Positions 1 through 64,000 of a DNA stretch of 64,000 bases are shown in pieces (within the stretch, counting starts at the first letter, position 1; each line of letters begins with the position of its first letter). The stretch lies in contig NZ_KB912877.1 in assembly GCF_000383855.1 (NCBI RefSeq), forward strand, positions 3,735,804-3,799,803. Direction: 5' to 3'. The notes under the pieces were generated by a model. It worked only from the letters and a program-made list of their open reading frames with translations, did no database searches and had not been told where the DNA came from. Source of the stretch: Methylobacter marinus A45 (GTDB lineage: Bacteria; Pseudomonadota; Gammaproteobacteria; Methylococcales; Methylomonadaceae). The translations under genes and the position numbers were made by a program.

Positions 1-2
1 CG

Positions 3-3000
3 GCCGCTTTCGTGCCGCTGGAAGCGCTGCCGCTGACCGTCAACGGCAAGCTGGACCGCAAGGCGCTGCCGGAACCGGATGCCGACGCCCTGCAAACGCG
101 GCAGTACGAAGCGCCGCAAGGCGAGGCCGAACAAACCCTGGCGGCGATCTGGGCCGAGCTGCTCAAGGTCGATCAGGTCGGCCGGCACGACAACTTCTTC
201 GAACTGGGCGGGCATTCCTTGCTGGCGGTGACCTTGATCGCGCGCATGCGCCAGGCCGGGCTGAATACCGACGTGCGGGAACTGTTCGCCGCGCCGACGC
301 TGGCCGGACTGGCGGCACTGGCCGATAGCGGCAACGCCTCCGAGCAACTGGTTATCCCTCCCAACCGTATTCCGGTCGGCTGCACGGCCATTACCCCGGA
401 CCTGCTGCCGCTGGTCAGCCTGGAACAGGCCGATATCGACCGCATCACGGCCGCCGTGCCGGGCGGGGCGGCCAACGTGCAGGACATCTATCCGCTGGCG
501 CCGCTGCAGGAAGGCATTCTGTTCCACCATTTGATGGAGTCTGAAGGGGATGCCTACCTGGAACCGTACCTGATGGCGTTCGACACGCAGGAACGCCGGG
601 ACGGTTTTCTGGATTCTTTGCAGGCGGTGATCGACCGTCACGACATCCTGCGCACGGCCGTGGCCTGGGAAGGCCTGCCGGAACCGGTGCAGGTGGTCTG
701 GCGCGCAGCGAAACTGGCGATTGAGGACGTCGTCATCGCCCCTGAAGCCAATGATGCGGCCGAACAGTTGGCGGAACGCTACGATCCGAGACAGTATCGC
801 CTCGACGTGCGAGCCGCGCCGATGATGCAGGTTTATACTGCCTATGATAAGGCCGGCGACCGTTGGCTGTTGCTGTTGTTGAGTCATCATTTGGTGCTCG
901 ATCACACCGCGCTGGACCTCCTGCTGGAGGAGATCCAGATGTATCAATTGGGCCAGGAAGACCAACTGCCGGCGCCGCTGCCGTTTCGCAACTTCGTCGC
1001 GCAGGCGCGCCTCGGAATCAGCCGGGAAGAGCACGAAGCCTTTTTCCGCGGCATGCTGGCCGATGTCGACGAGCCGACGGCGCCGTTCGGTCTGCTCGAC
1101 GTCCTGGGCGACGGCAGCCGGATTCAGGAAGCCAACCAGACTGTCGACGCGGACCTGGCGCACCGCCTGCGGAAACAGGCCAAAACCTTGGGCATCAGCG
1201 CCGCCAGCCTGTTCCATCTGGCCTGGGCCGCGGTGGTGTCACGGACCTCCGGGCGCGACGACGTGGTGTTCGGCACCGTGCTGTTCGGGCGCATGCAGGG
1301 CGGCGATGACGCCGACCGGGTGCTGGGCTTGTTCATCAATACCCTGCCGCTGCGAGTGCGGCTGGCTCAGGGCACTGTTCTGGAACAGGTCCGTGACGTG
1401 CAGAGCCGGCTGGCCGGCCTGCTGCGCCACGAACATGCGCCGCTGAGCCTGGCGCAACGCTGCAGCGGCGTGCAGGCGCCGGCGCCATTGTTCAGCGCGC
1501 TGCTCAACTACCGGTACAGCCAGGCTGATGCCCCGGCGGATAGCGCCGCCGCCTGGCAGGGCATCGAAGTCCTGTCGGGCGAAGAGCGCAGCAATTACCC
1601 GATCGTGTTGTCCGTGGACGACCTGGGTGAAGGCTTTTTACTGTCGGCGCAAACCCTGTCGCCAGTAGCGCCGGAACGGCTGTGCACCCTGATGCGCACG
1701 GCGCTGGAAAACCTGCTCGACACCTTGGAAAGCGCGCCGGACACCGCCATGCGCCGGATCGGCGTGCTGCCGGAGGCCGAGCGCCGTCAGGTGCTTTACG
1801 ACTGGAACGCCACCCGGGCCGACTATCCCAAGGACCGCTGCCTTCACGAACTGTTCGAGAATCAGGTTGCAACGCAGCCGGACGCACCGGCGCTTGTTCA
1901 CGACGGCCGGACTTTAACTTACGCCGAACTGAACACGCGCGCCAACCGGCTGGCTCATTACCTGCTCAGTCTGGGAGTCGGACCGGAAGCGCGGGTGGCG
2001 CTGTGCCTGGAACGCTCGCCGGAGCTGGTCGTGGGGCTGCTGGCCGTGCTCAAGGCCGGGGCGGCCTATGTGCCGCTGGACCCGGCGTATCCCGAGGAGC
2101 GGCTGGCGTTCATGCTTGAGGACAGCACCCCGCTGGCGCTGTTGACCGATAGCGATCTCAAGGCCCGGCTGGCCGAGCGCTCAGGCGGCGTCAGGCTGAT
2201 CGATCTTTTTGCCGATGCGCGGCAATGGGCTCACCAGCCTGACGCCAATATCGACTCGACCCGCCTGGGCCTGACCCCACGGCATCTGGCCTATGTGATC
2301 TACACCTCCGGCTCCACCGGCCAGCCCAAGGGCGTCATGGTGCCGCACGCCGGCGTGATGAACCTGGTCAGCTGGCACAACCGGCAGTTCCTGGTGAGCG
2401 CCGCCGACCGGGCCACGCAACTGGCGGGGCTCGCTTTCGATGCCAGCGCCTGGGAAACCTGGCCGTACCTGCTGGCCGGCGCCAGCCTGCACCTGGTCCG
2501 GCCCGAACTGCTGGGCCAGCCGGAGGCGCTGTGGCAACGGCTGGCCGACGACCGCATCACGGTGGCGTTCATGCCGACGCCGCTGGCGGAGCTGATGCTG
2601 ACGACCCCCCGGCCCGAGCATCTGGCCCTGCGCTGCCTGCTGGCCGGCGGCGACCGGCTGCACGGTTATCCGCCGGCCGGATTGCCGTTCGAACTGGTCA
2701 ACAACTACGGCCCCACCGAGAACAGCGTGGTTTCGACCTCCTGCCCGGTACCGGCCGGAGGCGAAGGGCTGCCCCCTATTGGCAAGCCCATCGCCAACAC
2801 CCGCATCTACCTGCTCGATGCCCTGGGTGAACCGGTTCCGGTCGGTGTCGCCGGCGAAATCCATGTGGCCGGCGACGGGCTGGCGAGAGGCTACCTGAAC
2901 CGGCCCGAGCTGACCGCCGAACGCTTTATCGCCGATCCGTTCAGCAACGATCCCGAAGCCCGGCTGTACAAGACCGGCGACCTGGGCCGCTGGCGGGAAG

Positions 3001-6000
3001 ACGGCAGTATCGAATTCCTGGGCCGCAATGATTTTCAGGTCAAGGTGCGCGGCTTCCGCATCGAGTTGGGCGAGATCGAGGCGCAGCTGGCCGCTTGCGA
3101 CGGTGTGCTCGAGGCCGCCGTCATTGCCCGCGAAGACCATCCCGGCGACAAGCGCCTGGTGGCCTACCTGACGGCTTCCGCCGAGCTGAGCATTGATGAA
3201 CTGCGCGCCCAGCTCAAGGCCGTGTTGCCCGAGTATATGGTGCCCAGCGCCTTTATGATCCTGGACGCGCTGCCGCTGACCCCGAACGGCAAACTGGACC
3301 GCAAAGCTTTGCCGGCGCCGGATGTCGGCGCCCTGCAATCGCGGCAGTACGAAGCGCCTCAAGGCGAGACCGAACAGGCCTTGGCCGCCCTCTGGGCCGA
3401 ACTGCTCAAGGTCGACCGGGTCGGCCGCCACGATAATTTCTTCGAACTGGGCGGGCATTCGCTGCTGGCGGTGACCTTAATCGCACGCATGCGCCAGGCC
3501 GGGCTGAATGTCGACGTGCGGTCATTGTTCGCCGCGCCGACGCTGTCCGGGCTGGCGGCGCTGGCCGACAACGGTAGCCACGCCGAGCAACTGGTCATCC
3601 CGGCCAACCGCATTCCGGCCGATGCGACGGCCATCACCCCGGACCTGCTGCCGCTGGTCAGTCTGGAACAGGCCGATATCGACCGCATCACGGCGGCCGT
3701 GCCGGGCGGGGCGGCCAACGTGCAGGATATCTATCCGCTGGCGCCGCTGCAGGAAGGCATCCTGTTCCACCATTTGATGGAGTCCGAAGGGGATGCCTAC
3801 CTGCTGCCGGCTCTGATGGCGTTCGACACGCGCGAACGCCTCGACAGTTTCCTGAGCGCCCTGCAGGCGGCGGTAACACGCCACGACATCCTGCGCACGG
3901 CCGTGGCCTGGGAAGGCCTGCCGGAACCGGTGCAGGTGGTCTGGCGCGAAGCGGAACTGGCGATCGAGGAGATCGTCATCGACCCTGAAGCGGGCGATAC
4001 GGCCGAACAGTTGCAGGAACGTTACGATCCGAGACATTATCGCGTCGATGTCCGAGTCGCGCCGTTGATCGGCGGCTTTACCGCCTATGATCCCAGGGAA
4101 AAGCGCTGGTTGCTGTTGCTGTTGACGCATCATCTGGCGCTTGATCACACCGCGCTGGATATCCTGTTTGGCGATGTCCGGATGCACCAGCTGGGGCAGG
4201 GCGACCAACTGCCGGCGCCGCTGCCGTTCCGCAACTTCGTCGCGCAGGCTCGTCTCGGAATCAGCCGGGAAGAGCACGAGGCCTTTTTCCGCGGCATGCT
4301 GGCGGATATCGATGAGCCGACGGCACCGTTCGGTCTGCTCGATGTGCAGGGCGACGGTTCGGGGGTCGAGGAAGCGAAGCAAGACCTCGACCTCGAACTT
4401 GCCCGGCGCCTGCGGGAACAAGCGCGGACCCTGGGCATCAGCGCCGCCAGCCTGTTCCATCTGGCTTGGGCCGCGGTATTGGCGCGGACCTCCGGGCGCG
4501 ACGACGTGGTGTTCGGCACGGTGCTATTCGGGCGCATGCAGGGCGGCGAGGGTGCTGACCGGGTGCTGGGGATGTTCATCAATACGCTGCCGCTGAGAGT
4601 GCAGCTGACCCAGGGCAGTGTCCTGGAACAAATCCGTGAAGTGCAGAGCCGGCTAGCCAGCCTGCTGCGCCATGAACATGCGCCGCTGAGTCTGGCGCAG
4701 CGCTGCAGCGGCGTGCAGGCCCCGGCGCCGCTTTTCAGCGCACTGCTCAACTACCGGCACAGCCAGGCCGACGCGCCGGCGGAAAGCACGCCCGAATGGC
4801 AGGGCATCGAACTTCTGTCGGGCGAAGAGCGCACCAACTACCCGATCGTGTTATCCGTGGACGACCTGGGCGAAGGCTTCTCGCTGACCGCGCAAACCTT
4901 GCCGTCGGTGGCGCCGGAACGGCTGTGCGCCCTGATGTACACGGCGCTGGAAAACCTGCTCGACGCCCTGGAAAGCGCACCGGACACCGCCATGCGCCAG
5001 GTCGGCGTGCTGCCGGAGGCCGAGCGCCGTCAGGTGCTGTACGACTGGAACGCCACCCAGGCCGATTATCCTCATGCTTGCTGCATCCACGAACTGTTCG
5101 AGGCGCAAGTGCGGGATACGCCGGAAGCGGCGGCGCTGGTGTTCGATGACCAGGAACTGAGCTACGCAGAACTGAATGCCCGGGCCAACCGCCTGGCGCA
5201 TTACCTGCGCAGCCTGGGCGTGAAGCCCGACGACCGAGTGGCGATCTGCCTGGAACGCGGCTTCGAGCTGGTGATCAGCCTGCTTGCCGTGCTCAAGGCG
5301 GGAGCGGCCTACGTGCCGCTGGACCCGGCGTATCCCGAGGAGCGGCTGGCCTACATGCTTGAGGACTGCGCCCCGCTGGCACTGTTGACCGATAGCAGCC
5401 TGAAAGCCCGGTTGGCCGATCGCTCAGGCGGCTTCAGGCTGATTGACCTTTTTGCCGATGCGGCGCAGTGGGCTCATCAGCCCTCCGATAATCCGGACCT
5501 GGCGGCAGTCGGCCTGACCCCGGCGCATCTGGCCTATGTCATCTACACCTCCGGCTCCACCGGCCAGCCCAAGGGCGTCATGGTGCCGCACGCCGGCGTG
5601 ATGAACCTGGTCAGCTGGCACAACCGGCAGTTCCAGGTGAGCGCCGCCGACCGGGCCACGCAGCTGGCGGGCCTCGCTTTCGACGCCAGCGCCTGGGAAA
5701 CCTGGCCGTACCTGCTGGCCGGCGCCAGCCTGCACCTGGTCCGGCCCGAACTGCTGGGCCAGCCGGAGGCGCTGTGGCAACGGCTGACCGACGATCGCAT
5801 CACGGTGGCGTTCATGCCGACGCCGCTGGCGGAACTGATGCTGACGACACCCCAACCCGAAAACTTGGCCCTGCGCTGCCTGCTGGCCGGCGGCGACCGG
5901 CTGCACGGCTATCCGCCGGCCGGATTCTCGTTCGAACTGGTCAACAACTACGGCCCTACCGAGAACAGCGTGGTTTCGACCTCCTGCCCGGTGCCGGCCG

Positions 6001-8465
6001 GAAATGAGGGCCTGCCGCCGATCGGCAAGCCCATCGCCAACACCCACGTCTACCTGCTGGACTCTCATCTCGAACCCGTTCCGGTCGGCGTCATGGGCGA
6101 GCTGTATGTAGGCGGCGCCGGGCTGGCGCGAGGTTACCTGAATCGGCCCGAGCTGACCGCCGAACGCTTTATCGCCGATCCATTCAACAACGATCCCGAA
6201 GCCCGGCTGTACAAGACCGGCGACCTGGGCCGCTGGCGGGAAGACGGCAGCATCGAATTCCTGGGCCGCAACGATTTCCAAGTCAAGGTGCGCGGCTTCC
6301 GCATCGAACTGGGCGAGATCGAGGCTCGGCTGGCCGAACATCCGCAGGTCCGGGAAACGGCCGTGCTGGCCCGCGAGGACGGGCCAGGCGGCAAGCGGCT
6401 GGTGGCCTACTACACCGGCGATGCCGACGTGACCGTGGACAGTCTGCGCGCGCATCTGGCCGAGACGCTGCCCGAGTACATGGTGCCTGTCGCCTTCGTG
6501 CATCTGGAGGCGCTGCCGCTGACCGCCAACGGCAAGCTGGACCGCAAGGCGTTATGCGCGACGGACTTCATGCCGAATGCCTATCCGGACTTTGTGCCGC
6601 CGCGATCAACCGATGAAGCGAAAATTGCCGCGGTTTGGCGCCGGTTATTCCAGGTCGACTCTGTCAGCGTGACGGCTAATTTCTTCGAGATGGGCGGACA
6701 CTCTTTATCGGCGGTTCAATTGTTGAGCCTGTTGAAGCAGGAAGGTATCGAGATCTCCATAGCGTTGTTATTTGAAAAGCCGACTATCGAATCGCTGGCC
6801 TGGGCGATTCGTGAAGACACCCGGATAACGGAAGCACACGCAATACCGCTGAGGAAAACCGGCAATCAGCCCCCGCTGTTTTTGGTTCACGAGGTCACGG
6901 GCGAAATGCTCTATGGTCCTAATCTCGTGCAATATATCGATAGTGACATACCGGTTTACGGTTTGGCGGGACAACCGCTAAGCGAAGTGCCTTACCGCAG
7001 CATGCAAGCAATGGCCTCCAGATTAGTGCGGATGATACGTGCGGTACAGCCGCATGGGCCTTACCGCCTCGCCGGCTGGTCGCTCGGCGGGACGATTGCT
7101 TATGAAGTCGCCGCGCAACTGATTGGCGAGGATGAGACGGTAGAGTTTCTGGGGTTGCTGGATTCATACTATAACTGCGCGAATGCAAAAGACATCGTGA
7201 CGAACGTCGATGACACGGCCTTATTGCTGGATTTCATGTTGGCAGAAGATATGCCTCCGGCGATGGCCGATGAAATAACATCGGCAGCTTCTTCAATGGA
7301 CTTTGCGGAATTGGTGAGCAAATTCCAGGCCTTGTCTATGCTGCCGGCTCATCTGACTGTCGATGAATTTCGGAAGTTTTTGCTTCGCTGGCACAGCCAT
7401 AGAATAGCCGATGCGCAATACTGCGCCCGCAAGTTGCCGATCCCGATCCATTTATATGCCACCAGCGAACATGCCGGAGAAAGTCTCTTCCGGAATTGGG
7501 ACTCGGTATTGCCGGAACAGCAAATACGGCTGATACCGGTGACGGGTTCGCATCAAACCATGATGGAACTTCCTCATATTGAATCGCTGGGGGCGGCGCT
7601 TTCCACCTCAATCCGGGAGGCTAGCGCCGCAGAGCCGACTGATTGCGACGTCGACTATGATCCGCTAGTGGCGCTTCAGTCCGGCAGTTTCGCCAGCACG
7701 CCTTTGTTCTGCGTGCCGGGCGCGGGAGGCAGTGTGAGCGCGTTCACCGACTTGACCCTGGCGCTGGGATCTTCAAGACCGGTTTATGGCTTCCAGCCGC
7801 GCGGACTGGACGGCGAAACTGTGCCGCATGCGGCCGTACCCGCCGCTGCCAAAGCCTACCTGCGGGCGATCCAGTCGTTATATCCGGAAGGTCCGTTGCA
7901 TCTGATCGGCCATTCCTTTGGCGGATGGATCGTTTTCGAAATGGCGCTGCAACTGGCCGGGAGCGGGCGTCGTGTAGCCTCTCTGACCCTGGTCGATACT
8001 GAAGCTCCGCATGAGTCGGACAGCATGATGCGGGAATATACGGAATCCGAAGTGCTGATGAAATTGGTCGAGATCTATGAGCAATCGAGCGGTGCTTCTC
8101 TGGAAATACAATCGGCCGATCTGGACGGGCTTGAAGGCGATGCGCAGCTGAAACTGCTGCATCAACGGCTGGTAGGCGTCGGACTGATGCCTAAACAATC
8201 CCAACCCGAAATGCTGCTCGGCACATTCCGTACATTCGGCACGGCATTAAGAACCCGCTATTGTCCGGAACATCACTATGCCGGACCACTGCGGCTGGTG
8301 TTGGCCAACACTGATCACTCTGACCAGGAAGCCGTTGTCGCAAAATGGCGGTATTGGGTTAACGATCTCAACTATTGGCAAAGCGAAGGAAATCATATGA
8401 CTGTTATCAAGCAGCCTTATGTCAATGCCCTGGTGGATTGGCTGGAATTGGGGAAGCATAAATGA
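3..8465 (+). CDS. Nonribosomal peptide synthetase, C-terminal part (T-C-A-T-C-A-T-TE-TE), 5' truncated by window edge
   Basis: The reading frame is already open at base 3 and begins inside the end of an adenylation domain (A10 motif NGKLDRK), so the start lies outside the window. Counting from base 12, domains are: T1 (about 35-105, LGGHSLL), C1 (about 130-575), A1 (about 610-1110), T2 (about 1115-1185), C2 (about 1210-1660), A2 (about 1690-2190), T3 (about 2195-2260, MGGHSLS), TE1 (about 2280-2530, GWSLGG) and TE2 (about 2555-2810, GHSFGG). Both C domains carry HHLMESEGD near their start, fitting the HH[I/L]xxxxGD signature of dual condensation/epimerisation domains; their active motif reads HHLVLDH or HHLALDH, with the usual final Gly replaced. 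Both A domains give the ten-residue code DAWFLGNVVK, a known leucine code. Inference: the product ends D-X, D-Leu, L-Leu and is released or cyclised by tandem thioesterases, as in Pseudomonas lipopeptide synthetases. Confidence 0.95.
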   Translation, partial: AAFVPLEALPLTVNGKLDRKALPEPDADALQTRQYEAPQGEAEQTLAAIWAELLKVDQVGRHDNFFELGGHSLLAVTLIARMRQAGLNTDVRELFAAPTLAGLAALADSGNASEQLVIPPNRIPVGCTAITPDLLPLVSLEQADIDRITAAVPGGAANVQDIYPLAPLQEGILFHHLMESEGDAYLEPYLMAFDTQERRDGFLDSLQAVIDRHDILRTAVAWEGLPEPVQVVWRAAKLAIEDVVIAPEANDAAEQLAERYDPRQYRLDVRAAPMMQVYTAYDKAGDRWLLLLLSHHLVLDHTALDLLLEEIQMYQLGQEDQLPAPLPFRNFVAQARLGISREEHEAFFRGMLADVDEPTAPFGLLDVLGDGSRIQEANQTVDADLAHRLRKQAKTLGISAASLFHLAWAAVVSRTSGRDDVVFGTVLFGRMQGGDDADRVLGLFINTLPLRVRLAQGTVLEQVRDVQSRLAGLLRHEHAPLSLAQRCSGVQAPAPLFSALLNYRYSQADAPADSAAAWQGIEVLSGEERSNYPIVLSVDDLGEGFLLSAQTLSPVAPERLCTLMRTALENLLDTLESAPDTAMRRIGVLPEAERRQVLYDWNATRADYPKDRCLHELFENQVATQPDAPALVHDGRTLTYAELNTRANRLAHYLLSLGVGPEARVALCLERSPELVVGLLAVLKAGAAYVPLDPAYPEERLAFMLEDSTPLALLTDSDLKARLAERSGGVRLIDLFADARQWAHQPDANIDSTRLGLTPRHLAYVIYTSGSTGQPKGVMVPHAGVMNLVSWHNRQFLVSAADRATQLAGLAFDASAWETWPYLLAGASLHLVRPELLGQPEALWQRLADDRITVAFMPTPLAELMLTTPRPEHLALRCLLAGGDRLHGYPPAGLPFELVNNYGPTENSVVSTSCPVPAGGEGLPPIGKPIANTRIYLLDALGEPVPVGVAGEIHVAGDGLARGYLNRPELTAERFIADPFSNDPEARLYKTGDLGRWREDGSIEFLGRNDFQVKVRGFRIELGEIEAQLAACDGVLEAAVIAREDHPGDKRLVAYLTASAELSIDELRAQLKAVLPEYMVPSAFMILDALPLTPNGKLDRKALPAPDVGALQSRQYEAPQGETEQALAALWAELLKVDRVGRHDNFFELGGHSLLAVTLIARMRQAGLNVDVRSLFAAPTLSGLAALADNGSHAEQLVIPANRIPADATAITPDLLPLVSLEQADIDRITAAVPGGAANVQDIYPLAPLQEGILFHHLMESEGDAYLLPALMAFDTRERLDSFLSALQAAVTRHDILRTAVAWEGLPEPVQVVWREAELAIEEIVIDPEAGDTAEQLQERYDPRHYRVDVRVAPLIGGFTAYDPREKRWLLLLLTHHLALDHTALDILFGDVRMHQLGQGDQLPAPLPFRNFVAQARLGISREEHEAFFRGMLADIDEPTAPFGLLDVQGDGSGVEEAKQDLDLELARRLREQARTLGISAASLFHLAWAAVLARTSGRDDVVFGTVLFGRMQGGEGADRVLGMFINTLPLRVQLTQGSVLEQIREVQSRLASLLRHEHAPLSLAQRCSGVQAPAPLFSALLNYRHSQADAPAESTPEWQGIELLSGEERTNYPIVLSVDDLGEGFSLTAQTLPSVAPERLCALMYTALENLLDALESAPDTAMRQVGVLPEAERRQVLYDWNATQADYPHACCIHELFEAQVRDTPEAAALVFDDQELSYAELNARANRLAHYLRSLGVKPDDRVAICLERGFELVISLLAVLKAGAAYVPLDPAYPEERLAYMLEDCAPLALLTDSSLKARLADRSGGFRLIDLFADAAQWAHQPSDNPDLAAVGLTPAHLAYVIYTSGSTGQPKGVMVPHAGVMNLVSWHNRQFQVSAADRATQLAGLAFDASAWETWPYLLAGASLHLVRPELLGQPEALWQRLTDDRITVAFMPTPLAELMLTTPQPENLALRCLLAGGDRLHGYPPAGFSFELVNNYGPTENSVVSTSCPVPAGNEGLPPIGKPIANTHVYLLDSHLEPVPVGVMGELYVGGAGLARGYLNRPELTAERFIADPFNNDPEARLYKTGDLGRWREDGSIEFLGRNDFQVKVRGFRIELGEIEARLAEHPQVRETAVLAREDGPGGKRLVAYYTGDADVTVDSLRAHLAETLPEYMVPVAFVHLEALPLTANGKLDRKALCATDFMPNAYPDFVPPRSTDEAKIAAVWRRLFQVDSVSVTANFFEMGGHSLSAVQLLSLLKQEGIEISIALLFEKPTIESLAWAIREDTRITEAHAIPLRKTGNQPPLFLVHEVTGEMLYGPNLVQYIDSDIPVYGLAGQPLSEVPYRSMQAMASRLVRMIRAVQPHGPYRLAGWSLGGTIAYEVAAQLIGEDETVEFLGLLDSYYNCANAKDIVTNVDDTALLLDFMLAEDMPPAMADEITSAASSMDFAELVSKFQALSMLPAHLTVDEFRKFLLRWHSHRIADAQYCARKLPIPIHLYATSEHAGESLFRNWDSVLPEQQIRLIPVTGSHQTMMELPHIESLGAALSTSIREASAAEPTDCDVDYDPLVALQSGSFASTPLFCVPGAGGSVSAFTDLTLALGSSRPVYGFQPRGLDGETVPHAAVPAAAKAYLRAIQSLYPEGPLHLIGHSFGGWIVFEMALQLAGSGRRVASLTLVDTEAPHESDSMMREYTESEVLMKLVEIYEQSSGASLEIQSADLDGLEGDAQLKLLHQRLVGVGLMPKQSQPEMLLGTFRTFGTALRTRYCPEHHYAGPLRLVLANTDHSDQEAVVAKWRYWVNDLNYWQSEGNHMTVIKQPYVNALVDWLELGKHK
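40..6531 (+). repeat. Two near-identical NRPS modules in tandem, period 3246 bp
   Basis: The T-C-A block near 110-3300 recurs about 3246 bp further on (for example the A-domain core near 2290 and near 5536, and the T-domain core near 191 and near 3437). Long stretches of the A domains are identical or almost so at the DNA level, while parts of the C domains, the A-domain N-terminal ends and the interdomain linkers differ more. This is visible by direct comparison. It suggests recent module duplication or ongoing gene conversion. Confidence 0.9.
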
Positions 8466-8601
8466 TTGAGGCGCCGAGCCGGATATCCCCGCCCGCAGCG
8501 AACCGGCTTGGCCGCTCAAACACGCTTTATGTCGGGCCGGGTTCGGGCAAAGGACACTATTTATTTCGGTTTTTTAACCCTAAATTAACAAATCACATCC
8601 T

Positions 8602-9966
8602 ATGAACACGGCAAAAGAATTGGAAAAAGAGACCTATCAAAGTACAAGTTTGACGGTATTGGGGAGGCCATTCTATCTGCTCTGGTGCGGCGAGACTGTC
8701 GCGTTGATCGGCACCTCGCTGATGGAGTTCGCATTAGGCGTATGGGTATATCAAAAAACCGGCTCGGCCCTGGATTTTTCCGGCGTGTTGGTGGCGGCTA
8801 TTTTACCGGCCGTGCTTGTCATGCCGATTGCCGGCAGCATCGCTGACCGCTTCGATCGGCGCTATGTGATGGTTGTGGCCGATCTGACTGCTGTCGTTTT
8901 ATTACTGACGCTGGCATGGTTTCTTTGGCGCAATAGCCTTGAGGTCGAGCATCTTTATGCCTTTAATATCGCGGTGTCACTGATCGGGGCATTCAGGACG
9001 CCCGCCTATACGGCTTCTGTCAGCAAGCTTCTACCCAAGGAAAAATATACGCAGGCCAGCGGCTTGATGGGAGTGAGCACCAATATGTTAACTATGTTTG
9101 CGCCGTTGGTCGCGGGCAGCCTGATGGCTCAGATAGGGCTGCAGGGCATAGTCTTTATCGACATCATTGCATTTACTACGGGCTCTATATTGATTTTAAA
9201 CGCTTTTTTTTACGCCAGCAGAGTCAGCCGCAACATCAACAACATCAGGGCCGATCATACCGGAACGACAAGCGGCAGCGTCACCCTGGCGCTGGCGTAT
9301 TTCAAGAAAGAGCCAATGATGCGATGGTTGCTGGTATACACCGTTCTTCAGCAAGGTCTGGTGACTCTCGCGTCGACGATGATCATGCCTCTGGTGCTTT
9401 CCCATTACTCCGAAGACGACTTGGGCATCATTCTCACGGTCGGCGGCGTGGGAGGCTTGATTGGCTCAATCATACTGGCGGCGATGGGAGAACTTAAGCG
9501 CTTGATGCTTTGGGCCCTGGCGGCTGATGTGGTACTGGCTATTTGCATATTGCTGGTTGGCGTCAATACCTCATTCAAACTTTACTGTGCGTCGGTGTTT
9601 ACCGCCTTATTGGTGGCAGGCTTCGCTCAAGGCTGCAATCACTCGCTGTGGATGAGAAAAATTCCGAATGAGTATCAGGGCAGAATCTTTTCGATTATCA
9701 ATGTCGCCGCTTTGCTGACTATAAGCATTGTCACCATGGCGGGTGGGTTTTCCGCCGAACAGATTCTTGAACCCGCTCTTTCTGAAGGCGGTGTGCTGGA
9801 ACAGACGTTGGGCCCTTGGATTGGCACAGGAAAAGGGCGTGGCATTGGACTGATGTTCGTTATCAGCGGCTTTATAGGGGTACTTATTTCACTGGTCGGA
9901 TTTTTAACAAGACTGCGCCGGTTGGATCTGGTCGTGCCGGATGCGCCTGGCGCAAATGAGCGCTAA
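8602..9966 (+). CDS. MFS exporter (MFS_3/EntS-like), probable peptide exporter
   Basis: A 454-residue inner-membrane protein with about 12 hydrophobic segments. After the first helices it has the MFS loop GSIADRFDRRYVM, typical of the MFS_3 drug and siderophore exporter family. It starts 136 bp after the NRPS stop on the same strand and is followed by the aminotransferase, so it is probably a cluster exporter or self-resistance pump. The ATG at 8602 has no strong ribosome binding site in front of it. The gap before the gene holds an imperfect stem-loop (arms near 8471-8480 and 8501-8510) but no T-tract terminator, so read-through from the NRPS is plausible. The substrate is not readable from sequence. 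Confidence 0.85.
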   Translation: MNTAKELEKETYQSTSLTVLGRPFYLLWCGETVALIGTSLMEFALGVWVYQKTGSALDFSGVLVAAILPAVLVMPIAGSIADRFDRRYVMVVADLTAVVLLLTLAWFLWRNSLEVEHLYAFNIAVSLIGAFRTPAYTASVSKLLPKEKYTQASGLMGVSTNMLTMFAPLVAGSLMAQIGLQGIVFIDIIAFTTGSILILNAFFYASRVSRNINNIRADHTGTTSGSVTLALAYFKKEPMMRWLLVYTVLQQGLVTLASTMIMPLVLSHYSEDDLGIILTVGGVGGLIGSIILAAMGELKRLMLWALAADVVLAICILLVGVNTSFKLYCASVFTALLVAGFAQGCNHSLWMRKIPNEYQGRIFSIINVAALLTISIVTMAGGFSAEQILEPALSEGGVLEQTLGPWIGTGKGRGIGLMFVISGFIGVLISLVGFLTRLRRLDLVVPDAPGANER

Positions 9967-10042
9967 ACGCTTGAAAAAAATCATTAATGTCGGGGCTTCT
10001 CGGCAGAAAATGCAATCAAAAACTAAATTAAGGAGAAACAGC

Positions 10043-11368
10043 ATGCCATACGATCATCTTAAACTCCTGGAGTCAAATGCGAGAACTTACGCCAGATTCT
10101 TTAACAGAGTATTTTCAACGGGTCATGGGATTCGTGTTCGGGATTCCCAGGGAAACGAGTACATAGATTGTCTGGCTGTTGCCGGGGCTTTGCCGCTGGG
10201 ACATAATCATCCTGAAATTAAACAGGCGGTTGTTGAGTATATTTCATCGGATGGCATTCAACAGGCACTTGATTTTTCCACCCCGGCCAAGATTCAATTT
10301 GTCAATGATCTATTCTCGCGGCTGCCGCCGAAGTTGCGCGACGAAGGACGGATACAGTTCTGTGGGCCGACCGGATCTGACGCGGTCGAGGCCGCGCTCA
10401 AACTGGCGAAATTTTATACTAAACGACAGGGTGTCATAGCGTTTCACGGCAGCTATCATGGCATGACTTCAGGTGCTCTCGGCCTCATGGGTAATTTACA
10501 CCCTAAAACCGGTGTGGGCCTGACCACGGGCGATGTGCAATTCGCACCTTTCCCTTACCGCTTCCGATGCCCATTCGGAACCAATGGCACTCAAACCGAC
10601 CAGCTGTCGATCAATTACCTGCGCACGCTTTTATCGGATCCTGAAAGCGGGGTGCCGAAGCCGGCCGCCATCATCGTCGAAGTTGTGCAGGGTGAGGGCG
10701 GCGCGATACCCGCTTCCATTTACTGGTTGCAAGCACTGAGAAAATTGACGCTTGAATTTGATGTGCCTCTGATCATCGACGAGGTTCAGACAGGACTTGG
10801 ACGGACCGGCACCCTATTTGCCATTGAGCGCGCCGGTATAACGCCGGATATACTTGTTTTATCCAAGGCCATCGGCGGCGGTTACCCGCTGTCAGTCGTG
10901 GTGTACGATAAACGACTGGATGTCTGGACGCCCGGCATGCATGCGGGCACGTTCAGAGGTAACCAGTTGGCAATGGTCGCCGGAAGTACCGCGATGCGAG
11001 TGATCGATAGAGATGGACTTGTTGACAATGCTAATAAGATTGGCGATATTTTGAAAAAAGGCCTGATCGAAATCGCGCAGCACTATCCGGTTCTGGGCGA
11101 TGTGCGCGGGCTTGGGTTGATGATCGGCATTGAAGTTGTGAGACCGGGCGCCGACGACCGTCCGGGGGATCCCGACGGGGAACTCGCCAGGGTGATAAAG
11201 CGTAATTGTTTTAATAACGGGCTGATCATTGAAACCGGGGGGCGCAATGGTTGTGTGCTTCGTTTTCTGCCGCCTCTCATCGCGACCGAGGCCGACGCCG
11301 GTGAAATACTGGATCGTTTTGAGCAGGCAGTTGAGAGCGCGGAGGTAGGGGTACTCCATGCTGGGTAA
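10043..11368 (+). CDS. Class III aminotransferase, diaminobutyrate-2-oxoglutarate transaminase type
   Basis: A 441-residue PLP-dependent fold type I aminotransferase. Visible motifs are the cofactor-binding Gly/Thr stretch GPTGSDAVEAALKLA, FHGSYHGMT, the Asp motif IIDEVQTGLGRTG, and the Schiff-base lysine in LSKAIGGGYPLS (about residue 275). Overall resemblance is to the EctB/PvdH/Dat group, which makes L-2,4-diaminobutyrate from aspartate semialdehyde and glutamate. The ATG at 10043 is chosen over upstream in-frame codons because AAGGAGA lies 8 bases before it and family similarity starts there. Its place between the NRPS exporter and the ABC efflux genes suggests it supplies diaminobutyrate to upstream NRPS modules; that role is inferred. 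Confidence 0.88.
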   Translation: MPYDHLKLLESNARTYARFFNRVFSTGHGIRVRDSQGNEYIDCLAVAGALPLGHNHPEIKQAVVEYISSDGIQQALDFSTPAKIQFVNDLFSRLPPKLRDEGRIQFCGPTGSDAVEAALKLAKFYTKRQGVIAFHGSYHGMTSGALGLMGNLHPKTGVGLTTGDVQFAPFPYRFRCPFGTNGTQTDQLSINYLRTLLSDPESGVPKPAAIIVEVVQGEGGAIPASIYWLQALRKLTLEFDVPLIIDEVQTGLGRTGTLFAIERAGITPDILVLSKAIGGGYPLSVVVYDKRLDVWTPGMHAGTFRGNQLAMVAGSTAMRVIDRDGLVDNANKIGDILKKGLIEIAQHYPVLGDVRGLGLMIGIEVVRPGADDRPGDPDGELARVIKRNCFNNGLIIETGGRNGCVLRFLPPLIATEADAGEILDRFEQAVESAEVGVLHAG

Positions 11369-12134
11369 ACATCCTGAACGTGCTAAGTCTCTCCAAGAGA
11401 CGCAAACTGAACCATTGAAAAAACAGCACTTGGCTATCGATGCATTGGAAGGGGTTTTTGAGAAACCAATGATAGATGTAAAGACTCTCACGAAAGCCTA
11501 TAATCTTGGATCAATGAAAGTTCCAGTATTGAAGGGGATCGACCTGTCTGTCAAAGTGGGGGAGTTTGTATCGATCATGGGGCCATCGGGCTCGGGCAAA
11601 TCGACTTTGCTTAATGTGCTGGGAATTCTGGATCGTTACGACGACGGCGAGTACATTTTGAACGGGACTTTGATAAAGCCGCTTTCTGAAACGGAGGCTG
11701 CCCGGCATCGCAATCAATTAATCGGCTTCGTATTCCAGTCGTTCAATCTGTTGCCTTTCAAGAGTGCTCTCGAAAACGTGGCCATGCCGCTTTATTACCG
11801 AAAGGTTCCTCGCAAGCAACGAGAGGCGAGGGCGCGGAAGCTGTTAGAGCGTATGGGGATGGACCATCGCATGGATCACATGCCTTCGGAGTTGTCGGGC
11901 GGGCAGCGGCAGCGGGTAGCCATCGCACGCGCATTGGTTACCGATCCGCCTCTGATTCTAGCGGACGAACCAACCGGCAATCTAGACACTAAAACTTCAG
12001 AGGAAGTGATGGAATTGTTCACCGAAATAAACCATGAAGGCAAGACCCTTGTCGTCATCACGCATGATGAAGAAATTGCTGCACGAACTCGTCGAGTTAT
12101 CCATTTGCAGGATGGGCAAATCAGAAACTTCTAA
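11358..12134 (+). CDS. ABC transporter ATP-binding protein, MacB/LolD type
   Basis: A 258-residue ATPase with Walker A GPSGSGKST, a Q-loop in VFQSFNLLP, the signature LSGGQRQRVAIARAL, Walker B LILADEPTGNLD and the switch His in VITHDE. It belongs to the family energising MacB- and LolCDE-like FtsX permeases. The ATG at 11358 overlaps the aminotransferase stop by 11 bases and has GGAGGT 11 bases upstream; an internal ATG at 11469 (MIDVKTLTKAY) matches the usual family start better and would give 221 residues, so the true start is uncertain. The permease and adaptor follow directly. Unlike the classical MacB fusion, ATPase and permease are separate here. Confidence 0.92.
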   Translation: MLGKHPERAKSLQETQTEPLKKQHLAIDALEGVFEKPMIDVKTLTKAYNLGSMKVPVLKGIDLSVKVGEFVSIMGPSGSGKSTLLNVLGILDRYDDGEYILNGTLIKPLSETEAARHRNQLIGFVFQSFNLLPFKSALENVAMPLYYRKVPRKQREARARKLLERMGMDHRMDHMPSELSGGQRQRVAIARALVTDPPLILADEPTGNLDTKTSEEVMELFTEINHEGKTLVVITHDEEIAARTRRVIHLQDGQIRNF

Positions 12135-12152
12135 CCACGGGCCATACAACTC

Positions 12153-13379
12153 ATGTTTGATATTGAACGCTGGACCGAGCTCGGCCAATCCCTTAGCAAG
12201 CACAAATTGCGCACAGGCTTGACTGCTTTTGGAGTCAGTTGGGGCATTTTTATGCTGGTTCTACTGTTAGGAATGGGGAAAGGGCTGGAGCGCGGCACAA
12301 TGGCGCTATTCCAGGACACGGCGCTAAATAGCGTATGGATCAATGGCGGTAAAACCTCCCTGTCATATAAAGGTTTAACCCCGGGCCGTACAGTGAGCCT
12401 GGAGATTGATGACGTTGCCTGGCTCGGAAACTTACCAGGGGTGGAGTCCGTCGGACCTACCAAATTATTGGATAAAGGCTATGTTATGAGATATGGAAAA
12501 AATACCGGTGCATTCCAAATAAATGGCATTAGCGCCGTCAATGCCGACATTCAAAAATTATCTTTGCTGAGCGGTCGGCAGATTAATCAATTGGATGAGC
12601 GTGAATCACGTAAAGTCGCCATAATCGGCGCCAGGGTTAATGATGTGCTGATGAAAAACCAACTCAATCCGGTAGGAAAAACGATTTTCGTGGGCGAAAC
12701 ACCGTTCACTGTTATTGGGGTCTACAATAAAGCGTTGGGGGAACAGTCGCCCAATCGCGTCTATATTCCATACGCCACGTTGAGACAAGTGTTTGACCCT
12801 GCACCGACAGTCAATATGATTGCCTTGACTGTATCATCGGGTTATAGGTGGACGGATATCAAGCCGGATGCCATTCGACTTTTATCCCGACGGCATCGTT
12901 TTGACCCAAATGATTCCTCCGCACTGGAAATCTACGATATCAGTGATGAAGTAAAAAAAGTGGAGTCGCTAATGAGCGGTATCAGGCTATTCATGATTAT
13001 TGTTGGAACCGGTACATTGATGGCGGGCTGCGTCGGGGTCAGCAATACGATGCTGGTTACGGTCAAGGAGCGCACGCGTGAATTCGGTATTCGCAAAGCC
13101 ATCGGCGCTTCCTCGGCCGACATACTTTTCATGGTATTGCACGAGACACTGGTTATCACTCTAGCCGCAGGCTATGTGGGATTAGTTGCCGGGGTAGGGC
13201 TTATCGAGTTGATTAGCCGGGCCGGCATCGAATCAGATTACTTTCGCGATCCTCAAGTCGATCTCTCCGTCGCGGTCTCGGCACTTGGGGTTTTAGTGCT
13301 TGCAGGCCTTATCGCAGGCTATCTGCCGGCTCGTCAGGCGGTTCGTGTATCGCCTATTGAGGCGCTCAGACATGAATAA
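12153..13379 (+). CDS. MacB-like FtsX-family ABC permease
   Basis: A 408-residue inner-membrane protein with an N-terminal membrane helix (about residues 20-45), a large periplasmic MacB_PCD-type domain, and three C-terminal helices forming the FtsX domain; the tail contains VRVSPIEALRHE, typical of the family. It acts with the preceding ATPase and the following adaptor as an efflux or mechanotransmission pump that pushes periplasmic substrate through a TolC channel. The stop overlaps the next start by 8 bases, showing translational coupling. MacAB-type pumps accompany many cyclic lipopeptide clusters, so export of the NRPS product is a reasonable inference. Confidence 0.92.
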   Translation: MFDIERWTELGQSLSKHKLRTGLTAFGVSWGIFMLVLLLGMGKGLERGTMALFQDTALNSVWINGGKTSLSYKGLTPGRTVSLEIDDVAWLGNLPGVESVGPTKLLDKGYVMRYGKNTGAFQINGISAVNADIQKLSLLSGRQINQLDERESRKVAIIGARVNDVLMKNQLNPVGKTIFVGETPFTVIGVYNKALGEQSPNRVYIPYATLRQVFDPAPTVNMIALTVSSGYRWTDIKPDAIRLLSRRHRFDPNDSSALEIYDISDEVKKVESLMSGIRLFMIIVGTGTLMAGCVGVSNTMLVTVKERTREFGIRKAIGASSADILFMVLHETLVITLAAGYVGLVAGVGLIELISRAGIESDYFRDPQVDLSVAVSALGVLVLAGLIAGYLPARQAVRVSPIEALRHE

Positions 13380-14481
13380 TTTTCGTCGAATTGCGGTTCG
13401 TACCGGTTGGATTTTGGTGGTCTTTGCCATCGTGTTTGGCAGTGGTTTTTGGCTGTTTTTTTCAGCCGGCGCTAGCGTGCCTTCCGTGCGGACAGAAAAA
13501 CCATCTCGCATGACCATTGAACAATATACCATCGCCACCGGGCAGATTGTTCCCAATCGGCGAGTCAAGATCAAATCTCAAGCAAACGGTGTGCTCGAAG
13601 AAGTTCTTGTTAAGCAAGGGCAATGGGTGAAGCGTGGGGATTTGCTTGCCCGCATACGACTGCGTGCTGACCCGGTGGAAGTCAGCGCGGTTCAGTCGCA
13701 AATCAAAAAAGCCCGCCTTGAGCACCAGCGGGCGGCTGCCGAACTGGAACGGCGCAGTCATCTTCACGACCAAAATCTGATTTCCGACGCGGCGTATCAG
13801 GACGACAAGTTGAAATACGATGTCACAAAGGCGACCTTGGAACAGGCCGAACGCGAATTGGAGCTGCGCCTCAAAGGCGCTTCACATCAATTCAAAACCA
13901 CCTCGACCCTGATTACCGCGACCATGGACGGCATGGTGCTGGATCAGCCAGTGGAAATTGGTGATTTCATCATTAAAGCCAATGATCTATCCGAAGGCAC
14001 GACGGTTTTTTCCATTGCCGACATGCATAGTTTGATTTTCAAGGGCGAAGTGGAAGAGGCGGACACCGGGCGTCTGCAAGAGGGCATGCCCATTACCCTG
14101 AGTGTCGGCGCGCTTCCGGATGAACATTTTGATGCCACACTGGATTTTATAGCGGCAGAAGCCAGAAAAACCGATCAAGGTCGGAAAGTATTTGAAATCC
14201 GCGCAGCCATTCGGCCCAAACTGGGCGTGTTTCTCAGGGCTGGCTATAGCGCTACAGCTAAAATCGTATTTTCCCGGCATGAACAAGTCATGACAATTCC
14301 CGAGGGAAGCCTGATATTTCGTGGGGATGAGCCCTATGCCAAAGTCGAGTTACCGACTGGCGAGATCGTCGAGAAGAAGCTTGTCACCGGTCTCTCCAAC
14401 GGGCTTAATATTGAGGTGATTTCAGGTCTTGAAGAGCAAGACAGCGTCGTGTCATCACGAGCGGTGGAAAAGTCGTTATGA
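13372..14481 (+). CDS. MacA-like periplasmic adaptor (HlyD/RND membrane fusion family)
   Basis: The 369-residue product has an N-terminal signal anchor (about residues 10-30), a barrel-sandwich/lipoyl half-motif around VKIKSQANGVLEEVLVKQG, a coiled-coil hairpin rich in Lys, Glu and Gln (about 100-170), the second lipoyl half, and a beta-barrel region. This is the standard adaptor layout linking an inner-membrane ABC permease to an outer-membrane channel. The ATG at 13372 overlaps the permease stop by 8 bases, and upstream in-frame sequence is not adaptor-like. It forms a unit with the flanking ATPase/permease and TolC-like genes. Confidence 0.92.
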   Translation: MNNFRRIAVRTGWILVVFAIVFGSGFWLFFSAGASVPSVRTEKPSRMTIEQYTIATGQIVPNRRVKIKSQANGVLEEVLVKQGQWVKRGDLLARIRLRADPVEVSAVQSQIKKARLEHQRAAAELERRSHLHDQNLISDAAYQDDKLKYDVTKATLEQAERELELRLKGASHQFKTTSTLITATMDGMVLDQPVEIGDFIIKANDLSEGTTVFSIADMHSLIFKGEVEEADTGRLQEGMPITLSVGALPDEHFDATLDFIAAEARKTDQGRKVFEIRAAIRPKLGVFLRAGYSATAKIVFSRHEQVMTIPEGSLIFRGDEPYAKVELPTGEIVEKKLVTGLSNGLNIEVISGLEEQDSVVSSRAVEKSL

Positions 14482-14507
14482 TGCCGTAGAAGATAGATTT
14501 TCGCTTA

Positions 14508-14633
14508 ATGCCGCCCATTTTTCGCTTTGGAGGCTCGGTTTTGCTGGAATGGACTTCTTGTTTGATATTGGCTGCCGAGTCGCTGTCCAGTGATCTGCTG
14601 GATATATGTTACAAGACAACAGAGGAAGAATAA
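14508..14633 (+). pseudogene. Decayed tandem duplicate of the 5' end of the downstream TolC-like gene
   Basis: The 150 bases 14500-14651 repeat 14676-14836 of the following gene with a few substitutions and small indels (offset 176 to 185 bp). The copy still holds a continuous frame of 41 codons starting MPPIFRFGG and ending at a TAA at 14631; it parallels the real gene's SSIFRFGG...LAAEPLSS...LLDIY region, covering the signal peptide and first mature residues. It has lost the start region and all of the outer-membrane domain. Whether the 41-residue peptide is made is unknown; a duplication remnant is the simplest reading. Confidence 0.8.
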
Positions 14634-14653
14634 CAACTGATGAAGGGAAAGTT

Positions 14654-16060
14654 ATGATACCGCAAAAGAGTGTTTCTCGCTTAATGTCGTCCATTTTTCG
14701 CTTTGGAGGCTTGGTTTTGCTGATTTTGCTGGAAGGGACTTCAGATCCGGTACTGGCGGCCGAGCCGCTGTCCAGTAATCTGCTGGATATCTATCGCAAG
14801 GCAATAGAGGAAGACCCGCAATTGATGAAAGGAAAGGCAACCCGCGAAGTTAATGAAGAACTGCAAAATCAGGCAATGGCCCAGGCCTGGCTGCCTAAAG
14901 TAGATCTTTCCGCCAATATCACCGGCAATCTTCAGAACATCAACTTAAAGGATCCGCAGGCAATCGGCGTCGGCGGACAGGATGAGTTTATCAGCGATGG
15001 TTACGACATCACTCTTACTCAGCCGGTGTTTCACTATGACAGGCTGATAGCCCTGGATCAGGCTGGTCAACGAGTGGAACAGTCCGAAATGGAGTTGAAT
15101 GCTATCCATCAGGATTTGGTTTTACGAGTAGCAGAGCGATATTTTGGCTTATTGAGCGCGCTGGACAACCTGCGGTATTCCCAGGCTCAGAAGGACAGTC
15201 TGGCCCGGCAGCGCGAACAGATGCAGCAGCGTTTCAAGTATGGCGAAATTGCCATCATCGATGTGTCAGAAGCCGAAGCGGGTTATGATCGTGCCGTCGC
15301 CGATGAAATCGAAGCTCAACAACAGCTGAATGACGCCCAAGCGGCATTAAGGGAGATTACCGGCGAATACTATGACCGTCTCTCAGCGCTTGCTCAGGAT
15401 ATTCCTTTGATCAAACCAGAGCCTTTGAATGAAAAGAACTGGACTGATCAGGCGTTGGTACAGAATCCACGCATTATAGCGGCCAGCATAGCCTCTAGAA
15501 TCGCCAGTAATGAGATTAATCGGCTTGACTCGGAGCATCTGCCCAGTCTCGATCTCAAGGCAAACAATGGCTGGATGGAAACCGGCGGTCAGTTTGGCAA
15601 TGCCGATATCTTTTATAACAGCATCGGGTTGGAGATGAATATGTCGTTATACGAAGGCGGCCAGGTTACTTCCCGATCACGGGAGGCGGTGCACCGGCAT
15701 GAAGAGGCCTTGGCGACACTGAAGCAAGAACAGCGCAGCGCGGAAAGGCAATCCCGCGACGCCTTTTATGGTGTAGTAACCGGTGTCAGTCGTGTGCAGG
15801 CATTACGGAAAACGCTTAAGTCGCAAGAATTGTCGTTGAAAGAGATTGAGTCCGGTATTCAAGTCGGGAGTCGCACTGCCCTTGATCTTGTTGTGGCGAC
15901 GCGCGATTGGTACCGGGCTCAGCGGGACTACGCCAAAGCCAGATATGACTATTTGCTGAACACCCTGCGACTCAAGCGCTCCGCTGGTATTCTCGAGTAT
16001 GATGATTTGGCGAAGATCAACACATTCATGACTGGCTCTGCCTCGGCAGTTCAGCCTTGA
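14654..16060 (+). CDS. TolC family outer-membrane channel protein
   Basis: A 468-residue protein with an N-terminal signal peptide (hydrophobic stretch to about residue 37, cleavage likely after LAA) followed by two OEP repeats of long amphipathic helices, as in TolC/type I secretion outer-membrane factors. LLDIYRKAIEEDPQL at the mature start is characteristic of TolC (LxxvYqqAlxnDP). The ATG at 14654 has GAAGGGA 6-12 bases before it; an in-frame ATG at 14606 lies in the duplicated spacer and is less likely. It completes the MacA/MacB-like pump and gives the NRPS product an exit through the outer membrane. About 1.1 kb of non-coding DNA follows, so it ends the cluster. Confidence 0.93.
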   Translation: MIPQKSVSRLMSSIFRFGGLVLLILLEGTSDPVLAAEPLSSNLLDIYRKAIEEDPQLMKGKATREVNEELQNQAMAQAWLPKVDLSANITGNLQNINLKDPQAIGVGGQDEFISDGYDITLTQPVFHYDRLIALDQAGQRVEQSEMELNAIHQDLVLRVAERYFGLLSALDNLRYSQAQKDSLARQREQMQQRFKYGEIAIIDVSEAEAGYDRAVADEIEAQQQLNDAQAALREITGEYYDRLSALAQDIPLIKPEPLNEKNWTDQALVQNPRIIAASIASRIASNEINRLDSEHLPSLDLKANNGWMETGGQFGNADIFYNSIGLEMNMSLYEGGQVTSRSREAVHRHEEALATLKQEQRSAERQSRDAFYGVVTGVSRVQALRKTLKSQELSLKEIESGIQVGSRTALDLVVATRDWYRAQRDYAKARYDYLLNTLRLKRSAGILEYDDLAKINTFMTGSASAVQP

Positions 16061-16412
16061 CCATTGTTGAGTTAGTTTCTTTTGTCAAGCATGGTTCAGC
16101 TAGAGTAGTTATCTTATGACTGGAAACATCACTTGAATCTTTGTCGTAATTGAGTTCAGCCGCTTTGCATAACAAAGAGCCCGTATGCTGGCAATAAAGG
16201 AATGCAGCCGGTGCAGCATCCCGACACCAGCCTTGGCCTCATGTCTGCGTAAGCTTCTTTCTGAATAACTGACATTACGCACGGACAAATGGTTATGCCG
16301 TCCGCCGCGCCGGGCAGGGACATTGTTCACTCTGGCCTTTCAAAGCCGTCCGTTCAGAATTGGGCATTGAAAAATGACCTGATTTTCAATACGGGTTACC
16401 GTAATGCTAGGA

Positions 16413-16450
16413 GCGATGCCTTTATGCCCTTTAGGGTATAAAGGCATCGC
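16413..16450. repeat. 38-bp palindromic hairpin (GCGATGCC family)
   Basis: Arms of 17 bp with one mismatch (GCGATGCCTTTATGCCC and its complement) around a 4-base loop. The outer part GGAGCGATGCC...CATCGCGACT recurs at 52030-52052 with a short interior, so this looks like a REP-type family rather than a terminator; no T-tract follows. Confidence 0.75.
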
Positions 16451-16618
16451 GACTAGCCGGATGTTATTTTTAGCCGAATTCTCAGGTGCCTGAATCAATT
16501 GTCTTCGTAACATTCAGTTACTTTAATTACCACCTTGAAAAGGAACATGAAAGCTCAAGCCATTGAGTCTGTGGTAAATTACTGCTGCGTAAACGAAGCA
16601 TCATCAAAATCTCAATGA

Positions 16619-16739
16619 CTAGTAGTCAGTCAATTTAATTATGGCGGTTAAATTGTAGGTGCGAATTTATTCGCACTATTCGCACGCCATGAATACGCTG
16701 CAAATTTTACTCGTCAGAACAAGGCTGACTGAGTACTAG
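16619..16739. repeat. MITE-like element, copy A (121 bp)
   Basis: Ends are CTAGTAGTCAGTCAA and CTGACTGAGTACTAG, imperfect terminal inverted repeats. The interior has TTTAATTATGGCGG, the REP-like core GTAGGTGCGAATTTATTCGCAC and CAAATTTTACTCGTCAGAACAAG. The same arrangement recurs at 26176-26321 and 51298-51436. No coding capacity. Confidence 0.85.
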
Positions 16740-17149
16740 TCCAAGAAATTGTCGATCTCGAGCATTCGCGGCATCGCTCACTGACCAATTATATGTCCAA
16801 TACCATCGCGAGTTTAGGAACGGGAATTATAAAACTCACGTTCCTTAGTCGTTTATTCCTAATCAGGATAAATGGTCGGCTCTTCAATTAAGTGCGGCTG
16901 ATTTACTACCTCTTTTACAGAATACTTAAACCGAACTACAGCTTTTAATGAACAAGCTTTATGGCTTCTATATAAGAGATAGATGATAAAATTGTCAAAA
17001 AGTATGGGGTAATATTGTTTTATAATTATTGGTTTTACGGGTGTCGATGAAATTTCAATATCGTAAAAACAAAGATGTGATTAAAGCCTGAAGTCCTCTG
17101 GCTCCGGAAATAAAAATTGAAAACGCTTAATGCTATATCTTAATAAACA

Positions 17150-17872
17150 ATGAAAAAAATAATAAATAAAAGTTTTCTTACTAATCTGATTGCTGTTGCG
17201 GTTATTATCACTGGCTATGTCTGCCCCGTACAGCAGGAACTGATGAAAGCAATTGGTTATTTTGCGTTGTCGGGAGCAATAACTAACTGGCTGGCTGTTT
17301 ATATGCTATTTGAGAAAGTTCCTTTTTTATATGGTTCAGGCGTGATACCGAATCGCTTTGAAGAGTTTAAGGGGTCGATCAAAAAACTCATGATGCAGCA
17401 GTTCTTTACTATCGACAATGTAGAGCATTTTATTGAGGCTGAGGAACAGCAGGGAGGCAAAGTGCTGAATCTGGAGCCGTTATTGAATGCGGTCGATTAT
17501 GACAAAGTGTATGAGGGATTGGTCGCATCGATCATGGGGTCTTCCTTTGGCGGCATGTTAATGATGATGGGCGGTCCGGAAGCGTTAACACCCTTAAAGT
17601 CCCCATTTACTGAAAAAATGAAACTCACGTTGGCCGAAACGGTTGAATCAGAAAGTTTTAAAGCAGCGCTGCAGCAAGGTTTGAATGCGCATAAAATCGG
17701 TGAGGACATTGTCGGTAAAATTGAAACAGTGATCGATAAGCGGTTGAGTGAGCTAACGCCTCAATTAGTTAAGGAGATGGTTCAAGCGATAATTCGCGAG
17801 CACTTGGGGTGGCTGGTTGTTTGGGGCGGTATTTTCGGCGGTTTGCTGGGTGCCATATTCAGTTTTGCCTAA
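17150..17872 (+). CDS. DUF445 family membrane protein
   Basis: A 240-residue protein with an N-terminal hydrophobic pair of helices and the DUF445 hallmark ALSGAITNWLAVYMLFEK followed by GVIPNRFEEFK, then a soluble alpha-helical stretch, and a C-terminal membrane helix (WLVVWGGIFGGLLGAIFSF). Family members are inner-membrane proteins of unknown function. The stop codon overlaps the next start (TAATG), so it is translationally coupled to the YbfF-like esterase. The sequence before the ATG is A+T-rich with no clear Shine-Dalgarno. Confidence 0.85.
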   Translation: MKKIINKSFLTNLIAVAVIITGYVCPVQQELMKAIGYFALSGAITNWLAVYMLFEKVPFLYGSGVIPNRFEEFKGSIKKLMMQQFFTIDNVEHFIEAEEQQGGKVLNLEPLLNAVDYDKVYEGLVASIMGSSFGGMLMMMGGPEALTPLKSPFTEKMKLTLAETVESESFKAALQQGLNAHKIGEDIVGKIETVIDKRLSELTPQLVKEMVQAIIREHLGWLVVWGGIFGGLLGAIFSFA

Positions 17873-18645
17873 TGGAACCGATCGAATTAGCGTTTGAAGA
17901 ACTGGGTAATTCGGATGCTTGTCCGCTAATTATCTTGCATGGTTTTTTCGCTTCCTCGCGTAATTGGCGTCAGGTGGCGGAGAGGCTTTCGGCTGGATTT
18001 CATGTTTATGTGCCGGATATGCGCAATCATGGCTCATCGCCTCATGTATCAGTGATGGATTATCCTTCCATGGCGGCGGATCTTAAGCTGTTTCTCGATC
18101 AGAGGGGAATAAAGGCGGCCCACTTTTTGGGGCATAGCATGGGTGGCAAGGTTGCCATGTGGTTCGCGCTTAATTATCCCGAGTATGTGGATAAGCTGAT
18201 TGTCGTCGACATTGCCCCGGTGAGTTATAAACACAGTTTTGACCATCTCATTCAGGCATTGAAGGTCTTGCCGCTTAGTGAAATCAGCAATCGCAAACAA
18301 GCTGAAGCCGAACTTGCCGCTGAAATACCGGAACTAGGTTATCGCCAGTTTTTATTGCAAAATCTTGTTCTGAGTCATGGTGAATATCGCTGGCGAATCG
18401 ATCTGGATATTTTTTACCGGATGGCGCCGAATATCATCGCCTTTCCTGAGACGGAGCAGTTAGAGCCTTTTGCTGGAAGCGCGCTATTTATCGCCGGTGC
18501 GGACTCGGATTATGTCAAACTTGATGATATTACTGTATTATTCCCCGAAGCTGATCTCAGCATCATTGATAATGCCGGCCATTGGCTGCATGTGCAGCAG
18601 CCGGATATATTTATAGAGCGGGTTGAGAGCTTCTTATTGGATTAA
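17872..18645 (+). CDS. Alpha/beta hydrolase, YbfF-like esterase
   Basis: The 257-residue product has the oxyanion motif ILHGFFASSRNW, nucleophile elbow GHSMGGKVAMWFAL (Ser about 96), the catalytic Asp region GADSDYV and His in NAGHWLH near the C-terminus: a complete Ser-Asp-His triad. Length and the PDMRNHGSSPH motif match YbfF-type acyl esterases, cytosolic enzymes hydrolysing short acyl esters or acyl-CoA. The start at 17872 is set by the TAATG overlap with the DUF445 gene and by family length. The natural substrate is not known. Confidence 0.9.
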   Translation: MEPIELAFEELGNSDACPLIILHGFFASSRNWRQVAERLSAGFHVYVPDMRNHGSSPHVSVMDYPSMAADLKLFLDQRGIKAAHFLGHSMGGKVAMWFALNYPEYVDKLIVVDIAPVSYKHSFDHLIQALKVLPLSEISNRKQAEAELAAEIPELGYRQFLLQNLVLSHGEYRWRIDLDIFYRMAPNIIAFPETEQLEPFAGSALFIAGADSDYVKLDDITVLFPEADLSIIDNAGHWLHVQQPDIFIERVESFLLD

Positions 18646-19560
18646 AGCAAGAGACTGCTCGACGGCATAACAGCAAAATAGGGCTCTGACTGGATGATTT
18701 TTACTATTTTATCTTTTTCAGTAACTGTGTTCTTTTAACGTTTTTCCCCAATCTTTATATGGCCGGCCAGTGCATGAGAAGCAGTAAACTAAAAGTGGGG
18801 CGTGTCCGGCTTTGCCCGCATCAGATCAATAATGAAGAGGTGCTTGATATTACATTTTTGGCCACTTTGGCACGAGCTATAAAAAATTCTTAAACTGAGA
18901 CGAAAATTTGCTGTCTGTGTTGTAGCGGATAAATTTTTTTATGAATATGCGGTACGCCGCACGGCTAAAAATAATAAATCCCAGTGTGTTTTTGTGCCGT
19001 GGTATTAGCCATGAAACGATTTGTAAAGCTTGATGTCAGCAAAATTGCGGATGATATGCATAAAATTAAAGCTCGTAGGAATTTGACAGGAAGCACGGAT
19101 AAAAATGGTTTGCACAAATCGACAATATTATTGTCGAAGTTGGTTGATGCGGTTGGCTGTTTTGAAAGTCAGGCATGATTAAAAAAAACGGTAATCAGGC
19201 GACGGTGCTCAAAAGAGCGGTGAAATTATAGATATTGTCTGGAAAGTCAATGTGTATCGGCTACAAATTTACCGATAAAAAATTATGCGGAAAAAGTCGG
19301 CCTAGGCGTTGATTATTTGCCGCACGGATACAACATAGGCGGGCGGGAGTCGAACCGGTCGGGTGAGTTTTTTTAATGATGATGCAAAGCTATCGCCATT
19401 TTTATACATGAGAAAGTAGGAATATATGAAAATTCAATCTGAATGGCGTTAAAATATTCATAATCAATCTTTTTTAGGTTATTCGATAAGTCTTGATCAT
19501 GACTTGTAATCGCAACTATCTTAAGCAGCTTTTTTATAAAAAATAATAAGGAGAAACCGG
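18646..19560. other. Intergenic region upstream of hfq
   Basis: About 0.9 kb, A+T-rich. The best small frame is 19011-19178 (55 codons starting MKRFVKLDVSKIADDM), which I do not recognise and cannot support as a gene. No miaA, often found before hfq in gammaproteobacteria, is present. A stretch near 19345 loosely resembles a tRNA T-arm but does not fold into a tRNA. The hfq promoter is presumably near the right end. Confidence 0.5.
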
Positions 19561-19800
19561 ATGTCAAAAGGTCAGAATTTGCAGGATAATTTTCTAAATA
19601 CCCTTAGAAAAGAACATACGCCTGTTTCAATTTTCCTTGTTAATGGGATTAAATTACAAGGGAAGGTGGATTCATTTGATCAATATGTGATTATGCTCAA
19701 GAATACAGTCAGTCAAATGGTATACAAGCATGCCATTTCAACGATTGTGCCGAGTAAAGCTGTAAAGCTGACACGTGAAAACGAATCCAACGAAGAATAA
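19561..19800 (+). CDS. hfq: RNA chaperone Hfq
   Basis: A 79-residue protein with both Sm motifs: Sm1 across [21 protein letters not shown] and Sm2 in [11 protein letters not shown], plus the N-terminal [15 protein letters not shown] segment of the gammaproteobacterial protein. It forms a hexameric ring that pairs small RNAs with mRNAs. AAGGAGA lies 9 bases before the ATG. The C-terminal tail is short (ENESNEE), as in many non-enteric gammaproteobacteria. It leads the classical hfq-hflX-hflK-hflC order. Confidence 0.97.
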
Positions 19801-19890
19801 TTTTTTATTGTGAGTAAATCTTGTTACTGAAAAACGTTAAAACACAGAAAAATAATAGCCTTTTTATCAGCAGAGTAATGGAGTGCTTAA

Positions 19891-21156
19891 TTGTTTGAGC
19901 GTCCCGACTCAGGTGAGCGAGCGGTCCTGGTTCATCTAACACTTCATTCCGGACAGGAAGATCTTTTAGAACTAAAAGAGTTGGCTAAATCGGCCGGCAC
20001 TGATCCTGTTTATGTAGTTACCGGCAGTCGACGCAGCCCTGATCCGAAATATTTTGTCGGAACAGGTAAGCTTGATGAGCTTAAAAATGTTGTAGAAAGC
20101 TATTCCGCGAATATTGTTTTATTCAATCACCCGCTTTCACCTAGTCAGGAAAGAAACCTTGAGAATGCGCTGGGTGTTCGGGTAGTCGACAGAAACGGAT
20201 TGATTCTTGATATCTTCGCTCAACGCGCTCAGACATTTGAAGGCAAACTGCAGGTTGAGTTGGCTCAGTTACGCCACCTATCAACCCGACTGGTCAGAGG
20301 CTGGACACATTTGGAACGTCAAAAAGGCGGTATCGGTCTGCGTGGTCCAGGTGAAACCCAGCTGGAAACAGATCGTCGACTATTGGGATTACGTATCAAG
20401 CAGATTCAGCGGCGTTTGGAAAAAGTTGATAAACAAAGGTATCAGGGGCGAAGTAAAAGAAGAAAAGCCGAGATTCCGTCTGTGTCATTGGTGGGATACA
20501 CCAACGCCGGGAAATCGACATTATTTAATAAGTTGACTGGAGCCGGTATTTACGCGGCAGATCAACTTTTTGCTACTTTAGATCCAACATTACGCAACTG
20601 CCAATTGCCCAACAACTCGGAAATAGTGCTTGCAGACACGGTTGGGTTTATTCGTCATTTACCTCATGAATTAGTAGCGGCATTCAAGTCCACCCTGCAG
20701 GAAGCCAGCGAAGCCGATCTGCTGTTGCATGTGATTGACGCCAATGCCGAGGACAGGGACGAGACCATATTTCAGGTCAACCAGGTTCTGGAAGATATAG
20801 AGGCTAATGAAATCAGGCAGCTGGAAATTTTTAATAAAATTGACTTGTTGGATGATATCAAGCCCCGTATTGATCGCGATGAGACGGGAGCCCCAGTGCG
20901 TGTATGGTTATCCGCTGAAACCGGTGTCGGCATTGAATTGCTCTATCAAGCATTAGCTGAAATATTTTCCAGTGCCAAAATCACGAAAAGATGCCATTTG
21001 AAGCCCGATCAAGGGTATGTGAGAGCCAAATTATTTTCTGTGGCTAAAATTCTTGAAGAACAAGTAGATGATTTCGGTGGTTATGAATTGATTGTTGAAA
21101 TTGACACAAAGCATTTAGGTTTGCTCAAATCAGTAGAAATTGAAGAAATACTTTAG
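19891..21156 (+). CDS. hflX: GTPase HflX, ribosome rescue/splitting factor
   Basis: 421 residues: an N-terminal glycine-rich HflX domain (RGPGETQLETDRR) and an Obg-like G domain with G1 GYTNAGKST, G3 DTVGFI and G4 NKID. It binds 50S ribosomal subunits and splits stalled or hibernating ribosomes. A TTG start is proposed at 19891 because the residues that follow (FERPDSGERAVLVH) align with the start of Escherichia coli HflX (FDRYDAGEQAVLVH) and no ATG or GTG fits; a weak TGGAG lies about 10 bases upstream. It follows hfq by 90 bases. Confidence 0.96.
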   Translation: MFERPDSGERAVLVHLTLHSGQEDLLELKELAKSAGTDPVYVVTGSRRSPDPKYFVGTGKLDELKNVVESYSANIVLFNHPLSPSQERNLENALGVRVVDRNGLILDIFAQRAQTFEGKLQVELAQLRHLSTRLVRGWTHLERQKGGIGLRGPGETQLETDRRLLGLRIKQIQRRLEKVDKQRYQGRSKRRKAEIPSVSLVGYTNAGKSTLFNKLTGAGIYAADQLFATLDPTLRNCQLPNNSEIVLADTVGFIRHLPHELVAAFKSTLQEASEADLLLHVIDANAEDRDETIFQVNQVLEDIEANEIRQLEIFNKIDLLDDIKPRIDRDETGAPVRVWLSAETGVGIELLYQALAEIFSSAKITKRCHLKPDQGYVRAKLFSVAKILEEQVDDFGGYELIVEIDTKHLGLLKSVEIEEIL

Positions 21157-21336
21157 CTTAGGTTTGTATAAAGTGTGTTTTTTTAGGATAATTCCCCAGT
21201 TAAATAATCAGAATTGGATATTTACTATAAAATTATAGAGTTGGGATGAACGGGGTAGAGCTGAACCTTCATGCCGATGATTGAACGTCCTTCTAATCTT
21301 AAATAAATTACAAATAATCCCATATGGAGCATATGT

Positions 21337-22530
21337 ATGTCCTGGAATGAGCCTGGCGGCGATAAAAAAGACCCCTGGAGCGGTCGAGGTGACCAAAAGG
21401 GGCCACCTGACCTTGATGAAGCGATACGTTCATTACAAGAAAAGTTGGGCGGAATTTTTGGCGGCGGCAGAGGCGGTGGAGAAGGATCTTCCGGCGGTTC
21501 TATGAAAGGTCTAGGACTTTTAGCGGTTGCCGCATTGGTTTTGTGGGGCTTAAGCGGTTTTTATATTGTGGATGAAGGTAATCATGGCGTTGAAACGCGG
21601 TTTGGCAAATATACCGCGACTACTCAAGCCGGCTTGAATTGGCATTTTCCTGTGCCCATTGAGCAGGTAGAAATCGTCAATGTCAGGCAGCAGCGTTATA
21701 TCGAAGTCGGTTACCGGAGTGCTGGCAGTGACCAGGCTCTCGGGTCTGTACCGAAAGAAGCATTGATGCTGACTAAGGATGAAAATATTGTCGATGTACG
21801 GCTGGCTGTTCAATATCAGGTTAAAGATGCCAAGCAGTTTCTCTTTAATGTCGTTAATCCTACAGCTACTCTGAAACAAGTCACCGAAAGCGCTGAACGC
21901 GGCGTTGTCGGCAGCAGTAAGATGGACTTTGTTCTGACCGAAGGCCGAAGCGAAATCGTGGCTCAGGTTAAAAAGGAAATCCAGGATATCCTGGATAACT
22001 ATCAGGCCGGTATTCAGGTTACCAGTGTAAACCTGCAGGATGCTCAGCCACCTGAGCAGGTTCAAAGCGCATTTGAAGATGCCATTAAAGCGCGCGAAGA
22101 TCAGCAGCGGTTGATTAACGAAGCGGAAGCCTATTCTAATGACGTAGTCCCGAAAGCGCGTGGCGCGGCAGCAAGGAGAATTCAGGAGGCTGAGGGCTAT
22201 AAGGAACAGGTTATCGCTCAGGCCGAAGGTGAGGCTGATCGTTTTTCCAGATTGCTGGCAGAATACAGGAAGGCGCCCGAGGTAACGAGACAACGGCTTT
22301 ATCTGGAATCGATGGAAGCGGTGCTAGGCGATACTAATACGGTCATGGTCGATGTTAAAGATGGTAATAATGTGCTTTATTTGCCAATAGACAAAATGAT
22401 TCAACAACCGTCTTCAAGTCAACAAACTCAAGTTCCTCAAAGCGCCGTCAATCACTCCGGGCGGACAGCAGAGGTAGAACAGCCTGCTTTGCGAACTTCA
22501 ACTCGCGGTCGTGACGGAAGGGGACGCTAA
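21337..22530 (+). CDS. hflK: FtsH protease modulator HflK
   Basis: The 397-residue product has a Gly-rich cytoplasmic N-terminus (DPWSGRGDQKGPPDLDE), one transmembrane helix (about 55-75) and a periplasmic SPFH/band-7 domain with the typical VNLQDAQPPEQVQSAFEDA segment, then a Gln/Ser-rich tail. With HflC it forms the large membrane complex that surrounds and restrains FtsH. The ATG at 21337 is used; a second ATG at 21333 is out of frame. The stop overlaps the hflC start by one base (TAATG). Confidence 0.97.
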   Translation: MSWNEPGGDKKDPWSGRGDQKGPPDLDEAIRSLQEKLGGIFGGGRGGGEGSSGGSMKGLGLLAVAALVLWGLSGFYIVDEGNHGVETRFGKYTATTQAGLNWHFPVPIEQVEIVNVRQQRYIEVGYRSAGSDQALGSVPKEALMLTKDENIVDVRLAVQYQVKDAKQFLFNVVNPTATLKQVTESAERGVVGSSKMDFVLTEGRSEIVAQVKKEIQDILDNYQAGIQVTSVNLQDAQPPEQVQSAFEDAIKAREDQQRLINEAEAYSNDVVPKARGAAARRIQEAEGYKEQVIAQAEGEADRFSRLLAEYRKAPEVTRQRLYLESMEAVLGDTNTVMVDVKDGNNVLYLPIDKMIQQPSSSQQTQVPQSAVNHSGRTAEVEQPALRTSTRGRDGRGR

Positions 22531-23387
22531 TGACACAAAATAATAAAATATTACTGGGTATTGCTGCGTTGTTGCTTATCGGCATGATGAGTATCTTTAC
22601 CGTTAATGAAACTGAAAGAGCAATTAAATTCCGTTTGGGGGAAATCGTAAAGTCAGATTATGAACCTGGACTGCATTTCAAAATACCTTTTATCAATAAT
22701 GTAAAGAAGTTTGACGCGCGAATCCAAACCATGGATTCAAAACCTGAACGCTTTTTAACGGCGGAAAAAAAGAACGTAATCGTTGATTCCTTTGTGAAAT
22801 GGCGTATTGGCGATGTCACTACTTTCTATACGGTAGTGGCCGGTGATATAGATCAGGCTAACCTGCGTCTGGATCAGATTATTAAAGATGCTTTCAGAAG
22901 TGAGTTCAGTAAGCGGGATATCAGGCAGCTGGTTTCAACTGACCGCTGGGAAATCCGTGAAATTTTAATCGAAAAATCCAAGGATTTTGCGGCTAATTTA
23001 GGTATGGAGATTGTCGATGTACAAGTGAAACGCATTGATTTACCAAGCGAAGTTAGCAGTTCCGTTTTTCGCAGAATGGAAGCCGAACGTGAGAGAGTTG
23101 CCCGCGAGTTCCGCTCACAAGGTTCAGAAGCCGCGGAAAGAATCCGTGCCGATGCGGACAGGCAACAGGTTGTTACGCTGGCTAATGCTTACCGGGAGGC
23201 GGAAAAGCTGCGCGGTGAAGGCGATGCAAAATCGGCCGAGATTTATGCTAGGGCATATGGGGAAGATCCAGAGTTCTTTGCTTTTCAACGCAGTTTAGGC
23301 GCCTATAAAAAGACTTTTTCAAGCTCGGATATGATGGTGCTGGATCCGGATTCTGATTTCTTTCAATATTTTAAGAAGCAGAAATAG
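22530..23387 (+). CDS. hflC: FtsH protease modulator HflC
   Basis: 285 residues with an N-terminal signal anchor (ILLGIAALLLIGMMSIFTV) and an SPFH domain containing RAIKFRLGEIV, VDSFVKWRI and VQVKRIDLPSEVSSSVFRRM; it ends with the ordinary family tail. Partner of HflK in the inner-membrane FtsH-HflKC complex. Coupled to hflK by the TAATG overlap and followed by a terminator, so it closes the hfq-hflXKC group. Confidence 0.97.
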   Translation: MTQNNKILLGIAALLLIGMMSIFTVNETERAIKFRLGEIVKSDYEPGLHFKIPFINNVKKFDARIQTMDSKPERFLTAEKKNVIVDSFVKWRIGDVTTFYTVVAGDIDQANLRLDQIIKDAFRSEFSKRDIRQLVSTDRWEIREILIEKSKDFAANLGMEIVDVQVKRIDLPSEVSSSVFRRMEAERERVAREFRSQGSEAAERIRADADRQQVVTLANAYREAEKLRGEGDAKSAEIYARAYGEDPEFFAFQRSLGAYKKTFSSSDMMVLDPDSDFFQYFKKQK

Positions 23388-23438
23388 CCATGGTGATTTT
23401 AGTGAAGTAGGTTCATTCACTTCATTATTTTAAAATAT

Positions 23439-23470
23439 AAAAACGCTCCGCCTGTGCGGGGCGTTTTGTT
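23439..23470 (+). terminator. Rho-independent terminator after hflC
   Basis: Stem AAAACGCTCCGC / GCGGGGCGTTTT with a 4-base loop and a run of T in the 3' arm, starting about 52 bases after the hflC stop and ending just before hisZ. The A-rich 5' flank may let it act in both directions. Confidence 0.85.
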
Positions 23471-23488
23471 TGAGTGGACACACAAAAT

Positions 23489-25985
<2,497 letters not shown>

Positions 25986-26175
25986 GCCGGCAGGTCCGAA
26001 GGCGAGGGGTTGAAATGAGCATGGGGCGGCGTTCTGGTCGCCCCTGCGAAATTTCCAATCGCTTTTATCCTTTATATTGTAATGCCGTATCGCTCATCGG
26101 GAAGCGGCAGTGGCGAACGTTGCCGCCAGAATAGGGCAGGTGGAATAGTATCTTCATCTTCAAGTGTTTTCCCCA

Positions 26176-26321
26176 CTGGTGCTTAGTCAATTTAATTTTG
26201 ATGGTTAAATTGTAGGTGCAAATTCATTTATGCCCTATGGGTACTTGTGCCCTTCAGGGTATTCGCACTCTATGAATACTCTAAAATTTAACTCATCAGA
26301 ACAAGACTGACTGAGTACTGG
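26176..26321. repeat. MITE-like element, copy B (146 bp, most diverged)
   Basis: Left end CTGGTGCTTAGTCAA, right end CTGACTGAGTACTGG. The interior includes TTTAATTTTGATGG, GTAGGTGCAAATTCATTTATGCC, TTGTGCCCTTCAGGGTATTC and a form of CTCATCAGAACAAG. It shares its longer core with the element at 51298. It lies between purA and tRNA-Leu. The rest of 25986-26409 shows no gene; a short GGGGCG/CGCCCC stem near 26022 follows purA. Confidence 0.85.
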
Positions 26322-26409
26322 ATTATGAAGTGGTTCTGGAGGGTAAAACGAGGCAGTATCAGAAAGTAATTTGAAGGTTAAGTTATTGAACTTAAGGAAA
26401 AGCAAGTGA

Positions 26410-26496
26410 TGGTGCCGAGGAGAGGACTTGAACCTCCACTGGGTTGCCCCAACTAGCACCTGAAGCTAGCGTGTCTACCAATTTCACCACCTCGGC
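26410..26496 (-). tRNA. tRNA-Leu(CAG)
   Basis: Read on the minus strand the 87-nt sequence starts GCCGAGGTGGTGAAATTGG and ends in encoded CCA. The acceptor arms GCCGAGG/CCTCGGC pair; the anticodon stem CTAGC/GCTAG encloses TTCAGGT with anticodon CAG; a long variable arm (TTGGGGCAACCCA) marks a class II leucine tRNA; the T-arm carries GTTCAAGTC. It decodes CUG, likely the dominant leucine codon here. Confidence 0.97.
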
Positions 26497-26669
26497 TGAG
26501 GAAAGCTGTGTAAGCTAAGTGAGACGCGTACTATACTGCCTCATTATGACTCTGTCAAATAATTTATTAAATTATTTAATAGCTGATGCTACGCAGGCAA
26601 TTGTTCACTCGTCAAATGGGTTGCAGGATCGAATTTAATCCGGCCTGATATGCCTCCAGCTTTCTAATA

Positions 26670-26915
26670 CTACAGTTGTAGATTATTTTTCTCCCTGCGT
26701 CGTCGGTAATGGCAGGCACGGGCAACGGCTTGATGGCGTCTTCGCCATAGCGACCAGTTGACGATATGCATGATTCTCGGCGGATGCCGCCACAGCCATT
26801 GCCACAACAGCTTGCGCACTTCCGGTACCGTCAACGGGATCAGAGCTGCCGCTGCTTCCAGGCTTGCTTGCTCAGCAGTTTCCGGTTTTTTTTGCCGATG
26901 ACGCGTCTTTTTCAT
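26670..26915 (-). CDS. C-terminal part of the IS701 transposase in the shifted frame
   Basis: This 81-codon frame overlaps the end of the main transposase frame. It encodes LIPLTVPEVRKLLWQWLW and WSLWRRRHQAVARACHYRRRR, which are typical C-terminal segments of IS701-type transposases. It ends at a TAG inside the left terminal inverted repeat, as expected for the true gene end. It is therefore not an independent gene but the tail of the transposase, reached only if the reading frame changes at the poly-A tract 26886-26893. Confidence 0.8.
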   Translation of the reverse strand: MKKTRHRQKKPETAEQASLEAAAALIPLTVPEVRKLLWQWLWRHPPRIMHIVNWSLWRRRHQAVARACHYRRRREKNNLQL

Positions 26916-28032
26916 GGCGGCACAACACCGCCAAATACGCCAACGCGGCCATTGCCAGGGTCATGTGTCGGTACCAGCCGTGCCAACTGCGCACTTCATA
27001 GTGATCCAGCCCGATTTCGCCCTTGGCCGCCGCAAAGCACTCTTCCACCGTCCAGCGCGTGCCTGCTACCCGCACCATTGTCTGCAGGTCCGTGCCAGGC
27101 GGTACATAGCATACGTAATAAGCCAGCTCCCCATCAGTCAACCGGCGCCGTAGCAGCAGCCAGCGTTCCCCCGGCATCTGCCAGGACAGCAAAGGTAGCC
27201 TCAGCCAGTCATACCAACGCGGCCCCTTGGCGCCATCGCCCGCCGACAGCCTGGTCCAGTCTTGCGGCTGGACCGTGGCCGCCAGCTGGGCCACGGTCTT
27301 TTGGCCGGTCGAGTCCGGCCACACGTATTGGTTGCTCGCCACCGCCAGCACGAAGTGCAGGTCCTGCTGTTCCAGCCATGCGCGCAGGCTGCGGTTGTCA
27401 CCATACACGGCATCGCCAGTGACCCAGGCAAACGGTACCTGCGCGGCAACGGCTCGCTCGATCATGCGCTGCGCCAACTGCGGCTTGGTGGCAAAGTCGA
27501 CTGCTTCAGGCACTTTCGCGGCAGCCCGTCGGACCATGTCGTCAGCCCACTCCTTGGGCAAATACAGTTCGCGGTCCATCAACGCACGCCCCCGCGTACT
27601 GGCATAGGCCAGAAACACGCCAATCTGGCAGTTCTCAATGCGCCCGGCCGTGCCACTGTACTGGCGCTGCACGCCGACCGAATGTCGGCCTTTCTTGATA
27701 AAGCCGGTTTCGTCGACCGCCAGCACGGCATCGGGCTCGCCCAGATGCTCAATCATATACGTCCGCACGTCATCACGCACCGCATCGACATCCCAGCGTG
27801 CCCGGTCCAGCAAATGCTGCAGGCTATAGGGCGTCTGTCGTTTGACCGCTTCCGACAATTGCCAGCTGGTTTTGCGCTCAACCGGGCTGAGCAAGCCCGT
27901 CACGTAATCCAGTGCCCGTTGCCGCATGGCCTGCCGGCCAAAGTGCCGGCCTATTCTGACAAACCAGGTCTGCAGCTCCGATTGCCAGTTCGCCGCCTGG
28001 GTCACGAACTGCTTTGCCATCGCATTCATCAT
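26872..28032 (-). CDS. IS701-family DDE transposase, main frame (386 residues, frameshifted C-terminus)
   Basis: Contains the family segment VLAVDETGFIKKGRHSVGVQRQYSGTAGRIENCQIGVFL (first catalytic Asp in AVDETG), WVTGDAVYGDN (second Asp) and RWTVEECFAAAKGEIGLDHYEVR (Glu), so the DDE triad is complete. This frame stops at 26872, just after the tract of eight A (plus strand T, 26886-26893). The expected last 70 residues lie in the +1 frame (26670-26915). A seven-A transcript would join both into about 453 residues. Either transcriptional slippage makes the full protein or the element is newly crippled. Start taken at the first ATG after an AGGTGA; ATGs at 28027 and 28018 are alternatives. Confidence 0.92.
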   Translation of the reverse strand: MMNAMAKQFVTQAANWQSELQTWFVRIGRHFGRQAMRQRALDYVTGLLSPVERKTSWQLSEAVKRQTPYSLQHLLDRARWDVDAVRDDVRTYMIEHLGEPDAVLAVDETGFIKKGRHSVGVQRQYSGTAGRIENCQIGVFLAYASTRGRALMDRELYLPKEWADDMVRRAAAKVPEAVDFATKPQLAQRMIERAVAAQVPFAWVTGDAVYGDNRSLRAWLEQQDLHFVLAVASNQYVWPDSTGQKTVAQLAATVQPQDWTRLSAGDGAKGPRWYDWLRLPLLSWQMPGERWLLLRRRLTDGELAYYVCYVPPGTDLQTMVRVAGTRWTVEECFAAAKGEIGLDHYEVRSWHGWYRHMTLAMAALAYLAVLCRHEKDASSAKKTGNC

Positions 28033-28116
28033 TCACCTCGCCAATGCTTACGATCAAAAACACATTAGACTGTGCGGGCAACATCAATATCCCTGAAATT
28101 ACAACTGTAGTACTAA

Positions 28117-28533
28117 AAGGCAGTATGGCTTTGTTGAATGAGAATTTATTCGCACCTACGCGAGCAGCAGCGCCGCTTTCGGTAAAGGATGCTCAAGAGC
28201 CGGTGCTTGGGTACGGCAAAAGGGATGAAAACCGTCCATGCCTGAAATCAATTAATAGGGTTTATTTTGTAGGTTTAAGGAACCACTAAATGACTGAGTC
28301 TCTCCAAAGCAGGAGAGTGGCAATTTCATAATCATCTATGAAAAAAGTGAGGGGACAATGAATCAGGTTTTCCGAAATAATTCCGGGTTCGATTTCATCA
28401 GTAGCCCACATAAAGGGAGAAATTCCTTGTATAAATTCAAAAGTTTTTTCTTTCCATGCTAATCGATATACTAATGTAATGTATTATATGAGCATTACTT
28501 ACAGTATCCATCATCTTACATTCCATTAAATAA
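28117..28533. other. Intergenic region between the IS and rnr
   Basis: About 0.4 kb without a supported gene. Near 28139-28160 it has an isolated piece of the AATTTATTCGCACCTAC repeat core. The last 100 bases are A+T-rich and presumably hold the rnr promoter; I cannot assign -35/-10 boxes with confidence. Confidence 0.5.
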
Positions 28534-30777
28534 ATGACAGCGAAGTCGAAAAAAGAAGTTGATTTTAGTTCAACAACCGATCCATATGCTCAGCGTGAAG
28601 CTGAAAAGTATGAGAACCCCATTCCCAGCCGTGAACTGATACTGCAACTTATCGAACAGACAGGTCGGCCTATGCGGCGCAAAGAAATTGCGAAGGCATT
28701 TTCGCTGGTGGAGGATGACCAGTTGGAAGCCCTGCGCCGCCGTTTGAGAGCCATGGAAAGGGATGGGCAATTGATCTTTAACCGGGCGCAGCAGTATTGT
28801 CTGGTCAATAGCAGGGATTTGATTGCCGGCCGCGTTATCGGCCATGCCGACGGTTTCGGTTTCATCAAGCCGGATGATGGGTCCGATGATCTGTTTCTGT
28901 CGCCGCGGGAAATGGACCAGCTGATGCATAACGACAGGGCGGTTGTACGCGTTTCTGGGGTAGACAAAAAAGGCCGCAGGGAAGGCGCCGTCGTTGAAGT
29001 GCTTGAAAGGAATACGCACCAAGTGGTAGGGCGACTCTACAAGGAAAGAGGCTTCACCTATGTCGTTCCGGACAATAAGAATATCTCCCAGACAATTCTG
29101 ATTGAAAAAGGCAATGCCGGAAAAGCAAAAATGGGGCAGATTGTCGTTGCCGAAATCCTTGAGCAACCGACTAAACTGCGTCAGCCTATCGGCAAGGTCA
29201 TCGAAGTGCTGGGTGACCATATGGCGCCGGGCATGGAGATTGAAATGGCCATTCGATCTTACGAATTGCCGGACACATGGCCTGACAATCTGCTGGAAGA
29301 AATCAAATTCCTGAAGGATGAAGTGCCGGAATCGGCAAAACAGAATCGGGTCGATTTGCGGTCAATTCCATTAGTCACTATTGACGGCGAGGATGCCCGC
29401 GATTTTGACGATGCGGTTTATTGCCAAAAGACGCCAACCGGCTGGAAATTACTGGTGGCGATTGCCGATGTTTCTCATTATGTGCAAATTCATTCGGCTT
29501 TGGATGCGGAAGCTCAGAACCGCAGTACATCGGTGTATTTTCCGGAAAAAGTCATTCCCATGCTGCCGGAGATCCTGTCCAACGGATTATGTTCTCTCAA
29601 TCCCGATGTAGACCGGTTATGCATGGTCTGCGAGCTCTACATAAACCAGCAAGGCAAAGTCATCAGGTCGCGTTTTTTTGAGGGGGTAATGCGCTCGCAT
29701 GCCAGATTGACTTATACCAAAGTGGCCAATATGCTTGTCGAGGGCGACAAGGCATTAGCCAAGCAATACCAAGCCTTGATGCCGCACTTGCAGAATTTAT
29801 ACGCGCTATACAAAGTCTTGCGCATAAGCCGCGAACAACGCGGCGCGATGGATTTCGATACGCAGGAAACACGTATCGTTTTCGGTCCGGACCGTAAAAT
29901 CGAAAAAATAGTGCCTGTCGTGCGCAATGACGCGCACAAGCTGATTGAAGAATTCATGATTACCGCGAACATGGCCGCGGCACGTTTTTTAAATCGTAAC
30001 AAGATGCCCAAGTTGTTGCGGATACACGATGGTCCGAGCCCTGATAAATTGCTGAGTTTGAGAAGTTTTCTTGGCGAGCTGGGCCTAAGTTTGGGAGGAG
30101 GCGCCAAACCGACCCCGCTGGATTATATGCATTTGCTCGATTCGGTTAAAGACCGGCCGGATGCGCATTTAATACAGACCGTTCTATTGCGCTCTATGTC
30201 CCAGGCGGTCTACAGTCCTGAACTAAAAGGCCATTTCGGCCTCGCGCTGGAAGCCTACGCCCACTTTACCTCGCCTATCCGGCGTTATCCCGATCTGCTG
30301 GTGCATCGCGCCATCAGACATTGTCTGCAGGGCAAAACCGCGCAGAATTTTCACTATGGCATTCCCGATATGGTGACGCTGGGCGAACATTGCTCCGCCA
30401 ATGAGCGGCGCGCCGATGACGCGACGCGCGATGTGGTCAACTGGTTGAAATGCGAATATATGATGGATAAGGTCGGCGAGGAATTCCCCGGCATTATTTC
30501 ATCAGTTACCTCATTCGGTTTATTTATTGAATTAACTGAGATTTATGTCGAAGGTCTGGTCCATATCAGCAATCTGGCGCAGGATTATTTTCATTTTGAT
30601 CCGACCAGCCATCAGTTGCTTGGCGAAAAAACCGGTATCCGCTATCGGTTGGGCGATAGTGTCACGGTCAAGGTGGTCCGCGTCGATCTGGATGAAAAGA
30701 AGATTGACTTTGAACTGGTGCATAAGCAGGCGGCGTTGAGCAAACCTAAAAAAAAGCGGCGTAGAAGTAAAAAATGA
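28534..30777 (+). CDS. rnr: Ribonuclease R
   Basis: 747 residues: an N-terminal helix-turn-helix RNase R domain (about 20-90), cold-shock domains (RVIGHADGFGFIKPDD), the central RNB domain with catalytic acidic cluster in DGEDARDFDDAVY, a C-terminal S1 domain (FPGIISSVTSFGLFIEL) and a Lys/Arg-rich tail (KPKKKRRRSKK). A processive 3'-5' exoribonuclease that degrades structured RNA. The stop overlaps rlmB by four bases (ATGA); this rnr-rlmB pairing is standard in gammaproteobacteria. First gene of the block that continues to hemN. Confidence 0.97.
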   Translation: MTAKSKKEVDFSSTTDPYAQREAEKYENPIPSRELILQLIEQTGRPMRRKEIAKAFSLVEDDQLEALRRRLRAMERDGQLIFNRAQQYCLVNSRDLIAGRVIGHADGFGFIKPDDGSDDLFLSPREMDQLMHNDRAVVRVSGVDKKGRREGAVVEVLERNTHQVVGRLYKERGFTYVVPDNKNISQTILIEKGNAGKAKMGQIVVAEILEQPTKLRQPIGKVIEVLGDHMAPGMEIEMAIRSYELPDTWPDNLLEEIKFLKDEVPESAKQNRVDLRSIPLVTIDGEDARDFDDAVYCQKTPTGWKLLVAIADVSHYVQIHSALDAEAQNRSTSVYFPEKVIPMLPEILSNGLCSLNPDVDRLCMVCELYINQQGKVIRSRFFEGVMRSHARLTYTKVANMLVEGDKALAKQYQALMPHLQNLYALYKVLRISREQRGAMDFDTQETRIVFGPDRKIEKIVPVVRNDAHKLIEEFMITANMAAARFLNRNKMPKLLRIHDGPSPDKLLSLRSFLGELGLSLGGGAKPTPLDYMHLLDSVKDRPDAHLIQTVLLRSMSQAVYSPELKGHFGLALEAYAHFTSPIRRYPDLLVHRAIRHCLQGKTAQNFHYGIPDMVTLGEHCSANERRADDATRDVVNWLKCEYMMDKVGEEFPGIISSVTSFGLFIELTEIYVEGLVHISNLAQDYFHFDPTSHQLLGEKTGIRYRLGDSVTVKVVRVDLDEKKIDFELVHKQAALSKPKKKRRRSKK

Positions 30778-31514
30778 AGTTAACCAAATTATTCGGTATT
30801 CATGCGGTGCAAGCCGCTCTGGATTATTCACCGAAAAAAATCAACAAAGCCTGGGTGGACACGCAACGGCAAGACAAGCGTTTGATGCAGGTGATTGATA
30901 ATTTGTTGTCATTGGGTATAGAACCGGAAAAAACCGACCGCAAGAAACTCGACCGGTTTGCCGAAGGCAAGAATCATCAAGGTATCGTGATCGCAGTGGA
31001 AATGCCGGCCGAGCTGTCGGAAAGCGACTTGAAGCAAGCTGTGGAAACATCCTCAGGCACACCCTTATTGCTGGTGTTGGATAACGTTCAGGATCCGCAC
31101 AACCTCGGCGCCTGCCTGCGAACGGCCGATGCCACCGGTGTACAGGGCGTGATCATCACCAAGGACAACGCTACCGGCATTACGCCGACGGTTTGCAAAG
31201 TCGCCAGCGGCGCGGCCGAAACGGTACCTGTCTATCAGGTGACCAATCTATCCAGAACCTTGCGTTGGCTGAAGGAACAAGGCATATGGATCATGGGAGC
31301 TACAGGCGCCGCGACGCAGACCGTTTATCAGACCGATTTGACTATGCCGCTGGCTATGGTAGTCGGTGCCGAAGGCAAGGGCCTAAGGCGACTGACGCAG
31401 GAACAATGTGATTTTCTGGTTAAACTGCCCATGCTGGGACAGGTGGAAAGCCTTAATTTGTCGGTCGCTACCGGCGTATTGCTTTATGAGGCTATGCGGC
31501 AGCGCTCGATATAA
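30774..31514 (+). CDS. rlmB: 23S rRNA (guanosine-2'-O-)-methyltransferase RlmB
   Basis: A 246-residue SpoU-family protein: an N-terminal L30e-like substrate-binding domain starting LFGIHAVQAAL, and a C-terminal knotted methyltransferase domain with motif 1 LDNVQDPHNLGACLRTADA, motif 2 MVVGAEGKGLRR and motif 3 PMLGQVESLNLSVATGVLLYE. It methylates G2251 of 23S rRNA. Coupled to rnr by ATGA; ccmA begins two bases after its stop, so ribosome maturation and haem export genes are transcriptionally joined here. Confidence 0.97.
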   Translation: MKLTKLFGIHAVQAALDYSPKKINKAWVDTQRQDKRLMQVIDNLLSLGIEPEKTDRKKLDRFAEGKNHQGIVIAVEMPAELSESDLKQAVETSSGTPLLLVLDNVQDPHNLGACLRTADATGVQGVIITKDNATGITPTVCKVASGAAETVPVYQVTNLSRTLRWLKEQGIWIMGATGAATQTVYQTDLTMPLAMVVGAEGKGLRRLTQEQCDFLVKLPMLGQVESLNLSVATGVLLYEAMRQRSI

Positions 31515-31516
31515 AC

Positions 31517-32143
31517 ATGATGGCAACAAAGCAACGATTATGTCTTGAAGGCACCGATTTGAGGTGCGTTCGCGATGACAAAACTCTTTTTGAAAGATTG
31601 AATTTCGCCTTATTTTCAGGTCAGGTTCTATTGCTGGAAGGCAAAAACGGCAGCGGTAAGACGTCGCTGCTACGCATCTTATGCGGGTTTCGCGAGCCGG
31701 ATGCCGGTGAAGTTCGCTGGTGCGGCGAAGCGGTAAACGATAGTCAGTTTTACGCGCAGATGGCTTATGTCGGTCATTTGGACGGCATCAAAAAAGAATT
31801 GACCGTGCTGGAAAATTTAAAGATGGCATTGGCCTTGAGCAAGCCCGGGTTGTATTCGATTGAGGCGGCCCTGGACAAAGTGCATCTGGCCGGTTTCGAT
31901 GATGCGCTGGTGCAGACCCTGTCGGCAGGCCAGAAAAGAAGACTTTCATTGGCCCGGCTGCTGATCACCGACAACCACTTATGGATTCTTGACGAACCTT
32001 TTACCTCGCTCGATAAACAAGGGATTGCCCTTATTGAAACTTTAATGGTCGAACATGTTGTCAAAGGCGGCATGATCATTCTGACTTCGCATCATGATCT
32101 TGATCTGCATGATGTGGATGTGCAACGTATTAATTTATCCTGA
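31517..32143 (+). CDS. ccmA: Haem exporter ATP-binding protein CcmA
   Basis: 208 residues with Walker A GKNGSGKTS, signature LSAGQKRRLSLARLL, Walker B LWILDEPFTSLD and switch His in LTSHHDLDL. The ALSAGQ-like signature and short size match CcmA, the ATPase of the CcmABCD complex that frees haem-loaded CcmE in System I cytochrome c maturation. Two consecutive ATGs exist; the first is used. The stop overlaps the ccmB start (TGATG). Confidence 0.95.
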   Translation: MMATKQRLCLEGTDLRCVRDDKTLFERLNFALFSGQVLLLEGKNGSGKTSLLRILCGFREPDAGEVRWCGEAVNDSQFYAQMAYVGHLDGIKKELTVLENLKMALALSKPGLYSIEAALDKVHLAGFDDALVQTLSAGQKRRLSLARLLITDNHLWILDEPFTSLDKQGIALIETLMVEHVVKGGMIILTSHHDLDLHDVDVQRINLS

Positions 32144-32817
32144 TGTCTTTATCTCGTGCATTTTATGCCATTATCCGGCGCGATCTGGTTCTGGCGCTAC
32201 GGCGTCGCTCGGAAATGGCCAATCCGCTGTTGTTTTTTGTTCTGGTGATTACCCTGTTCCCTTTGGGGATTGGCGCGCAACCGAACTTATTAGAAGCCAT
32301 TGCCCCGGGCATTATCTGGGTTTCGGCATTATTGGCAGCCATGCTGTCGCTGGATAGTCTGTTCCGCTCGGATTTCGACGACGGCTCCCTGGAGCAGATT
32401 TTATTGAGCCCGCACCCGACCTCGGTTTTGGTCCTGGGCAAAATAATCGCGCATTGGCTAGTGACAGGCTTGCCACTGCTGCTTGTAGCGCCGTTGCTGG
32501 CCGTTTTTTTGGGCATGCCTGATTCGGCATTAAGCGTCTTATTGCTGACATTGCTGTTGGGAACGCCGGTACTGAGCTTGATCGGCGCGATCGGCGTCGC
32601 GTTAACGATAGGTCTGCGTCGGGGCGGCATGCTGTTGTCTTTATTGGTTCTGCCTCTGTATGTGCCGGTGCTGATTTTTGCCGGTAATGCGGTGGAGATG
32701 GCCGGTAGCGGGCTGCCCGTGGATGCACAGATCAGTATCTTGATATCGATTTTATTGCTGGCTTTGGTCCTGGCGCCTCTGCCGGTGGCCGCGGCACTAA
32801 AAATGAGTATTAACTGA
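32143..32817 (+). CDS. ccmB: Haem exporter permease CcmB
   Basis: A 224-residue inner-membrane protein with six hydrophobic helices and the family segments ALRRRSEMANPLLFF near the start and DFDDGSLEQILLSPHP. Partner of CcmA. Coupled to ccmA by TGATG. In most System I operons ccmC follows directly; here a diiron protein gene comes between. Confidence 0.95.
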   Translation: MSLSRAFYAIIRRDLVLALRRRSEMANPLLFFVLVITLFPLGIGAQPNLLEAIAPGIIWVSALLAAMLSLDSLFRSDFDDGSLEQILLSPHPTSVLVLGKIIAHWLVTGLPLLLVAPLLAVFLGMPDSALSVLLLTLLLGTPVLSLIGAIGVALTIGLRRGGMLLSLLVLPLYVPVLIFAGNAVEMAGSGLPVDAQISILISILLLALVLAPLPVAAALKMSIN

Positions 32818-32869
32818 TGATATTTCGTAGAATATAGCCGGTCCGTTTATGGATCAGGAGGAATGCGAT

Positions 32870-33763
32870 ATGGGCTCAGCTAAATACCGCTCGGTTTTTT
32901 CGCCTGCGAGCCGGCAAGAGCGAAAAGAAAACTTTGAGCATTACTGGCAGTTTACCCAGCAGCACAGCGGCGAGTTATTCGAAGAGGAAAAGGATTTAGC
33001 CAAAAAGCGGGACATACTCAAGCATTTTCAGGATAATCCTGTCAAATTGCGCCGGCCGCTTGCCGATCCGGATGCTTTTTATCGTAATTATGTCGATATG
33101 CGGGATGATCCGAAGTCGCTCGATCGCATGACGTTAATGCTGACGAGCATTTATAAATTTGCCCGCCATGAATGGGTCGGCATTAAAGGCGCATGGGATG
33201 CCATGCCGGACATGGCAAATTTACAGACGGTCGAAGACAGGATCAGCCGCGTGCATTTAGCCGAGGAGTTCTGCCATGTGCGCCTGTTTCATGAAATGCT
33301 GTGTACTTGCGGTCTTGATCAAGTGGAATGGGTGCCCTTAAGTCCGGTTAAAGAAAAAATTTATGAGCAGTTTCCCAAACTTCCGGCCTTTTTGATGAAT
33401 GCACCGGCATTTGTTACCGAACTGATGGGCGTGACTTTCTACTGCCATTTGTATCAGCTGTTTGATGATATTCTGGCTGACGAACCGGAAGTGTGTGATC
33501 GCTTAAAAGAACTGCTGGATGAAATTACCATTGATGAAGTCGCGCATGTCGGACAAAGAAGAAACTTTATCGGGCCGATAGGCATGGAGGCTTCAAAGTT
33601 ACTAGTCAAACCCTTTTATACATTGTTCTTTAAGGATATTCCCGAAGTGAGCCAATTGCTTGATGTTGACGAGATGATTCAGGACGGCATTGGCTTTGAT
33701 TTCAATGAATTGCCTGAATATATGATTGAGCGTAGTTGGATACCGACTTATTGCAAGGCATGA
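32870..33763 (+). CDS. Ferritin-like diiron protein of unknown function inside the ccm operon
   Basis: 297 residues, soluble, mostly helical. Likely metal ligands by spacing: E101 (RHEW), E133 and H136 (AEEFCHVRLFHEM), E184 (VTELMG), E223 and H226 (IDEVAHVGQRRN), i.e. two ExxH motifs plus two single Glu as in carboxylate-bridged diiron oxygenases/oxidases. I do not recognise the specific family. The ATG at 32870 is chosen because AGGAGGA sits 7-13 bases upstream; the ATG at 32849 would include that site. It lies 52 bases after ccmB and 83 bases before ccmC on the same strand, so it is probably co-transcribed with cytochrome c maturation genes. A role in haem or iron handling is only a guess. 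Confidence 0.85.
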   Translation: MGSAKYRSVFSPASRQERKENFEHYWQFTQQHSGELFEEEKDLAKKRDILKHFQDNPVKLRRPLADPDAFYRNYVDMRDDPKSLDRMTLMLTSIYKFARHEWVGIKGAWDAMPDMANLQTVEDRISRVHLAEEFCHVRLFHEMLCTCGLDQVEWVPLSPVKEKIYEQFPKLPAFLMNAPAFVTELMGVTFYCHLYQLFDDILADEPEVCDRLKELLDEITIDEVAHVGQRRNFIGPIGMEASKLLVKPFYTLFFKDIPEVSQLLDVDEMIQDGIGFDFNELPEYMIERSWIPTYCKA

Positions 33764-33846
33764 AAACCGGGCTGCAGGGCTGTTAAAGCGGCTCCGTGGT
33801 CTTTCACTTTTGTCTCGAACCTTGTTTCGTTTTTTGCTTGTTCATT

Positions 33847-34614
33847 ATGTTTTTAATTCCAGATCCGATCGTTAGATTCTTTCATCGCATGGCTTCTCCG
33901 CCGCATTTTTATGCCCTTACCGAGCGCTTGATGCCGTGGCTGGTGGTTATTTTCCTGTTGTTGCTGGCGGCGGGCCTCTATGGCGGATTGTATCTGGCGC
34001 CGCCGGATTACCAGCAGGGCGATAGCTACCGCATTATTTATATTCACGTGCCCAGCGCCTGGATGTCACTGTTTATTTATGTCGTTATGGCGGTTGCAGG
34101 CGGCATAGGCCTGGTCTGGCGAATCAAGCTGGCGGAGATTGTGGCCGTCAGCAGTGCGCCGGTCGGCGCCGGTTTTACCTTTATCGCGCTGGTGACTGGC
34201 TCGCTGTGGGGCAAACCGATGTGGGGAACCTGGTGGGTCTGGGATGCGCGCTTGACCTCCGAACTGATTCTGCTGTTTTTGTATCTTGGCGTTATCGGTC
34301 TTTACGGCGCGATAGACGACAAACGCACGGCATCGAAAGCCGTGGCGATTCTGGCGCTGGTCGGCGTGGTCAACATACCCATTATTCATTACTCCGTGGA
34401 GTGGTGGAATACCTTGCATCAAGGCCCGACCGTGACCAAAATGGACAAGCCTTCCATTCATGTCAGCATGCTGATACCGCTGCTGCTGATGGCGCTGGCC
34501 TTTAAATTTTATTATTTGATTGCAATGCTGCAACGCGCCCGTATCGAACTGCTTTCACGCGAGCGCAATGCGTATTGGGTCAAATCCATGATTTCATTGG
34601 GAGCAGAACGGTGA
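33847..34614 (+). CDS. ccmC: Haem transporter/handling protein CcmC
   Basis: 255 residues, six membrane helices, the tryptophan-rich haem-handling motif WGTWWVWDARLTSEL and flanking histidines in IIYIHVPSAWM and IIHYSVEWWNTLHQ. CcmC loads haem onto CcmE in the periplasm. The ATG at 33847 is chosen because its product aligns with the start of E. coli CcmC (HRMASPPHFYAL against HQLAIPPRLYQ); an in-frame ATG at 33796 would add 17 hydrophobic residues. GTGA overlap joins it to ccmD. Confidence 0.95.
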   Translation: MFLIPDPIVRFFHRMASPPHFYALTERLMPWLVVIFLLLLAAGLYGGLYLAPPDYQQGDSYRIIYIHVPSAWMSLFIYVVMAVAGGIGLVWRIKLAEIVAVSSAPVGAGFTFIALVTGSLWGKPMWGTWWVWDARLTSELILLFLYLGVIGLYGAIDDKRTASKAVAILALVGVVNIPIIHYSVEWWNTLHQGPTVTKMDKPSIHVSMLIPLLLMALAFKFYYLIAMLQRARIELLSRERNAYWVKSMISLGAER

Positions 34615-34778
34615 ACTGGCAGGAATTTTTCGCGATGGGCGGTTACGCCTTCTATGTCTGGACCTCTTACGCGGTCACTTTCATTGTATTGCTGGCCAAT
34701 GTCATCATTCCCATTGTGCGGCGCAAACAGTTCTTGCGCCAGCAAGCTTTAAAGCAGAAACGACAAGGTACGCTATGA
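34611..34778 (+). CDS. ccmD: Haem exporter protein CcmD
   Basis: A 55-residue single-helix protein: MGGYAFYVWTSYAVTFIVL is the family core, followed by a basic cytoplasmic tail. CcmD helps release holo-CcmE from CcmABC. A GTG start at 34611 overlaps the ccmC stop by four bases (GTGA) and is preferred over an internal ATG at 34635. The stop overlaps ccmE (ATGA). Confidence 0.9.
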   Translation: MNWQEFFAMGGYAFYVWTSYAVTFIVLLANVIIPIVRRKQFLRQQALKQKRQGTL

Positions 34779-35221
34779 AACCAGCCAGAAAACAACGTTT
34801 GATGCTGATCGTCCTGATGCTGATCGGCGCCGGTTTTGCCGCCGGTTTTGCGTTGAAATCATTCAATGAAAATCTCATGTATTTCTTCTCCACGACCGAT
34901 GTGGTCGAAGGCAAAGCACCTGAGAATGCCTTGTTCCGCCTGGGCGGCATGGTCGTCAAAGGCAGTGTCGAGCGTCCCGGCGACGGACTGACGGTGCATT
35001 TCAAGCTGACCGATTTCAGTAAAGAGGTGCCGGTTGAATATACGGGCATACTGCCGGATCTGTTCCGGGAAGGCCAGGGTATCGTGGCGCACGGCCGGCT
35101 CAATGCCCAGGGTATCTTTGTCGCCGAGGAAGTCCTGGCCAAACATGATGAAAACTACATGCCGCCGGAAGTGGCCGGCAGTTTGAAAACCGGCATGAAT
35201 CAGGCGACAGGACAAGAATAA
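34775..35221 (+). CDS. ccmE: Periplasmic haem chaperone CcmE
   Basis: 148 residues with an N-terminal membrane anchor (RLMLIVLMLIGAGFAAGFAL), an OB-fold (FRLGGMVVKGSV...GIVAHGRL) and the covalent haem-binding histidine in LAKHDENYMP. Receives haem from CcmC and passes it to CcmF/H. Coupled upstream (ATGA) and downstream (TAATG). Confidence 0.97.
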   Translation: MKPARKQRLMLIVLMLIGAGFAAGFALKSFNENLMYFFSTTDVVEGKAPENALFRLGGMVVKGSVERPGDGLTVHFKLTDFSKEVPVEYTGILPDLFREGQGIVAHGRLNAQGIFVAEEVLAKHDENYMPPEVAGSLKTGMNQATGQE

Positions 35222-37164
35222 TGATTGCGGAACTCGGGCATTTCTCTTTGATCCTGGCGTTGTGCATGGCCGTCATTTTAGGCACGCTGCCGATTATCGG
35301 CGCCTCGCGCGCCGTCGCCGGCTGGATTGCCGTGGCCAGGCCCGCGGCCTACGCGCTGGCTTTATTTATGGCGATTGCATACGGTTGTCTGACTTACGGC
35401 TTCCTGACGCATGATTTCTCGATCGCCTATGTCGCCTCCAATTCCAACACGGCATTACCGGTCCTGTATCTGATTTCCGGGGTCTGGGGCGCGCATGAGG
35501 GCTCGTTATTGCTGTGGGCGCTGGTGTTGTCGTGCTGGACCGGTCTGGTTGCGCTGTTCAGCCGCACGATTCCCGATACGACCGTGGCCAGAGTGCTGGG
35601 CGTCATGGGACTGGTCGCCATCGGCTTCATTCTGTTTTTGCTGCTGACCTCCAACCCGTTCGAGCGCCTGTTTCCCGCGCCCGCGGAAGGGCGCGACCTG
35701 AATCCGCTGTTACAGGACCCGGGGCTGGCGATACACCCGCCCATGCTGTATATGGGCTATGTCGGTTTTTCGGTCGCCTTCGCATTCGCCATCGCGGCTC
35801 TGCTGGAAGGCCGCCTGGATGCGGCCTGGGCGCGCTGGTCCAGGCCCTGGACCAATATCGCCTGGATGTTCCTGACGCTGGGCATTGCCCTGGGCAGTTG
35901 GTGGGCTTATTACGAGCTGGGCTGGGGCGGCTGGTGGTTCTGGGATCCGGTGGAAAATGCCTCGTTCATGCCCTGGCTGGTCGGGACCGCGCTGATTCAT
36001 TCCCTGGCGGCGACCGAAAAACGCGGCGTCTTCAAGACCTGGACGGTATTGCTGGCGATTTTCGCGTTTTCCTTGAGCTTGCTGGGGACGTTCCTGGTGC
36101 GGTCCGGCGTGTTGACGTCCGTGCATGCGTTTGCCAGCGATCCGGCCAGAGGCCTGTTCATCCTGATATTCCTGGCTATCGTCGTGGGCGGCTCGCTGTT
36201 GCTGTATGCAGTCAGGGCGCCTTCCGTCAAGAGCAGCGCGACTTTTGAACTGGTGTCCAAAGAGTCGGTGATTTTATTGAACAACGTCCTGCTCGTGGTG
36301 ACGGCGGCCAGTATCCTGCTCGGCACTTTGTATCCCTTGATTATCGACGCCCTGGGGCTGGGCAAGATTTCGGTCGGCCCGCCTTATTTCAATGCCGTGT
36401 TTATTCCCCTGATGGCGCCGCTGTCGATTGCCGTAGGGCTGGGCGTATTGTTGCGCTGGAAAAGGGACGATATCGGCGCGATTGCCTTGCGCGTGCGCTG
36501 GGCGGTCATGGCTTGCATTGCCGGCGGACTAGTGGTTCCTCTCGCCATGCCGTTTTATTCCTGGGCGGCGGTGCTGGGTACCACGCTGGCGTTGTGGACC
36601 GCGGCGATCACGGTCCTGGCCTTTATGGAGCGGGCCGGTGCCCGGGGCTATTCATGGCAGCGGCTACGGAGCGTGCCGGCCGGCTTTTACGGCATGACCG
36701 TCGCGCATCTGGGCATCGCGGTTTTTGTGATCGGCATTACCTTCACCACCGTTTACAGCGTCGAGAGAGACGTGCGCATGACGCCCGGCGAGACGCTGGA
36801 CATGTCGGGCTATTTGTTTGAGTTTCATGGCGTGCGCCAATCCGAAGGGCCGAACTACCGCGCCGAGCAGGGGCTCGTTACGGTCAGCCATAACGGAGCG
36901 CAGGTCGCCCGACTGGAGCCGCAGAAACGCGTTTACCGCGTGCAGACCATGCCGATGACCGAGGCGGCGATCGATGCCGGCCTGTTCCGAGACCTGTTTG
37001 TGGCGATCGGCGAGCCGCTGGGTGATAAGGGCGCCTGGAGCCTTCGCATTTACTATAAATCGTTCATTCGCTGGATCTGGCTGGGCGCCGTGTTCATGGC
37101 GGCAGGCGGCTTGTGGGCGGCCTTCGACAGGCGCTACCGGTACAAGATCAAAGAGGCAGGGTAA
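35221..37164 (+). CDS. ccmF: Cytochrome c haem lyase subunit CcmF
   Basis: A 647-residue inner-membrane protein with about 15 helices, the WWD motif GWGGWWFWDPVENASFMPWL and the early SSNSN-like segment SNSNTALPVLYLISGVWGAHEGSLLLW; it also shows TATEKRGVFKTW typical of CcmF. With CcmH/I it attaches haem to apocytochrome c CXXCH sites. Starts within the ccmE stop (TAATG). A 35-bp gap precedes ccmG. Confidence 0.97.
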   Translation: MIAELGHFSLILALCMAVILGTLPIIGASRAVAGWIAVARPAAYALALFMAIAYGCLTYGFLTHDFSIAYVASNSNTALPVLYLISGVWGAHEGSLLLWALVLSCWTGLVALFSRTIPDTTVARVLGVMGLVAIGFILFLLLTSNPFERLFPAPAEGRDLNPLLQDPGLAIHPPMLYMGYVGFSVAFAFAIAALLEGRLDAAWARWSRPWTNIAWMFLTLGIALGSWWAYYELGWGGWWFWDPVENASFMPWLVGTALIHSLAATEKRGVFKTWTVLLAIFAFSLSLLGTFLVRSGVLTSVHAFASDPARGLFILIFLAIVVGGSLLLYAVRAPSVKSSATFELVSKESVILLNNVLLVVTAASILLGTLYPLIIDALGLGKISVGPPYFNAVFIPLMAPLSIAVGLGVLLRWKRDDIGAIALRVRWAVMACIAGGLVVPLAMPFYSWAAVLGTTLALWTAAITVLAFMERAGARGYSWQRLRSVPAGFYGMTVAHLGIAVFVIGITFTTVYSVERDVRMTPGETLDMSGYLFEFHGVRQSEGPNYRAEQGLVTVSHNGAQVARLEPQKRVYRVQTMPMTEAAIDAGLFRDLFVAIGEPLGDKGAWSLRIYYKSFIRWIWLGAVFMAAGGLWAAFDRRYRYKIKEAG

Positions 37165-37199
37165 AAAGCCTTGCACGCCATAACCTTTATGGATGAGAC

Positions 37200-37733
37200 A
37201 TGCTTAAATACATTATCCCGTTAGTCATTTTTATCGTCATGGCCGTGTTTCTGGCCGTGGGTCTGAACCTGAATCCGCGCGATATTCCTTCGCCATTGAT
37301 CGATAAGCCGGCGCCGGCGTTTTCGGCGCCCAAACTCGGCGCGCCGTCGGAAACATTAAGCCAGACCGATCTGAAAGGTAAAGTCTGGCTGTTCAATGTC
37401 TGGGCGTCCTGGTGCGTGTCATGCAGGGCCGAGCATCCGGTTCTGAATCAGCTGGCAAAGCAGAAAGCGGCCGTCATCGTCGGCCTGAATTACAAGGATG
37501 AATCGGATGCGGCGAATAACTGGCTGGCTCAACTGGGCAACCCTTACGACGTGAGCATCATGGACCAGGATGGCCGTATCGGCATCGATTGGGGCGTTTA
37601 TGGCGTGCCGGAAACCTTTGTCATCGACAAAAAAGGCGTGATCCGCTACAAGCACACGGGACCTGTGACTTCCCAGGACGTCCAGACCATTTTTCTTCCC
37701 TTGATCGCTAAATTACAGGCCGAGAAAACATGA
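37200..37733 (+). CDS. ccmG: Thiol:disulfide interchange protein CcmG/DsbE
   Basis: 177 residues with an N-terminal anchor (about 5-22) and a periplasmic thioredoxin fold with active site WASWCVSCRAEHP and the cis-proline motif GVYGVPETFVID. It keeps CcmH and apocytochrome c cysteines reduced. Overlaps ccmH by four bases (ATGA). Confidence 0.95.
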   Translation: MLKYIIPLVIFIVMAVFLAVGLNLNPRDIPSPLIDKPAPAFSAPKLGAPSETLSQTDLKGKVWLFNVWASWCVSCRAEHPVLNQLAKQKAAVIVGLNYKDESDAANNWLAQLGNPYDVSIMDQDGRIGIDWGVYGVPETFVIDKKGVIRYKHTGPVTSQDVQTIFLPLIAKLQAEKT

Positions 37734-38188
37734 GAATTTTAATGCTGGTCTTGTTGCTGACCTTGTCCGGTTTTGCCGGCGCCCGTGTTGAATATAAGGA
37801 ATTTGCCAATGCCGAGCAGCAGCAGGCCTATGACGATTTGATATCGGAGTTGCGCTGCCTGGTCTGTCAAAACCAGACCATTGCCGATTCCAATGCCGAT
37901 CTGGCCAAGGATCTGCGTCGGCAGGTCTATGAAATGCTGCAGCAAGGCAAAAGCAAACAGGATATCGCCGATTTCATGACCCAGCGTTATGGCGATTTCG
38001 TTCTGTATAATCCGCCTTTCAAGGCCAAGACCGGCCTGTTGTGGATAGGGCCGTTCATGTTCCTGGCTATCGGCCTGATAGCCGTATTCGTATTCGTCCG
38101 GCGCAATAAAACCCGGGCGGCGGCCCCGATCAGTGCCGAGAGGCAGCAAAAAATACAAAGCTTGCTGGAAAAAGGTGATAACTCTTGA
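37730..38188 (+). CDS. ccmH: Cytochrome c maturation protein CcmH (short, CcmL type)
   Basis: 152 residues: signal peptide (about 1-18), the redox motif LRCLVCQNQTIADSNADLAKDLR, and a C-terminal helix (LLWIGPFMFLAIGLIAVFVFV). This is the short form whose TPR half is the separate ccmI gene. Coupled to ccmI by overlap of the stop TGA with a TTG start. Confidence 0.95.
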   Translation: MRILMLVLLLTLSGFAGARVEYKEFANAEQQQAYDDLISELRCLVCQNQTIADSNADLAKDLRRQVYEMLQQGKSKQDIADFMTQRYGDFVLYNPPFKAKTGLLWIGPFMFLAIGLIAVFVFVRRNKTRAAAPISAERQQKIQSLLEKGDNS

Positions 38189-39387
38189 CTACGATATTTT
38201 GGACGCTGGTCAGCCTGCTGGTGCTGACGGCTTTTTTGATTATCCTGCCGCCGTTATGGCGCAAACGCGAAGCGGCGGCGGCCGATCTGGATCAGCGCAA
38301 TATCGTCATCGCGAGGCAGCGACTGGACGAACTGCAAGAGCAACTGCAATCAGGGGCATTGACCCGGACGCAGTATGAGGAACAGCGCGCCGAGCTTGAA
38401 GCCGCATTAAGCGATGATCTCGAGATCCAGAGCCATGTGAAAGCCTCCGGCGCCCAGGGCCGGTGGATGGTTTTCGTGCTGGTTCCGCTGCTGCCGCTGG
38501 CGGCGCTGACCCTGTATGCGGGGCTGGGCAATTATCCGTCTTTAAGCCAGTCCGCCGCGACGTCGGCCATGCCCGGGCCGGAGGAAATCGACCGCATGGT
38601 GGCGGGCCTGGCGGAGCGCATGAAGAGCAATCCCGACGACGCGCAGGGTTGGCTGATGCTGGGCCGGTCGTATAAATACCTGCAGCGCTACCCCGAGGCG
38701 GCCGAGGCCTTTGCACAGGCCCACCGCTTGCTGGGCGATCAGCCGGACGTGCTGCTGTCCTATGCCGATGCACTGGCCATGGCCAGTGACGGGCGGCTTT
38801 CAGGAAAACCGGCCGAACTGGTGTTCAAGGCGCTGGAACTGGAGCCGGAAAACATGACCGGCCTGTGGCTGGGCGGCATGGCCAAGGCGGAAGCGGGCGA
38901 TGTGGCGTCGGCGCTGCAGATGTGGCGCAAGCTGGAGGCCTTGTTGCCGCCGGGCTCTGAGGCGCAGAAGGAAATCCAGACCTTAATGGCCAATGTCGAG
39001 AGCCGGATGCCCGGGGCCGATAGGCAGGCCGAAGCGGTGGCGCCAGGCATCGATGTGGAGGTGAGCCTGTCGCCCGAACTTCAGGCGGCAACCCGCCCCG
39101 AGCATACCGTTTTCATTTATGCCCAGGCGCTGTCCGGCCCGCAAATGCCGTTGGCGATCGTTCGCAAGCAGGTCTCGGATCTGCCGTTGACCGTGAATCT
39201 GAACGACAGCATGGCCATGATGCCGGCGATGAAATTATCGCGCTTCGAGCAGGTTAAACTGATCGCGCGGATTTCAAAATCCGGCAAAGCGACGCAAGAG
39301 CCCGGCGATCTGATCGGAGTGATCGAGCCCGTGGCCCTGGCCGACCGCAGCGTCAATAAAATCAGGATTGATAGCGAAGTAAAATGA
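38185..39387 (+). CDS. ccmI: Cytochrome c maturation apo-chaperone CcmI
   Basis: 400 residues: two membrane helices (about 3-22 and 95-115) with a Gln/Arg-rich leucine-zipper-like cytoplasmic loop (NIVIARQRLDELQEQL), then periplasmic TPR repeats (DAQGWLMLGRSYKYLQRYPEA) and a beta-rich C-terminal domain ending PGDLIGVIEPV. It binds apocytochrome c for haem ligation. A TTG start at 38185 is proposed from the TTGA overlap with ccmH and because it gives the full first membrane helix. Overlaps hemN by ATGA. Confidence 0.93.
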   Translation: MTTIFWTLVSLLVLTAFLIILPPLWRKREAAAADLDQRNIVIARQRLDELQEQLQSGALTRTQYEEQRAELEAALSDDLEIQSHVKASGAQGRWMVFVLVPLLPLAALTLYAGLGNYPSLSQSAATSAMPGPEEIDRMVAGLAERMKSNPDDAQGWLMLGRSYKYLQRYPEAAEAFAQAHRLLGDQPDVLLSYADALAMASDGRLSGKPAELVFKALELEPENMTGLWLGGMAKAEAGDVASALQMWRKLEALLPPGSEAQKEIQTLMANVESRMPGADRQAEAVAPGIDVEVSLSPELQAATRPEHTVFIYAQALSGPQMPLAIVRKQVSDLPLTVNLNDSMAMMPAMKLSRFEQVKLIARISKSGKATQEPGDLIGVIEPVALADRSVNKIRIDSEVK

Positions 39388-40766
39388 TGGATCAATCTAT
39401 AAAATTCGATCTGGCCCTGATTAATCGTTATGACAAGGCCGGTCCGCGTTATACCTCTTACCCGACCGCTCTGGAACTGCATGAAGGCTTCGGCGACGAG
39501 GCCTACCGCGAACATATTGCCAAGTCCAATGCGGCGGGCGGACCTTTATCGTTGTATTTCCATATTCCGTTTTGCGATACGGTCTGTTTTTACTGTGCCT
39601 GCAACAAAATCGTCACGAAAAACCGCAACCATGCGCAGCCGTACCTGGACAACCTGTATAAGGAAATCGCCATGCAGGGCGATTTGTTCGACCGCAACCG
39701 GGTCGTCAACCAGCTGCACTGGGGCGGCGGCACGCCGACTTTCCTGAGTTTCGAGCAAATGCAAAAGCTGATGCAGGTGACGCGCGCGCATTTCTCGCTA
39801 AGGGACGACGATCAGGGCGAATACTCGATCGAAATCGATCCGCGCGAGACTGACGATCGCACCATTCATCAGTTGCGCGAACTGGGATTCAACCGCATCA
39901 GCCTGGGGGTTCAGGATTTTGATCCGGCCGTGCAAAAGGCCGTCAATCGCCTGCAAAGCGAGGAGCAGACCTTCGCGGTTCTGGCCGCGGCCCGGGCCGC
40001 GGGGTTCCGCTCGACCAATATCGACCTGATTTACGGCCTGCCATTGCAGACGGTCGCCACATTTTCCAGAACGCTGGACAAGATACTGGCCGCCGTGCCG
40101 GACCGGTTTTCGATCTTCAATTACGCTCACATGCCGGCGCGCTTTAAAACACAGCGCCAGATCAACGATGCCGACCTGCCGACAGCCGACGTCAAGCTCG
40201 ACATTCTGCAAATGGTCGGGCAGCGGCTGACGGAAGCGGGTTATGTCTATATCGGCATGGACCATTTCGCCAAGCCCGATGATGAACTCGCCATCGCGCA
40301 GCGCGAAGGCAAGCTGTACCGGAATTTCCAGGGCTATTCGACGCATTCCGACTGTGACCTGGTGGGGCTAGGCATTACCTCCATCGGCCGGGTAGGGGAT
40401 GCCTATGTCCAGAATGCCAAAGAACTGGCCGAATACGATAAGCTGATCGGCCAGGGCCGGCTGCCGGTTTTTAAAGGGGTTGAGCTCAACGATGACGACA
40501 AGCTGCGCCGCGCCGTCATCACGCAGCTGATCTGCCATTTCGACCTGACGTTTGCAGCGATCGAGCAGGCATTCGACGTCGGTTTTCATGATTACTTCGC
40601 CGATGAACTGAAAGCCCTGGCGCCGATGCAGGACGACGGCCTGCTGACCGTCTCGGAACAGGCCATCCATGTATTGCCGGCGGGCCGGTTATTGATCCGC
40701 AATATCTGCATGGTATTCGACCGCTACCTCGCGCAAAAACAGCAGCAGTTTTCGAAAGTGATTTAA
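39384..40766 (+). CDS. hemN: Oxygen-independent coproporphyrinogen III oxidase HemN
   Basis: 460 residues with the radical-SAM iron-sulfur motif FCDTVCFYCACN (Cys64, Cys68, Cys71 and the extra Cys73), HWGGGTPTFL, and the full-length HemN C-terminal domain rather than the shorter HemW form (YTSYPTALE at the start is HemN-type). Converts coproporphyrinogen III to protoporphyrinogen IX without oxygen. The four-base overlap with ccmI links low-oxygen haem synthesis to cytochrome c assembly. No clear terminator follows; a small GGTATGC/GCATACC hairpin lies at 40803-40819. Confidence 0.96.
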   Translation: MMDQSIKFDLALINRYDKAGPRYTSYPTALELHEGFGDEAYREHIAKSNAAGGPLSLYFHIPFCDTVCFYCACNKIVTKNRNHAQPYLDNLYKEIAMQGDLFDRNRVVNQLHWGGGTPTFLSFEQMQKLMQVTRAHFSLRDDDQGEYSIEIDPRETDDRTIHQLRELGFNRISLGVQDFDPAVQKAVNRLQSEEQTFAVLAAARAAGFRSTNIDLIYGLPLQTVATFSRTLDKILAAVPDRFSIFNYAHMPARFKTQRQINDADLPTADVKLDILQMVGQRLTEAGYVYIGMDHFAKPDDELAIAQREGKLYRNFQGYSTHSDCDLVGLGITSIGRVGDAYVQNAKELAEYDKLIGQGRLPVFKGVELNDDDKLRRAVITQLICHFDLTFAAIEQAFDVGFHDYFADELKALAPMQDDGLLTVSEQAIHVLPAGRLLIRNICMVFDRYLAQKQQQFSKVI

Positions 40767-40819
40767 CTGATTTTATGCAAATTACAAAACGTCAGTTTGT
40801 AGGGTATGCATCGCATACC

Positions 40820-41016
40820 ATCTGATGTTACGCATGGGCCGTTTTTTATCCTGCTTGCCGCGCTGGCGATAGGTTGTTAAACCGATCTTTATTCAACTGA
40901 CAGTGACCTCATCGCCTGAATGGTCATGCACGCGTAGGTGCGAATTCATTCGCACTATTCACACTGGAGGCACTTTGTCAAACCTGTCTCAATTCAACCA
41001 ATGCGTAACATCAGAT
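40820..41016. repeat. 197-bp element bounded by perfect 16-bp inverted repeats
   Basis: ATCTGATGTTACGCAT at 40820-40835 and its exact complement at 41001-41016. The interior includes GGGCCGTTTTTTATCCTGCTTGCCGCG, related to 51892-51932 and 46565-46600, and a copy of the GTAGGTGCGAATTCATTCGCAC core at 40936-40957. No coding capacity. It lies between convergent hemN and the AI-2E permease gene. Confidence 0.75.
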
Positions 41017-41040
41017 ACCATTATCCTGTTTCCGAAGCCG

Positions 41041-42165
41041 TCAATCTGTAGTCTGATCTTGCTCAGGCAAGGGCGGCTTGATGGATACATCGCCAACCAG
41101 CAGGGATTCCTCCTCTTTCTGCTGTTCCAGCCATTCCTGCCAGACGGCCTGCAATACGGCCAGTATGACCGGCCCCAGAAAAATGCCCACCACGCCGAAA
41201 GCCGTCAGTCCTCCCAGAACGCCAAACAAGACGATCAGGAAAGGCACTTGACTGGCGCCGCTGATCGCCAACGGCCGGATCACATTGTCCACCGTGCTGA
41301 CGACCAGAACCCCCCAGATTATCAGCCCTATGCCGGCCAATAACTCATCCATGAAAATGAGCGCGATGGCGATGGGCAGCCACACCAGTGACGCGCCCAG
41401 GGGCATCAGGGAGAACAGGGCGGCAAGCACGCCAAACAATACCGGCGCCTGTACGCCGGCCACCGCAAAAGCAAGGCCGGACAGAAGACCTTGGCCGAGT
41501 GCGGCGAGCACCATGCCGAATACGACCGCTTTCGTGGTATGTCCAGCCGCCTGTAGATAGATATGCTGGTGTTTGCCCAGAAAACGGATCAGTCCTTGAT
41601 GCAACTGCCGGACCGCTTCCTCGCCATCGCGGAAACAGAAAAACAAGGTGACCAGAACAATGGCCAGTTTCATGAGGTTGTTGCCGAGATTGCCCAGAAA
41701 CGCGGTAACGTCTCCCAGCCAGTGTTGCGCCGTGCTGGCGAATTGTTCGGTAATGCTGGCCCTGTCGGTGTTGAAGCGCGTGATGCCGTCCTGCAGATAA
41801 TCGCCCAGTCCCGGTATGTGCTCGATGAAACCCGGTAGCCGAAGGGTATCTTCAGCGAGATGAATGCTCAAGGTTTGATAGGCCGCTTTTAATTCTTCCT
41901 GCAGCAACGCGAGCAGCCAAAAAATCACCAGAAAGAGGAACGTGGCAATAATCAGCGTCATGAGCAGCGCGCTAAATGATTTTTTGCCTTTAAGCCGGCG
42001 GCGCAGCCATCGATAGGCCGGCCAGGTGACATAGGCGATGATGAAGGCCCAGATCAGCGACAGCAGGAATTCGCGCAGCACCATATAACTTAATAACAGG
42101 AGACTGACCAAAAGAATGCCGGGAATGATGTCCCGGTAAAAGGGCTTGCTTAAAAAATCATTCAT
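41041..42165 (-). CDS. AI-2E family transporter (PerM/YdiK-like permease)
   Basis: A 374-residue inner-membrane protein with about eight helices and the conserved family end region GVLVVSTVDNVIRPLAISG followed by LIVLFGVLGGLTAFGVVGIFLGPV. The AI-2E family includes TqsA-like quorum-signal exporters and Na+/H+ antiporter-like members, so the substrate cannot be named. The ATG at 42165 fits the family start. Monocistronic by spacing: 61 bases from the aconitase stop on the same strand, so read-through is possible. Confidence 0.9.
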   Translation of the reverse strand: MNDFLSKPFYRDIIPGILLVSLLLLSYMVLREFLLSLIWAFIIAYVTWPAYRWLRRRLKGKKSFSALLMTLIIATFLFLVIFWLLALLQEELKAAYQTLSIHLAEDTLRLPGFIEHIPGLGDYLQDGITRFNTDRASITEQFASTAQHWLGDVTAFLGNLGNNLMKLAIVLVTLFFCFRDGEEAVRQLHQGLIRFLGKHQHIYLQAAGHTTKAVVFGMVLAALGQGLLSGLAFAVAGVQAPVLFGVLAALFSLMPLGASLVWLPIAIALIFMDELLAGIGLIIWGVLVVSTVDNVIRPLAISGASQVPFLIVLFGVLGGLTAFGVVGIFLGPVILAVLQAVWQEWLEQQKEEESLLVGDVSIKPPLPEQDQTTD

Positions 42166-42226
42166 AAACCTGAAAAAGTCATCTGCTCAAATGGATAGCC
42201 GGGTATCCTATTTTGTCATGCCTGTT

Positions 42227-44167
42227 TTACCGTGAACCGCCGGTTTTATACAAATTAATCACGCTGCCTGCCAGGACCATCCGGACCTGCCGCGGCGTCA
42301 TCGTGTGCCGGGTGAAAAAAGTTGCGTTCCGGGTTTTGTTGACGACCGTGACGGTATTGCCCTGCTGAATCTCTTCCTTGGCATTGGGCAGTTCAAGGCT
42401 ATCGTTCAGATCGATTATGTCGTAATCGGCCTCGTCGGCGAAGACCAGCGGCAGGATGCCGAAATTGCACAGATTCTGCCAGTGAATGCGGGCAAAGCTT
42501 TTGGCGATGACGGCCCTGACGCCGAGATGGCGCGGCGCCAATGCCGCATGCTCGCGGCTTGAACCCTGGCCGTAGTTGATGCCGCCGACGATCAACGAGC
42601 CGGTCAGCTGATACGGCATGGCCCGGTCGTAGTACGACTCGTCGAGCTGGGAAAAGGTAAATTTGCTGATCTCGGGAATATTGCTGCGATACGGCAGCAC
42701 CTTGGCGCCGGCCGGCATGATCTCATCGGTCGAGACATTGTCGCCCACTTTCATCAGCACCGGCCCTGCCAGGCTTTGCGGCAGAGGCTCAAATGCCGGC
42801 AGCGAGGCGATGTTCGGTCCCTTCACCAGTTCCACGGTCGAGCCGTCCTCGGGCGGCGGCGTCAGCGCCTCGGTATTGAGGATATAGGTCTTCGGCTCCT
42901 CAAATTTCGGATAGGGCATGGACAAGTTACGCGGATCGGTGATAACGCCGGTAATGGCGGAGGCGGCGGCCGTCTCGGGGCTGCAAAGATAGACCAGATC
43001 TTCCTTCGTGCCCGAACGTCCGGGGAAGTTGCGCGGCACGGTTCTGAGGCTGATCCGGTGAGTGGCCGGCGCCTGGCCCATGCCGATGCAGCCGTCGCAG
43101 CCGGCCTGATGGATGCGCGCGCCCTGATGAATCAAGGTGCCGAGATAGCCCAGCCGGGTCATGTTTTCAAGGATCTGCCGCGAGGTCGGATTGACATCGA
43201 GCGATACGTCTTCATGCACCGGGTGATCCTTCAGGATCATCGCCACGATCGCGAAATCCCGAAGCCCCGGATTTGCCGATGAACCGATCATGCACTGATA
43301 GACTTTTCGCCCCGCGACTTCGCTGACCGGCACGACGTTGCCGGGGCTGCTGGGGCAGGCGATCAGGGGCACGAGCTCCGAGAGGTTGACCTCGATATGC
43401 TCATCGTAGGCCGCGCCCGGATCGGCCAGCAGTTCGATCCAGTCGCCGGCGCGCGCCTGCGAGTCCAGAAAGCTTTTCACGGCCTGGTCCGATGGGAACA
43501 CGCTGGTCGTCGCGCCGAGTTCGGCGCCCATGTTGGCGATCACGTGCCTGTCCATCGCGCTGAGCTGGTCCAGGCCCGGTCCGTAATATTCCATGATCTT
43601 GCCGATGCCGCCCGGCACGTCGAGACGGCGCAGCAGTTCCAGGATGATATCCTTGGCGCTGACCCAGTCCGGCAGTTGGCCGGTCAGCTTGACGCCGACG
43701 ACTTTCGGCATCTTCACATGAAACGGCTGGCCGGCTATCGTCAAGGCGACCTCGAGGCCGCCGGCGCCGATCGCCAGCATGCCCATGGAGCCGGCGGCGC
43801 AGGTATGGCTGTCGGAACCGAGCAACGTCTTGCCCGGCTTGCCGAAGCGCTCCATATGCACCGGATGGCTGACGCCGTTGCCGGGACGGCTGAACCAGAG
43901 GCCGAATCTACGGCAGGCGCTCTGCAGAAACAGGTGATCGTCGGCATTCTTGAAGTCGGTCTCCAGCAGATTGTGGTCGACATACTGGACCGAGACTTCG
44001 GTTTGGGCACGGTCCAGTTCCATGGCCTCAAGCTCCAGCATCACCATCGTGCCGGTCGCATCCTGGGTCAGGGTCTGGTCTATTTTCAGGGCAATTTCTT
44101 GCCCCGGCGTCATGTCGCCTTCGAGCAGATGGCTTTCAATCAATTTTTGCGTCACATTTTTAGGCAT
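42227..44167 (-). CDS. Aconitate hydratase (short, single-chain type)
   Basis: 646 residues. An N-terminal aconitase catalytic region with GSDSHTCAAGSMGMLAIGAGGLEVA and the iron-sulfur cysteines in SDSHTC and AGCDGCIGMG, then a swivel domain (YGQGSSREHAALAPRHLGVRAVIAKSFARIH). It is much shorter than AcnA/AcnB and resembles the putative-aconitase/homoaconitase-like group related to the mitochondrial enzyme. Isomerises citrate and isocitrate in the TCA cycle; a related substrate is possible. The ATG at 44167 (MPKNVTQKLIE) has AGGAGA 7-12 bases upstream; the frame stays open to 44296 but that extension is Arg-rich and unlike the family. Confidence 0.93.
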   Translation of the reverse strand: MPKNVTQKLIESHLLEGDMTPGQEIALKIDQTLTQDATGTMVMLELEAMELDRAQTEVSVQYVDHNLLETDFKNADDHLFLQSACRRFGLWFSRPGNGVSHPVHMERFGKPGKTLLGSDSHTCAAGSMGMLAIGAGGLEVALTIAGQPFHVKMPKVVGVKLTGQLPDWVSAKDIILELLRRLDVPGGIGKIMEYYGPGLDQLSAMDRHVIANMGAELGATTSVFPSDQAVKSFLDSQARAGDWIELLADPGAAYDEHIEVNLSELVPLIACPSSPGNVVPVSEVAGRKVYQCMIGSSANPGLRDFAIVAMILKDHPVHEDVSLDVNPTSRQILENMTRLGYLGTLIHQGARIHQAGCDGCIGMGQAPATHRISLRTVPRNFPGRSGTKEDLVYLCSPETAAASAITGVITDPRNLSMPYPKFEEPKTYILNTEALTPPPEDGSTVELVKGPNIASLPAFEPLPQSLAGPVLMKVGDNVSTDEIMPAGAKVLPYRSNIPEISKFTFSQLDESYYDRAMPYQLTGSLIVGGINYGQGSSREHAALAPRHLGVRAVIAKSFARIHWQNLCNFGILPLVFADEADYDIIDLNDSLELPNAKEEIQQGNTVTVVNKTRNATFFTRHTMTPRQVRMVLAGSVINLYKTGGSR

Positions 44168-44302
44168 GGGTTTTCTCCTGCGGATGGAGTAGTAGGAACG
44201 CCAGCGCCGGTTGCCGCGCCTGCGGTTTTTCCAGTGTATCCGTCTCTGGTTAAGCGAATTCCATGCAATCCGATGTCGTCGATTCAATGCCTTCATGGGA
44301 CA

Positions 44303-44728
44303 TTACAGGATTTGCTCCGACAAGGCGATAATCAACGCGTAACGCAAGCTTTTGCCCAATCCGACCAGAATCAGGAATACCCAAAGGCGCACCCGCATGA
44401 TGCCGGCGATAAACGTCAAGGCATCGCCGCCGGCCGGCAGCCAGGACAACAATAAGGACCAGACGCCGAAACGCTGGTACCAGTGCTGGTAGCGGTGCAA
44501 TTGCGAAATCTTGAACGGAAACCAGCGTTTGTATTCGAAATGCAGCAGATAACGGCCTAAAAGCCAGTTTACGACCGCGCCCAGCGTGTTGCCAGACGAG
44601 GCAAACAGCCACAGCAGCCAGGGATCGTGGCCGGTAGCCAGCAGGCCGACCAGCGCCACTTCCGAATAAAACGGAATCAGCGTGGCGGCCAAAAAACTCA
44701 CTCCAAATAAACTGAAATAGGCGGTCAT
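44303..44728 (-). CDS. YqaA family membrane protein (DedA-related)
   Basis: A 141-residue inner-membrane protein: four helices, the SEVALVGLLATGHDPWLLW segment and ASSGNTLGAVVNWLLGRYL, plus WSLLLSWLPAGGDALTFIAGIMR, all typical of YqaA, a short SNARE-associated/DedA superfamily group. Its function is unknown; DedA relatives are lipid or undecaprenyl-phosphate flippases. It starts four bases after the stop of the C26 peptidase-like gene, so it belongs to the same operon. Confidence 0.88.
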   Translation of the reverse strand: MTAYFSLFGVSFLAATLIPFYSEVALVGLLATGHDPWLLWLFASSGNTLGAVVNWLLGRYLLHFEYKRWFPFKISQLHRYQHWYQRFGVWSLLLSWLPAGGDALTFIAGIMRVRLWVFLILVGLGKSLRYALIIALSEQIL

Positions 44729-44732
44729 ACTT

Positions 44733-45416
44733 TTATAGTTGTTGTCGGGCAGTGGTAACCAGCGCGCGAAACAGATTACGCTGGCGCGAGAGGTAGATCA
44801 GGTATTCGGGATGCCATTGAACCCCCAATAAAAATGGTTTCGACGGGTCTTCCACGGCTTGCACGATATTATCCAAATCACGGCCGGCGACTCTCAGACC
44901 GCTGCCCAACTCGTTAATGGCCTGCGTATGAAGACTATTAATCCGACAGCGCGTTGTTCCCAGCAGTTCCTGCATCCGGCTGTCCGGTTCCACCAGCAGG
45001 GTTTTCAGCGGCAGTACCGTGAAACGATTGCGCGTATGGCGGCGCAGTTCGCGCAGGTTCTGATGCAGATTGCCGCCCAGGTAGGTGTTGAGCAACTGCT
45101 CTCCGCGGCAGATGGCCAACATGGGAATATGCTGCCGCAGGGATTTTTCGATATACATCAATTCGAACAGATCCCGCTCCTTGTCATAACGGGTATTGGG
45201 CAGTTCCTCCGATTCGTAAAGCGTGGGATAAATATCATCGCCGCCGCCGATCACAATGCCGTCCAGCACCTCATGCAGATGCGAACGACGGGGAGTGAGC
45301 CTCAGGGGCTTGCCGCCGGCGGCGAGAATGGCATAACGCGTGAAGTGCCAGGCGCGATCCCCGCCCTTGCTGGGCCCTGTTACGCCAATTACAGGGTGTA
45401 TGAACGATGCAGCCAT
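44733..45416 (-). CDS. Class I glutamine amidotransferase-like / gamma-glutamyl hydrolase (peptidase C26) partner of amidoligase
   Basis: 227 residues. IVIGGGDDIYP near the N-terminus, the nucleophile elbow LAICRGEQLLN (Cys), and GVQWHPE with the catalytic His and Glu at the C-terminus form the C26 triad. Relatives (PuuD) cleave gamma-glutamyl amide bonds. The ATG at 45416 (MAASFIHPVIGVTGP) is preferred over an upstream in-frame ATG at 45491 because the C26 fold starts at HPVIGVTGP. It overlaps the end of the amidoligase gene by 28 bases, showing tight coupling. Role with the amidoligase (trimming or deamidating its product) is known only by analogy. Confidence 0.88.
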   Translation of the reverse strand: MAASFIHPVIGVTGPSKGGDRAWHFTRYAILAAGGKPLRLTPRRSHLHEVLDGIVIGGGDDIYPTLYESEELPNTRYDKERDLFELMYIEKSLRQHIPMLAICRGEQLLNTYLGGNLHQNLRELRRHTRNRFTVLPLKTLLVEPDSRMQELLGTTRCRINSLHTQAINELGSGLRVAGRDLDNIVQAVEDPSKPFLLGVQWHPEYLIYLSRQRNLFRALVTTARQQL

Positions 45417-46393
45417 ATCTCGACAGTATCTTTCCAGTCCTTGAACAGATCGGCCAAGGGCCTGTCCAAAAAACGCGAATAAGTTTGGCACAGGCTATTC
45501 AGATGGCCGGCATCGCAGGCCAGGTTTTCGACCACCAGCCAGTTACGCCAATCTCCGTCTATGCTCCAGTCCGGCTGGTCGATCCGGCAGTTGGGCAGCC
45601 GGTAGTGCAGTGTGGGGCGGGGATGAATGCGATCGTCTTCAATGACCGACAGCGCCCGCGCTTTGTCCAGATAAGCGAACAGCGGCAGCATATCAAGCGC
45701 CCGGTTGCGGGTAGGGTTGGCCAACAGGTAATCGTCGATCAAGTCGTTCTGGTCGGGGTGGTAACCCAGGTCGATGACCTGTCGGATATAGTCGGTGGGA
45801 AAAGGGGCGATGTAACCGGTCATGGATCGGGTCAGATCGATCTCGCTGCGGTAAACCAGCCAGTCATACAGGCAAAGGAAAGCCTTGAGGTAAGCAACGA
45901 TGGTTTCCGGTTCCAGGCTGGGCAGTTCCGGGTTGAAATGCAGGCCGAAAGCATTCAGCGTGCCGCTGTCCGTGCCTTGGGCGCCCGAGGCTCGCAGAAT
46001 CGGGATCAAAAGCGCCAACTCGCCTAGACGGTCCATCGGAATCGGCGGTGAAATGACTTCAAAAGGCACGATCTGTTCGGCCGCCAGGCGCACGATCTGT
46101 TCGGACCATTCGTCGAGCAGGGCGAAAGGATCCTCGGGATCTATCTTGTAGCGGCCTTTTTTCTTCAGGTATTGAAAATCCAGCTCGACTTTGAAATCGC
46201 CCAGACAGGTGTCGGCGATGGTGTTCTCATAAGCGCTATTGACCTGTATGGTGCCGCCGAACTGTTGGTGGATCAGCCGGGCGATGTGTTCCAGGGATAA
46301 GCCCGCGAATTCCAGCTCTACGCCCACTCGCCTCATTGCTCCCGATGCCGTGGCACAGTTAGGGGGAAGAGGAAGTATGGGGGCCTGATGCAT
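45389..46393 (-). CDS. Amidoligase family protein (COOH-NH2 ligase, PF12224-like)
   Basis: 334 residues. GVELEFAGLSLEHIARLI near the start is the glutamine-synthetase-like amidoligase signature (G.E.E), followed by KVELDFQYL, a central VSPPIPMDRL-like segment (EVISPPIPMDRLGEL) and FGLHFNPELP, all family hallmarks. These proteins are predicted ATP-dependent ligases making amide or peptide bonds between small molecules or to proteins; none is well characterised. First gene of the amidoligase / C26 hydrolase / YqaA operon. The start at 46393 leads directly into MHQAPILPLPPNCA. Confidence 0.88.
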   Translation of the reverse strand: MHQAPILPLPPNCATASGAMRRVGVELEFAGLSLEHIARLIHQQFGGTIQVNSAYENTIADTCLGDFKVELDFQYLKKKGRYKIDPEDPFALLDEWSEQIVRLAAEQIVPFEVISPPIPMDRLGELALLIPILRASGAQGTDSGTLNAFGLHFNPELPSLEPETIVAYLKAFLCLYDWLVYRSEIDLTRSMTGYIAPFPTDYIRQVIDLGYHPDQNDLIDDYLLANPTRNRALDMLPLFAYLDKARALSVIEDDRIHPRPTLHYRLPNCRIDQPDWSIDGDWRNWLVVENLACDAGHLNSLCQTYSRFLDRPLADLFKDWKDTVEIWLHRSYTL

Positions 46394-46564
46394 AAAAGCC
46401 TGTCGTTTATGGCGGTGCGGCGGAGCCGGAACCGGTATGGCGCCTGGTCAGGATGCACTAATCGTTATCGAGAATACAAACCGATAAATCCGAACTGTTG
46501 CCGTAAGTGTTTTTCTTCATTATCCCGTCGGGTCGATAAAGATCAATAAGTCAAAATACTTAAT

Positions 46565-46612
46565 GGAGGTTACGCATGTGCCGTTTTTTCCGTGCGGTGC
46601 GAATTTATTTTC
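46565..46612. repeat. TTACGCATG-type repeat fragment
   Basis: GGTTACGCATGTGCCGTTTT followed by a CGTGCGGTGCGAATTTATT stretch resembles the left half of the element at 40820 and the copy at 51892. The rest of 46394-46627 shows no gene. Confidence 0.55.
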
Positions 46613-46627
46613 CGGTTTATTCCAGGC

Positions 46628-47728
46628 TCATTCGCTGTAGGTTCCGGTAGCCAAAGGCCGTACCGTTTCAATCAACAACCGGTTAAATGCTTCGGGCTCT
46701 TCAAAAGGCGGGTTATGCGCCGAATGTTCAAACCAGACCAGCCGTTTACAGGGCGCCCGAATCGTCTTGAAATAGCGCTCGGCCAGGATGGCGGGCACAT
46801 GCCGGTCGTAGCGTCCGAGCAGAAAAAATAGCGGCACCTCGAAGGTCCGGCAACACTTGCTCAGATTGAGCTGTGAAATCTCGTCTTCAAGCTGTTCCAG
46901 GGAAAAGCGGTTGCCTTGGCCGAATTTGACGAGGTCGACCAGATTTGCCTCATCGGTGCCGAGCGCCGCCCAGATCAGTTTGCCCGTGGAAAGATTGCCA
47001 TGGAACATGCCGCCGAACCGCTCGACCCAGGTGCCGACGGTCAGCATGTCGTCGACCGAGGCATAGGGCGGCGGGCCGATCTCCTGCAATTCCGAGAGGG
47101 CTTTGGCATTTTCGCGCTTTTGGGCTTCGGAAAGCGCGAACGCATAGGACAAACGGCGCGCCTGGGCTGTGTCGGCCATTTGCGCCACGCCCACGTAAGC
47201 CGCCACCTTTTCCGGATGGCGGGAGGCGTACAGCGTCCCCAGCACCGTGCCCCAGGACTGGCCCAGCAGCACGACCTTGTCCTTGCCGAAACGCCGTCTG
47301 ACCAGGTCCACCACTTCATCGAGGTCTTGCACGAACTGGTCGATGGTCATGGATTCGGGCAGAATATCGGCTTGGAACGAGCGCCCGGCGCCACGTTGCT
47401 CCCAATACACGACCAGAAAATGTTGTTCGAGGTCGGCATTGTAATGGCGGAACAGCGCCGATTCGCTGGCGCCGGGCCCTCCATGCAGGAGAATCAGTGC
47501 CGGATTGTGCCGGGAGACGCCGCGAAACCAGATACTCTGAGGAACGCCGCCGATGGACACCGTTTCCATGGCCGCAATGCTGCCGGGGATAACCCGGCCT
47601 GCCGCGTCCTTGAACGGGGCGGTATGTATGCAGCCGGTACTCAGAAGGAGCAGCGTCAGGACCGTAACGCGGCAGAGCAAGGTAACGCCAGCCAGCTTTC
47701 GATGACCGCTTTCGTGATGATGAGTCAT
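46628..47728 (-). CDS. Alpha/beta hydrolase lipoprotein, proline iminopeptidase-like
   Basis: 366 residues. The N-terminal signal ends in a lipobox LLLSTGC (Cys about 33), so it is an exported lipoprotein. The mature part has LILLHGGPGASES (the HGGPG oxyanion motif of prolyl iminopeptidases), nucleophile GQSWGTVLG, the Asp region GRYDRHVP and His in FEHSAHNPPFEEP: a complete triad. Family members remove N-terminal proline or hydrolyse other small substrates. A membrane-anchored periplasmic form is less common than the cytosolic one. The stop lies about 230 bases from the amidoligase start, so it is probably a separate unit. Confidence 0.88.
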   Translation of the reverse strand: MTHHHESGHRKLAGVTLLCRVTVLTLLLLSTGCIHTAPFKDAAGRVIPGSIAAMETVSIGGVPQSIWFRGVSRHNPALILLHGGPGASESALFRHYNADLEQHFLVVYWEQRGAGRSFQADILPESMTIDQFVQDLDEVVDLVRRRFGKDKVVLLGQSWGTVLGTLYASRHPEKVAAYVGVAQMADTAQARRLSYAFALSEAQKRENAKALSELQEIGPPPYASVDDMLTVGTWVERFGGMFHGNLSTGKLIWAALGTDEANLVDLVKFGQGNRFSLEQLEDEISQLNLSKCCRTFEVPLFFLLGRYDRHVPAILAERYFKTIRAPCKRLVWFEHSAHNPPFEEPEAFNRLLIETVRPLATGTYSE

Positions 47729-47791
47729 GGCATGAGCCGTCCAATAGGCAAAGTCAGCGGGAAACGGTCGCCCAGGAAGGGCTGGTCTCTG

Positions 47792-48767
<976 letters not shown>

Positions 48768-48842
48768 ATGGCGAAAAACGGGAGCGATATTTGGAGACAA
48801 ACTAAGATCGACGGACAGACAAGAAACCGGTTCAGAATATGA
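48768..48842 (+). CDS. Possible 24-residue leader peptide
   Basis: An ATG at 48768 follows GGGGAG by seven bases and opens a 24-codon frame (MAKNGSDIWRQTKIDG...) whose stop TGA lies inside the second operator palindrome. No homology can be claimed. It could be a leader or chance. Confidence 0.3.
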   Translation: MAKNGSDIWRQTKIDGQTRNRFRI

Positions 48843-48853
48843 ATATATTCATG
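48838..48853. promoter_or_regulatory. Operator palindrome 2
   Basis: TATGAATATATTCATG, 34 bases before the start of the first cassette gene at 48887; 14 of its 16 bases form a perfect palindrome. The position fits a repressor site overlapping the promoter of that gene. Confidence 0.7.
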
Positions 48854-48886
48854 AATTAAAGTGTCTAAATTTTTCTGGAGAGTTTC

Positions 48887-49192
48887 ATGCCGGTTGAATT
48901 AGCGGATAAACAACGGCGGGCGGTCAGCGTCGTGGAAACCGCTTTGCTGGGTGTTGGCATCAGCGGGCGTTCGGTCTGCGTGAGTGTCGATAAATGGGCG
49001 TTTGGCTATAGCTGCTATAGCGGCGATAACGCCAATGTTGGCGTGTTCGTTTCCGCCCCGACTGGGGTGGATGTCGAACCGTATTTTGTAACAGGTAAAA
49101 CCATTGTGGAGGCTGTAAAAAATATGATCGATTCAATCAAGGGCAGGGCGAACGGCGCTAAACCGCAGGTGTGCGAATCAGCGCCGTTCTAA
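48887..49192 (+). CDS. Hypothetical protein, first gene of phage-like cassette
   Basis: 101 residues, soluble, no recognised domain. The ATG at 48887 has GGAGAG 6-11 bases upstream. A beta-rich middle (VCVSVDKWAFGYSCYSGDNANVGVFVSAP) is followed by a helix with TGKTIVEAVKNMIDSIKG. The TGKT stretch is not a Walker A motif. It is preceded by the operator palindromes and followed by a hairpin repeat. Probably an accessory phage-type protein. Confidence 0.7.
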   Translation: MPVELADKQRRAVSVVETALLGVGISGRSVCVSVDKWAFGYSCYSGDNANVGVFVSAPTGVDVEPYFVTGKTIVEAVKNMIDSIKGRANGAKPQVCESAPF

Positions 49193-49210
49193 CCAGGTGT
49201 TTCCTATGTG

Positions 49211-49256
49211 GGTCAGGGTAGCCGCCCTGGCTCACGTTTTCCTAAATTCGCACATT
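49211..49256 (+). repeat. Intergenic hairpin repeat, copy 1
   Basis: GGTCAGGG pairs with CCCTGGCT around TAGCCG, followed 15 bases later by ATTCGCACA. The GGTAGCCGCC plus ATTCGCACA arrangement recurs at 49505-49553 with spacing 28 against 29. Both copies lie just after small genes in the cassette. Possibly an RNA element. Confidence 0.5.
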
Positions 49257-49272
49257 AGGCGCTAAAAAGATT

Positions 49273-49392
49273 ATGACAACCCAACCGAGAAATCAAGTTA
49301 AGCCGCGTTTTGCTTTAGATGTCACGGGCCGCCATCGGGGCGGTCCGGGCGCAGAGGACAGGCAAATCAACGGCCAGACTTTTGCCGGATGA
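49273..49392 (+). CDS. Possible small protein (39 residues)
   Basis: ATG at 49273, product MTTQPRNQVKPRFALDVTGR and so on to a TGA at 49390. Ribosome binding site weak. Its stop overlaps the ATG of the next small frame by four bases (GGATGA), the pattern of coupled genes, which is the main support. No homology claimed. Confidence 0.4.
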   Translation: MTTQPRNQVKPRFALDVTGRHRGGPGAEDRQINGQTFAG

Positions 49393-49499
49393 GCGAATAT
49401 TTTTTCAACCTGACAGGCAACAGAGGCGGTACGGTTTCGGGAGAATGCCGAAACCGGCCGGTAGACGACAACCTTTCTCTTCTTGCCGGAGAGTATTAA
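49389..49499 (+). CDS. Possible small protein (36 residues), coupled to the preceding one
   Basis: ATG at 49389 overlaps the previous stop (ATGA). Product MSEYFFNLTGNRGGTVSGEC and so on to a TAA at 49497. Together with the frame before it this fills the space between two larger genes. Unrecognised. Confidence 0.4.
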   Translation: MSEYFFNLTGNRGGTVSGECRNRPVDDNLSLLAGEY

Positions 49500-49504
49500 G
49501 CAAA

Positions 49505-49553
49505 CTGGCGGGGCCGGTAGCCGCCTGTCCCACCTTGTATTTCATTCGCACAA
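49505..49553 (+). repeat. Intergenic hairpin repeat, copy 2
   Basis: GGCGG...CCGCC stem containing GGTAGCCGCC followed by ATTCGCACA, parallel to copy 1 at 49211. It ends about 17 bases before the start of the 49570 gene. Confidence 0.5.
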
Positions 49554-49569
49554 TTCAGGTATTGTATTT

Positions 49570-50397
49570 ATGTATTCATCAACACAGATAATTGACCGGG
49601 GAAAACCGGCCGACAACCAAAATACCCAATTGCCGGTGATTTCCGCGAATCCGCTGGATCTTCCCGCAACCACATTCAAAGAGGGTCTGGACCGCCGCAA
49701 GACCAACCGTGCCGTGCTCATGGCCTGGGTGCGCGACGCCCTGGTGGAAGGTATCGATTACGGCAGGGTGCATATCGTCCACCGGAGCAAGTGTCACGCC
49801 GGAAAGGATTGCAGAAACCCGGCCCACTTCAGCAAACCCAGCCTGTTCAAGCCCGGCGCCGAGAAAATTTGCGGCATGCTGGGCCTGACGGTGCGTTACC
49901 CGACCTTGCCGGATTATGAACAGGCGGCGCTCACCGGCGCAAAGCTGAGCCAGATCATTATCCGCTGCGAGATCGTGGACGCATCCGGCCGGACGGTAGC
50001 CGACGGGGTAGGGGCGCGCTTGTTGTCTCAGGATAACGGCGACATTAACAAAGCCTTGAAAATGGCTGAAAAATCCGCTCACATCGACGCCACGCTGAGA
50101 ATGGCGGGGCTTTCCGAAGTCTTCACCCAGGATCTCGAGGACATGGTACAGCGTCGGGACATCGAAAGCGCCCAGCCGGTCGAAGCCGAGCCAGACAGCG
50201 ATCCTCATCGCATTAACGAAACCCAGCTTCAGCAGCTTGAAGCCCGGATTGAAGAACTTGGCCTGGATCCGGACCGGGTTAAGAACTGGATGACCAAGGC
50301 GTCAAAGAACCGTTTTAACAGCTTTGCGGAACTGGATACGGACTTCTACCAGATTCTTTACCGCAAGCTTGACCAGTTCGCAAGGGTGACGGAATGA
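49570..50397 (+). CDS. Phage-type protein with LFKPGAEKI motif, possibly recombination-associated
   Basis: 275 residues. KTNRAVLMAWVRDALVEGIDYG, a Cys/His-containing loop (HRSKCHAGKDCRNPAHF), then the recognisable SKPSLFKPGAEKICGMLGLTV stretch, a beta-rich part (SQIIIRCEIVDASGRTVADG) and a helical KALKMAEKSAHIDATLRMAGL. Proteins with the KPxLxKPGAEK core are frequent in phages and integrative elements near recombination genes, but I know no proven function. The ATG at 49570 is the first after the hairpin repeat; the ribosome binding site is weak. Overlaps the Gp157-like gene (ATGA). Confidence 0.75.
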   Translation: MYSSTQIIDRGKPADNQNTQLPVISANPLDLPATTFKEGLDRRKTNRAVLMAWVRDALVEGIDYGRVHIVHRSKCHAGKDCRNPAHFSKPSLFKPGAEKICGMLGLTVRYPTLPDYEQAALTGAKLSQIIIRCEIVDASGRTVADGVGARLLSQDNGDINKALKMAEKSAHIDATLRMAGLSEVFTQDLEDMVQRRDIESAQPVEAEPDSDPHRINETQLQQLEARIEELGLDPDRVKNWMTKASKNRFNSFAELDTDFYQILYRKLDQFARVTE

Positions 50398-50897
50398 AGC
50401 ATCTAACGCTCTACCAATTGAGCGCCAACTACCTTGAAGCGCTGGACGTCTTGACCGATCCGGAGGCCGATCTGCCGATGGAAGCAATCAACGGCACGCT
50501 CGAGGCGTTGAGCGGCGAACTGGAAGACAAGGCGATCAATGTAGCCAAGTTCCTGCGCAACATGGAAGCGGCCGCCGAAGCGATCAAAAACGCCGAAGCG
50601 GGCATGAGTAAACGCCGGAAAACCCTGGAAAACCGGGTTACATGGCTGAAAAGCTACCTGAAAAACAATATGGAACATACCGGTATCAGCACCATTGAAT
50701 GTCCGTATTTCAAGCTTTCCATCCAGGATAACCCGGCCGCTATTCACATTGTGGATGAAGAAGCGATTCCGGATCAGTTCAAGGAACAGGTCGTCACCTG
50801 GAGAATCGACAAGACCGCGATCAAGGAGGCGATCAAGGCGGGCAAGGAGGTGCCCGGCGCCGAGCTGGTCAACGGCACCCGCCTGGCCATCAAATAA
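50394..50897 (+). CDS. Siphovirus Gp157-like protein
   Basis: 167 residues. The order is typical of the Sipho_Gp157 family: an N-terminal helical coiled coil (YLEALDVLTDPEADL...LEDKAINVAKFLRNMEAAAEAIKNA), an Arg-rich KRRKTLENRVTWLKSYLKNNME segment, and a short beta C-terminal part (FKLSIQDNPAAIHIVDEEAIPDQF). Members occur in phage replication/recombination modules; one was linked to phage resistance in Streptococcus. Coupled to the preceding gene by ATGA and followed by a strong terminator. Confidence 0.85.
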   Translation: MKHLTLYQLSANYLEALDVLTDPEADLPMEAINGTLEALSGELEDKAINVAKFLRNMEAAAEAIKNAEAGMSKRRKTLENRVTWLKSYLKNNMEHTGISTIECPYFKLSIQDNPAAIHIVDEEAIPDQFKEQVVTWRIDKTAIKEAIKAGKEVPGAELVNGTRLAIK

Positions 50898-50917
50898 TCC
50901 GGGTCCGGTCAGCATCA

Positions 50918-50941
50918 GAGCCGCTTCGGCGGCTTTTTTTT
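50918..50941 (+). terminator. Rho-independent terminator of the phage-like cassette
   Basis: AGCCGC-TTCG-GCGGCT stem with a stable tetraloop followed by a run of T. It sits 21 bases after the Gp157-like stop. Confidence 0.92.
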
Positions 50942-50949
50942 GCCTTGAT

Positions 50950-50965
50950 TATGAATAAATTCATA
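50950..50965. promoter_or_regulatory. Operator palindrome 3 (before the regulator)
   Basis: TATGAATAAATTCATA, same half-sites as at 48700 and 48838, 33 bases before the ATG of the Cro/CI-type gene. The position suggests autoregulation. Confidence 0.7.
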
Positions 50966-50998
50966 TAATGCCGCGTTTCACTCAGGGCAGGATCTCCG

Positions 50999-51214
50999 AT
51001 GCAAATAGGCGACAGAATAAAACGCAAGCGGCTTGAACGCGGCTTGGTCCAAAAAGAACTTGAAAATCGCTCAGGCGTGACCCAGTCGATGATCAGCAAA
51101 GTGGAAGGCGGCAGCGCCGAAAATGTCTCCATCGATGTGCTCAGGAGACTGGCCAAAGCCTTAAACTGCCCGCTGATCGACTTGCTTCCCGATACTGACA
51201 AGAAGGGAAGCTGA
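50999..51214 (+). CDS. Cro/CI-family helix-turn-helix regulator
   Basis: A 71-residue XRE-type DNA-binding domain: IGDRIKRKRLERGLVQKELENRSGVTQSMISKVEGG spans helices 1-3 with the recognition helix around TQSMISKVE, then IDVLRRLAKALNCPLIDLLP. No extra domain. The palindromes with identical half-sites before the cassette and before this gene are its likely targets. Good candidate for the switch of the small cassette at 48.9-50.9 kb. Confidence 0.9.
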   Translation: MQIGDRIKRKRLERGLVQKELENRSGVTQSMISKVEGGSAENVSIDVLRRLAKALNCPLIDLLPDTDKKGS

Positions 51215-51297
51215 TTCCCCGGTGCGGATACCCACAGCAGGCGCCGCGCCTGGAGCATCTACCGTGGATATCCGTACCTGCAATGCCCCGATTTATC

Positions 51298-51436
51298 CTA
51301 GTACTCAGTCAATTTAATTATGGCGGATAAACTGTAGGTGCGAATTCACTTGTGCCCTTCAGGGTATTCGCACTATTCGCATGCTATGGATACTCCGCAA
51401 ATTTTACTCGTCAGAACAAGGTTGACTGAGTACTAG
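51298..51436. repeat. MITE-like element, copy C (139 bp, best-preserved ends)
   Basis: Perfect terminal inverted repeats: CCTAGTACTCAGTCAA at 51297 and its complement ending at 51437. Interior: TTTAATTATGGCGG, GTAGGTGCGAATTCACTTGTGCC, GGGTATTCGCACTATTCGCA, CAAATTTTACTCGTCAGAACAAG. Copies A and B share this plan. CTAG at both ends may be part of the repeat or a target duplication. Confidence 0.9.
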
Positions 51437-51507
51437 GCTCATCACTGTCAAGTCGAAGGGCGTCATGAATCTAACGAGGTATTTAGCGGATTAGATGATG
51501 TTAATTT

Positions 51508-51837
51508 TTATTTTTTGTAAAATTTAGCAGTATAGCAAGACATAAGCGCGCCCCTGACCAATTTGGCATCACTTTGTTGATACAGTTTACTGTCCTTGTC
51601 ACTCATCGTGGTCATCAGCTTTTGGGTTTCATTGGAAATATCACTGTTGCTAAAAACCGAATCGGCCACGCAATTACAGTAGGATTTAGCCTGTTCCGCC
51701 GGGCGTGTGGAACTCTGCTGTTTTGTGCAGCTATCGAGGAAAGCCGACTTGATCTTGTCTTCATCACTTTTCCCGTTACTGCACGCGGTTAGGACGATGC
51801 ATAAAGACGCTATAACCATCAAAAATGTATTATTCAT
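51508..51837 (-). CDS. Small cysteine-containing lipoprotein, unknown function
   Basis: 109 residues with a signal peptide ending in the lipobox VLTAC (Cys19), so it is probably lipid-anchored. The mature part is polar and helical with four further Cys (in DSCTK, SYCNCVA and MSCYTA), which could form two disulfides. I do not recognise the family. The ATG at 51837 precedes a clean signal sequence. Unrelated to the neighbouring cassette by strand. Confidence 0.7.
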   Translation of the reverse strand: MNNTFLMVIASLCIVLTACSNGKSDEDKIKSAFLDSCTKQQSSTRPAEQAKSYCNCVADSVFSNSDISNETQKLMTTMSDKDSKLYQQSDAKLVRGALMSCYTAKFYKK

Positions 51838-51891
51838 TTCATTCCTTAATTATCGATTATCAATATGGAAGGGGCATTATATTCGCTTATT

Positions 51892-52060
51892 AGCTGATAT
51901 TACGCACGGGCGGTATTTATCCGGATTGCCGCGGCGAGTGAACCGTTCGTCGGGGTGCTTTAGGAGTGGAAGAGACAGACGCTGTAGGGGCGACTCGACA
52001 ATCAGTTTCAAATCCGGGCGGCACTTGTGGGAGCGATGCCTACATCGCGACTTGCGACGC
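51892..52060. repeat. Repeat-rich spacer (TTACGCACGG and GCGATGCC families)
   Basis: CTGATATTACGCACGGGCGG at 51892 resembles the left half of the element at 40820. GGAGCGATGCCTACATCGCGACT at 52030 is a short version of the hairpin at 16413. No coding content is visible. Confidence 0.6.
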
Positions 52061-52072
52061 CAAGCCAGGCGA

Positions 52073-52882
52073 TCATAGCCCCGCGGCAGCCACCGGCTTC
52101 GACCCGGGCGACAAGGCCTTTATTTCGCGGGAGATCCGCGAATAAAGCTCCGAGGTCCATGCCGGGAGCCCTTCGATGTCAGCTTTCAGAGGGAAAGTTC
52201 TGGGATCGTGCGGGGCAATCACAACTTTCACATTTTCGGCGCCCGCGTGTGCGGCCAGGACGAAAAGTTCCTCAATCGTTTCATCGTCCATGGCCAGACA
52301 GCCGAGGGATTTGGCCTTGCCATGGATAAAAATATCCGTCCCCGGATCGGCGCGCCCCTCCCGCCACGCATGGAAGAGATCGAATTCGTTGGGGTAATTT
52401 AATTTCATCGACAAGTGGAAATGGCTGTTCGGATTCAGTCCCGCGATCCGGTAAACGCCTTCCGGCACCTGCATGTCGCCTTCACGCAATTTGGGGCCGG
52501 ACACGCCGCTGGCGGCACGGATGCGATAATCGCGGATGAAGCGGAACTCGCCGCTGTCCCTGGCCCAGAGCTCCAGCTTCATTTCCTGTTTCAAGGCGAC
52601 GAAGGTGACTTCCCGGGGAGGATAACCCACCTTCGCCTTGTCGAAATAGGATTTGACTTTGCTCGTTGCGTAGGGGCCATACATTTGCAGGACATCCTCC
52701 ACGGTCCGTTCGCCGGGCAGTTTGCCGGGCGGGATGCCATGGGTTTTCCGCGCACCTGCCTGGACCTGCGGTTTGGCGGCCATGGCGCTGGCGGGAGGGG
52801 CGGAGGGCTTGTGGCCGGAGCAGGCGCCGAGGGCTCCTGCCACGGTCAGGCCGGCCATGATTTTGGCGGTTGATTTCATCAT
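52073..52882 (-). CDS. L,D-transpeptidase, YafK type, lipoprotein
   Basis: 269 residues from the ATG at 52882 (MMKSTAKIMAGLTVAGALGAC): signal peptide with lipobox ALGAC. The YkuD catalytic motif is IFIHGKAKSLGCLAMDD with the nucleophilic Cys in SLGC and His in IHG. The fold also shows LELWARDSGEFRFIRDYRI and the LNPNSHFHLSMKLNYPNEFD segment typical of the YafK/DpaA subgroup, some of whose members detach Braun lipoprotein or remodel peptidoglycan crosslinks. The frame extends upstream to 53011 but that part lacks signal-peptide character. Confidence 0.9.
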   Translation of the reverse strand: MMKSTAKIMAGLTVAGALGACSGHKPSAPPASAMAAKPQVQAGARKTHGIPPGKLPGERTVEDVLQMYGPYATSKVKSYFDKAKVGYPPREVTFVALKQEMKLELWARDSGEFRFIRDYRIRAASGVSGPKLREGDMQVPEGVYRIAGLNPNSHFHLSMKLNYPNEFDLFHAWREGRADPGTDIFIHGKAKSLGCLAMDDETIEELFVLAAHAGAENVKVVIAPHDPRTFPLKADIEGLPAWTSELYSRISREIKALSPGSKPVAAAGL

Positions 52883-53115
52883 AAGCGCTGGAAATGAAGT
52901 GGCGATCGGCATAGTGTAGGCAACCCTCAATCTGTCCGCAAGCTCAGGATTTGCCCATCGAAGCGGGAGTAAAACAGCCGGCCTTGCAAGACATCCTGGC
53001 GGCATGTGCAAAGCATCCGTTTAGAAAATTTGGCGGTGAGTTACGTTCTTGACAGCTAAACTGGAAAAGACGTATGTTGGACCGGTTTAAATAACTGATT
53101 TGTTAGGCCGCACAC

Positions 53116-53559
53116 ATGTACAGCTACGTATTCTTGGGTCACGTCCTGGCCGCGACCGTATGGACCGGCGGGCATTTAGTGCTGGCTTCTACCGTTCTTC
53201 CTCGCGCGCTGGCAGCGCAAGATCCCAGGATATTGATCGAGTTCGAATCAGGGTTCGAACGCATCGGCATGCCAGCCTTGGCCATTCAAGTGGTCTCCGG
53301 TCTTTGGATGGCTCACCTGTTGGCGCCCGACTTCTCCACCTGGCTTTCCGCGAACACGCTTCAGGGCAAGCTCATCATGCTTAAGCTCATATTGCTGGCA
53401 GTTACCGTCCTCACCGCGCTAGAAGCACGGTTTCGCCTCATTCCGAACCTCAGCGCGTCAACCCTTCCCGCAATGGCGCGCAGAATCGTTCTGGTCACCA
53501 TTGCCTCAGTGGCGTTCGTCATTGTTGGAGTTTCATTTCGAGGGGGACTCCTCGCATGA
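53116..53559 (+). CDS. CopD-like four-helix membrane protein
   Basis: 147 residues, four hydrophobic helices, with His/Trp residues in LGHVLAATVWTGGHLVL and QVVSGLWMAHLL and the LQGKLIMLKLILLAVTVLTALEAR segment typical of CopD/YozB-type proteins (copper resistance D domain). Such short proteins are found in metal and haem contexts; activity unknown. Two genes on this strand (this and the DUF3565 gene) are 63 bases apart. Confidence 0.8.
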   Translation: MYSYVFLGHVLAATVWTGGHLVLASTVLPRALAAQDPRILIEFESGFERIGMPALAIQVVSGLWMAHLLAPDFSTWLSANTLQGKLIMLKLILLAVTVLTALEARFRLIPNLSASTLPAMARRIVLVTIASVAFVIVGVSFRGGLLA

Positions 53560-53622
53560 TTCATGCCCATAGCGCGAGTTTAAACCTCGAGAACAGACTG
53601 GCGAAGGGAACATTGGGCGCTT

Positions 53623-53829
53623 ATGAAGCGTAGCATCGTCGGCTTCCACCAGGACGCGGAAAATCACTGGGTGGCTGAGCTTGAGTGCGGGCACTTTCAG
53701 CACACACGCCACGATCCGCCCTGGGTTAATCGCCCTTGGGTCATTACGCCGGAAGGCCGTGCGTCAGTCATTGGCGATAAGCTTCAGTGCAAGAAGTGCG
53801 ATGCCGGAGCGCCGCCGGATCATCAATAG
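53623..53829 (+). CDS. DUF3565 family protein
   Basis: A 68-residue protein with the family pattern IVGFHQDAENHWVAELECGH followed by QHTRHDPPW, NRPWVITPEGR and KCKKCD-like LQCKKCD. Conserved Cys and His suggest a small metal (zinc) site; the function of DUF3565 is unknown. Frequently adjacent to CopD-like or DUF-type small genes in gammaproteobacteria by my impression only. Start at the ATG 53623. Confidence 0.85.
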   Translation: MKRSIVGFHQDAENHWVAELECGHFQHTRHDPPWVNRPWVITPEGRASVIGDKLQCKKCDAGAPPDHQ

Positions 53830-54385
53830 TTCGTCATACTTCGGCTGTCGGTCCTGTCGTTGCAGGGCCCGACAATTCACTACAGGTGCGACGGCTTTGA
53901 CTGGGCGCGAATTGAACTCATACGTTGAGCGTCCGCAAGTGCCATTAAGTTAAATGTGCCGAAAGATAGCCTCTTTGGCAACGGCGAAAATGGCACTGCT
54001 TGATTGTCTTGGTTCGACCCAAACCGGTCTATGCATTGTGTCTTTCAAATGTCCATTCAGGCTAATATTTCGGTCATTCGATATGTGGCTTTTGAAATTA
54101 TCCCGATCTGTTTATCGCGTCAAAAAAAGCGCTATCCCGCCTAGTGTTTAAGCGTTTCAAGCTATTTTTTAAGCTTGTGCTTGCGTATGACTCAGTTTCG
54201 GCGTAAATATACCGACCTGGATATTAACTTGATGGCTCCGCTTCGCGGAGCCATCGGGTCGAATAAGGAGCGTACAGATTGATAAACTCAATATTACTAT
54301 TAACTCATCGCCATCAATCGAATCAAGACAGACGCTTACGCGCTCCTTATTAGACCCGTTAGCGCCAAGAAATAATGGAGTCCGA
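53830..54385. other. Intergenic region before the low-G+C pair, with hairpin and long inverted repeat
   Basis: No supported gene. G+C falls from about 54.0 kb onward. It contains a perfect hairpin at 54231-54255 (GATGGCTCCG / CGGAGCCATC, 5-base loop), directly followed by a 17-bp arm (54256-54272, GGGTCGAATAAGGAGCG) whose near-complement lies at 54341-54357. This structure ends 28 bases before the next gene. Confidence 0.65.
54231..54357. repeat. Hairpin plus 17-bp inverted repeat upstream of the HEPN-like gene
   Basis: Arms GGGTCGAATAAGGAGCG and CGCTCCTTATTAGACCC pair with one mismatch over a 68-base loop; a 10-bp perfect hairpin abuts the left arm. It could be a recombination site or a structured leader. 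Looked for integron attC core sites and found no convincing match. Confidence 0.6.
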
Positions 54386-55012
54386 TTGAAAAAGCCTAGT
54401 AGAAATAGAAAAGCGTATAGGGAACTGGCTAAGTCTTTTACCAATAGCATGTTTGAATCTGGATTAATTACAGAGGATGACATTGAGGATAGAGAAAAAT
54501 TATTCAATCGACTAATTACGCTTGCGAGAAGCATTGATTACAAGGTTGTCGTTGATCATCGGGATTCGTTAATTTCGGAAGCAAAGATAAAGTTTGAGGC
54601 AAAAGAATATGAATTAGCAATTATGTTTTATGCATTATATTTTGAGCATGCAATTAACTCGATTATTGATGCGGCCTTAACAAGGAATGAATTATGTAAA
54701 AAAACGAAGGTAGCAGTATTAAGAAACGTGGATAATTCCGGAAAATACACTTGGTTGTTGGAGGTGCTAAATTTACCGCCATTTAATAAGAAGCATTCCG
54801 ATATTATTTTAAAAGTTGCATCTGAAAGAAATGCCTTTGTCCATTACAAATGGAATACCGATTACCAAGATGTATCTGTTAATGAATTAATTCAATTAAT
54901 AAAGTCAGCACGGCAATCTGTAACCTACGTCAAGCAATATGAGTCAAGAGTTAACTACAAAGGCAAAAAGGGTGTCCTTCAAAGCACTAACAAGGCAAAT
55001 TCAGCGCGGTAG
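54386..55012 (+). CDS. HEPN-like protein, possible RNase toxin component
   Basis: 208 residues, all-helical. ASERNAFVHYKW near residue 155 fits the Rx4-6H active motif of HEPN ribonucleases, and the preceding KYTWLLEVLNLP region plus EAKEYELAIMFYALYFEHAINSII resembles the HEPN core. The start is a TTG at 54386 with GGAG five bases upstream; the nearby ATG at 54375 opens a frame of only four codons. G+C is much lower than in neighbouring genes, suggesting transfer. It is followed after 89 bases by a PD-(D/E)XK-like gene on the same strand. Confidence 0.65.
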   Translation: MKKPSRNRKAYRELAKSFTNSMFESGLITEDDIEDREKLFNRLITLARSIDYKVVVDHRDSLISEAKIKFEAKEYELAIMFYALYFEHAINSIIDAALTRNELCKKTKVAVLRNVDNSGKYTWLLEVLNLPPFNKKHSDIILKVASERNAFVHYKWNTDYQDVSVNELIQLIKSARQSVTYVKQYESRVNYKGKKGVLQSTNKANSAR

Positions 55013-55078
55013 GATGCGGTGAGGTACGAACCGCATCGTTCGCGATCGATGCGCATCACTGCGTTCAGCGCATCCTAC
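55009..55078. repeat. REP-like palindrome (GTAGGATGCG...CGCATCCTAC)
   Basis: Outer 10-bp arms are perfectly complementary, with further GCATC/GATGC pairing inside. It overlaps the stop of the HEPN-like gene and fills the gap to the next gene. Elements of this shape are widespread proteobacterial repeats. Confidence 0.75.
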
Positions 55079-55101
55079 GAGCTTCAAGGTGAATCAGAAC
55101 T

Positions 55102-56097
55102 ATGCCAATCAAATTTACTCATCCTAAAATGTTTTCTGCCGTATCGGAAAACCACTATTTTAATATAAGCAATGAACAGTATAAGCAAGACGCGGTTGCG
55201 TGTATCGAACAGTTCAAGTCTGCATTAAATGAGCAAGAATTTCGTGACCTATTGGATGGCAAATTTAAAATTAACCAACCGATTTTTAACGAAAATCAAT
55301 TTCTCCAAAGTGCTTGTGAGATAAGCGCAGCATCAAGTATTTATGCTGAATTTCCCCAGAGCTATCTATACGAACGAAAGCAGAGCAAGAACAAAGATGT
55401 AGATTTTTCTTTCGTGACCGAAAACATTAGATTTAATGTTGAAATAAAATGCTTTAACTATAAGGAACTTCCGAATGAAAATCCTACTGTAACGCTGCTT
55501 TTACCGCAACTAAATGCGAGTGTCTATCAACGGATTGCCGCCAATAATCAAGACTTAAAACTAGAACGTAGCAGACTTCTAAATATTCGCGACTTTTTTC
55601 AAAGCGCAAAAGATAAATTTATAGAGCAAGAAAATGGCGAATACAATGTATTAATGATTAGTTGTTACAATATATATGATTACATAGATGTAATAACTTG
55701 CATAGCAGGCGACTTTGGTATCTCTTTTGGTAAGAATGAATCTTTTAGAGAAAACAACGACGGAAATTTAGATGTAAATGATTTCAAGATTATTGATGCA
55801 GTCGTCGTTAACAACCTAGGGCACTTGCACAAAAGTTGCCACCGAGAAAAGTTCAGCCCATACATAAATCCTTGGCAGTATAGAAACAGCTTTTCGTTAG
55901 GATTGCAGTTACATCAAAATCACAAATTTTCTGCTGAAGACATGATTGGATTCGTGTTTAAAAAATCATTTAATCTATATAACGACTTATACCTTTCATT
56001 TTGCTCTGATAATGGATTGAATAACATAAATTACTTGCAAAGTTTTCCTTTATTCATTGACTCGCTTATCAAGAAAGGTGGCCACTATTTTTTGTAA
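55102..56097 (+). CDS. Hypothetical protein with PD-(D/E)XK-like nuclease motif
   Basis: 331 residues, low G+C, rich in Asn, Lys and Phe. The segment KDVDFSFVTENIRFNVEIKCF fits D-(x)n-ExK of a restriction-like nuclease core: Asp in KDVDF, Glu and Lys in VEIKC, with alternating hydrophobic strands, preceded by a helix with Glu in QSACEISAASSIYAEF. No known family recognised. ATG at 55102 with AAGGTGA about 11 bases upstream. Together with the HEPN-like gene it may form a defence or toxin module. Confidence 0.65.
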   Translation: MPIKFTHPKMFSAVSENHYFNISNEQYKQDAVACIEQFKSALNEQEFRDLLDGKFKINQPIFNENQFLQSACEISAASSIYAEFPQSYLYERKQSKNKDVDFSFVTENIRFNVEIKCFNYKELPNENPTVTLLLPQLNASVYQRIAANNQDLKLERSRLLNIRDFFQSAKDKFIEQENGEYNVLMISCYNIYDYIDVITCIAGDFGISFGKNESFRENNDGNLDVNDFKIIDAVVVNNLGHLHKSCHREKFSPYINPWQYRNSFSLGLQLHQNHKFSAEDMIGFVFKKSFNLYNDLYLSFCSDNGLNNINYLQSFPLFIDSLIKKGGHYFL

Positions 56098-56116
56098 TAG
56101 CGCACGACAGAACGGA

Positions 56117-56171
56117 GGGGCTAGTGGGGTCAGGTCTAGATTAGGGGGCTAGTGGGGTCAGGTCTAGATTA
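56117..56171. repeat. Two tandem 28-bp units (GGGGTCAGGTCTAGATTA core)
   Basis: The unit GGGGCTAGTGGGGTCAGG + TCTAGATTA occurs twice with period 28. The complementary core TAGACCTGACCC appears twice at 56348-56394, so the two groups face each other across about 180 bp. Confidence 0.85.
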
Positions 56172-56347
56172 GTAGTGTTGTTTACTAATCATCAAGGTTG
56201 AACAGCCAGTCCCCCCCTGACAAATCCCGGCGTGCGGAATTACCGTGCTGGGCGTTTCAAAACTCTTCGCTTTGAAAAAAAGGAGCGGGTTGAATTATAA
56301 AATAAACCCGGCTCATTTATTTCTCATTTCCAAAAAAGCTGTGAATC

Positions 56348-56394
56348 TAGACCTGACCCTTCTGTTCTACATAGACCTGACCCTTCTGTTCTAC
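56348..56394. repeat. Two tandem 24-bp units (TAGACCTGACCC core)
   Basis: TAGACCTGACCCTTCTGTTC + TAC is repeated at 56348 and 56372 and joins directly to the broken methyltransferase gene. Its core is the complement of the units at 56117. Confidence 0.85.
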
Positions 56395-56581
56395 GGCCGC
56401 CGGGCCGCAGCTTGGTGTTGAGCTTGGCCAGCGTCTTGTTGTAGTCACCCATGAAGTAAATCGAATCGATGGCCAGAATGACATCGTAGCCGTCGCCGGG
56501 CAGATCGTCCCGAATCAGGTCGGCGCACTGGAAATTCAGCCTGGCGGCCTTATCCCGGGTTCTGTCTTGCGCTTGGGGCAT
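56395..56581 (-). pseudogene. Truncated class I SAM-dependent methyltransferase fragment
   Basis: On the minus strand about 62 codons read ARLNFQCADLIRDDLPGDGYDVILAIDSIYFMGDYNKTLAKLNTKLRPGG, matching motifs II-IV of class I methyltransferases (the DVILAIDSIYF strand and the LRPGG loop). The N-terminal SAM-binding motif and the C-terminal half are missing; the frame runs into the tandem TAGACCTGACCC units. A broken gene whose 3' part was replaced by repeats. Confidence 0.75.
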
Positions 56582-56814
56582 GGCGGTTTATAAAATCGCC
56601 ATCCTGGTTTTCAATCTCGTTCCCTATGTTGCATTGCATATCGTCGGATAAGCCCGCGGCTCAAGCGGGACGGCTTTACAAGCCCGCCCTGTCCATGAAT
56701 GGCGCCGCCGGTTCGGGCTTAGTGTGTGGATGCGTACAGCTGCTGATTTTTCATGGCGACGCATGATTGAAGGTAATGTTTCCGACTAATGAATAAACGC
56801 TCTAATACCGTTCG

Positions 56815-58557
56815 TTAACCCGCCAGTAAATACAACAAAGTCAGATTGGCAAACAGCAACAGCGCCGCCAGGCCTTTCCAGAACGAGACCGGATTGCGCT
56901 GCATGAGCGGCAGCCGCTCTTCCGGCTTCAGGAATTTCGGGTTGGGCAGAGACAGGTCGAACAGGAATTCCGACAGGTCGTCATAGCGCATTTGCGGGTT
57001 GATGGCCGTGGCTTTTTTCAGGGCGCCGTCTATCCAGGCCGGCACCATAATGTTGTGATAAATGCTGGGCACATAGTCCAGTTTCGCCAGGCTCGGCGGG
57101 TCCGGGTGTTCCGGCATGTCCGGGCCGTAGGGCAGGGCGCCGTTCAGCATTTCATAGGCGATGACGCCCAGCGAGTACAAATCGGACTTGACGCTGCCGC
57201 GCAGGCCCAGGTGGTATTCGGGCGCGGTGTAATTCAGAGTGCCCTGCACATCGGCAGGATCGGCATGTTCCAGCGGCGTCATTTCCTCGATGCCGGCGAT
57301 TTTGACGGAGCCGAAGTCGATGATCCTGGCGGTGCCGTTTTTATCGAACATGATGTTTTCGGGTTTCAGGTCCTGGTGCAGCATTTCCATGCGGTGAAAG
57401 GCGCGCAGCCCTTTGGCGATCTGTTCTATGACAGTGCGCGTCTCCTTGATGTCGGCTTTCGGATGGGCATCCATCCACTGCCTGAGCGTCGGGCCTTCGA
57501 GGTATTCGGTCACGTAGTAAATGCCGCTTTTTTCGCGGTCGCTGCCAAGGGTTTTCAGGACATGGTCGTTATTGATCCGTTTGCCCGCCCATTCCTCGTG
57601 CAGAAAGTGTTCTATGTAGCGAGTGTCGTCGTCATAAAGAATGGACGGGGTTTTGAGCACGACCCGCGTGCCGGTTTTCATATCCAGAGCCCGATAAACC
57701 TGCGTGCGCTTGCTGGCATGCAACTCCTCTTCAATCCGGTAGCCGTCCAGTACCATGCCGGGCCGTAGCGGCGGCGGGAAGGGCAGGTTGGTATGGCGGC
57801 GCAGGATTTCATCCTCCCGCGCCGGCGGCAGGTCCTCGATCCTGACCAGTTGGCAGGTCAGGTTGTCGGTGCTTTTATTGTCGGCGCTCAGCTGGATGAT
57901 TTTTTCCGCCGCCAAGGTTAAATCGCTATTTTCCAGCAACAGTTTTTTCAGCGCTTTTTCGTTGATGAAGTCATGCACGCCGTCCGTGGTCATCAGGAAC
58001 AGGTCGTCTTTTTCCAGCGGCAGCGCCTGATAATCGACCTCCAGCCGGGGCTCTATGCCCATCGCCCGGTTCAGGTAGTTTTTTTCCTTGCCGACCCAGA
58101 CGCGGTGGTCGCGGGTGAGCTGTTCAAGATTGCCATTGCGCAGGCGATAGATTCTGGAATCGCCGATATGAAAGATATGCGCGGTCGTCGATTTGAAGAT
58201 GCAGATGCTGAGCGTGCTGACCAGTCCCTTGACGGAGTCGTAGCGGGCCTGCCCCTGGCTGTACAGCCAGGAATTGGTGGCGGAGAGGATTTTTTTGCCG
58301 GCGTGGATGACGGACCAGGAATCGGGCGTGCTGTAATAATCCTCCAGAAAACTGACGACGCAGCAATGGCTGGCCTGCTTGCCGGCATCGCTGCTGCTCA
58401 TGCCGTCGGCGATGGCTACGGCGATGCCTTTATAGGTCAATTGGGGCTCTTCCGGCACCAGGGCGCCGTAGAAGTCTTCATTATCGGCTTTGATGCCTTT
58501 GTCGCTGGCATGACCCAGACTGATCCTGAGCTTCGTTGCTGCTAACATAACCGACAT
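56815..58557 (-). CDS. PP2C phosphatase-Ser/Thr protein kinase fusion, membrane-anchored
   Basis: 580 residues. PP2C domain about 1-240 with metal-binding motifs ADNEDFYG, IADGMSSSDAG, FHIGDSRIYRLR, MTTDGVHDF and DNLTCQLV. Kinase domain about 270-530 with VVLKTP (Lys), HQDLKPENIMF (catalytic loop, HQD in place of HRD), IIDFGSVK (DFG) and YSLGVIAYEMLNGALPYG; the Gly-rich loop is atypical (HASKRTQVY). A C-terminal helix (GLAALLLFANLTLLYLLAG) anchors it in the membrane. It starts five bases after the NarK stop, so the two are one operon. The fusion of a phosphatase and a kinase beside a nitrate transporter suggests reversible phosphorylation in nitrate uptake; inferred. Confidence 0.93.
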   Translation of the reverse strand: MSVMLAATKLRISLGHASDKGIKADNEDFYGALVPEEPQLTYKGIAVAIADGMSSSDAGKQASHCCVVSFLEDYYSTPDSWSVIHAGKKILSATNSWLYSQGQARYDSVKGLVSTLSICIFKSTTAHIFHIGDSRIYRLRNGNLEQLTRDHRVWVGKEKNYLNRAMGIEPRLEVDYQALPLEKDDLFLMTTDGVHDFINEKALKKLLLENSDLTLAAEKIIQLSADNKSTDNLTCQLVRIEDLPPAREDEILRRHTNLPFPPPLRPGMVLDGYRIEEELHASKRTQVYRALDMKTGTRVVLKTPSILYDDDTRYIEHFLHEEWAGKRINNDHVLKTLGSDREKSGIYYVTEYLEGPTLRQWMDAHPKADIKETRTVIEQIAKGLRAFHRMEMLHQDLKPENIMFDKNGTARIIDFGSVKIAGIEEMTPLEHADPADVQGTLNYTAPEYHLGLRGSVKSDLYSLGVIAYEMLNGALPYGPDMPEHPDPPSLAKLDYVPSIYHNIMVPAWIDGALKKATAINPQMRYDDLSEFLFDLSLPNPKFLKPEERLPLMQRNPVSFWKGLAALLLFANLTLLYLLAG

Positions 58558-58562
58558 CCTGC

Positions 58563-60041
58563 TTAACTGACTTCGATAATAGCGACGGTGCCGTCTTCCT
58601 CAATCTCGACCATATGGCCTTGCGGTTCATCTATGAACTGCACGGCGACCAGGATCAGCAGCGCGCCGCCGGCGATCACCATGAAAAACACGGCGGGCGA
58701 GACAAAAGACAGAATGGTCAGGAACAAGACAGCCCCGACATTGCCATAGGCGCCGACCATGCCGGCAATTTGCCCGGTCAAGCGCCGCTTGATCAGCGGC
58801 ACCATGCCGAATACCGCGCCTTCGCCGGCCTGCACGAAGAAGGAACAGGCCATGGTCAGCATGACGGCTGCGGTGATGGACCATTCCGAGGTGATTTGCG
58901 ACATCAAAAGATAACCCACCGACAGGCCGGAAATAAACAGTGTTAAAGACAGTTTGCGGCCAAACTTGTCGCTGATCCAGCCGCCGCCGGGGCGGGCTAC
59001 CAGGTTCATAAAGGCAAAGCCCGATGCCAGCAGGCCGGCTTGCACTGTCGTTACGCCTTGCGATTCGTGGAAGGTGTTGAAGAAAAACATCGGCAGCATC
59101 GATACGACGGCCAGTTCGGAACCGAAGGTAATCAGATAGGCCAGGTCAAGAATGGCGACCTGTTTGAATTTGTATTTATGAATCTCTTCGATCGGCTGCT
59201 GCAGGTGCCCTTCATTGACATGGACGATTTGATAGACATTGTAGATAAACAGCAGCCAGATGCCGGCATAAATGCCCAGCGTCGCGGACTGCGACAACAG
59301 GCCCACGCCGGCTGGCGACAGTTTCCAGGTCAGCAGCGTCAGGGTGGCATACAGGGGGATGTTCATGACGATATAGAAGAACAAATCCCAAATACAGGTG
59401 ACTTCCATGGCACCGGCCTTTTTAGGCTTGAAATAAGTGGAGCCCTTGGGCGTGTCCGAGGCCGAGAAAAAGTAGATGCCGGCATAAAGCAGCGAGAGCA
59501 CGCCGGTACTGGCGATCGCGTAGCGCCAGCCCTCGGCGCCGCCGTAAAGCAAGGCGAGCGTCGGCAGCGCCATGGCGGCAGCGGCGGAGCCGAAATTGCC
59601 CCAGCCGCCGTATATGCCTTCGGCAATGCCCACCTGCCGGGCCGGAAACCACTCGCCGACCATGCGGATGCCGATGACGAAGCCGGCGCCGATAAAGCCC
59701 AGCAGAAAGCGCGCCAGCGCCAATTGTTCAAAGCTGGTGGCAAAGGCGAACAGAAAGCAGGGTGCGCTGCCGATCGCCAGCAGCGCCGAATAAGTCCGCC
59801 GGGGACCGAACTTGTCGACCAGAATGCCGATGACGATGCGCGCCGGAATCGTCAACGCCACATTCAAAATCAGGATGGTTTTAATATCCGTCTGGCTCAT
59901 GTCCAGCGATTCGGCGACAGCCAGCATTAACGGCGCGTGATTAAACCAGACCACGAAGCTGATAAAAAAGGCCAGCCATGACAGATGAAGGATTTTGATC
60001 TTGCCCGAGAAAGAAAATAGATTCAGATTTTGTGAAGTCAT
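58563..60041 (-). CDS. Nitrate/nitrite transporter, NarK/NNP family MFS
   Basis: A 492-residue membrane protein with about 12 helices and nitrate-porter signatures GFIGAGFVIGIRMVGEWFP and FVQAGEGAVFGMVPLIKRRLTGQIAGMVGAYGNVGAV (the second NNP motif), including the Arg residues expected to bind nitrate. The ATG at 60041 (MTSQNLNLFSFSGKI) has GGAAGA upstream; the frame is open to 60092 but that part lies in the promoter region. A sigma-54 promoter lies about 35 bases upstream, consistent with nitrogen-controlled assimilatory uptake. First gene of the operon with the PP2C-kinase fusion. Confidence 0.93.
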   Translation of the reverse strand: MTSQNLNLFSFSGKIKILHLSWLAFFISFVVWFNHAPLMLAVAESLDMSQTDIKTILILNVALTIPARIVIGILVDKFGPRRTYSALLAIGSAPCFLFAFATSFEQLALARFLLGFIGAGFVIGIRMVGEWFPARQVGIAEGIYGGWGNFGSAAAAMALPTLALLYGGAEGWRYAIASTGVLSLLYAGIYFFSASDTPKGSTYFKPKKAGAMEVTCIWDLFFYIVMNIPLYATLTLLTWKLSPAGVGLLSQSATLGIYAGIWLLFIYNVYQIVHVNEGHLQQPIEEIHKYKFKQVAILDLAYLITFGSELAVVSMLPMFFFNTFHESQGVTTVQAGLLASGFAFMNLVARPGGGWISDKFGRKLSLTLFISGLSVGYLLMSQITSEWSITAAVMLTMACSFFVQAGEGAVFGMVPLIKRRLTGQIAGMVGAYGNVGAVLFLTILSFVSPAVFFMVIAGGALLILVAVQFIDEPQGHMVEIEEDGTVAIIEVS

Positions 60042-60075
60042 AATGGGTCTTCCGTTAAGAATTTCTTCACGAAAG

Positions 60076-60091
60076 AGCACGTTGCGTGCCA
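60076..60091 (-). promoter_or_regulatory. Sigma-54 promoter of the NarK operon
   Basis: Read on the minus strand: TGGCACG-CAAC-GTGCT, i.e. GG-N10-GC with exact -24/-12 spacing and 11 of 12 consensus positions in TGGCACG and TGCT. The expected start site is near 60065, leaving about 24 bases of leader before the ATG. The fit to a nitrogen-regulated gene supports it. Confidence 0.8.
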
Positions 60092-60166
60092 AGCGCGCGG
60101 AACGGCGCCCGCTCTGGGCTCAGGTATTTTTTGGGGAAAAACGAATGGCGGAAAAGTGGCGGGCAG

Positions 60167-60201
60167 GCACCAAAAACAGGCGTGCCGCCTGTTTTTGGTG
60201 C
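60167..60201. promoter_or_regulatory. Perfect 15-bp inverted repeat upstream of the sigma-54 promoter
   Basis: GCACCAAAAACAGGC and its exact complement around GTGCC. The ends GCACCA and TGGTGC are NtrC half-site sequences, but the 23-base separation is not the NtrC spacing. It sits about 75-110 bp upstream of the promoter, where an activator site or RNA structure could be. A second stem (GCCGGT/ACCGGC) is at 60223-60240. Confidence 0.6.
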
Positions 60202-60504
60202 GTACCAGGCGGTGAATGCCAAGCCGGTTTTTTCACCGGCAAACGCCGTAATAACACAAGGTGCGCAGCGTGTGCCTTTTCAAATCTGTGATGAATCGGC
60301 GGATTTTGCAAGATATGCGATGCCGGCTGACAGCCGGGCGGGGCATGCTGCCGCGTTCTGGACGCTTGGTATCGATTGAATAAATTCGCCTGCCCCGGCG
60401 GTCATTGCGGAATTGTTGGGGACGGGATTGTAAATCCCGTCCCGTCTGAGCATGAAGAGCCGTATTATCCGCGCAGTGCGAAGGACATGGCCTTCAGATA
60501 CCGG
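60202..60504. other. Spacer between the NarK operon and the L,D-transpeptidase gene
   Basis: No gene seen. It holds the 60223-60240 stem and a perfect 9-bp hairpin GACGGGATT-GTA-AATCCCGTC at 60421-60441, about 64 bases downstream of the transpeptidase stop on the minus strand; without a T-tract it is only a possible terminator. Confidence 0.55.
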
Positions 60505-61860
60505 TCAGTTTAGTGCGCCCGGTTTCAAAGGCTTGGCATCCAGCTCGAAATCCATATGGATGCGCTGGGCTACCGTTTTGACTTCCTTCTTATTCTTGAA
60601 AGGGCCGGCGATAACCTGATAAGCCCCGTCTTTCTCGATCTTACGCGCCGGTATCGGAGGTCCCTGGTGCGACAGCATCACGGCCAGCTGCTGGGCATCA
60701 TTTTCATTATCGAACGTGCCCGCCAACACAGCCCAGTCGCTTTCTTTCAAATCAGCGACCACGGGCTGGCCATAGAGCTGATCGGGGTGCTCCAGTTGCA
60801 CGGCCGCCGTCGACAGCTCCGTTATACCGGGGCTGCCCGCCAGTATCGGCGTGGGAACGCCATCCGCGCGTTCAACAATGCGGTCGACTTTCTCCCAGTC
60901 GATGGTCACGTTTTGCGCCTTGCTGATTTTCTTCAAATCCTTGAGCAGTTTCTTTTTTAGCTTTGTTTTTTGCCTGGCCCATTTTTTCAGCGGTTCATGC
61001 ACTTCAAGATAAAGCATATCCTGGTCCCAGGCCGTCAGATAAGGCTGATGAACAATGCGCACGGGCATTCCGACCTTGCTTTTATTGAACAGCACCTCGA
61101 TATCCTCGGGATAAAGCTGCACGCAGCCGTGGCTGATCTGCATGCCGATCCCGTAAGGCTTGTTGGTGCCGTGAATCAGATAGCCGGGAAAGCCCAGCGG
61201 CATGGCGTAGCTGCCGAGCGGATTATCGGGCCCCGAGCGCACGACTTTCGGCAGCGGATCGCCTTTTTGCGCATGTTCGCGCAGTATCGATGCCGGTACG
61301 GTCCAGGTCGGATTGGCGCGCTTGGCGACGACGCGGGTCGATCCCATCGGCGTGCTCCAGCCCTGGCGGCCGATGCCGACCGGATAAGTGAACAAGGTGT
61401 CCGGTTGGTCGGGCGGATAATAAAACAACCGCATATTGGCCAGATTCAGCACGATGCCCTTGCGGGGCGCCTCCGGGAGAATAAAGCGTAAAGGCAACAG
61501 GACCCGGCTGTCCGTCCGGGGCGTCCAGGGATCGATTTGGGCATTGGCTATCGTGATATCGTTGTAGCCCAGGCCATAGTGCCGGGCGATATCGGGCAGG
61601 GTGTCATTCTCGCGGGTATCGATGGTCGCCAGCGTGCCGACGATGTTCTGGCCATCGGTCAGCTGAAAATCGTGGGAAGCAATGTGCCGCTGTTTGGGCG
61701 ATGACAGGGAAAGCGCTTCCATGGTCCCTGTGAACGGCATGTTCTGACAACCGGCCAGAACACTGCTGAGCAGTACACAGACGGACAAGGACAAAGGACG
61801 TATGGCGGTTTTTCCTGAAGCAGGCGGGCGGATTTGGTTTTTTTCTTCTAAGGTCAACAT
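60505..61860 (-). CDS. L,D-transpeptidase with LysM-like and SPOR domains, lipoprotein
   Basis: 451 residues. N-terminal signal with lipobox VLAGC; a LysM-like segment (NDTLPDIARHYGLGYNDITIAN, about 85-120); the YkuD catalytic domain (about 135-275) with YLIHGTNKPYGIGMQISHGCVQLYPED, Cys in SHGC as nucleophile; a Lys-rich linker; and a C-terminal SPOR domain (about 375-445, LAGTFDNENDAQQLAVML...YQVIAGPFKNKKEVKTVA). It crosslinks meso-DAP residues or attaches lipoprotein to peptidoglycan; SPOR would direct it to septal glycans. Second L,D-transpeptidase in the window, of a different subgroup from the YafK-type one. Confidence 0.93.
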   Translation of the reverse strand: MLTLEEKNQIRPPASGKTAIRPLSLSVCVLLSSVLAGCQNMPFTGTMEALSLSSPKQRHIASHDFQLTDGQNIVGTLATIDTRENDTLPDIARHYGLGYNDITIANAQIDPWTPRTDSRVLLPLRFILPEAPRKGIVLNLANMRLFYYPPDQPDTLFTYPVGIGRQGWSTPMGSTRVVAKRANPTWTVPASILREHAQKGDPLPKVVRSGPDNPLGSYAMPLGFPGYLIHGTNKPYGIGMQISHGCVQLYPEDIEVLFNKSKVGMPVRIVHQPYLTAWDQDMLYLEVHEPLKKWARQKTKLKKKLLKDLKKISKAQNVTIDWEKVDRIVERADGVPTPILAGSPGITELSTAAVQLEHPDQLYGQPVVADLKESDWAVLAGTFDNENDAQQLAVMLSHQGPPIPARKIEKDGAYQVIAGPFKNKKEVKTVAQRIHMDFELDAKPLKPGALN

Positions 61861-62161
61861 CTATGGTAAAAATTATTGATTATAGTTGTAGATACCCGAG
61901 GCGGCCGAAAATATCGCGCGTAGGCAAGTGAAACGTTAGCCTAACCGCTCTAAATTAAGAAAAGATTAAGTTTTGCTTAATCGATAACCCGCGGTTTAGA
62001 AAAGCCGGAATGGGAGACTGTCTGATGGTTCGGATGGCCAGCAAACAAGTCGGCCCGAAAATGCCGGGCGGCAAAACGAGTGCCGGATCGGACGCCGCCG
62101 GAAAGTCATATCGGCCCTCTGTCGGATGTTTGCCGGCAAAGGGCCATTGTTCTTATGTTAT
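61861..62161. other. Spacer between transpeptidase and KGG gene
   Basis: About 300 bp with no supported gene. The part next to 61861 is A+T-rich and probably carries the transpeptidase promoter on the minus strand. Confidence 0.5.
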
Positions 62162-62629
62162 TTAGTGCTTCTGTTTACCGCCGCCGTGGCTTTGTTGACC
62201 GCCTTTACGGCCTGTCTCGGCCATATGCTCACTGCTTTGGCTGGAAGCACTTTTACCCTTACCGCCTTCTTCCTCGCTGCTGCTGGCGCGGCTGCTTTTA
62301 CCGCCCTTGCGGCCGGCTTCCCTGGCTTCTTCCGAAGTAAACTCGTGAGCCGTGCCTTTCTGATGCGCGGCTTTGCCGCCCTTACGGCCGGCTTCCCTGG
62401 CTTCTTCCGAAGTAAATTCGTGAGCAGTACCTCTCTCGTGTGCGACCTGGCCGCCCTTGCGGCCGGCTTCCCGAGCTTCTTCCGGAGTGAATTCATGGGC
62501 CGTGCCTTTCTGATGAGCGGCATGGCCGCCCTTGCTGGCAATCTCGCGTTGCTTCTCCGCATCCATGGAGGCGAAGCCACGGCCCGACTTGGAGCCTTGC
62601 CCCGAACTGGTACCTCTTTGCTGAGTCAT
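62162..62629 (-). CDS. KGG-repeat stress-induced protein
   Basis: 155 residues, very hydrophilic, low complexity. KGG motifs (SKGGHAAHQKG, GRKGGQVAHERG, GRKGGKAAHQKG, GRKGGKSS, GRKGGQQSHGG) place it in the stress-induced acidophilic-repeat family (ConA/GsiB-like). Three units of 25 residues (HQKGTAHEFTPEEAREAGRK type) are near-perfect tandem copies. Likely disordered and protective under drying or salt stress, as proposed for the family. AGGAGA lies 6-11 bases before the ATG at 62629. Confidence 0.92.
   Translation of the reverse strand: MTQQRGTSSGQGSKSGRGFASMDAEKQREIASKGGHAAHQKGTAHEFTPEEAREAGRKGGQVAHERGTAHEFTSEEAREAGRKGGKAAHQKGTAHEFTSEEAREAGRKGGKSSRASSSEEEGGKGKSASSQSSEHMAETGRKGGQQSHGGGKQKH
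62285..62520. repeat. Three tandem 75-bp units inside the KGG gene
   Basis: Units start near 62347, 62422 and 62497 at exact 75-bp steps and differ at only a few bases. They encode 25-residue repeats and keep the reading frame, so copy number could vary without breaking the gene. Confidence 0.85.
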
Positions 62630-62877
62630 GATTGTGTCTCCTCAAACATAAGATTTTGATTATTGGTTACGTCCTCTTGGGAACTAACCAGATGCCCTTC
62701 TTTTTCTATAAAAAAAGAGTGGTTAAAATATACCAGCCGTCGTTAAAAGTTCTGTACGCTAGCGTACATCAGCTACGTGCACCGAAAGGCAGAATAGAAA
62801 ATGGCAGGCGGATACTTCCGGATAAGCGTTTTGGCCCATATCGCCGCCATAAAAAAAACTAATGTGCAGAGGAGGGG

Positions 62878-63273
62878 ATGACATTGTCTGATCGCATTCA
62901 ATTGAAAATTCACCACGTCAGTATTATCGTGGCCGATACAACAAGAGCGCTGGGGTTTTATAGCGGCCTGTTGGGACTGAAAACCTGTGACCGTCCCAAC
63001 TTGCCGTTTCCGGGCGCCTGGCTGCAACTCGGCGAGCAACAGGTCCATCTGCTCGAATTGCCTAATCCCGACAGTCATGAAAACCGCCCCGAACACGGCG
63101 GACGGGATCGACATACGGCTTTTCTGGTCAATGATCTGGATGCCGTCCAGCAGCTGCTGGAAGCGCGGGACATTACCTATACGCTAAGCAAATCGGGGCG
63201 CAGGGCTTTATTCTGCCGTGATCCTGACGGTAATGCCGTGGAGTTGATTCAGGACCTGAGCGTTATCAATTAA
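62878..63273 (+). CDS. VOC family protein (glyoxalase/dioxygenase superfamily)
   Basis: 131 residues, one VOC module: H in KIHHVSIIVADTTRAL, ALGFYSGLLGLK, QVHLLELPNPD, a DRHTAFLVNDLDAV His and E in DGNAVELIQDL are probable metal ligands. GAGGAGG ends two to three bases before the ATG at 62878, unusually close; a TTG at 62884, in frame, would have optimal spacing and could be the true start. Not related in detail to the VOC gene at 47.8 kb. Substrate unknown. Confidence 0.88.
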   Translation: MTLSDRIQLKIHHVSIIVADTTRALGFYSGLLGLKTCDRPNLPFPGAWLQLGEQQVHLLELPNPDSHENRPEHGGRDRHTAFLVNDLDAVQQLLEARDITYTLSKSGRRALFCRDPDGNAVELIQDLSVIN

Positions 63274-63376
63274 CGCAAGGCCGGGGAAAATTGCTTCTCC
63301 AGCTCACCAAGCGAAGCAGCGTAATACTACTTAGGATTTGGCCGTAAATAATTTCCCGGTTTGGGCGCGAGTGGAT

Positions 63377-63422
63377 GTAGGGGCGAATTTATTCGCCCAG
63401 GGCGACTAAAGTCGCCCCCACA
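63377..63422. repeat. REP-like double hairpin (GTAGGGGCG family)
   Basis: GGGCGAAT/ATTCGCCC and GGGCGACT/AGTCGCCC stems side by side inside outer GTAGGGGC...GCCCCCAC arms. Related to the GTAGGTGCG cores elsewhere in the window. Confidence 0.85.
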
Positions 63423-63504
63423 AAAGGTATTTATTCATCAAAATTCAGAGAAGTAATTAATTGCCCATCCTTATAGTAACGGGCATAGAATAAATCAGGG
63501 AATT

Positions 63505-63583
63505 GTAGGTGCGGATTTATCCGCACAGTGCGAATACCCAAAGGGCACAAGTTCCCATAGGGCATAAATGAATTCGCACCTAC
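63505..63583. repeat. REP-like element (GTAGGTGCG...CGCACCTAC)
   Basis: Outer 9-bp arms are complementary. Read on the minus strand the interior (GAATTCATTTATGCCC, TATGGGAACTTGTGCCC, GGGTATTCGCAC) matches the core of the MITE-like copies at 26176 and 51298, but the CTAGTACTCAGTCAA ends are absent. The rest of 63274-63627 shows no gene. Confidence 0.85.
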
Positions 63584-63627
63584 ACCGGAATTTCATCCGC
63601 GTTCCTTAATGGCGCAAGGGCGGGCTT

Positions 63628-64000
63628 ATGAACCGGTTAAATCAGTTAATTTCAGCGCTTGCCGATCGGCCTTATCATCAGGTACAGGCATTGCAAGGCG
63701 CTTATGACTGTCCCGGCTTCAAGCTCGGACTGATCAGGATGCAGCGCAGTCCCGGCGCTCATCCCGCCTCGATCGCTTCGGTTACCGTTCGCCGGCGTGA
63801 CAGCGCCATCCCCGCAAATTACCTTCAGGCCGGGGACGGCAAGCTGGCGGTCGCCGATTTTCTGATCCGCCGCTTTCGCCAACACATCGACCGGTTTGCG
63901 CTGCAAAATCGCGGCAAGGAGGGCAGCGGTTCGTTCGCTACCATTGAGTTAAGCCAGAAAATGCTGGCAAGGGACAGCGTGTTGATCGATCAGGCCGCCA
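63628..64000 (+). CDS. ABC-class P-loop ATPase (PF09818-like), N-terminal part, cut by window edge
   Basis: The ATG at 63628 opens a frame that runs to the window end (124 codons). LQGAYDCPGFKLGLIRMQRSPGAHPASIASVTVRRRD parallels the family's GxYxFxxFxLxIDxVQxDPFAxPSRxRV start; LAVADFLIRRFRQH and GSGSFATIELSQKMLARDSV follow as expected before the Walker region, which lies outside. The function of the family is unknown. Fairly confident in the family, less in the exact start. Confidence 0.72.
   Translation, partial: MNRLNQLISALADRPYHQVQALQGAYDCPGFKLGLIRMQRSPGAHPASIASVTVRRRDSAIPANYLQAGDGKLAVADFLIRRFRQHIDRFALQNRGKEGSGSFATIELSQKMLARDSVLIDQAA

Follow-up and report, generated by a model that had tools for sequence, protein, structure and literature searches.

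An amidoligase, a PuuD-type hydrolase and a YqaA-like membrane protein form a candidate gamma-glutamyl operon in Methylobacter marinus A45

Based on gene order, motif conservation and neighbourhood comparisons, we propose that the products of three adjacent genes of Methylobacter marinus A45 probably act on a small glutamate-amide compound, which they would build, degrade and transport. A small-molecule gamma-glutamyl operon is the best explanation of the locus as a whole, and we give it about an even chance of being correct. All three genes lie on the minus strand of the window, the 64-kb stretch of DNA analysed here, and their reading frames are intact:

45389..46393 (read 46393 to 45389), minus strand: AL, an Amidoligase_2 (PF12224) protein of 334 aa, predicted ATP-dependent carboxylate-amine ligase of the glutamine synthetase/GCL superfamily
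44733..45416 (read 45416 to 44733), minus strand: GAT, a class I glutaminase-fold hydrolase of the peptidase C26/PuuD type, 227 aa, by Pfam and Foldseek
44303..44728 (read 44728 to 44303), minus strand: YqaA-like DedA/VTT membrane protein, 141 aa, by its PF09335 score and similarity to the E. coli protein YqaA
45389..45416, minus strand: overlap of 28 bases between the AL 3' end and the GAT start, from the ORF coordinates
46394..46627, minus strand: intergenic stretch of 234 bases 5' of AL, presumed to contain the operon promoter

The 28-base overlap, which would fit coupled translation, and the 4-base gap between GAT and YqaA (44729-44732) are both as described in the initial annotation. An alternative GTG start at 45491 is open and would lengthen GAT, and is not needed since similarity among the aligned relatives does not begin until about residue 8 counted from the ATG. 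The intergenic stretch holds a single weak sigma-70-like site (46546-46519); 3 such sites were observed in 44000-46700 against 1.8 expected. The one tRNA in the window is distant from the operon.

The reading of AL as an amidoligase with a G.E.E signature held up. AL scores 207.8 bits against PF12224 (cut-off 22), covering positions 2-245 of the 245-position profile, and its G-V-E-L-E motif (residues 24-28; G24, E26, E28) preserves the GhExE signature given for the carboxylate-amine ligase superfamily in PMC2588565. Thirteen residues are invariant among 52 aligned sequences (G24, E26, E28, E70, D72, E112, N154, R189, R229, N230, R231, H263 and R265); judged by the retained GxExE positions the enzyme looks active, and the kind of loss that would have spoken against the annotation is not seen at these motif residues. 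In a Foldseek search of the PDB with the AlphaFold model of AL (pLDDT 91.4), ranks 1-18 were all GS, GCL, Dop or YbdK structures, with a best E-value of 0.038 and none below 0.001. By sequence AL has no significant relative in the PDB (best E 0.57), and hhalign of AL with E. coli GshA and with E. coli YbdK, one sequence each, found no match.

Of 151 genomes searched, 12 bear a true AL, the window's own included, and all 12 show the order AL-GAT-YqaA, which argues that the arrangement is more than chance; a thirteenth match (L014), weak, interrupted by stop codons and with none of the three genes present, was dropped. Order and tight spacing persist in these genomes down to 37% AL identity. Across the 80 loci kept (among them L068, whose AL frame stops early and was left unaltered), GAT is linked to AL in 72 and YqaA, completing the trio, in 24; in an even draw of Pseudomonadota the corresponding counts are 19 and 0 of 21 AL-bearing genomes. 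The AL-GAT pair is thus widespread and the full trio marks a sublineage: conservation of the three genes as a set, on which the annotation depended, is kept within that sublineage (12/12) but is not general (24/80, 0/21). Four flanking genes were scanned, encoding an alpha/beta hydrolase, an aconitase, an AI-2E transporter and a glyoxalase-like protein. The aconitase and AI-2E genes follow the trio in the window's genome and in 3 of 11 relatives (L145-L147), all of the same genus, and are read as mere neighbours since they lie downstream of the trio only within the genus. AI-2E genes also adjoin AL elsewhere, upstream in L027, L028, L034 and L037 and downstream in L049. A 662-aa protein upstream of AL in Salinivibrio represents one clade.

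The window's YqaA scores 59 bits against PF09335 (cut-off 33.9) and is 41% identical to E. coli YqaA over 138 columns, which assigns it to the YqaA branch of the DedA/VTT family. We place it in the COG1238 branch of DedA, whose members are judged unlikely undecaprenyl-phosphate flippases where PMC10127716 treats them, and it reaches 23.1 bits against the NCBIfam UptA cut-off of 300; its earlier description as lipid-flippase-like is not supported. A quite possible alternative, though one we hold at somewhat less than even chance, is that AL and GAT alone do the work, with YqaA a co-transcribed bystander. The rarity of linked YqaA fits this, as does its spread without AL: among the 29 best YqaA loci outside the window (1.5 kb each side), AL occurs only in L161 and gshA, the gamma-glutamyl ligase gene, only in L176. 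Against a bystander stand the conserved order and tight spacing, seen in all 12 AL-bearing relatives even where AL identity falls to 37%, and the presence of linked YqaA in several AL clades.

Two further associations of YqaA were considered and rejected. Unlinked YqaA of at least 140 bits occurs in 12 of the 21 AL genomes that lack a linked copy, which looked striking as specific co-inheritance, but also in 65 of the 376 AL-negative genomes among 398 (rows counted by eye), and the co-occurrence is weak because the Fisher value of 9e-5 ignores kinship. In E. coli the yqaA gene lies 72 bases upstream of gshA on the same strand, and so resembles the present locus in standing beside a gamma-glutamyl ligase gene; however, hhalign did not align GshA with AL, and with one case in 29 the linkage is rare and not a general one.

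GAT scores 160.8 bits against PF07722 (cut-off 20.5) and, with its conserved Cys-His-Glu residues, belongs to the peptidase C26/PuuD-like family, which agrees with its annotation as a class I glutaminase-fold partner and narrows it to the C26/PuuD type. C103, H202 and E204, which we take to be the catalytic triad, are invariant in 38 aligned sequences. Its model (pLDDT 90.4) retrieves PuuD, Lin1909 and SpuA at Foldseek ranks 1-14, with glutaminase-type enzymes only from rank 15, and by sequence and fold together it stands nearest to Lin1909 and to the gamma-glutamyl hydrolases PuuD and SpuA, with 34% identity to PuuD of E. coli. In the E. coli Puu putrescine pathway a glutamate-amine ligase (PuuA, gamma-glutamylputrescine synthetase) and a C26 hydrolase (PuuD) likewise share one neighbourhood. 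The present pair differs in that AL matches PF12224 alone in Pfam, no PuuA-, PuuB- or PuuC-like gene occurs among the four flanking genes scanned, and GAT falls below the PuuD equivalog cut-off (NCBIfam PRK11366; 83.5 against 266 bits).

It is unlikely, in our estimate, that AL and GAT together are one glutamine-dependent amidotransferase, in which GAT would free ammonia from glutamine and AL would amidate a carboxylate. The overlap of the two genes in 56 of 68 measurable loci (of the 72 with GAT; the GAT start was chosen by a rule of thumb) would fit a fixed stoichiometry, the pair is kept in most loci as noted above, GAT also matches PF00117 (47.2 bits), and in some phages described in PMC3890496 and PMC10580990 the partner of PF12224 is a GATase of another kind, class II. 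Yet the glutaminase domains of GMP and CTP synthases rank far behind PuuD, Lin1909 and SpuA. In two loci (L073, L088) a cyclotransferase stands beside AL and GAT was not found, which suggests that the two enzymes may be interchangeable for gamma-Glu cleavage. GAT and gamma-glutamyl neighbours are both missing from one AL clade (L096-L098, L100, L143, L144), so AL can stand alone.

Gamma-glutamyl chemistry is best supported by the neighbours of AL in relatives. A gamma-glutamyltransferase (GGT) adjoins AL in 9 of 80 loci and a membrane-anchored gamma-glutamylcyclotransferase in 7 of 80, on any side; a GGACT gene of L092, which lies some 5 kb away from AL, is not included. Pfam families of the 39 scanned same-strand genes directly 5' of AL were led by PF01019 (GGT, 9) and PF06094 (gamma-glutamylcyclotransferase, 5), followed by AI-2E (3). 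The scan covered 39 of 56 listed upstream and 33 of 43 listed downstream neighbours, leaving out short or spurious-looking frames, near-copies and four upstream RND genes, which would rank third if scanned; the latter lie directly 5' of AL in four Halieaceae loci of a single clade. As a base rate, PF06094 occurs in 28 and PF01019 in 41 of 60 Pseudomonadota genomes, mostly in one to few copies. Linkage to GGT or cyclotransferase is confined to one 39-row AL clade, in which linked YqaA is absent, and the even draw shows it at none of its 21 AL loci.

The anchored cyclotransferase also co-occurs with AL without linkage. At E <= 1e-15, 9 of 398 genomes carry it; every one of them is among the 22 that bear AL, and in each case the two genes are unlinked (hypergeometric 8e-13, a value that ignores kinship). 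This co-occurrence comes from two families, f18 and f20, and two f18 genomes (G196, G504) carry neither gene. The enzyme is absent from the window's genome, from 11 AL-bearing relatives and from 12 other AL genomes (overall, 9 of the 33 AL genomes have it); the window's genome encodes a GGT and a soluble GGACT protein, both unlinked to AL. In all 16 anchored cyclotransferases a positively charged N-terminus precedes a hydrophobic segment, which is followed by a neutral or negative flank, and 8 of 8 linked GGTs with a complete N-terminus are lipobox-like as judged by eye, so both enzymes are predicted to face the periplasm. A similar arrangement is described in PMC7340319 for Francisella, where GGT and ChaC, which has an N-terminal transmembrane domain, both act on glutathione in the periplasm. 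The likeness lies in a GGT and an N-terminally anchored cyclotransferase acting on a gamma-glutamyl compound in one compartment, which is predicted here; the differences are the glutathione substrate and the ChaC-kind enzyme there, as against a GGACT domain (PF06094) here. The links of AL to envelope-located gamma-glutamyl enzymes suggest that the compound is exported from the cytoplasm. The annotated hint that the product acts at or crosses the membrane is thereby supported, best in relatives with such predicted enzymes beside the pair.

It is improbable that the pair instead places amide tags on peptidoglycan, proteins or other peptides, with YqaA acting on a lipid-linked form: a cell-wall role of the phage phiEco32 amidoligase and GATase is mentioned in PMC10580990, with reference to the 2009 amidoligase paper, and an Azospirillum AL has genes for undecaprenyl-diphosphate phosphatase and DedA nearby, but that AL belongs to the GAT-less clade, no cell-wall family recurs among the first 25 neighbour families of each scan, and the recurring partners of AL act on small gamma-glutamyl compounds.

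In the gamma-glutamyl operon that we favour, AL would use ATP and Mg in the cytoplasm to join the gamma-carboxyl group of glutamate (or a close analogue) to an amine or amino acid X, giving gamma-Glu-X. GAT, as a PuuD-type thiol hydrolase, would cleave the gamma-Glu bond of this compound or a derivative in the cytoplasm, recycling or limiting it. Gamma-Glu-X, or a product of it, would then cross the inner membrane, and in relatives a lipoprotein GGT or a membrane-anchored gamma-glutamylcyclotransferase may cut the exported compound in the periplasm. The membrane step may fall to YqaA, as transporter or partner, in the window's lineage. The gamma-glutamyl chemistry is the firmest of these steps, and we consider it fairly probable; YqaA as the carrier is the weakest, a guess that we regard as doubtful. 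Unless regulated or kept apart, a ligase and a hydrolase that share one product, with no intervening enzyme, would run a futile cycle. A complete trans-membrane gamma-glutamyl cycle apart from glutathione, with gamma-Glu-X made by AL, exported by YqaA or a substitute, cleaved by periplasmic GGT or anchored cyclotransferase, and its cytoplasmic pool recycled by GAT, is more speculative still and rather unlikely.

Other settings for the locus were rejected. PADLOC gave no match for AL, GAT or YqaA as anti-phage defence proteins, and tblastn of AL matched no record in a phage collection. Eleven plasmid records match AL, all at less than 60% identity, with GAT adjacent in 3 of 7 examined; the anchored cyclotransferase had no match in the plasmid collection.

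The AL-GAT pair itself was predicted by comparative genomics in 2008 (Iyer, Burroughs and Aravind; PMC2588565), in keeping with the annotation, and the literature surveyed names no product for it. That study describes as amidoligase neighbours a GAT-like thiol peptidase in proteobacteria, the same pair as here, and an Aig2 cyclotransferase in firmicutes, which foreshadows the cyclotransferase neighbours of AL; from its description, its amidoligase family appears to be PF12224. Phage clusters (UFV-P2/LUZ24-like, OM43 phages and Phage-ZRK32; PMC3890496, PMC10580990, PMC10945688) are also described as combining an amidoligase with a glutamine amidotransferase, and two of the three include an AIG2-like or gamma-glutamyl cyclotransferase. 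They differ from AL-GAT in that the amidotransferase is of class II (GATase_6) in the two with a stated family, and two carry extra ATP-grasp or glutathione-synthase genes. New here are the links of AL to GGT, the anchored cyclotransferase and YqaA, none of which is named in the section of PMC2588565 on amidoligase neighbourhoods and for which our literature search found no report.

A pathway built on the amidoligase-GAT pair has been predicted since 2008, but without a product. An enzyme that is predicted to be periplasmic and was found only in genomes with AL (9 of 9, among 398) now points to a gamma-glutamyl bond, an envelope location and a direct assay. If the proposal is true, many proteobacteria would export a gamma-glutamyl metabolite, and YqaA and its COG1238 relatives, the least understood branch of the DedA family, may have a non-lipid cargo.

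In the window, an amidoligase (AL), a PuuD/C26-type class I glutaminase-fold hydrolase (GAT) and a YqaA-like membrane protein form a genuine operon; it belongs to a known, uncharacterised type, here in a variant that includes YqaA. These genes and their neighbours, assigned with Pfam, are arranged as follows.

46628-47728, minus strand (same as AL): alpha/beta hydrolase, upstream of AL
46393-45389, minus strand: AL (Amidoligase_2, 207.8 bits, above cut-off)
45416-44733, minus strand: GAT (Peptidase_C26, 160.8 bits, above cut-off)
44728-44303, minus strand: YqaA-like protein (VTT, 59 bits, above cut-off)
42227-44296 as listed: aconitase ORF, next gene downstream of yqaA

These coordinates bear out the 28-base overlap of AL with GAT and the 4-base gap between GAT and YqaA described in the initial annotation; AL matched none of the NCBIfam models. 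The aconitase ORF as listed begins 6 bases past yqaA, but the family match begins only at about residue 44, which puts the probable start near 44170. Two genes downstream of yqaA, the window and three relatives of the genus have an AI-2E-family gene. Elsewhere, 49483-51214 probably harbours a prophage or prophage remnant, as it encodes a Mu Gam-like protein (50394-50897; phrog_253, 159.5 bits) and an HTH regulator of phage type (50999-51214). The sole Rfam match at the gathering threshold is a tRNA gene (26413-26496, minus strand).

Both enzymes retain conserved residues. The G-x-E-x-E signature noted previously in AL (G24, E26, E28) is unchanged in 52 aligned relatives, as are E70, D72, E112 and N154, together with R189, R229-R231, H263 and R265. 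A confident predicted model of AL (pLDDT 91.4) retrieved exclusively glutamine synthetases, glutamate-cysteine ligase, Dop or YbdK at ranks 1-18 of a Foldseek search against the PDB. None of these reached E 0.001, a sequence profile search against the PDB found no relative (best E 0.57), and neither E. coli GshA nor YbdK, each compared as a single sequence, gave a match. The putative superfamily assignment of AL is thus based on its Pfam match, the motif and a fold signal that is consistent but weak. For GAT, C103, H202 and E204 are present in all 38 aligned sequences, and PuuD, Lin1909 and SpuA fill ranks 1-14 for its predicted model (pLDDT 90.4; best E 2.6e-20); GMP/CTP synthase and enzymes like it follow from rank 15 onward (best E 4.4e-12). 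GAT shares 34% identity with E. coli PuuD, but scores far under the NCBIfam PuuD equivalog cut-off.

A neighbourhood survey of the trio, proposed as a check in the initial annotation, upheld the set among close relatives but only in part beyond them. The order AL-GAT-YqaA is kept in all 12 genuine AL-bearing genomes among 151 searched, own included (13 matches, one spurious and set aside). A scan of named genomes returned at least 577 AL relatives, many of whose listed host names are of marine, salt- or soda-lake bacteria. Among the best 80, kept for locus reading, 24 have AL, GAT and YqaA, 48 have AL and GAT, and 8 have AL alone (a contig end cuts GAT in locus L052). In an even draw of 398 Pseudomonadota genomes AL is present in 22, and GAT adjoins it in 19 of 21 loci (L124-L144, the window's own left out); a linked YqaA, gamma-glutamyltransferase (GGT) or cyclotransferase was found in none of the 21. 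AL-GAT is therefore the core and the trio a sublineage trait. In a quick tree of 120 AL proteins, in which many forks are weak, loci with YqaA spread over several clades, and GGT and cyclotransferase loci share a single 39-row clade (SH-aLRT 94) that has no linked YqaA.

A Pfam scan of 39 of the 56 listed same-strand genes directly upstream of AL (those left out include an RND gene in four loci of a single clade) identified nine GGTs, five gamma-glutamylcyclotransferase (GGACT) domains and three AI-2E transporters, with other families found at most twice each. Downstream, where 33 of 43 neighbours were scanned, nothing comparable to these gamma-glutamyl enzymes was found, with YaeQ in three. 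Within the best 80 loci, GGT adjoins AL in nine (L022, L030, L038, L047, L050, L055, L065, L079, L083) and a cyclotransferase in seven (upstream in L048, L066, L078, L088 and L090, downstream in L073, divergent in L075); GAT is absent from the stretch examined in L073 and L088. Of 60 Pseudomonadota genomes, 28 have GGACT and 41 have GGT, usually as one to a few copies, and we roughly estimate chance adjacency to AL at well under 1% per locus. In three Halieaceae loci (L019, L023, L024), the gene directly upstream of AL encodes an RND efflux protein, and no GAT was seen. In L027, L028, L034, L037 and L049, an AI-2E-family transporter gene directly adjoins AL-GAT-YqaA.

An N-terminal hydrophobic segment precedes the GGACT domain in all seven AL-linked cyclotransferases, whereas the window genome's own GGACT, unlinked to AL, has the domain right from its N-terminus. 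Pfam confirmed GGACT in L048, L073, this soluble protein and eight of nine unlinked anchored proteins. The latter came from a search of the 398 genomes with the L048 protein (E ≤ 1e-15; more distant forms would escape), in which all nine genomes with the anchored form (G200, G220, G236, G288, G324, G458, G464, G533, G545) are among the 22 AL carriers and fall in two families, f18 and f20; G196 and G504, also of f18, have neither gene. In the nine, AL and the anchored gene lie on separate contigs or hundreds of kilobases apart. This co-occurrence (hypergeometric chance probability 8e-13) represents few independent events owing to kinship, because f18, f20 and the linked clades occupy three places on the AL tree. 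When 33 AL-bearing genomes were tested for the anchored form, only these nine had it; the 24 negatives include the genome of the window and its 11 relatives. All 16 anchored proteins, 7 linked and 9 unlinked, have a net charge of +2 to +5 ahead of the segment and of 0 to -3 behind it, and their catalytic domain is accordingly predicted to lie in the periplasm. Read by eye, the eight linked GGTs (of nine) whose N-terminus is complete have a lipobox-like Cys behind a hydrophobic stretch. In the Francisella periplasm, TM-anchored ChaC and GGT both degrade glutathione (PMC7340319), making the two activities interchangeable there.

The window's YqaA-like protein shares 41% identity with E. coli YqaA, which we take to belong to the COG1238 branch of DedA proteins. 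This placement follows partly from the use of an E. coli YqaA model in PMC10127716, which judges COG1238 members unlikely UndP flippases and so disfavours the lipid-flippase-like role first suggested. In Rhodanobacter, a YqaA homologue has been tied to indium export (PMC8679861). E. coli yqaA lies 72 bases upstream of gshA. Since only 1 of the 29 best non-own YqaA loci shares this arrangement and YqaA homologues are common in genomes without AL, YqaA as carrier of the AL product is a guess from gene order. The window's genome encodes a second, more distant YqaA-like protein outside this operon (L205, 1617-2042; 82.7 bits). Another DedA neighbour occurs in a distant amidoligase clade, on an Azospirillum plasmid (L097, 6061-10578), where a GAT-less amidoligase gene precedes, in turn, a two-component system, an undecaprenyl-diphosphate phosphatase gene on the opposite strand and a DedA gene.

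Alongside the observed gene order, motifs, linkage and co-occurrence, we infer the chemistry, direction and cargo of the AL-GAT-YqaA pathway. AL would most likely join glutamate and an amine to give gamma-Glu-X, GAT would cleave gamma-Glu bonds in the cytoplasm, and a membrane step would follow; in relatives, the product may be cleaved outside by GGT or the anchored cyclotransferase. Amidoligases beside a GAT-like thiol peptidase in proteobacteria, or beside an Aig2 cyclotransferase in firmicutes, were already described in 2008 (PMC2588565). Phage genomes also carry amidoligase and GATase genes, some with cyclotransferase genes (PMC3890496, PMC10580990 and PMC10945688). A literature search, with most subscription papers outside its reach, found no link of amidoligase to GGT, anchored cyclotransferase or YqaA. 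The gamma-glutamyl and envelope links are the new part, and the old amidoligase-GAT prediction becomes directly testable.
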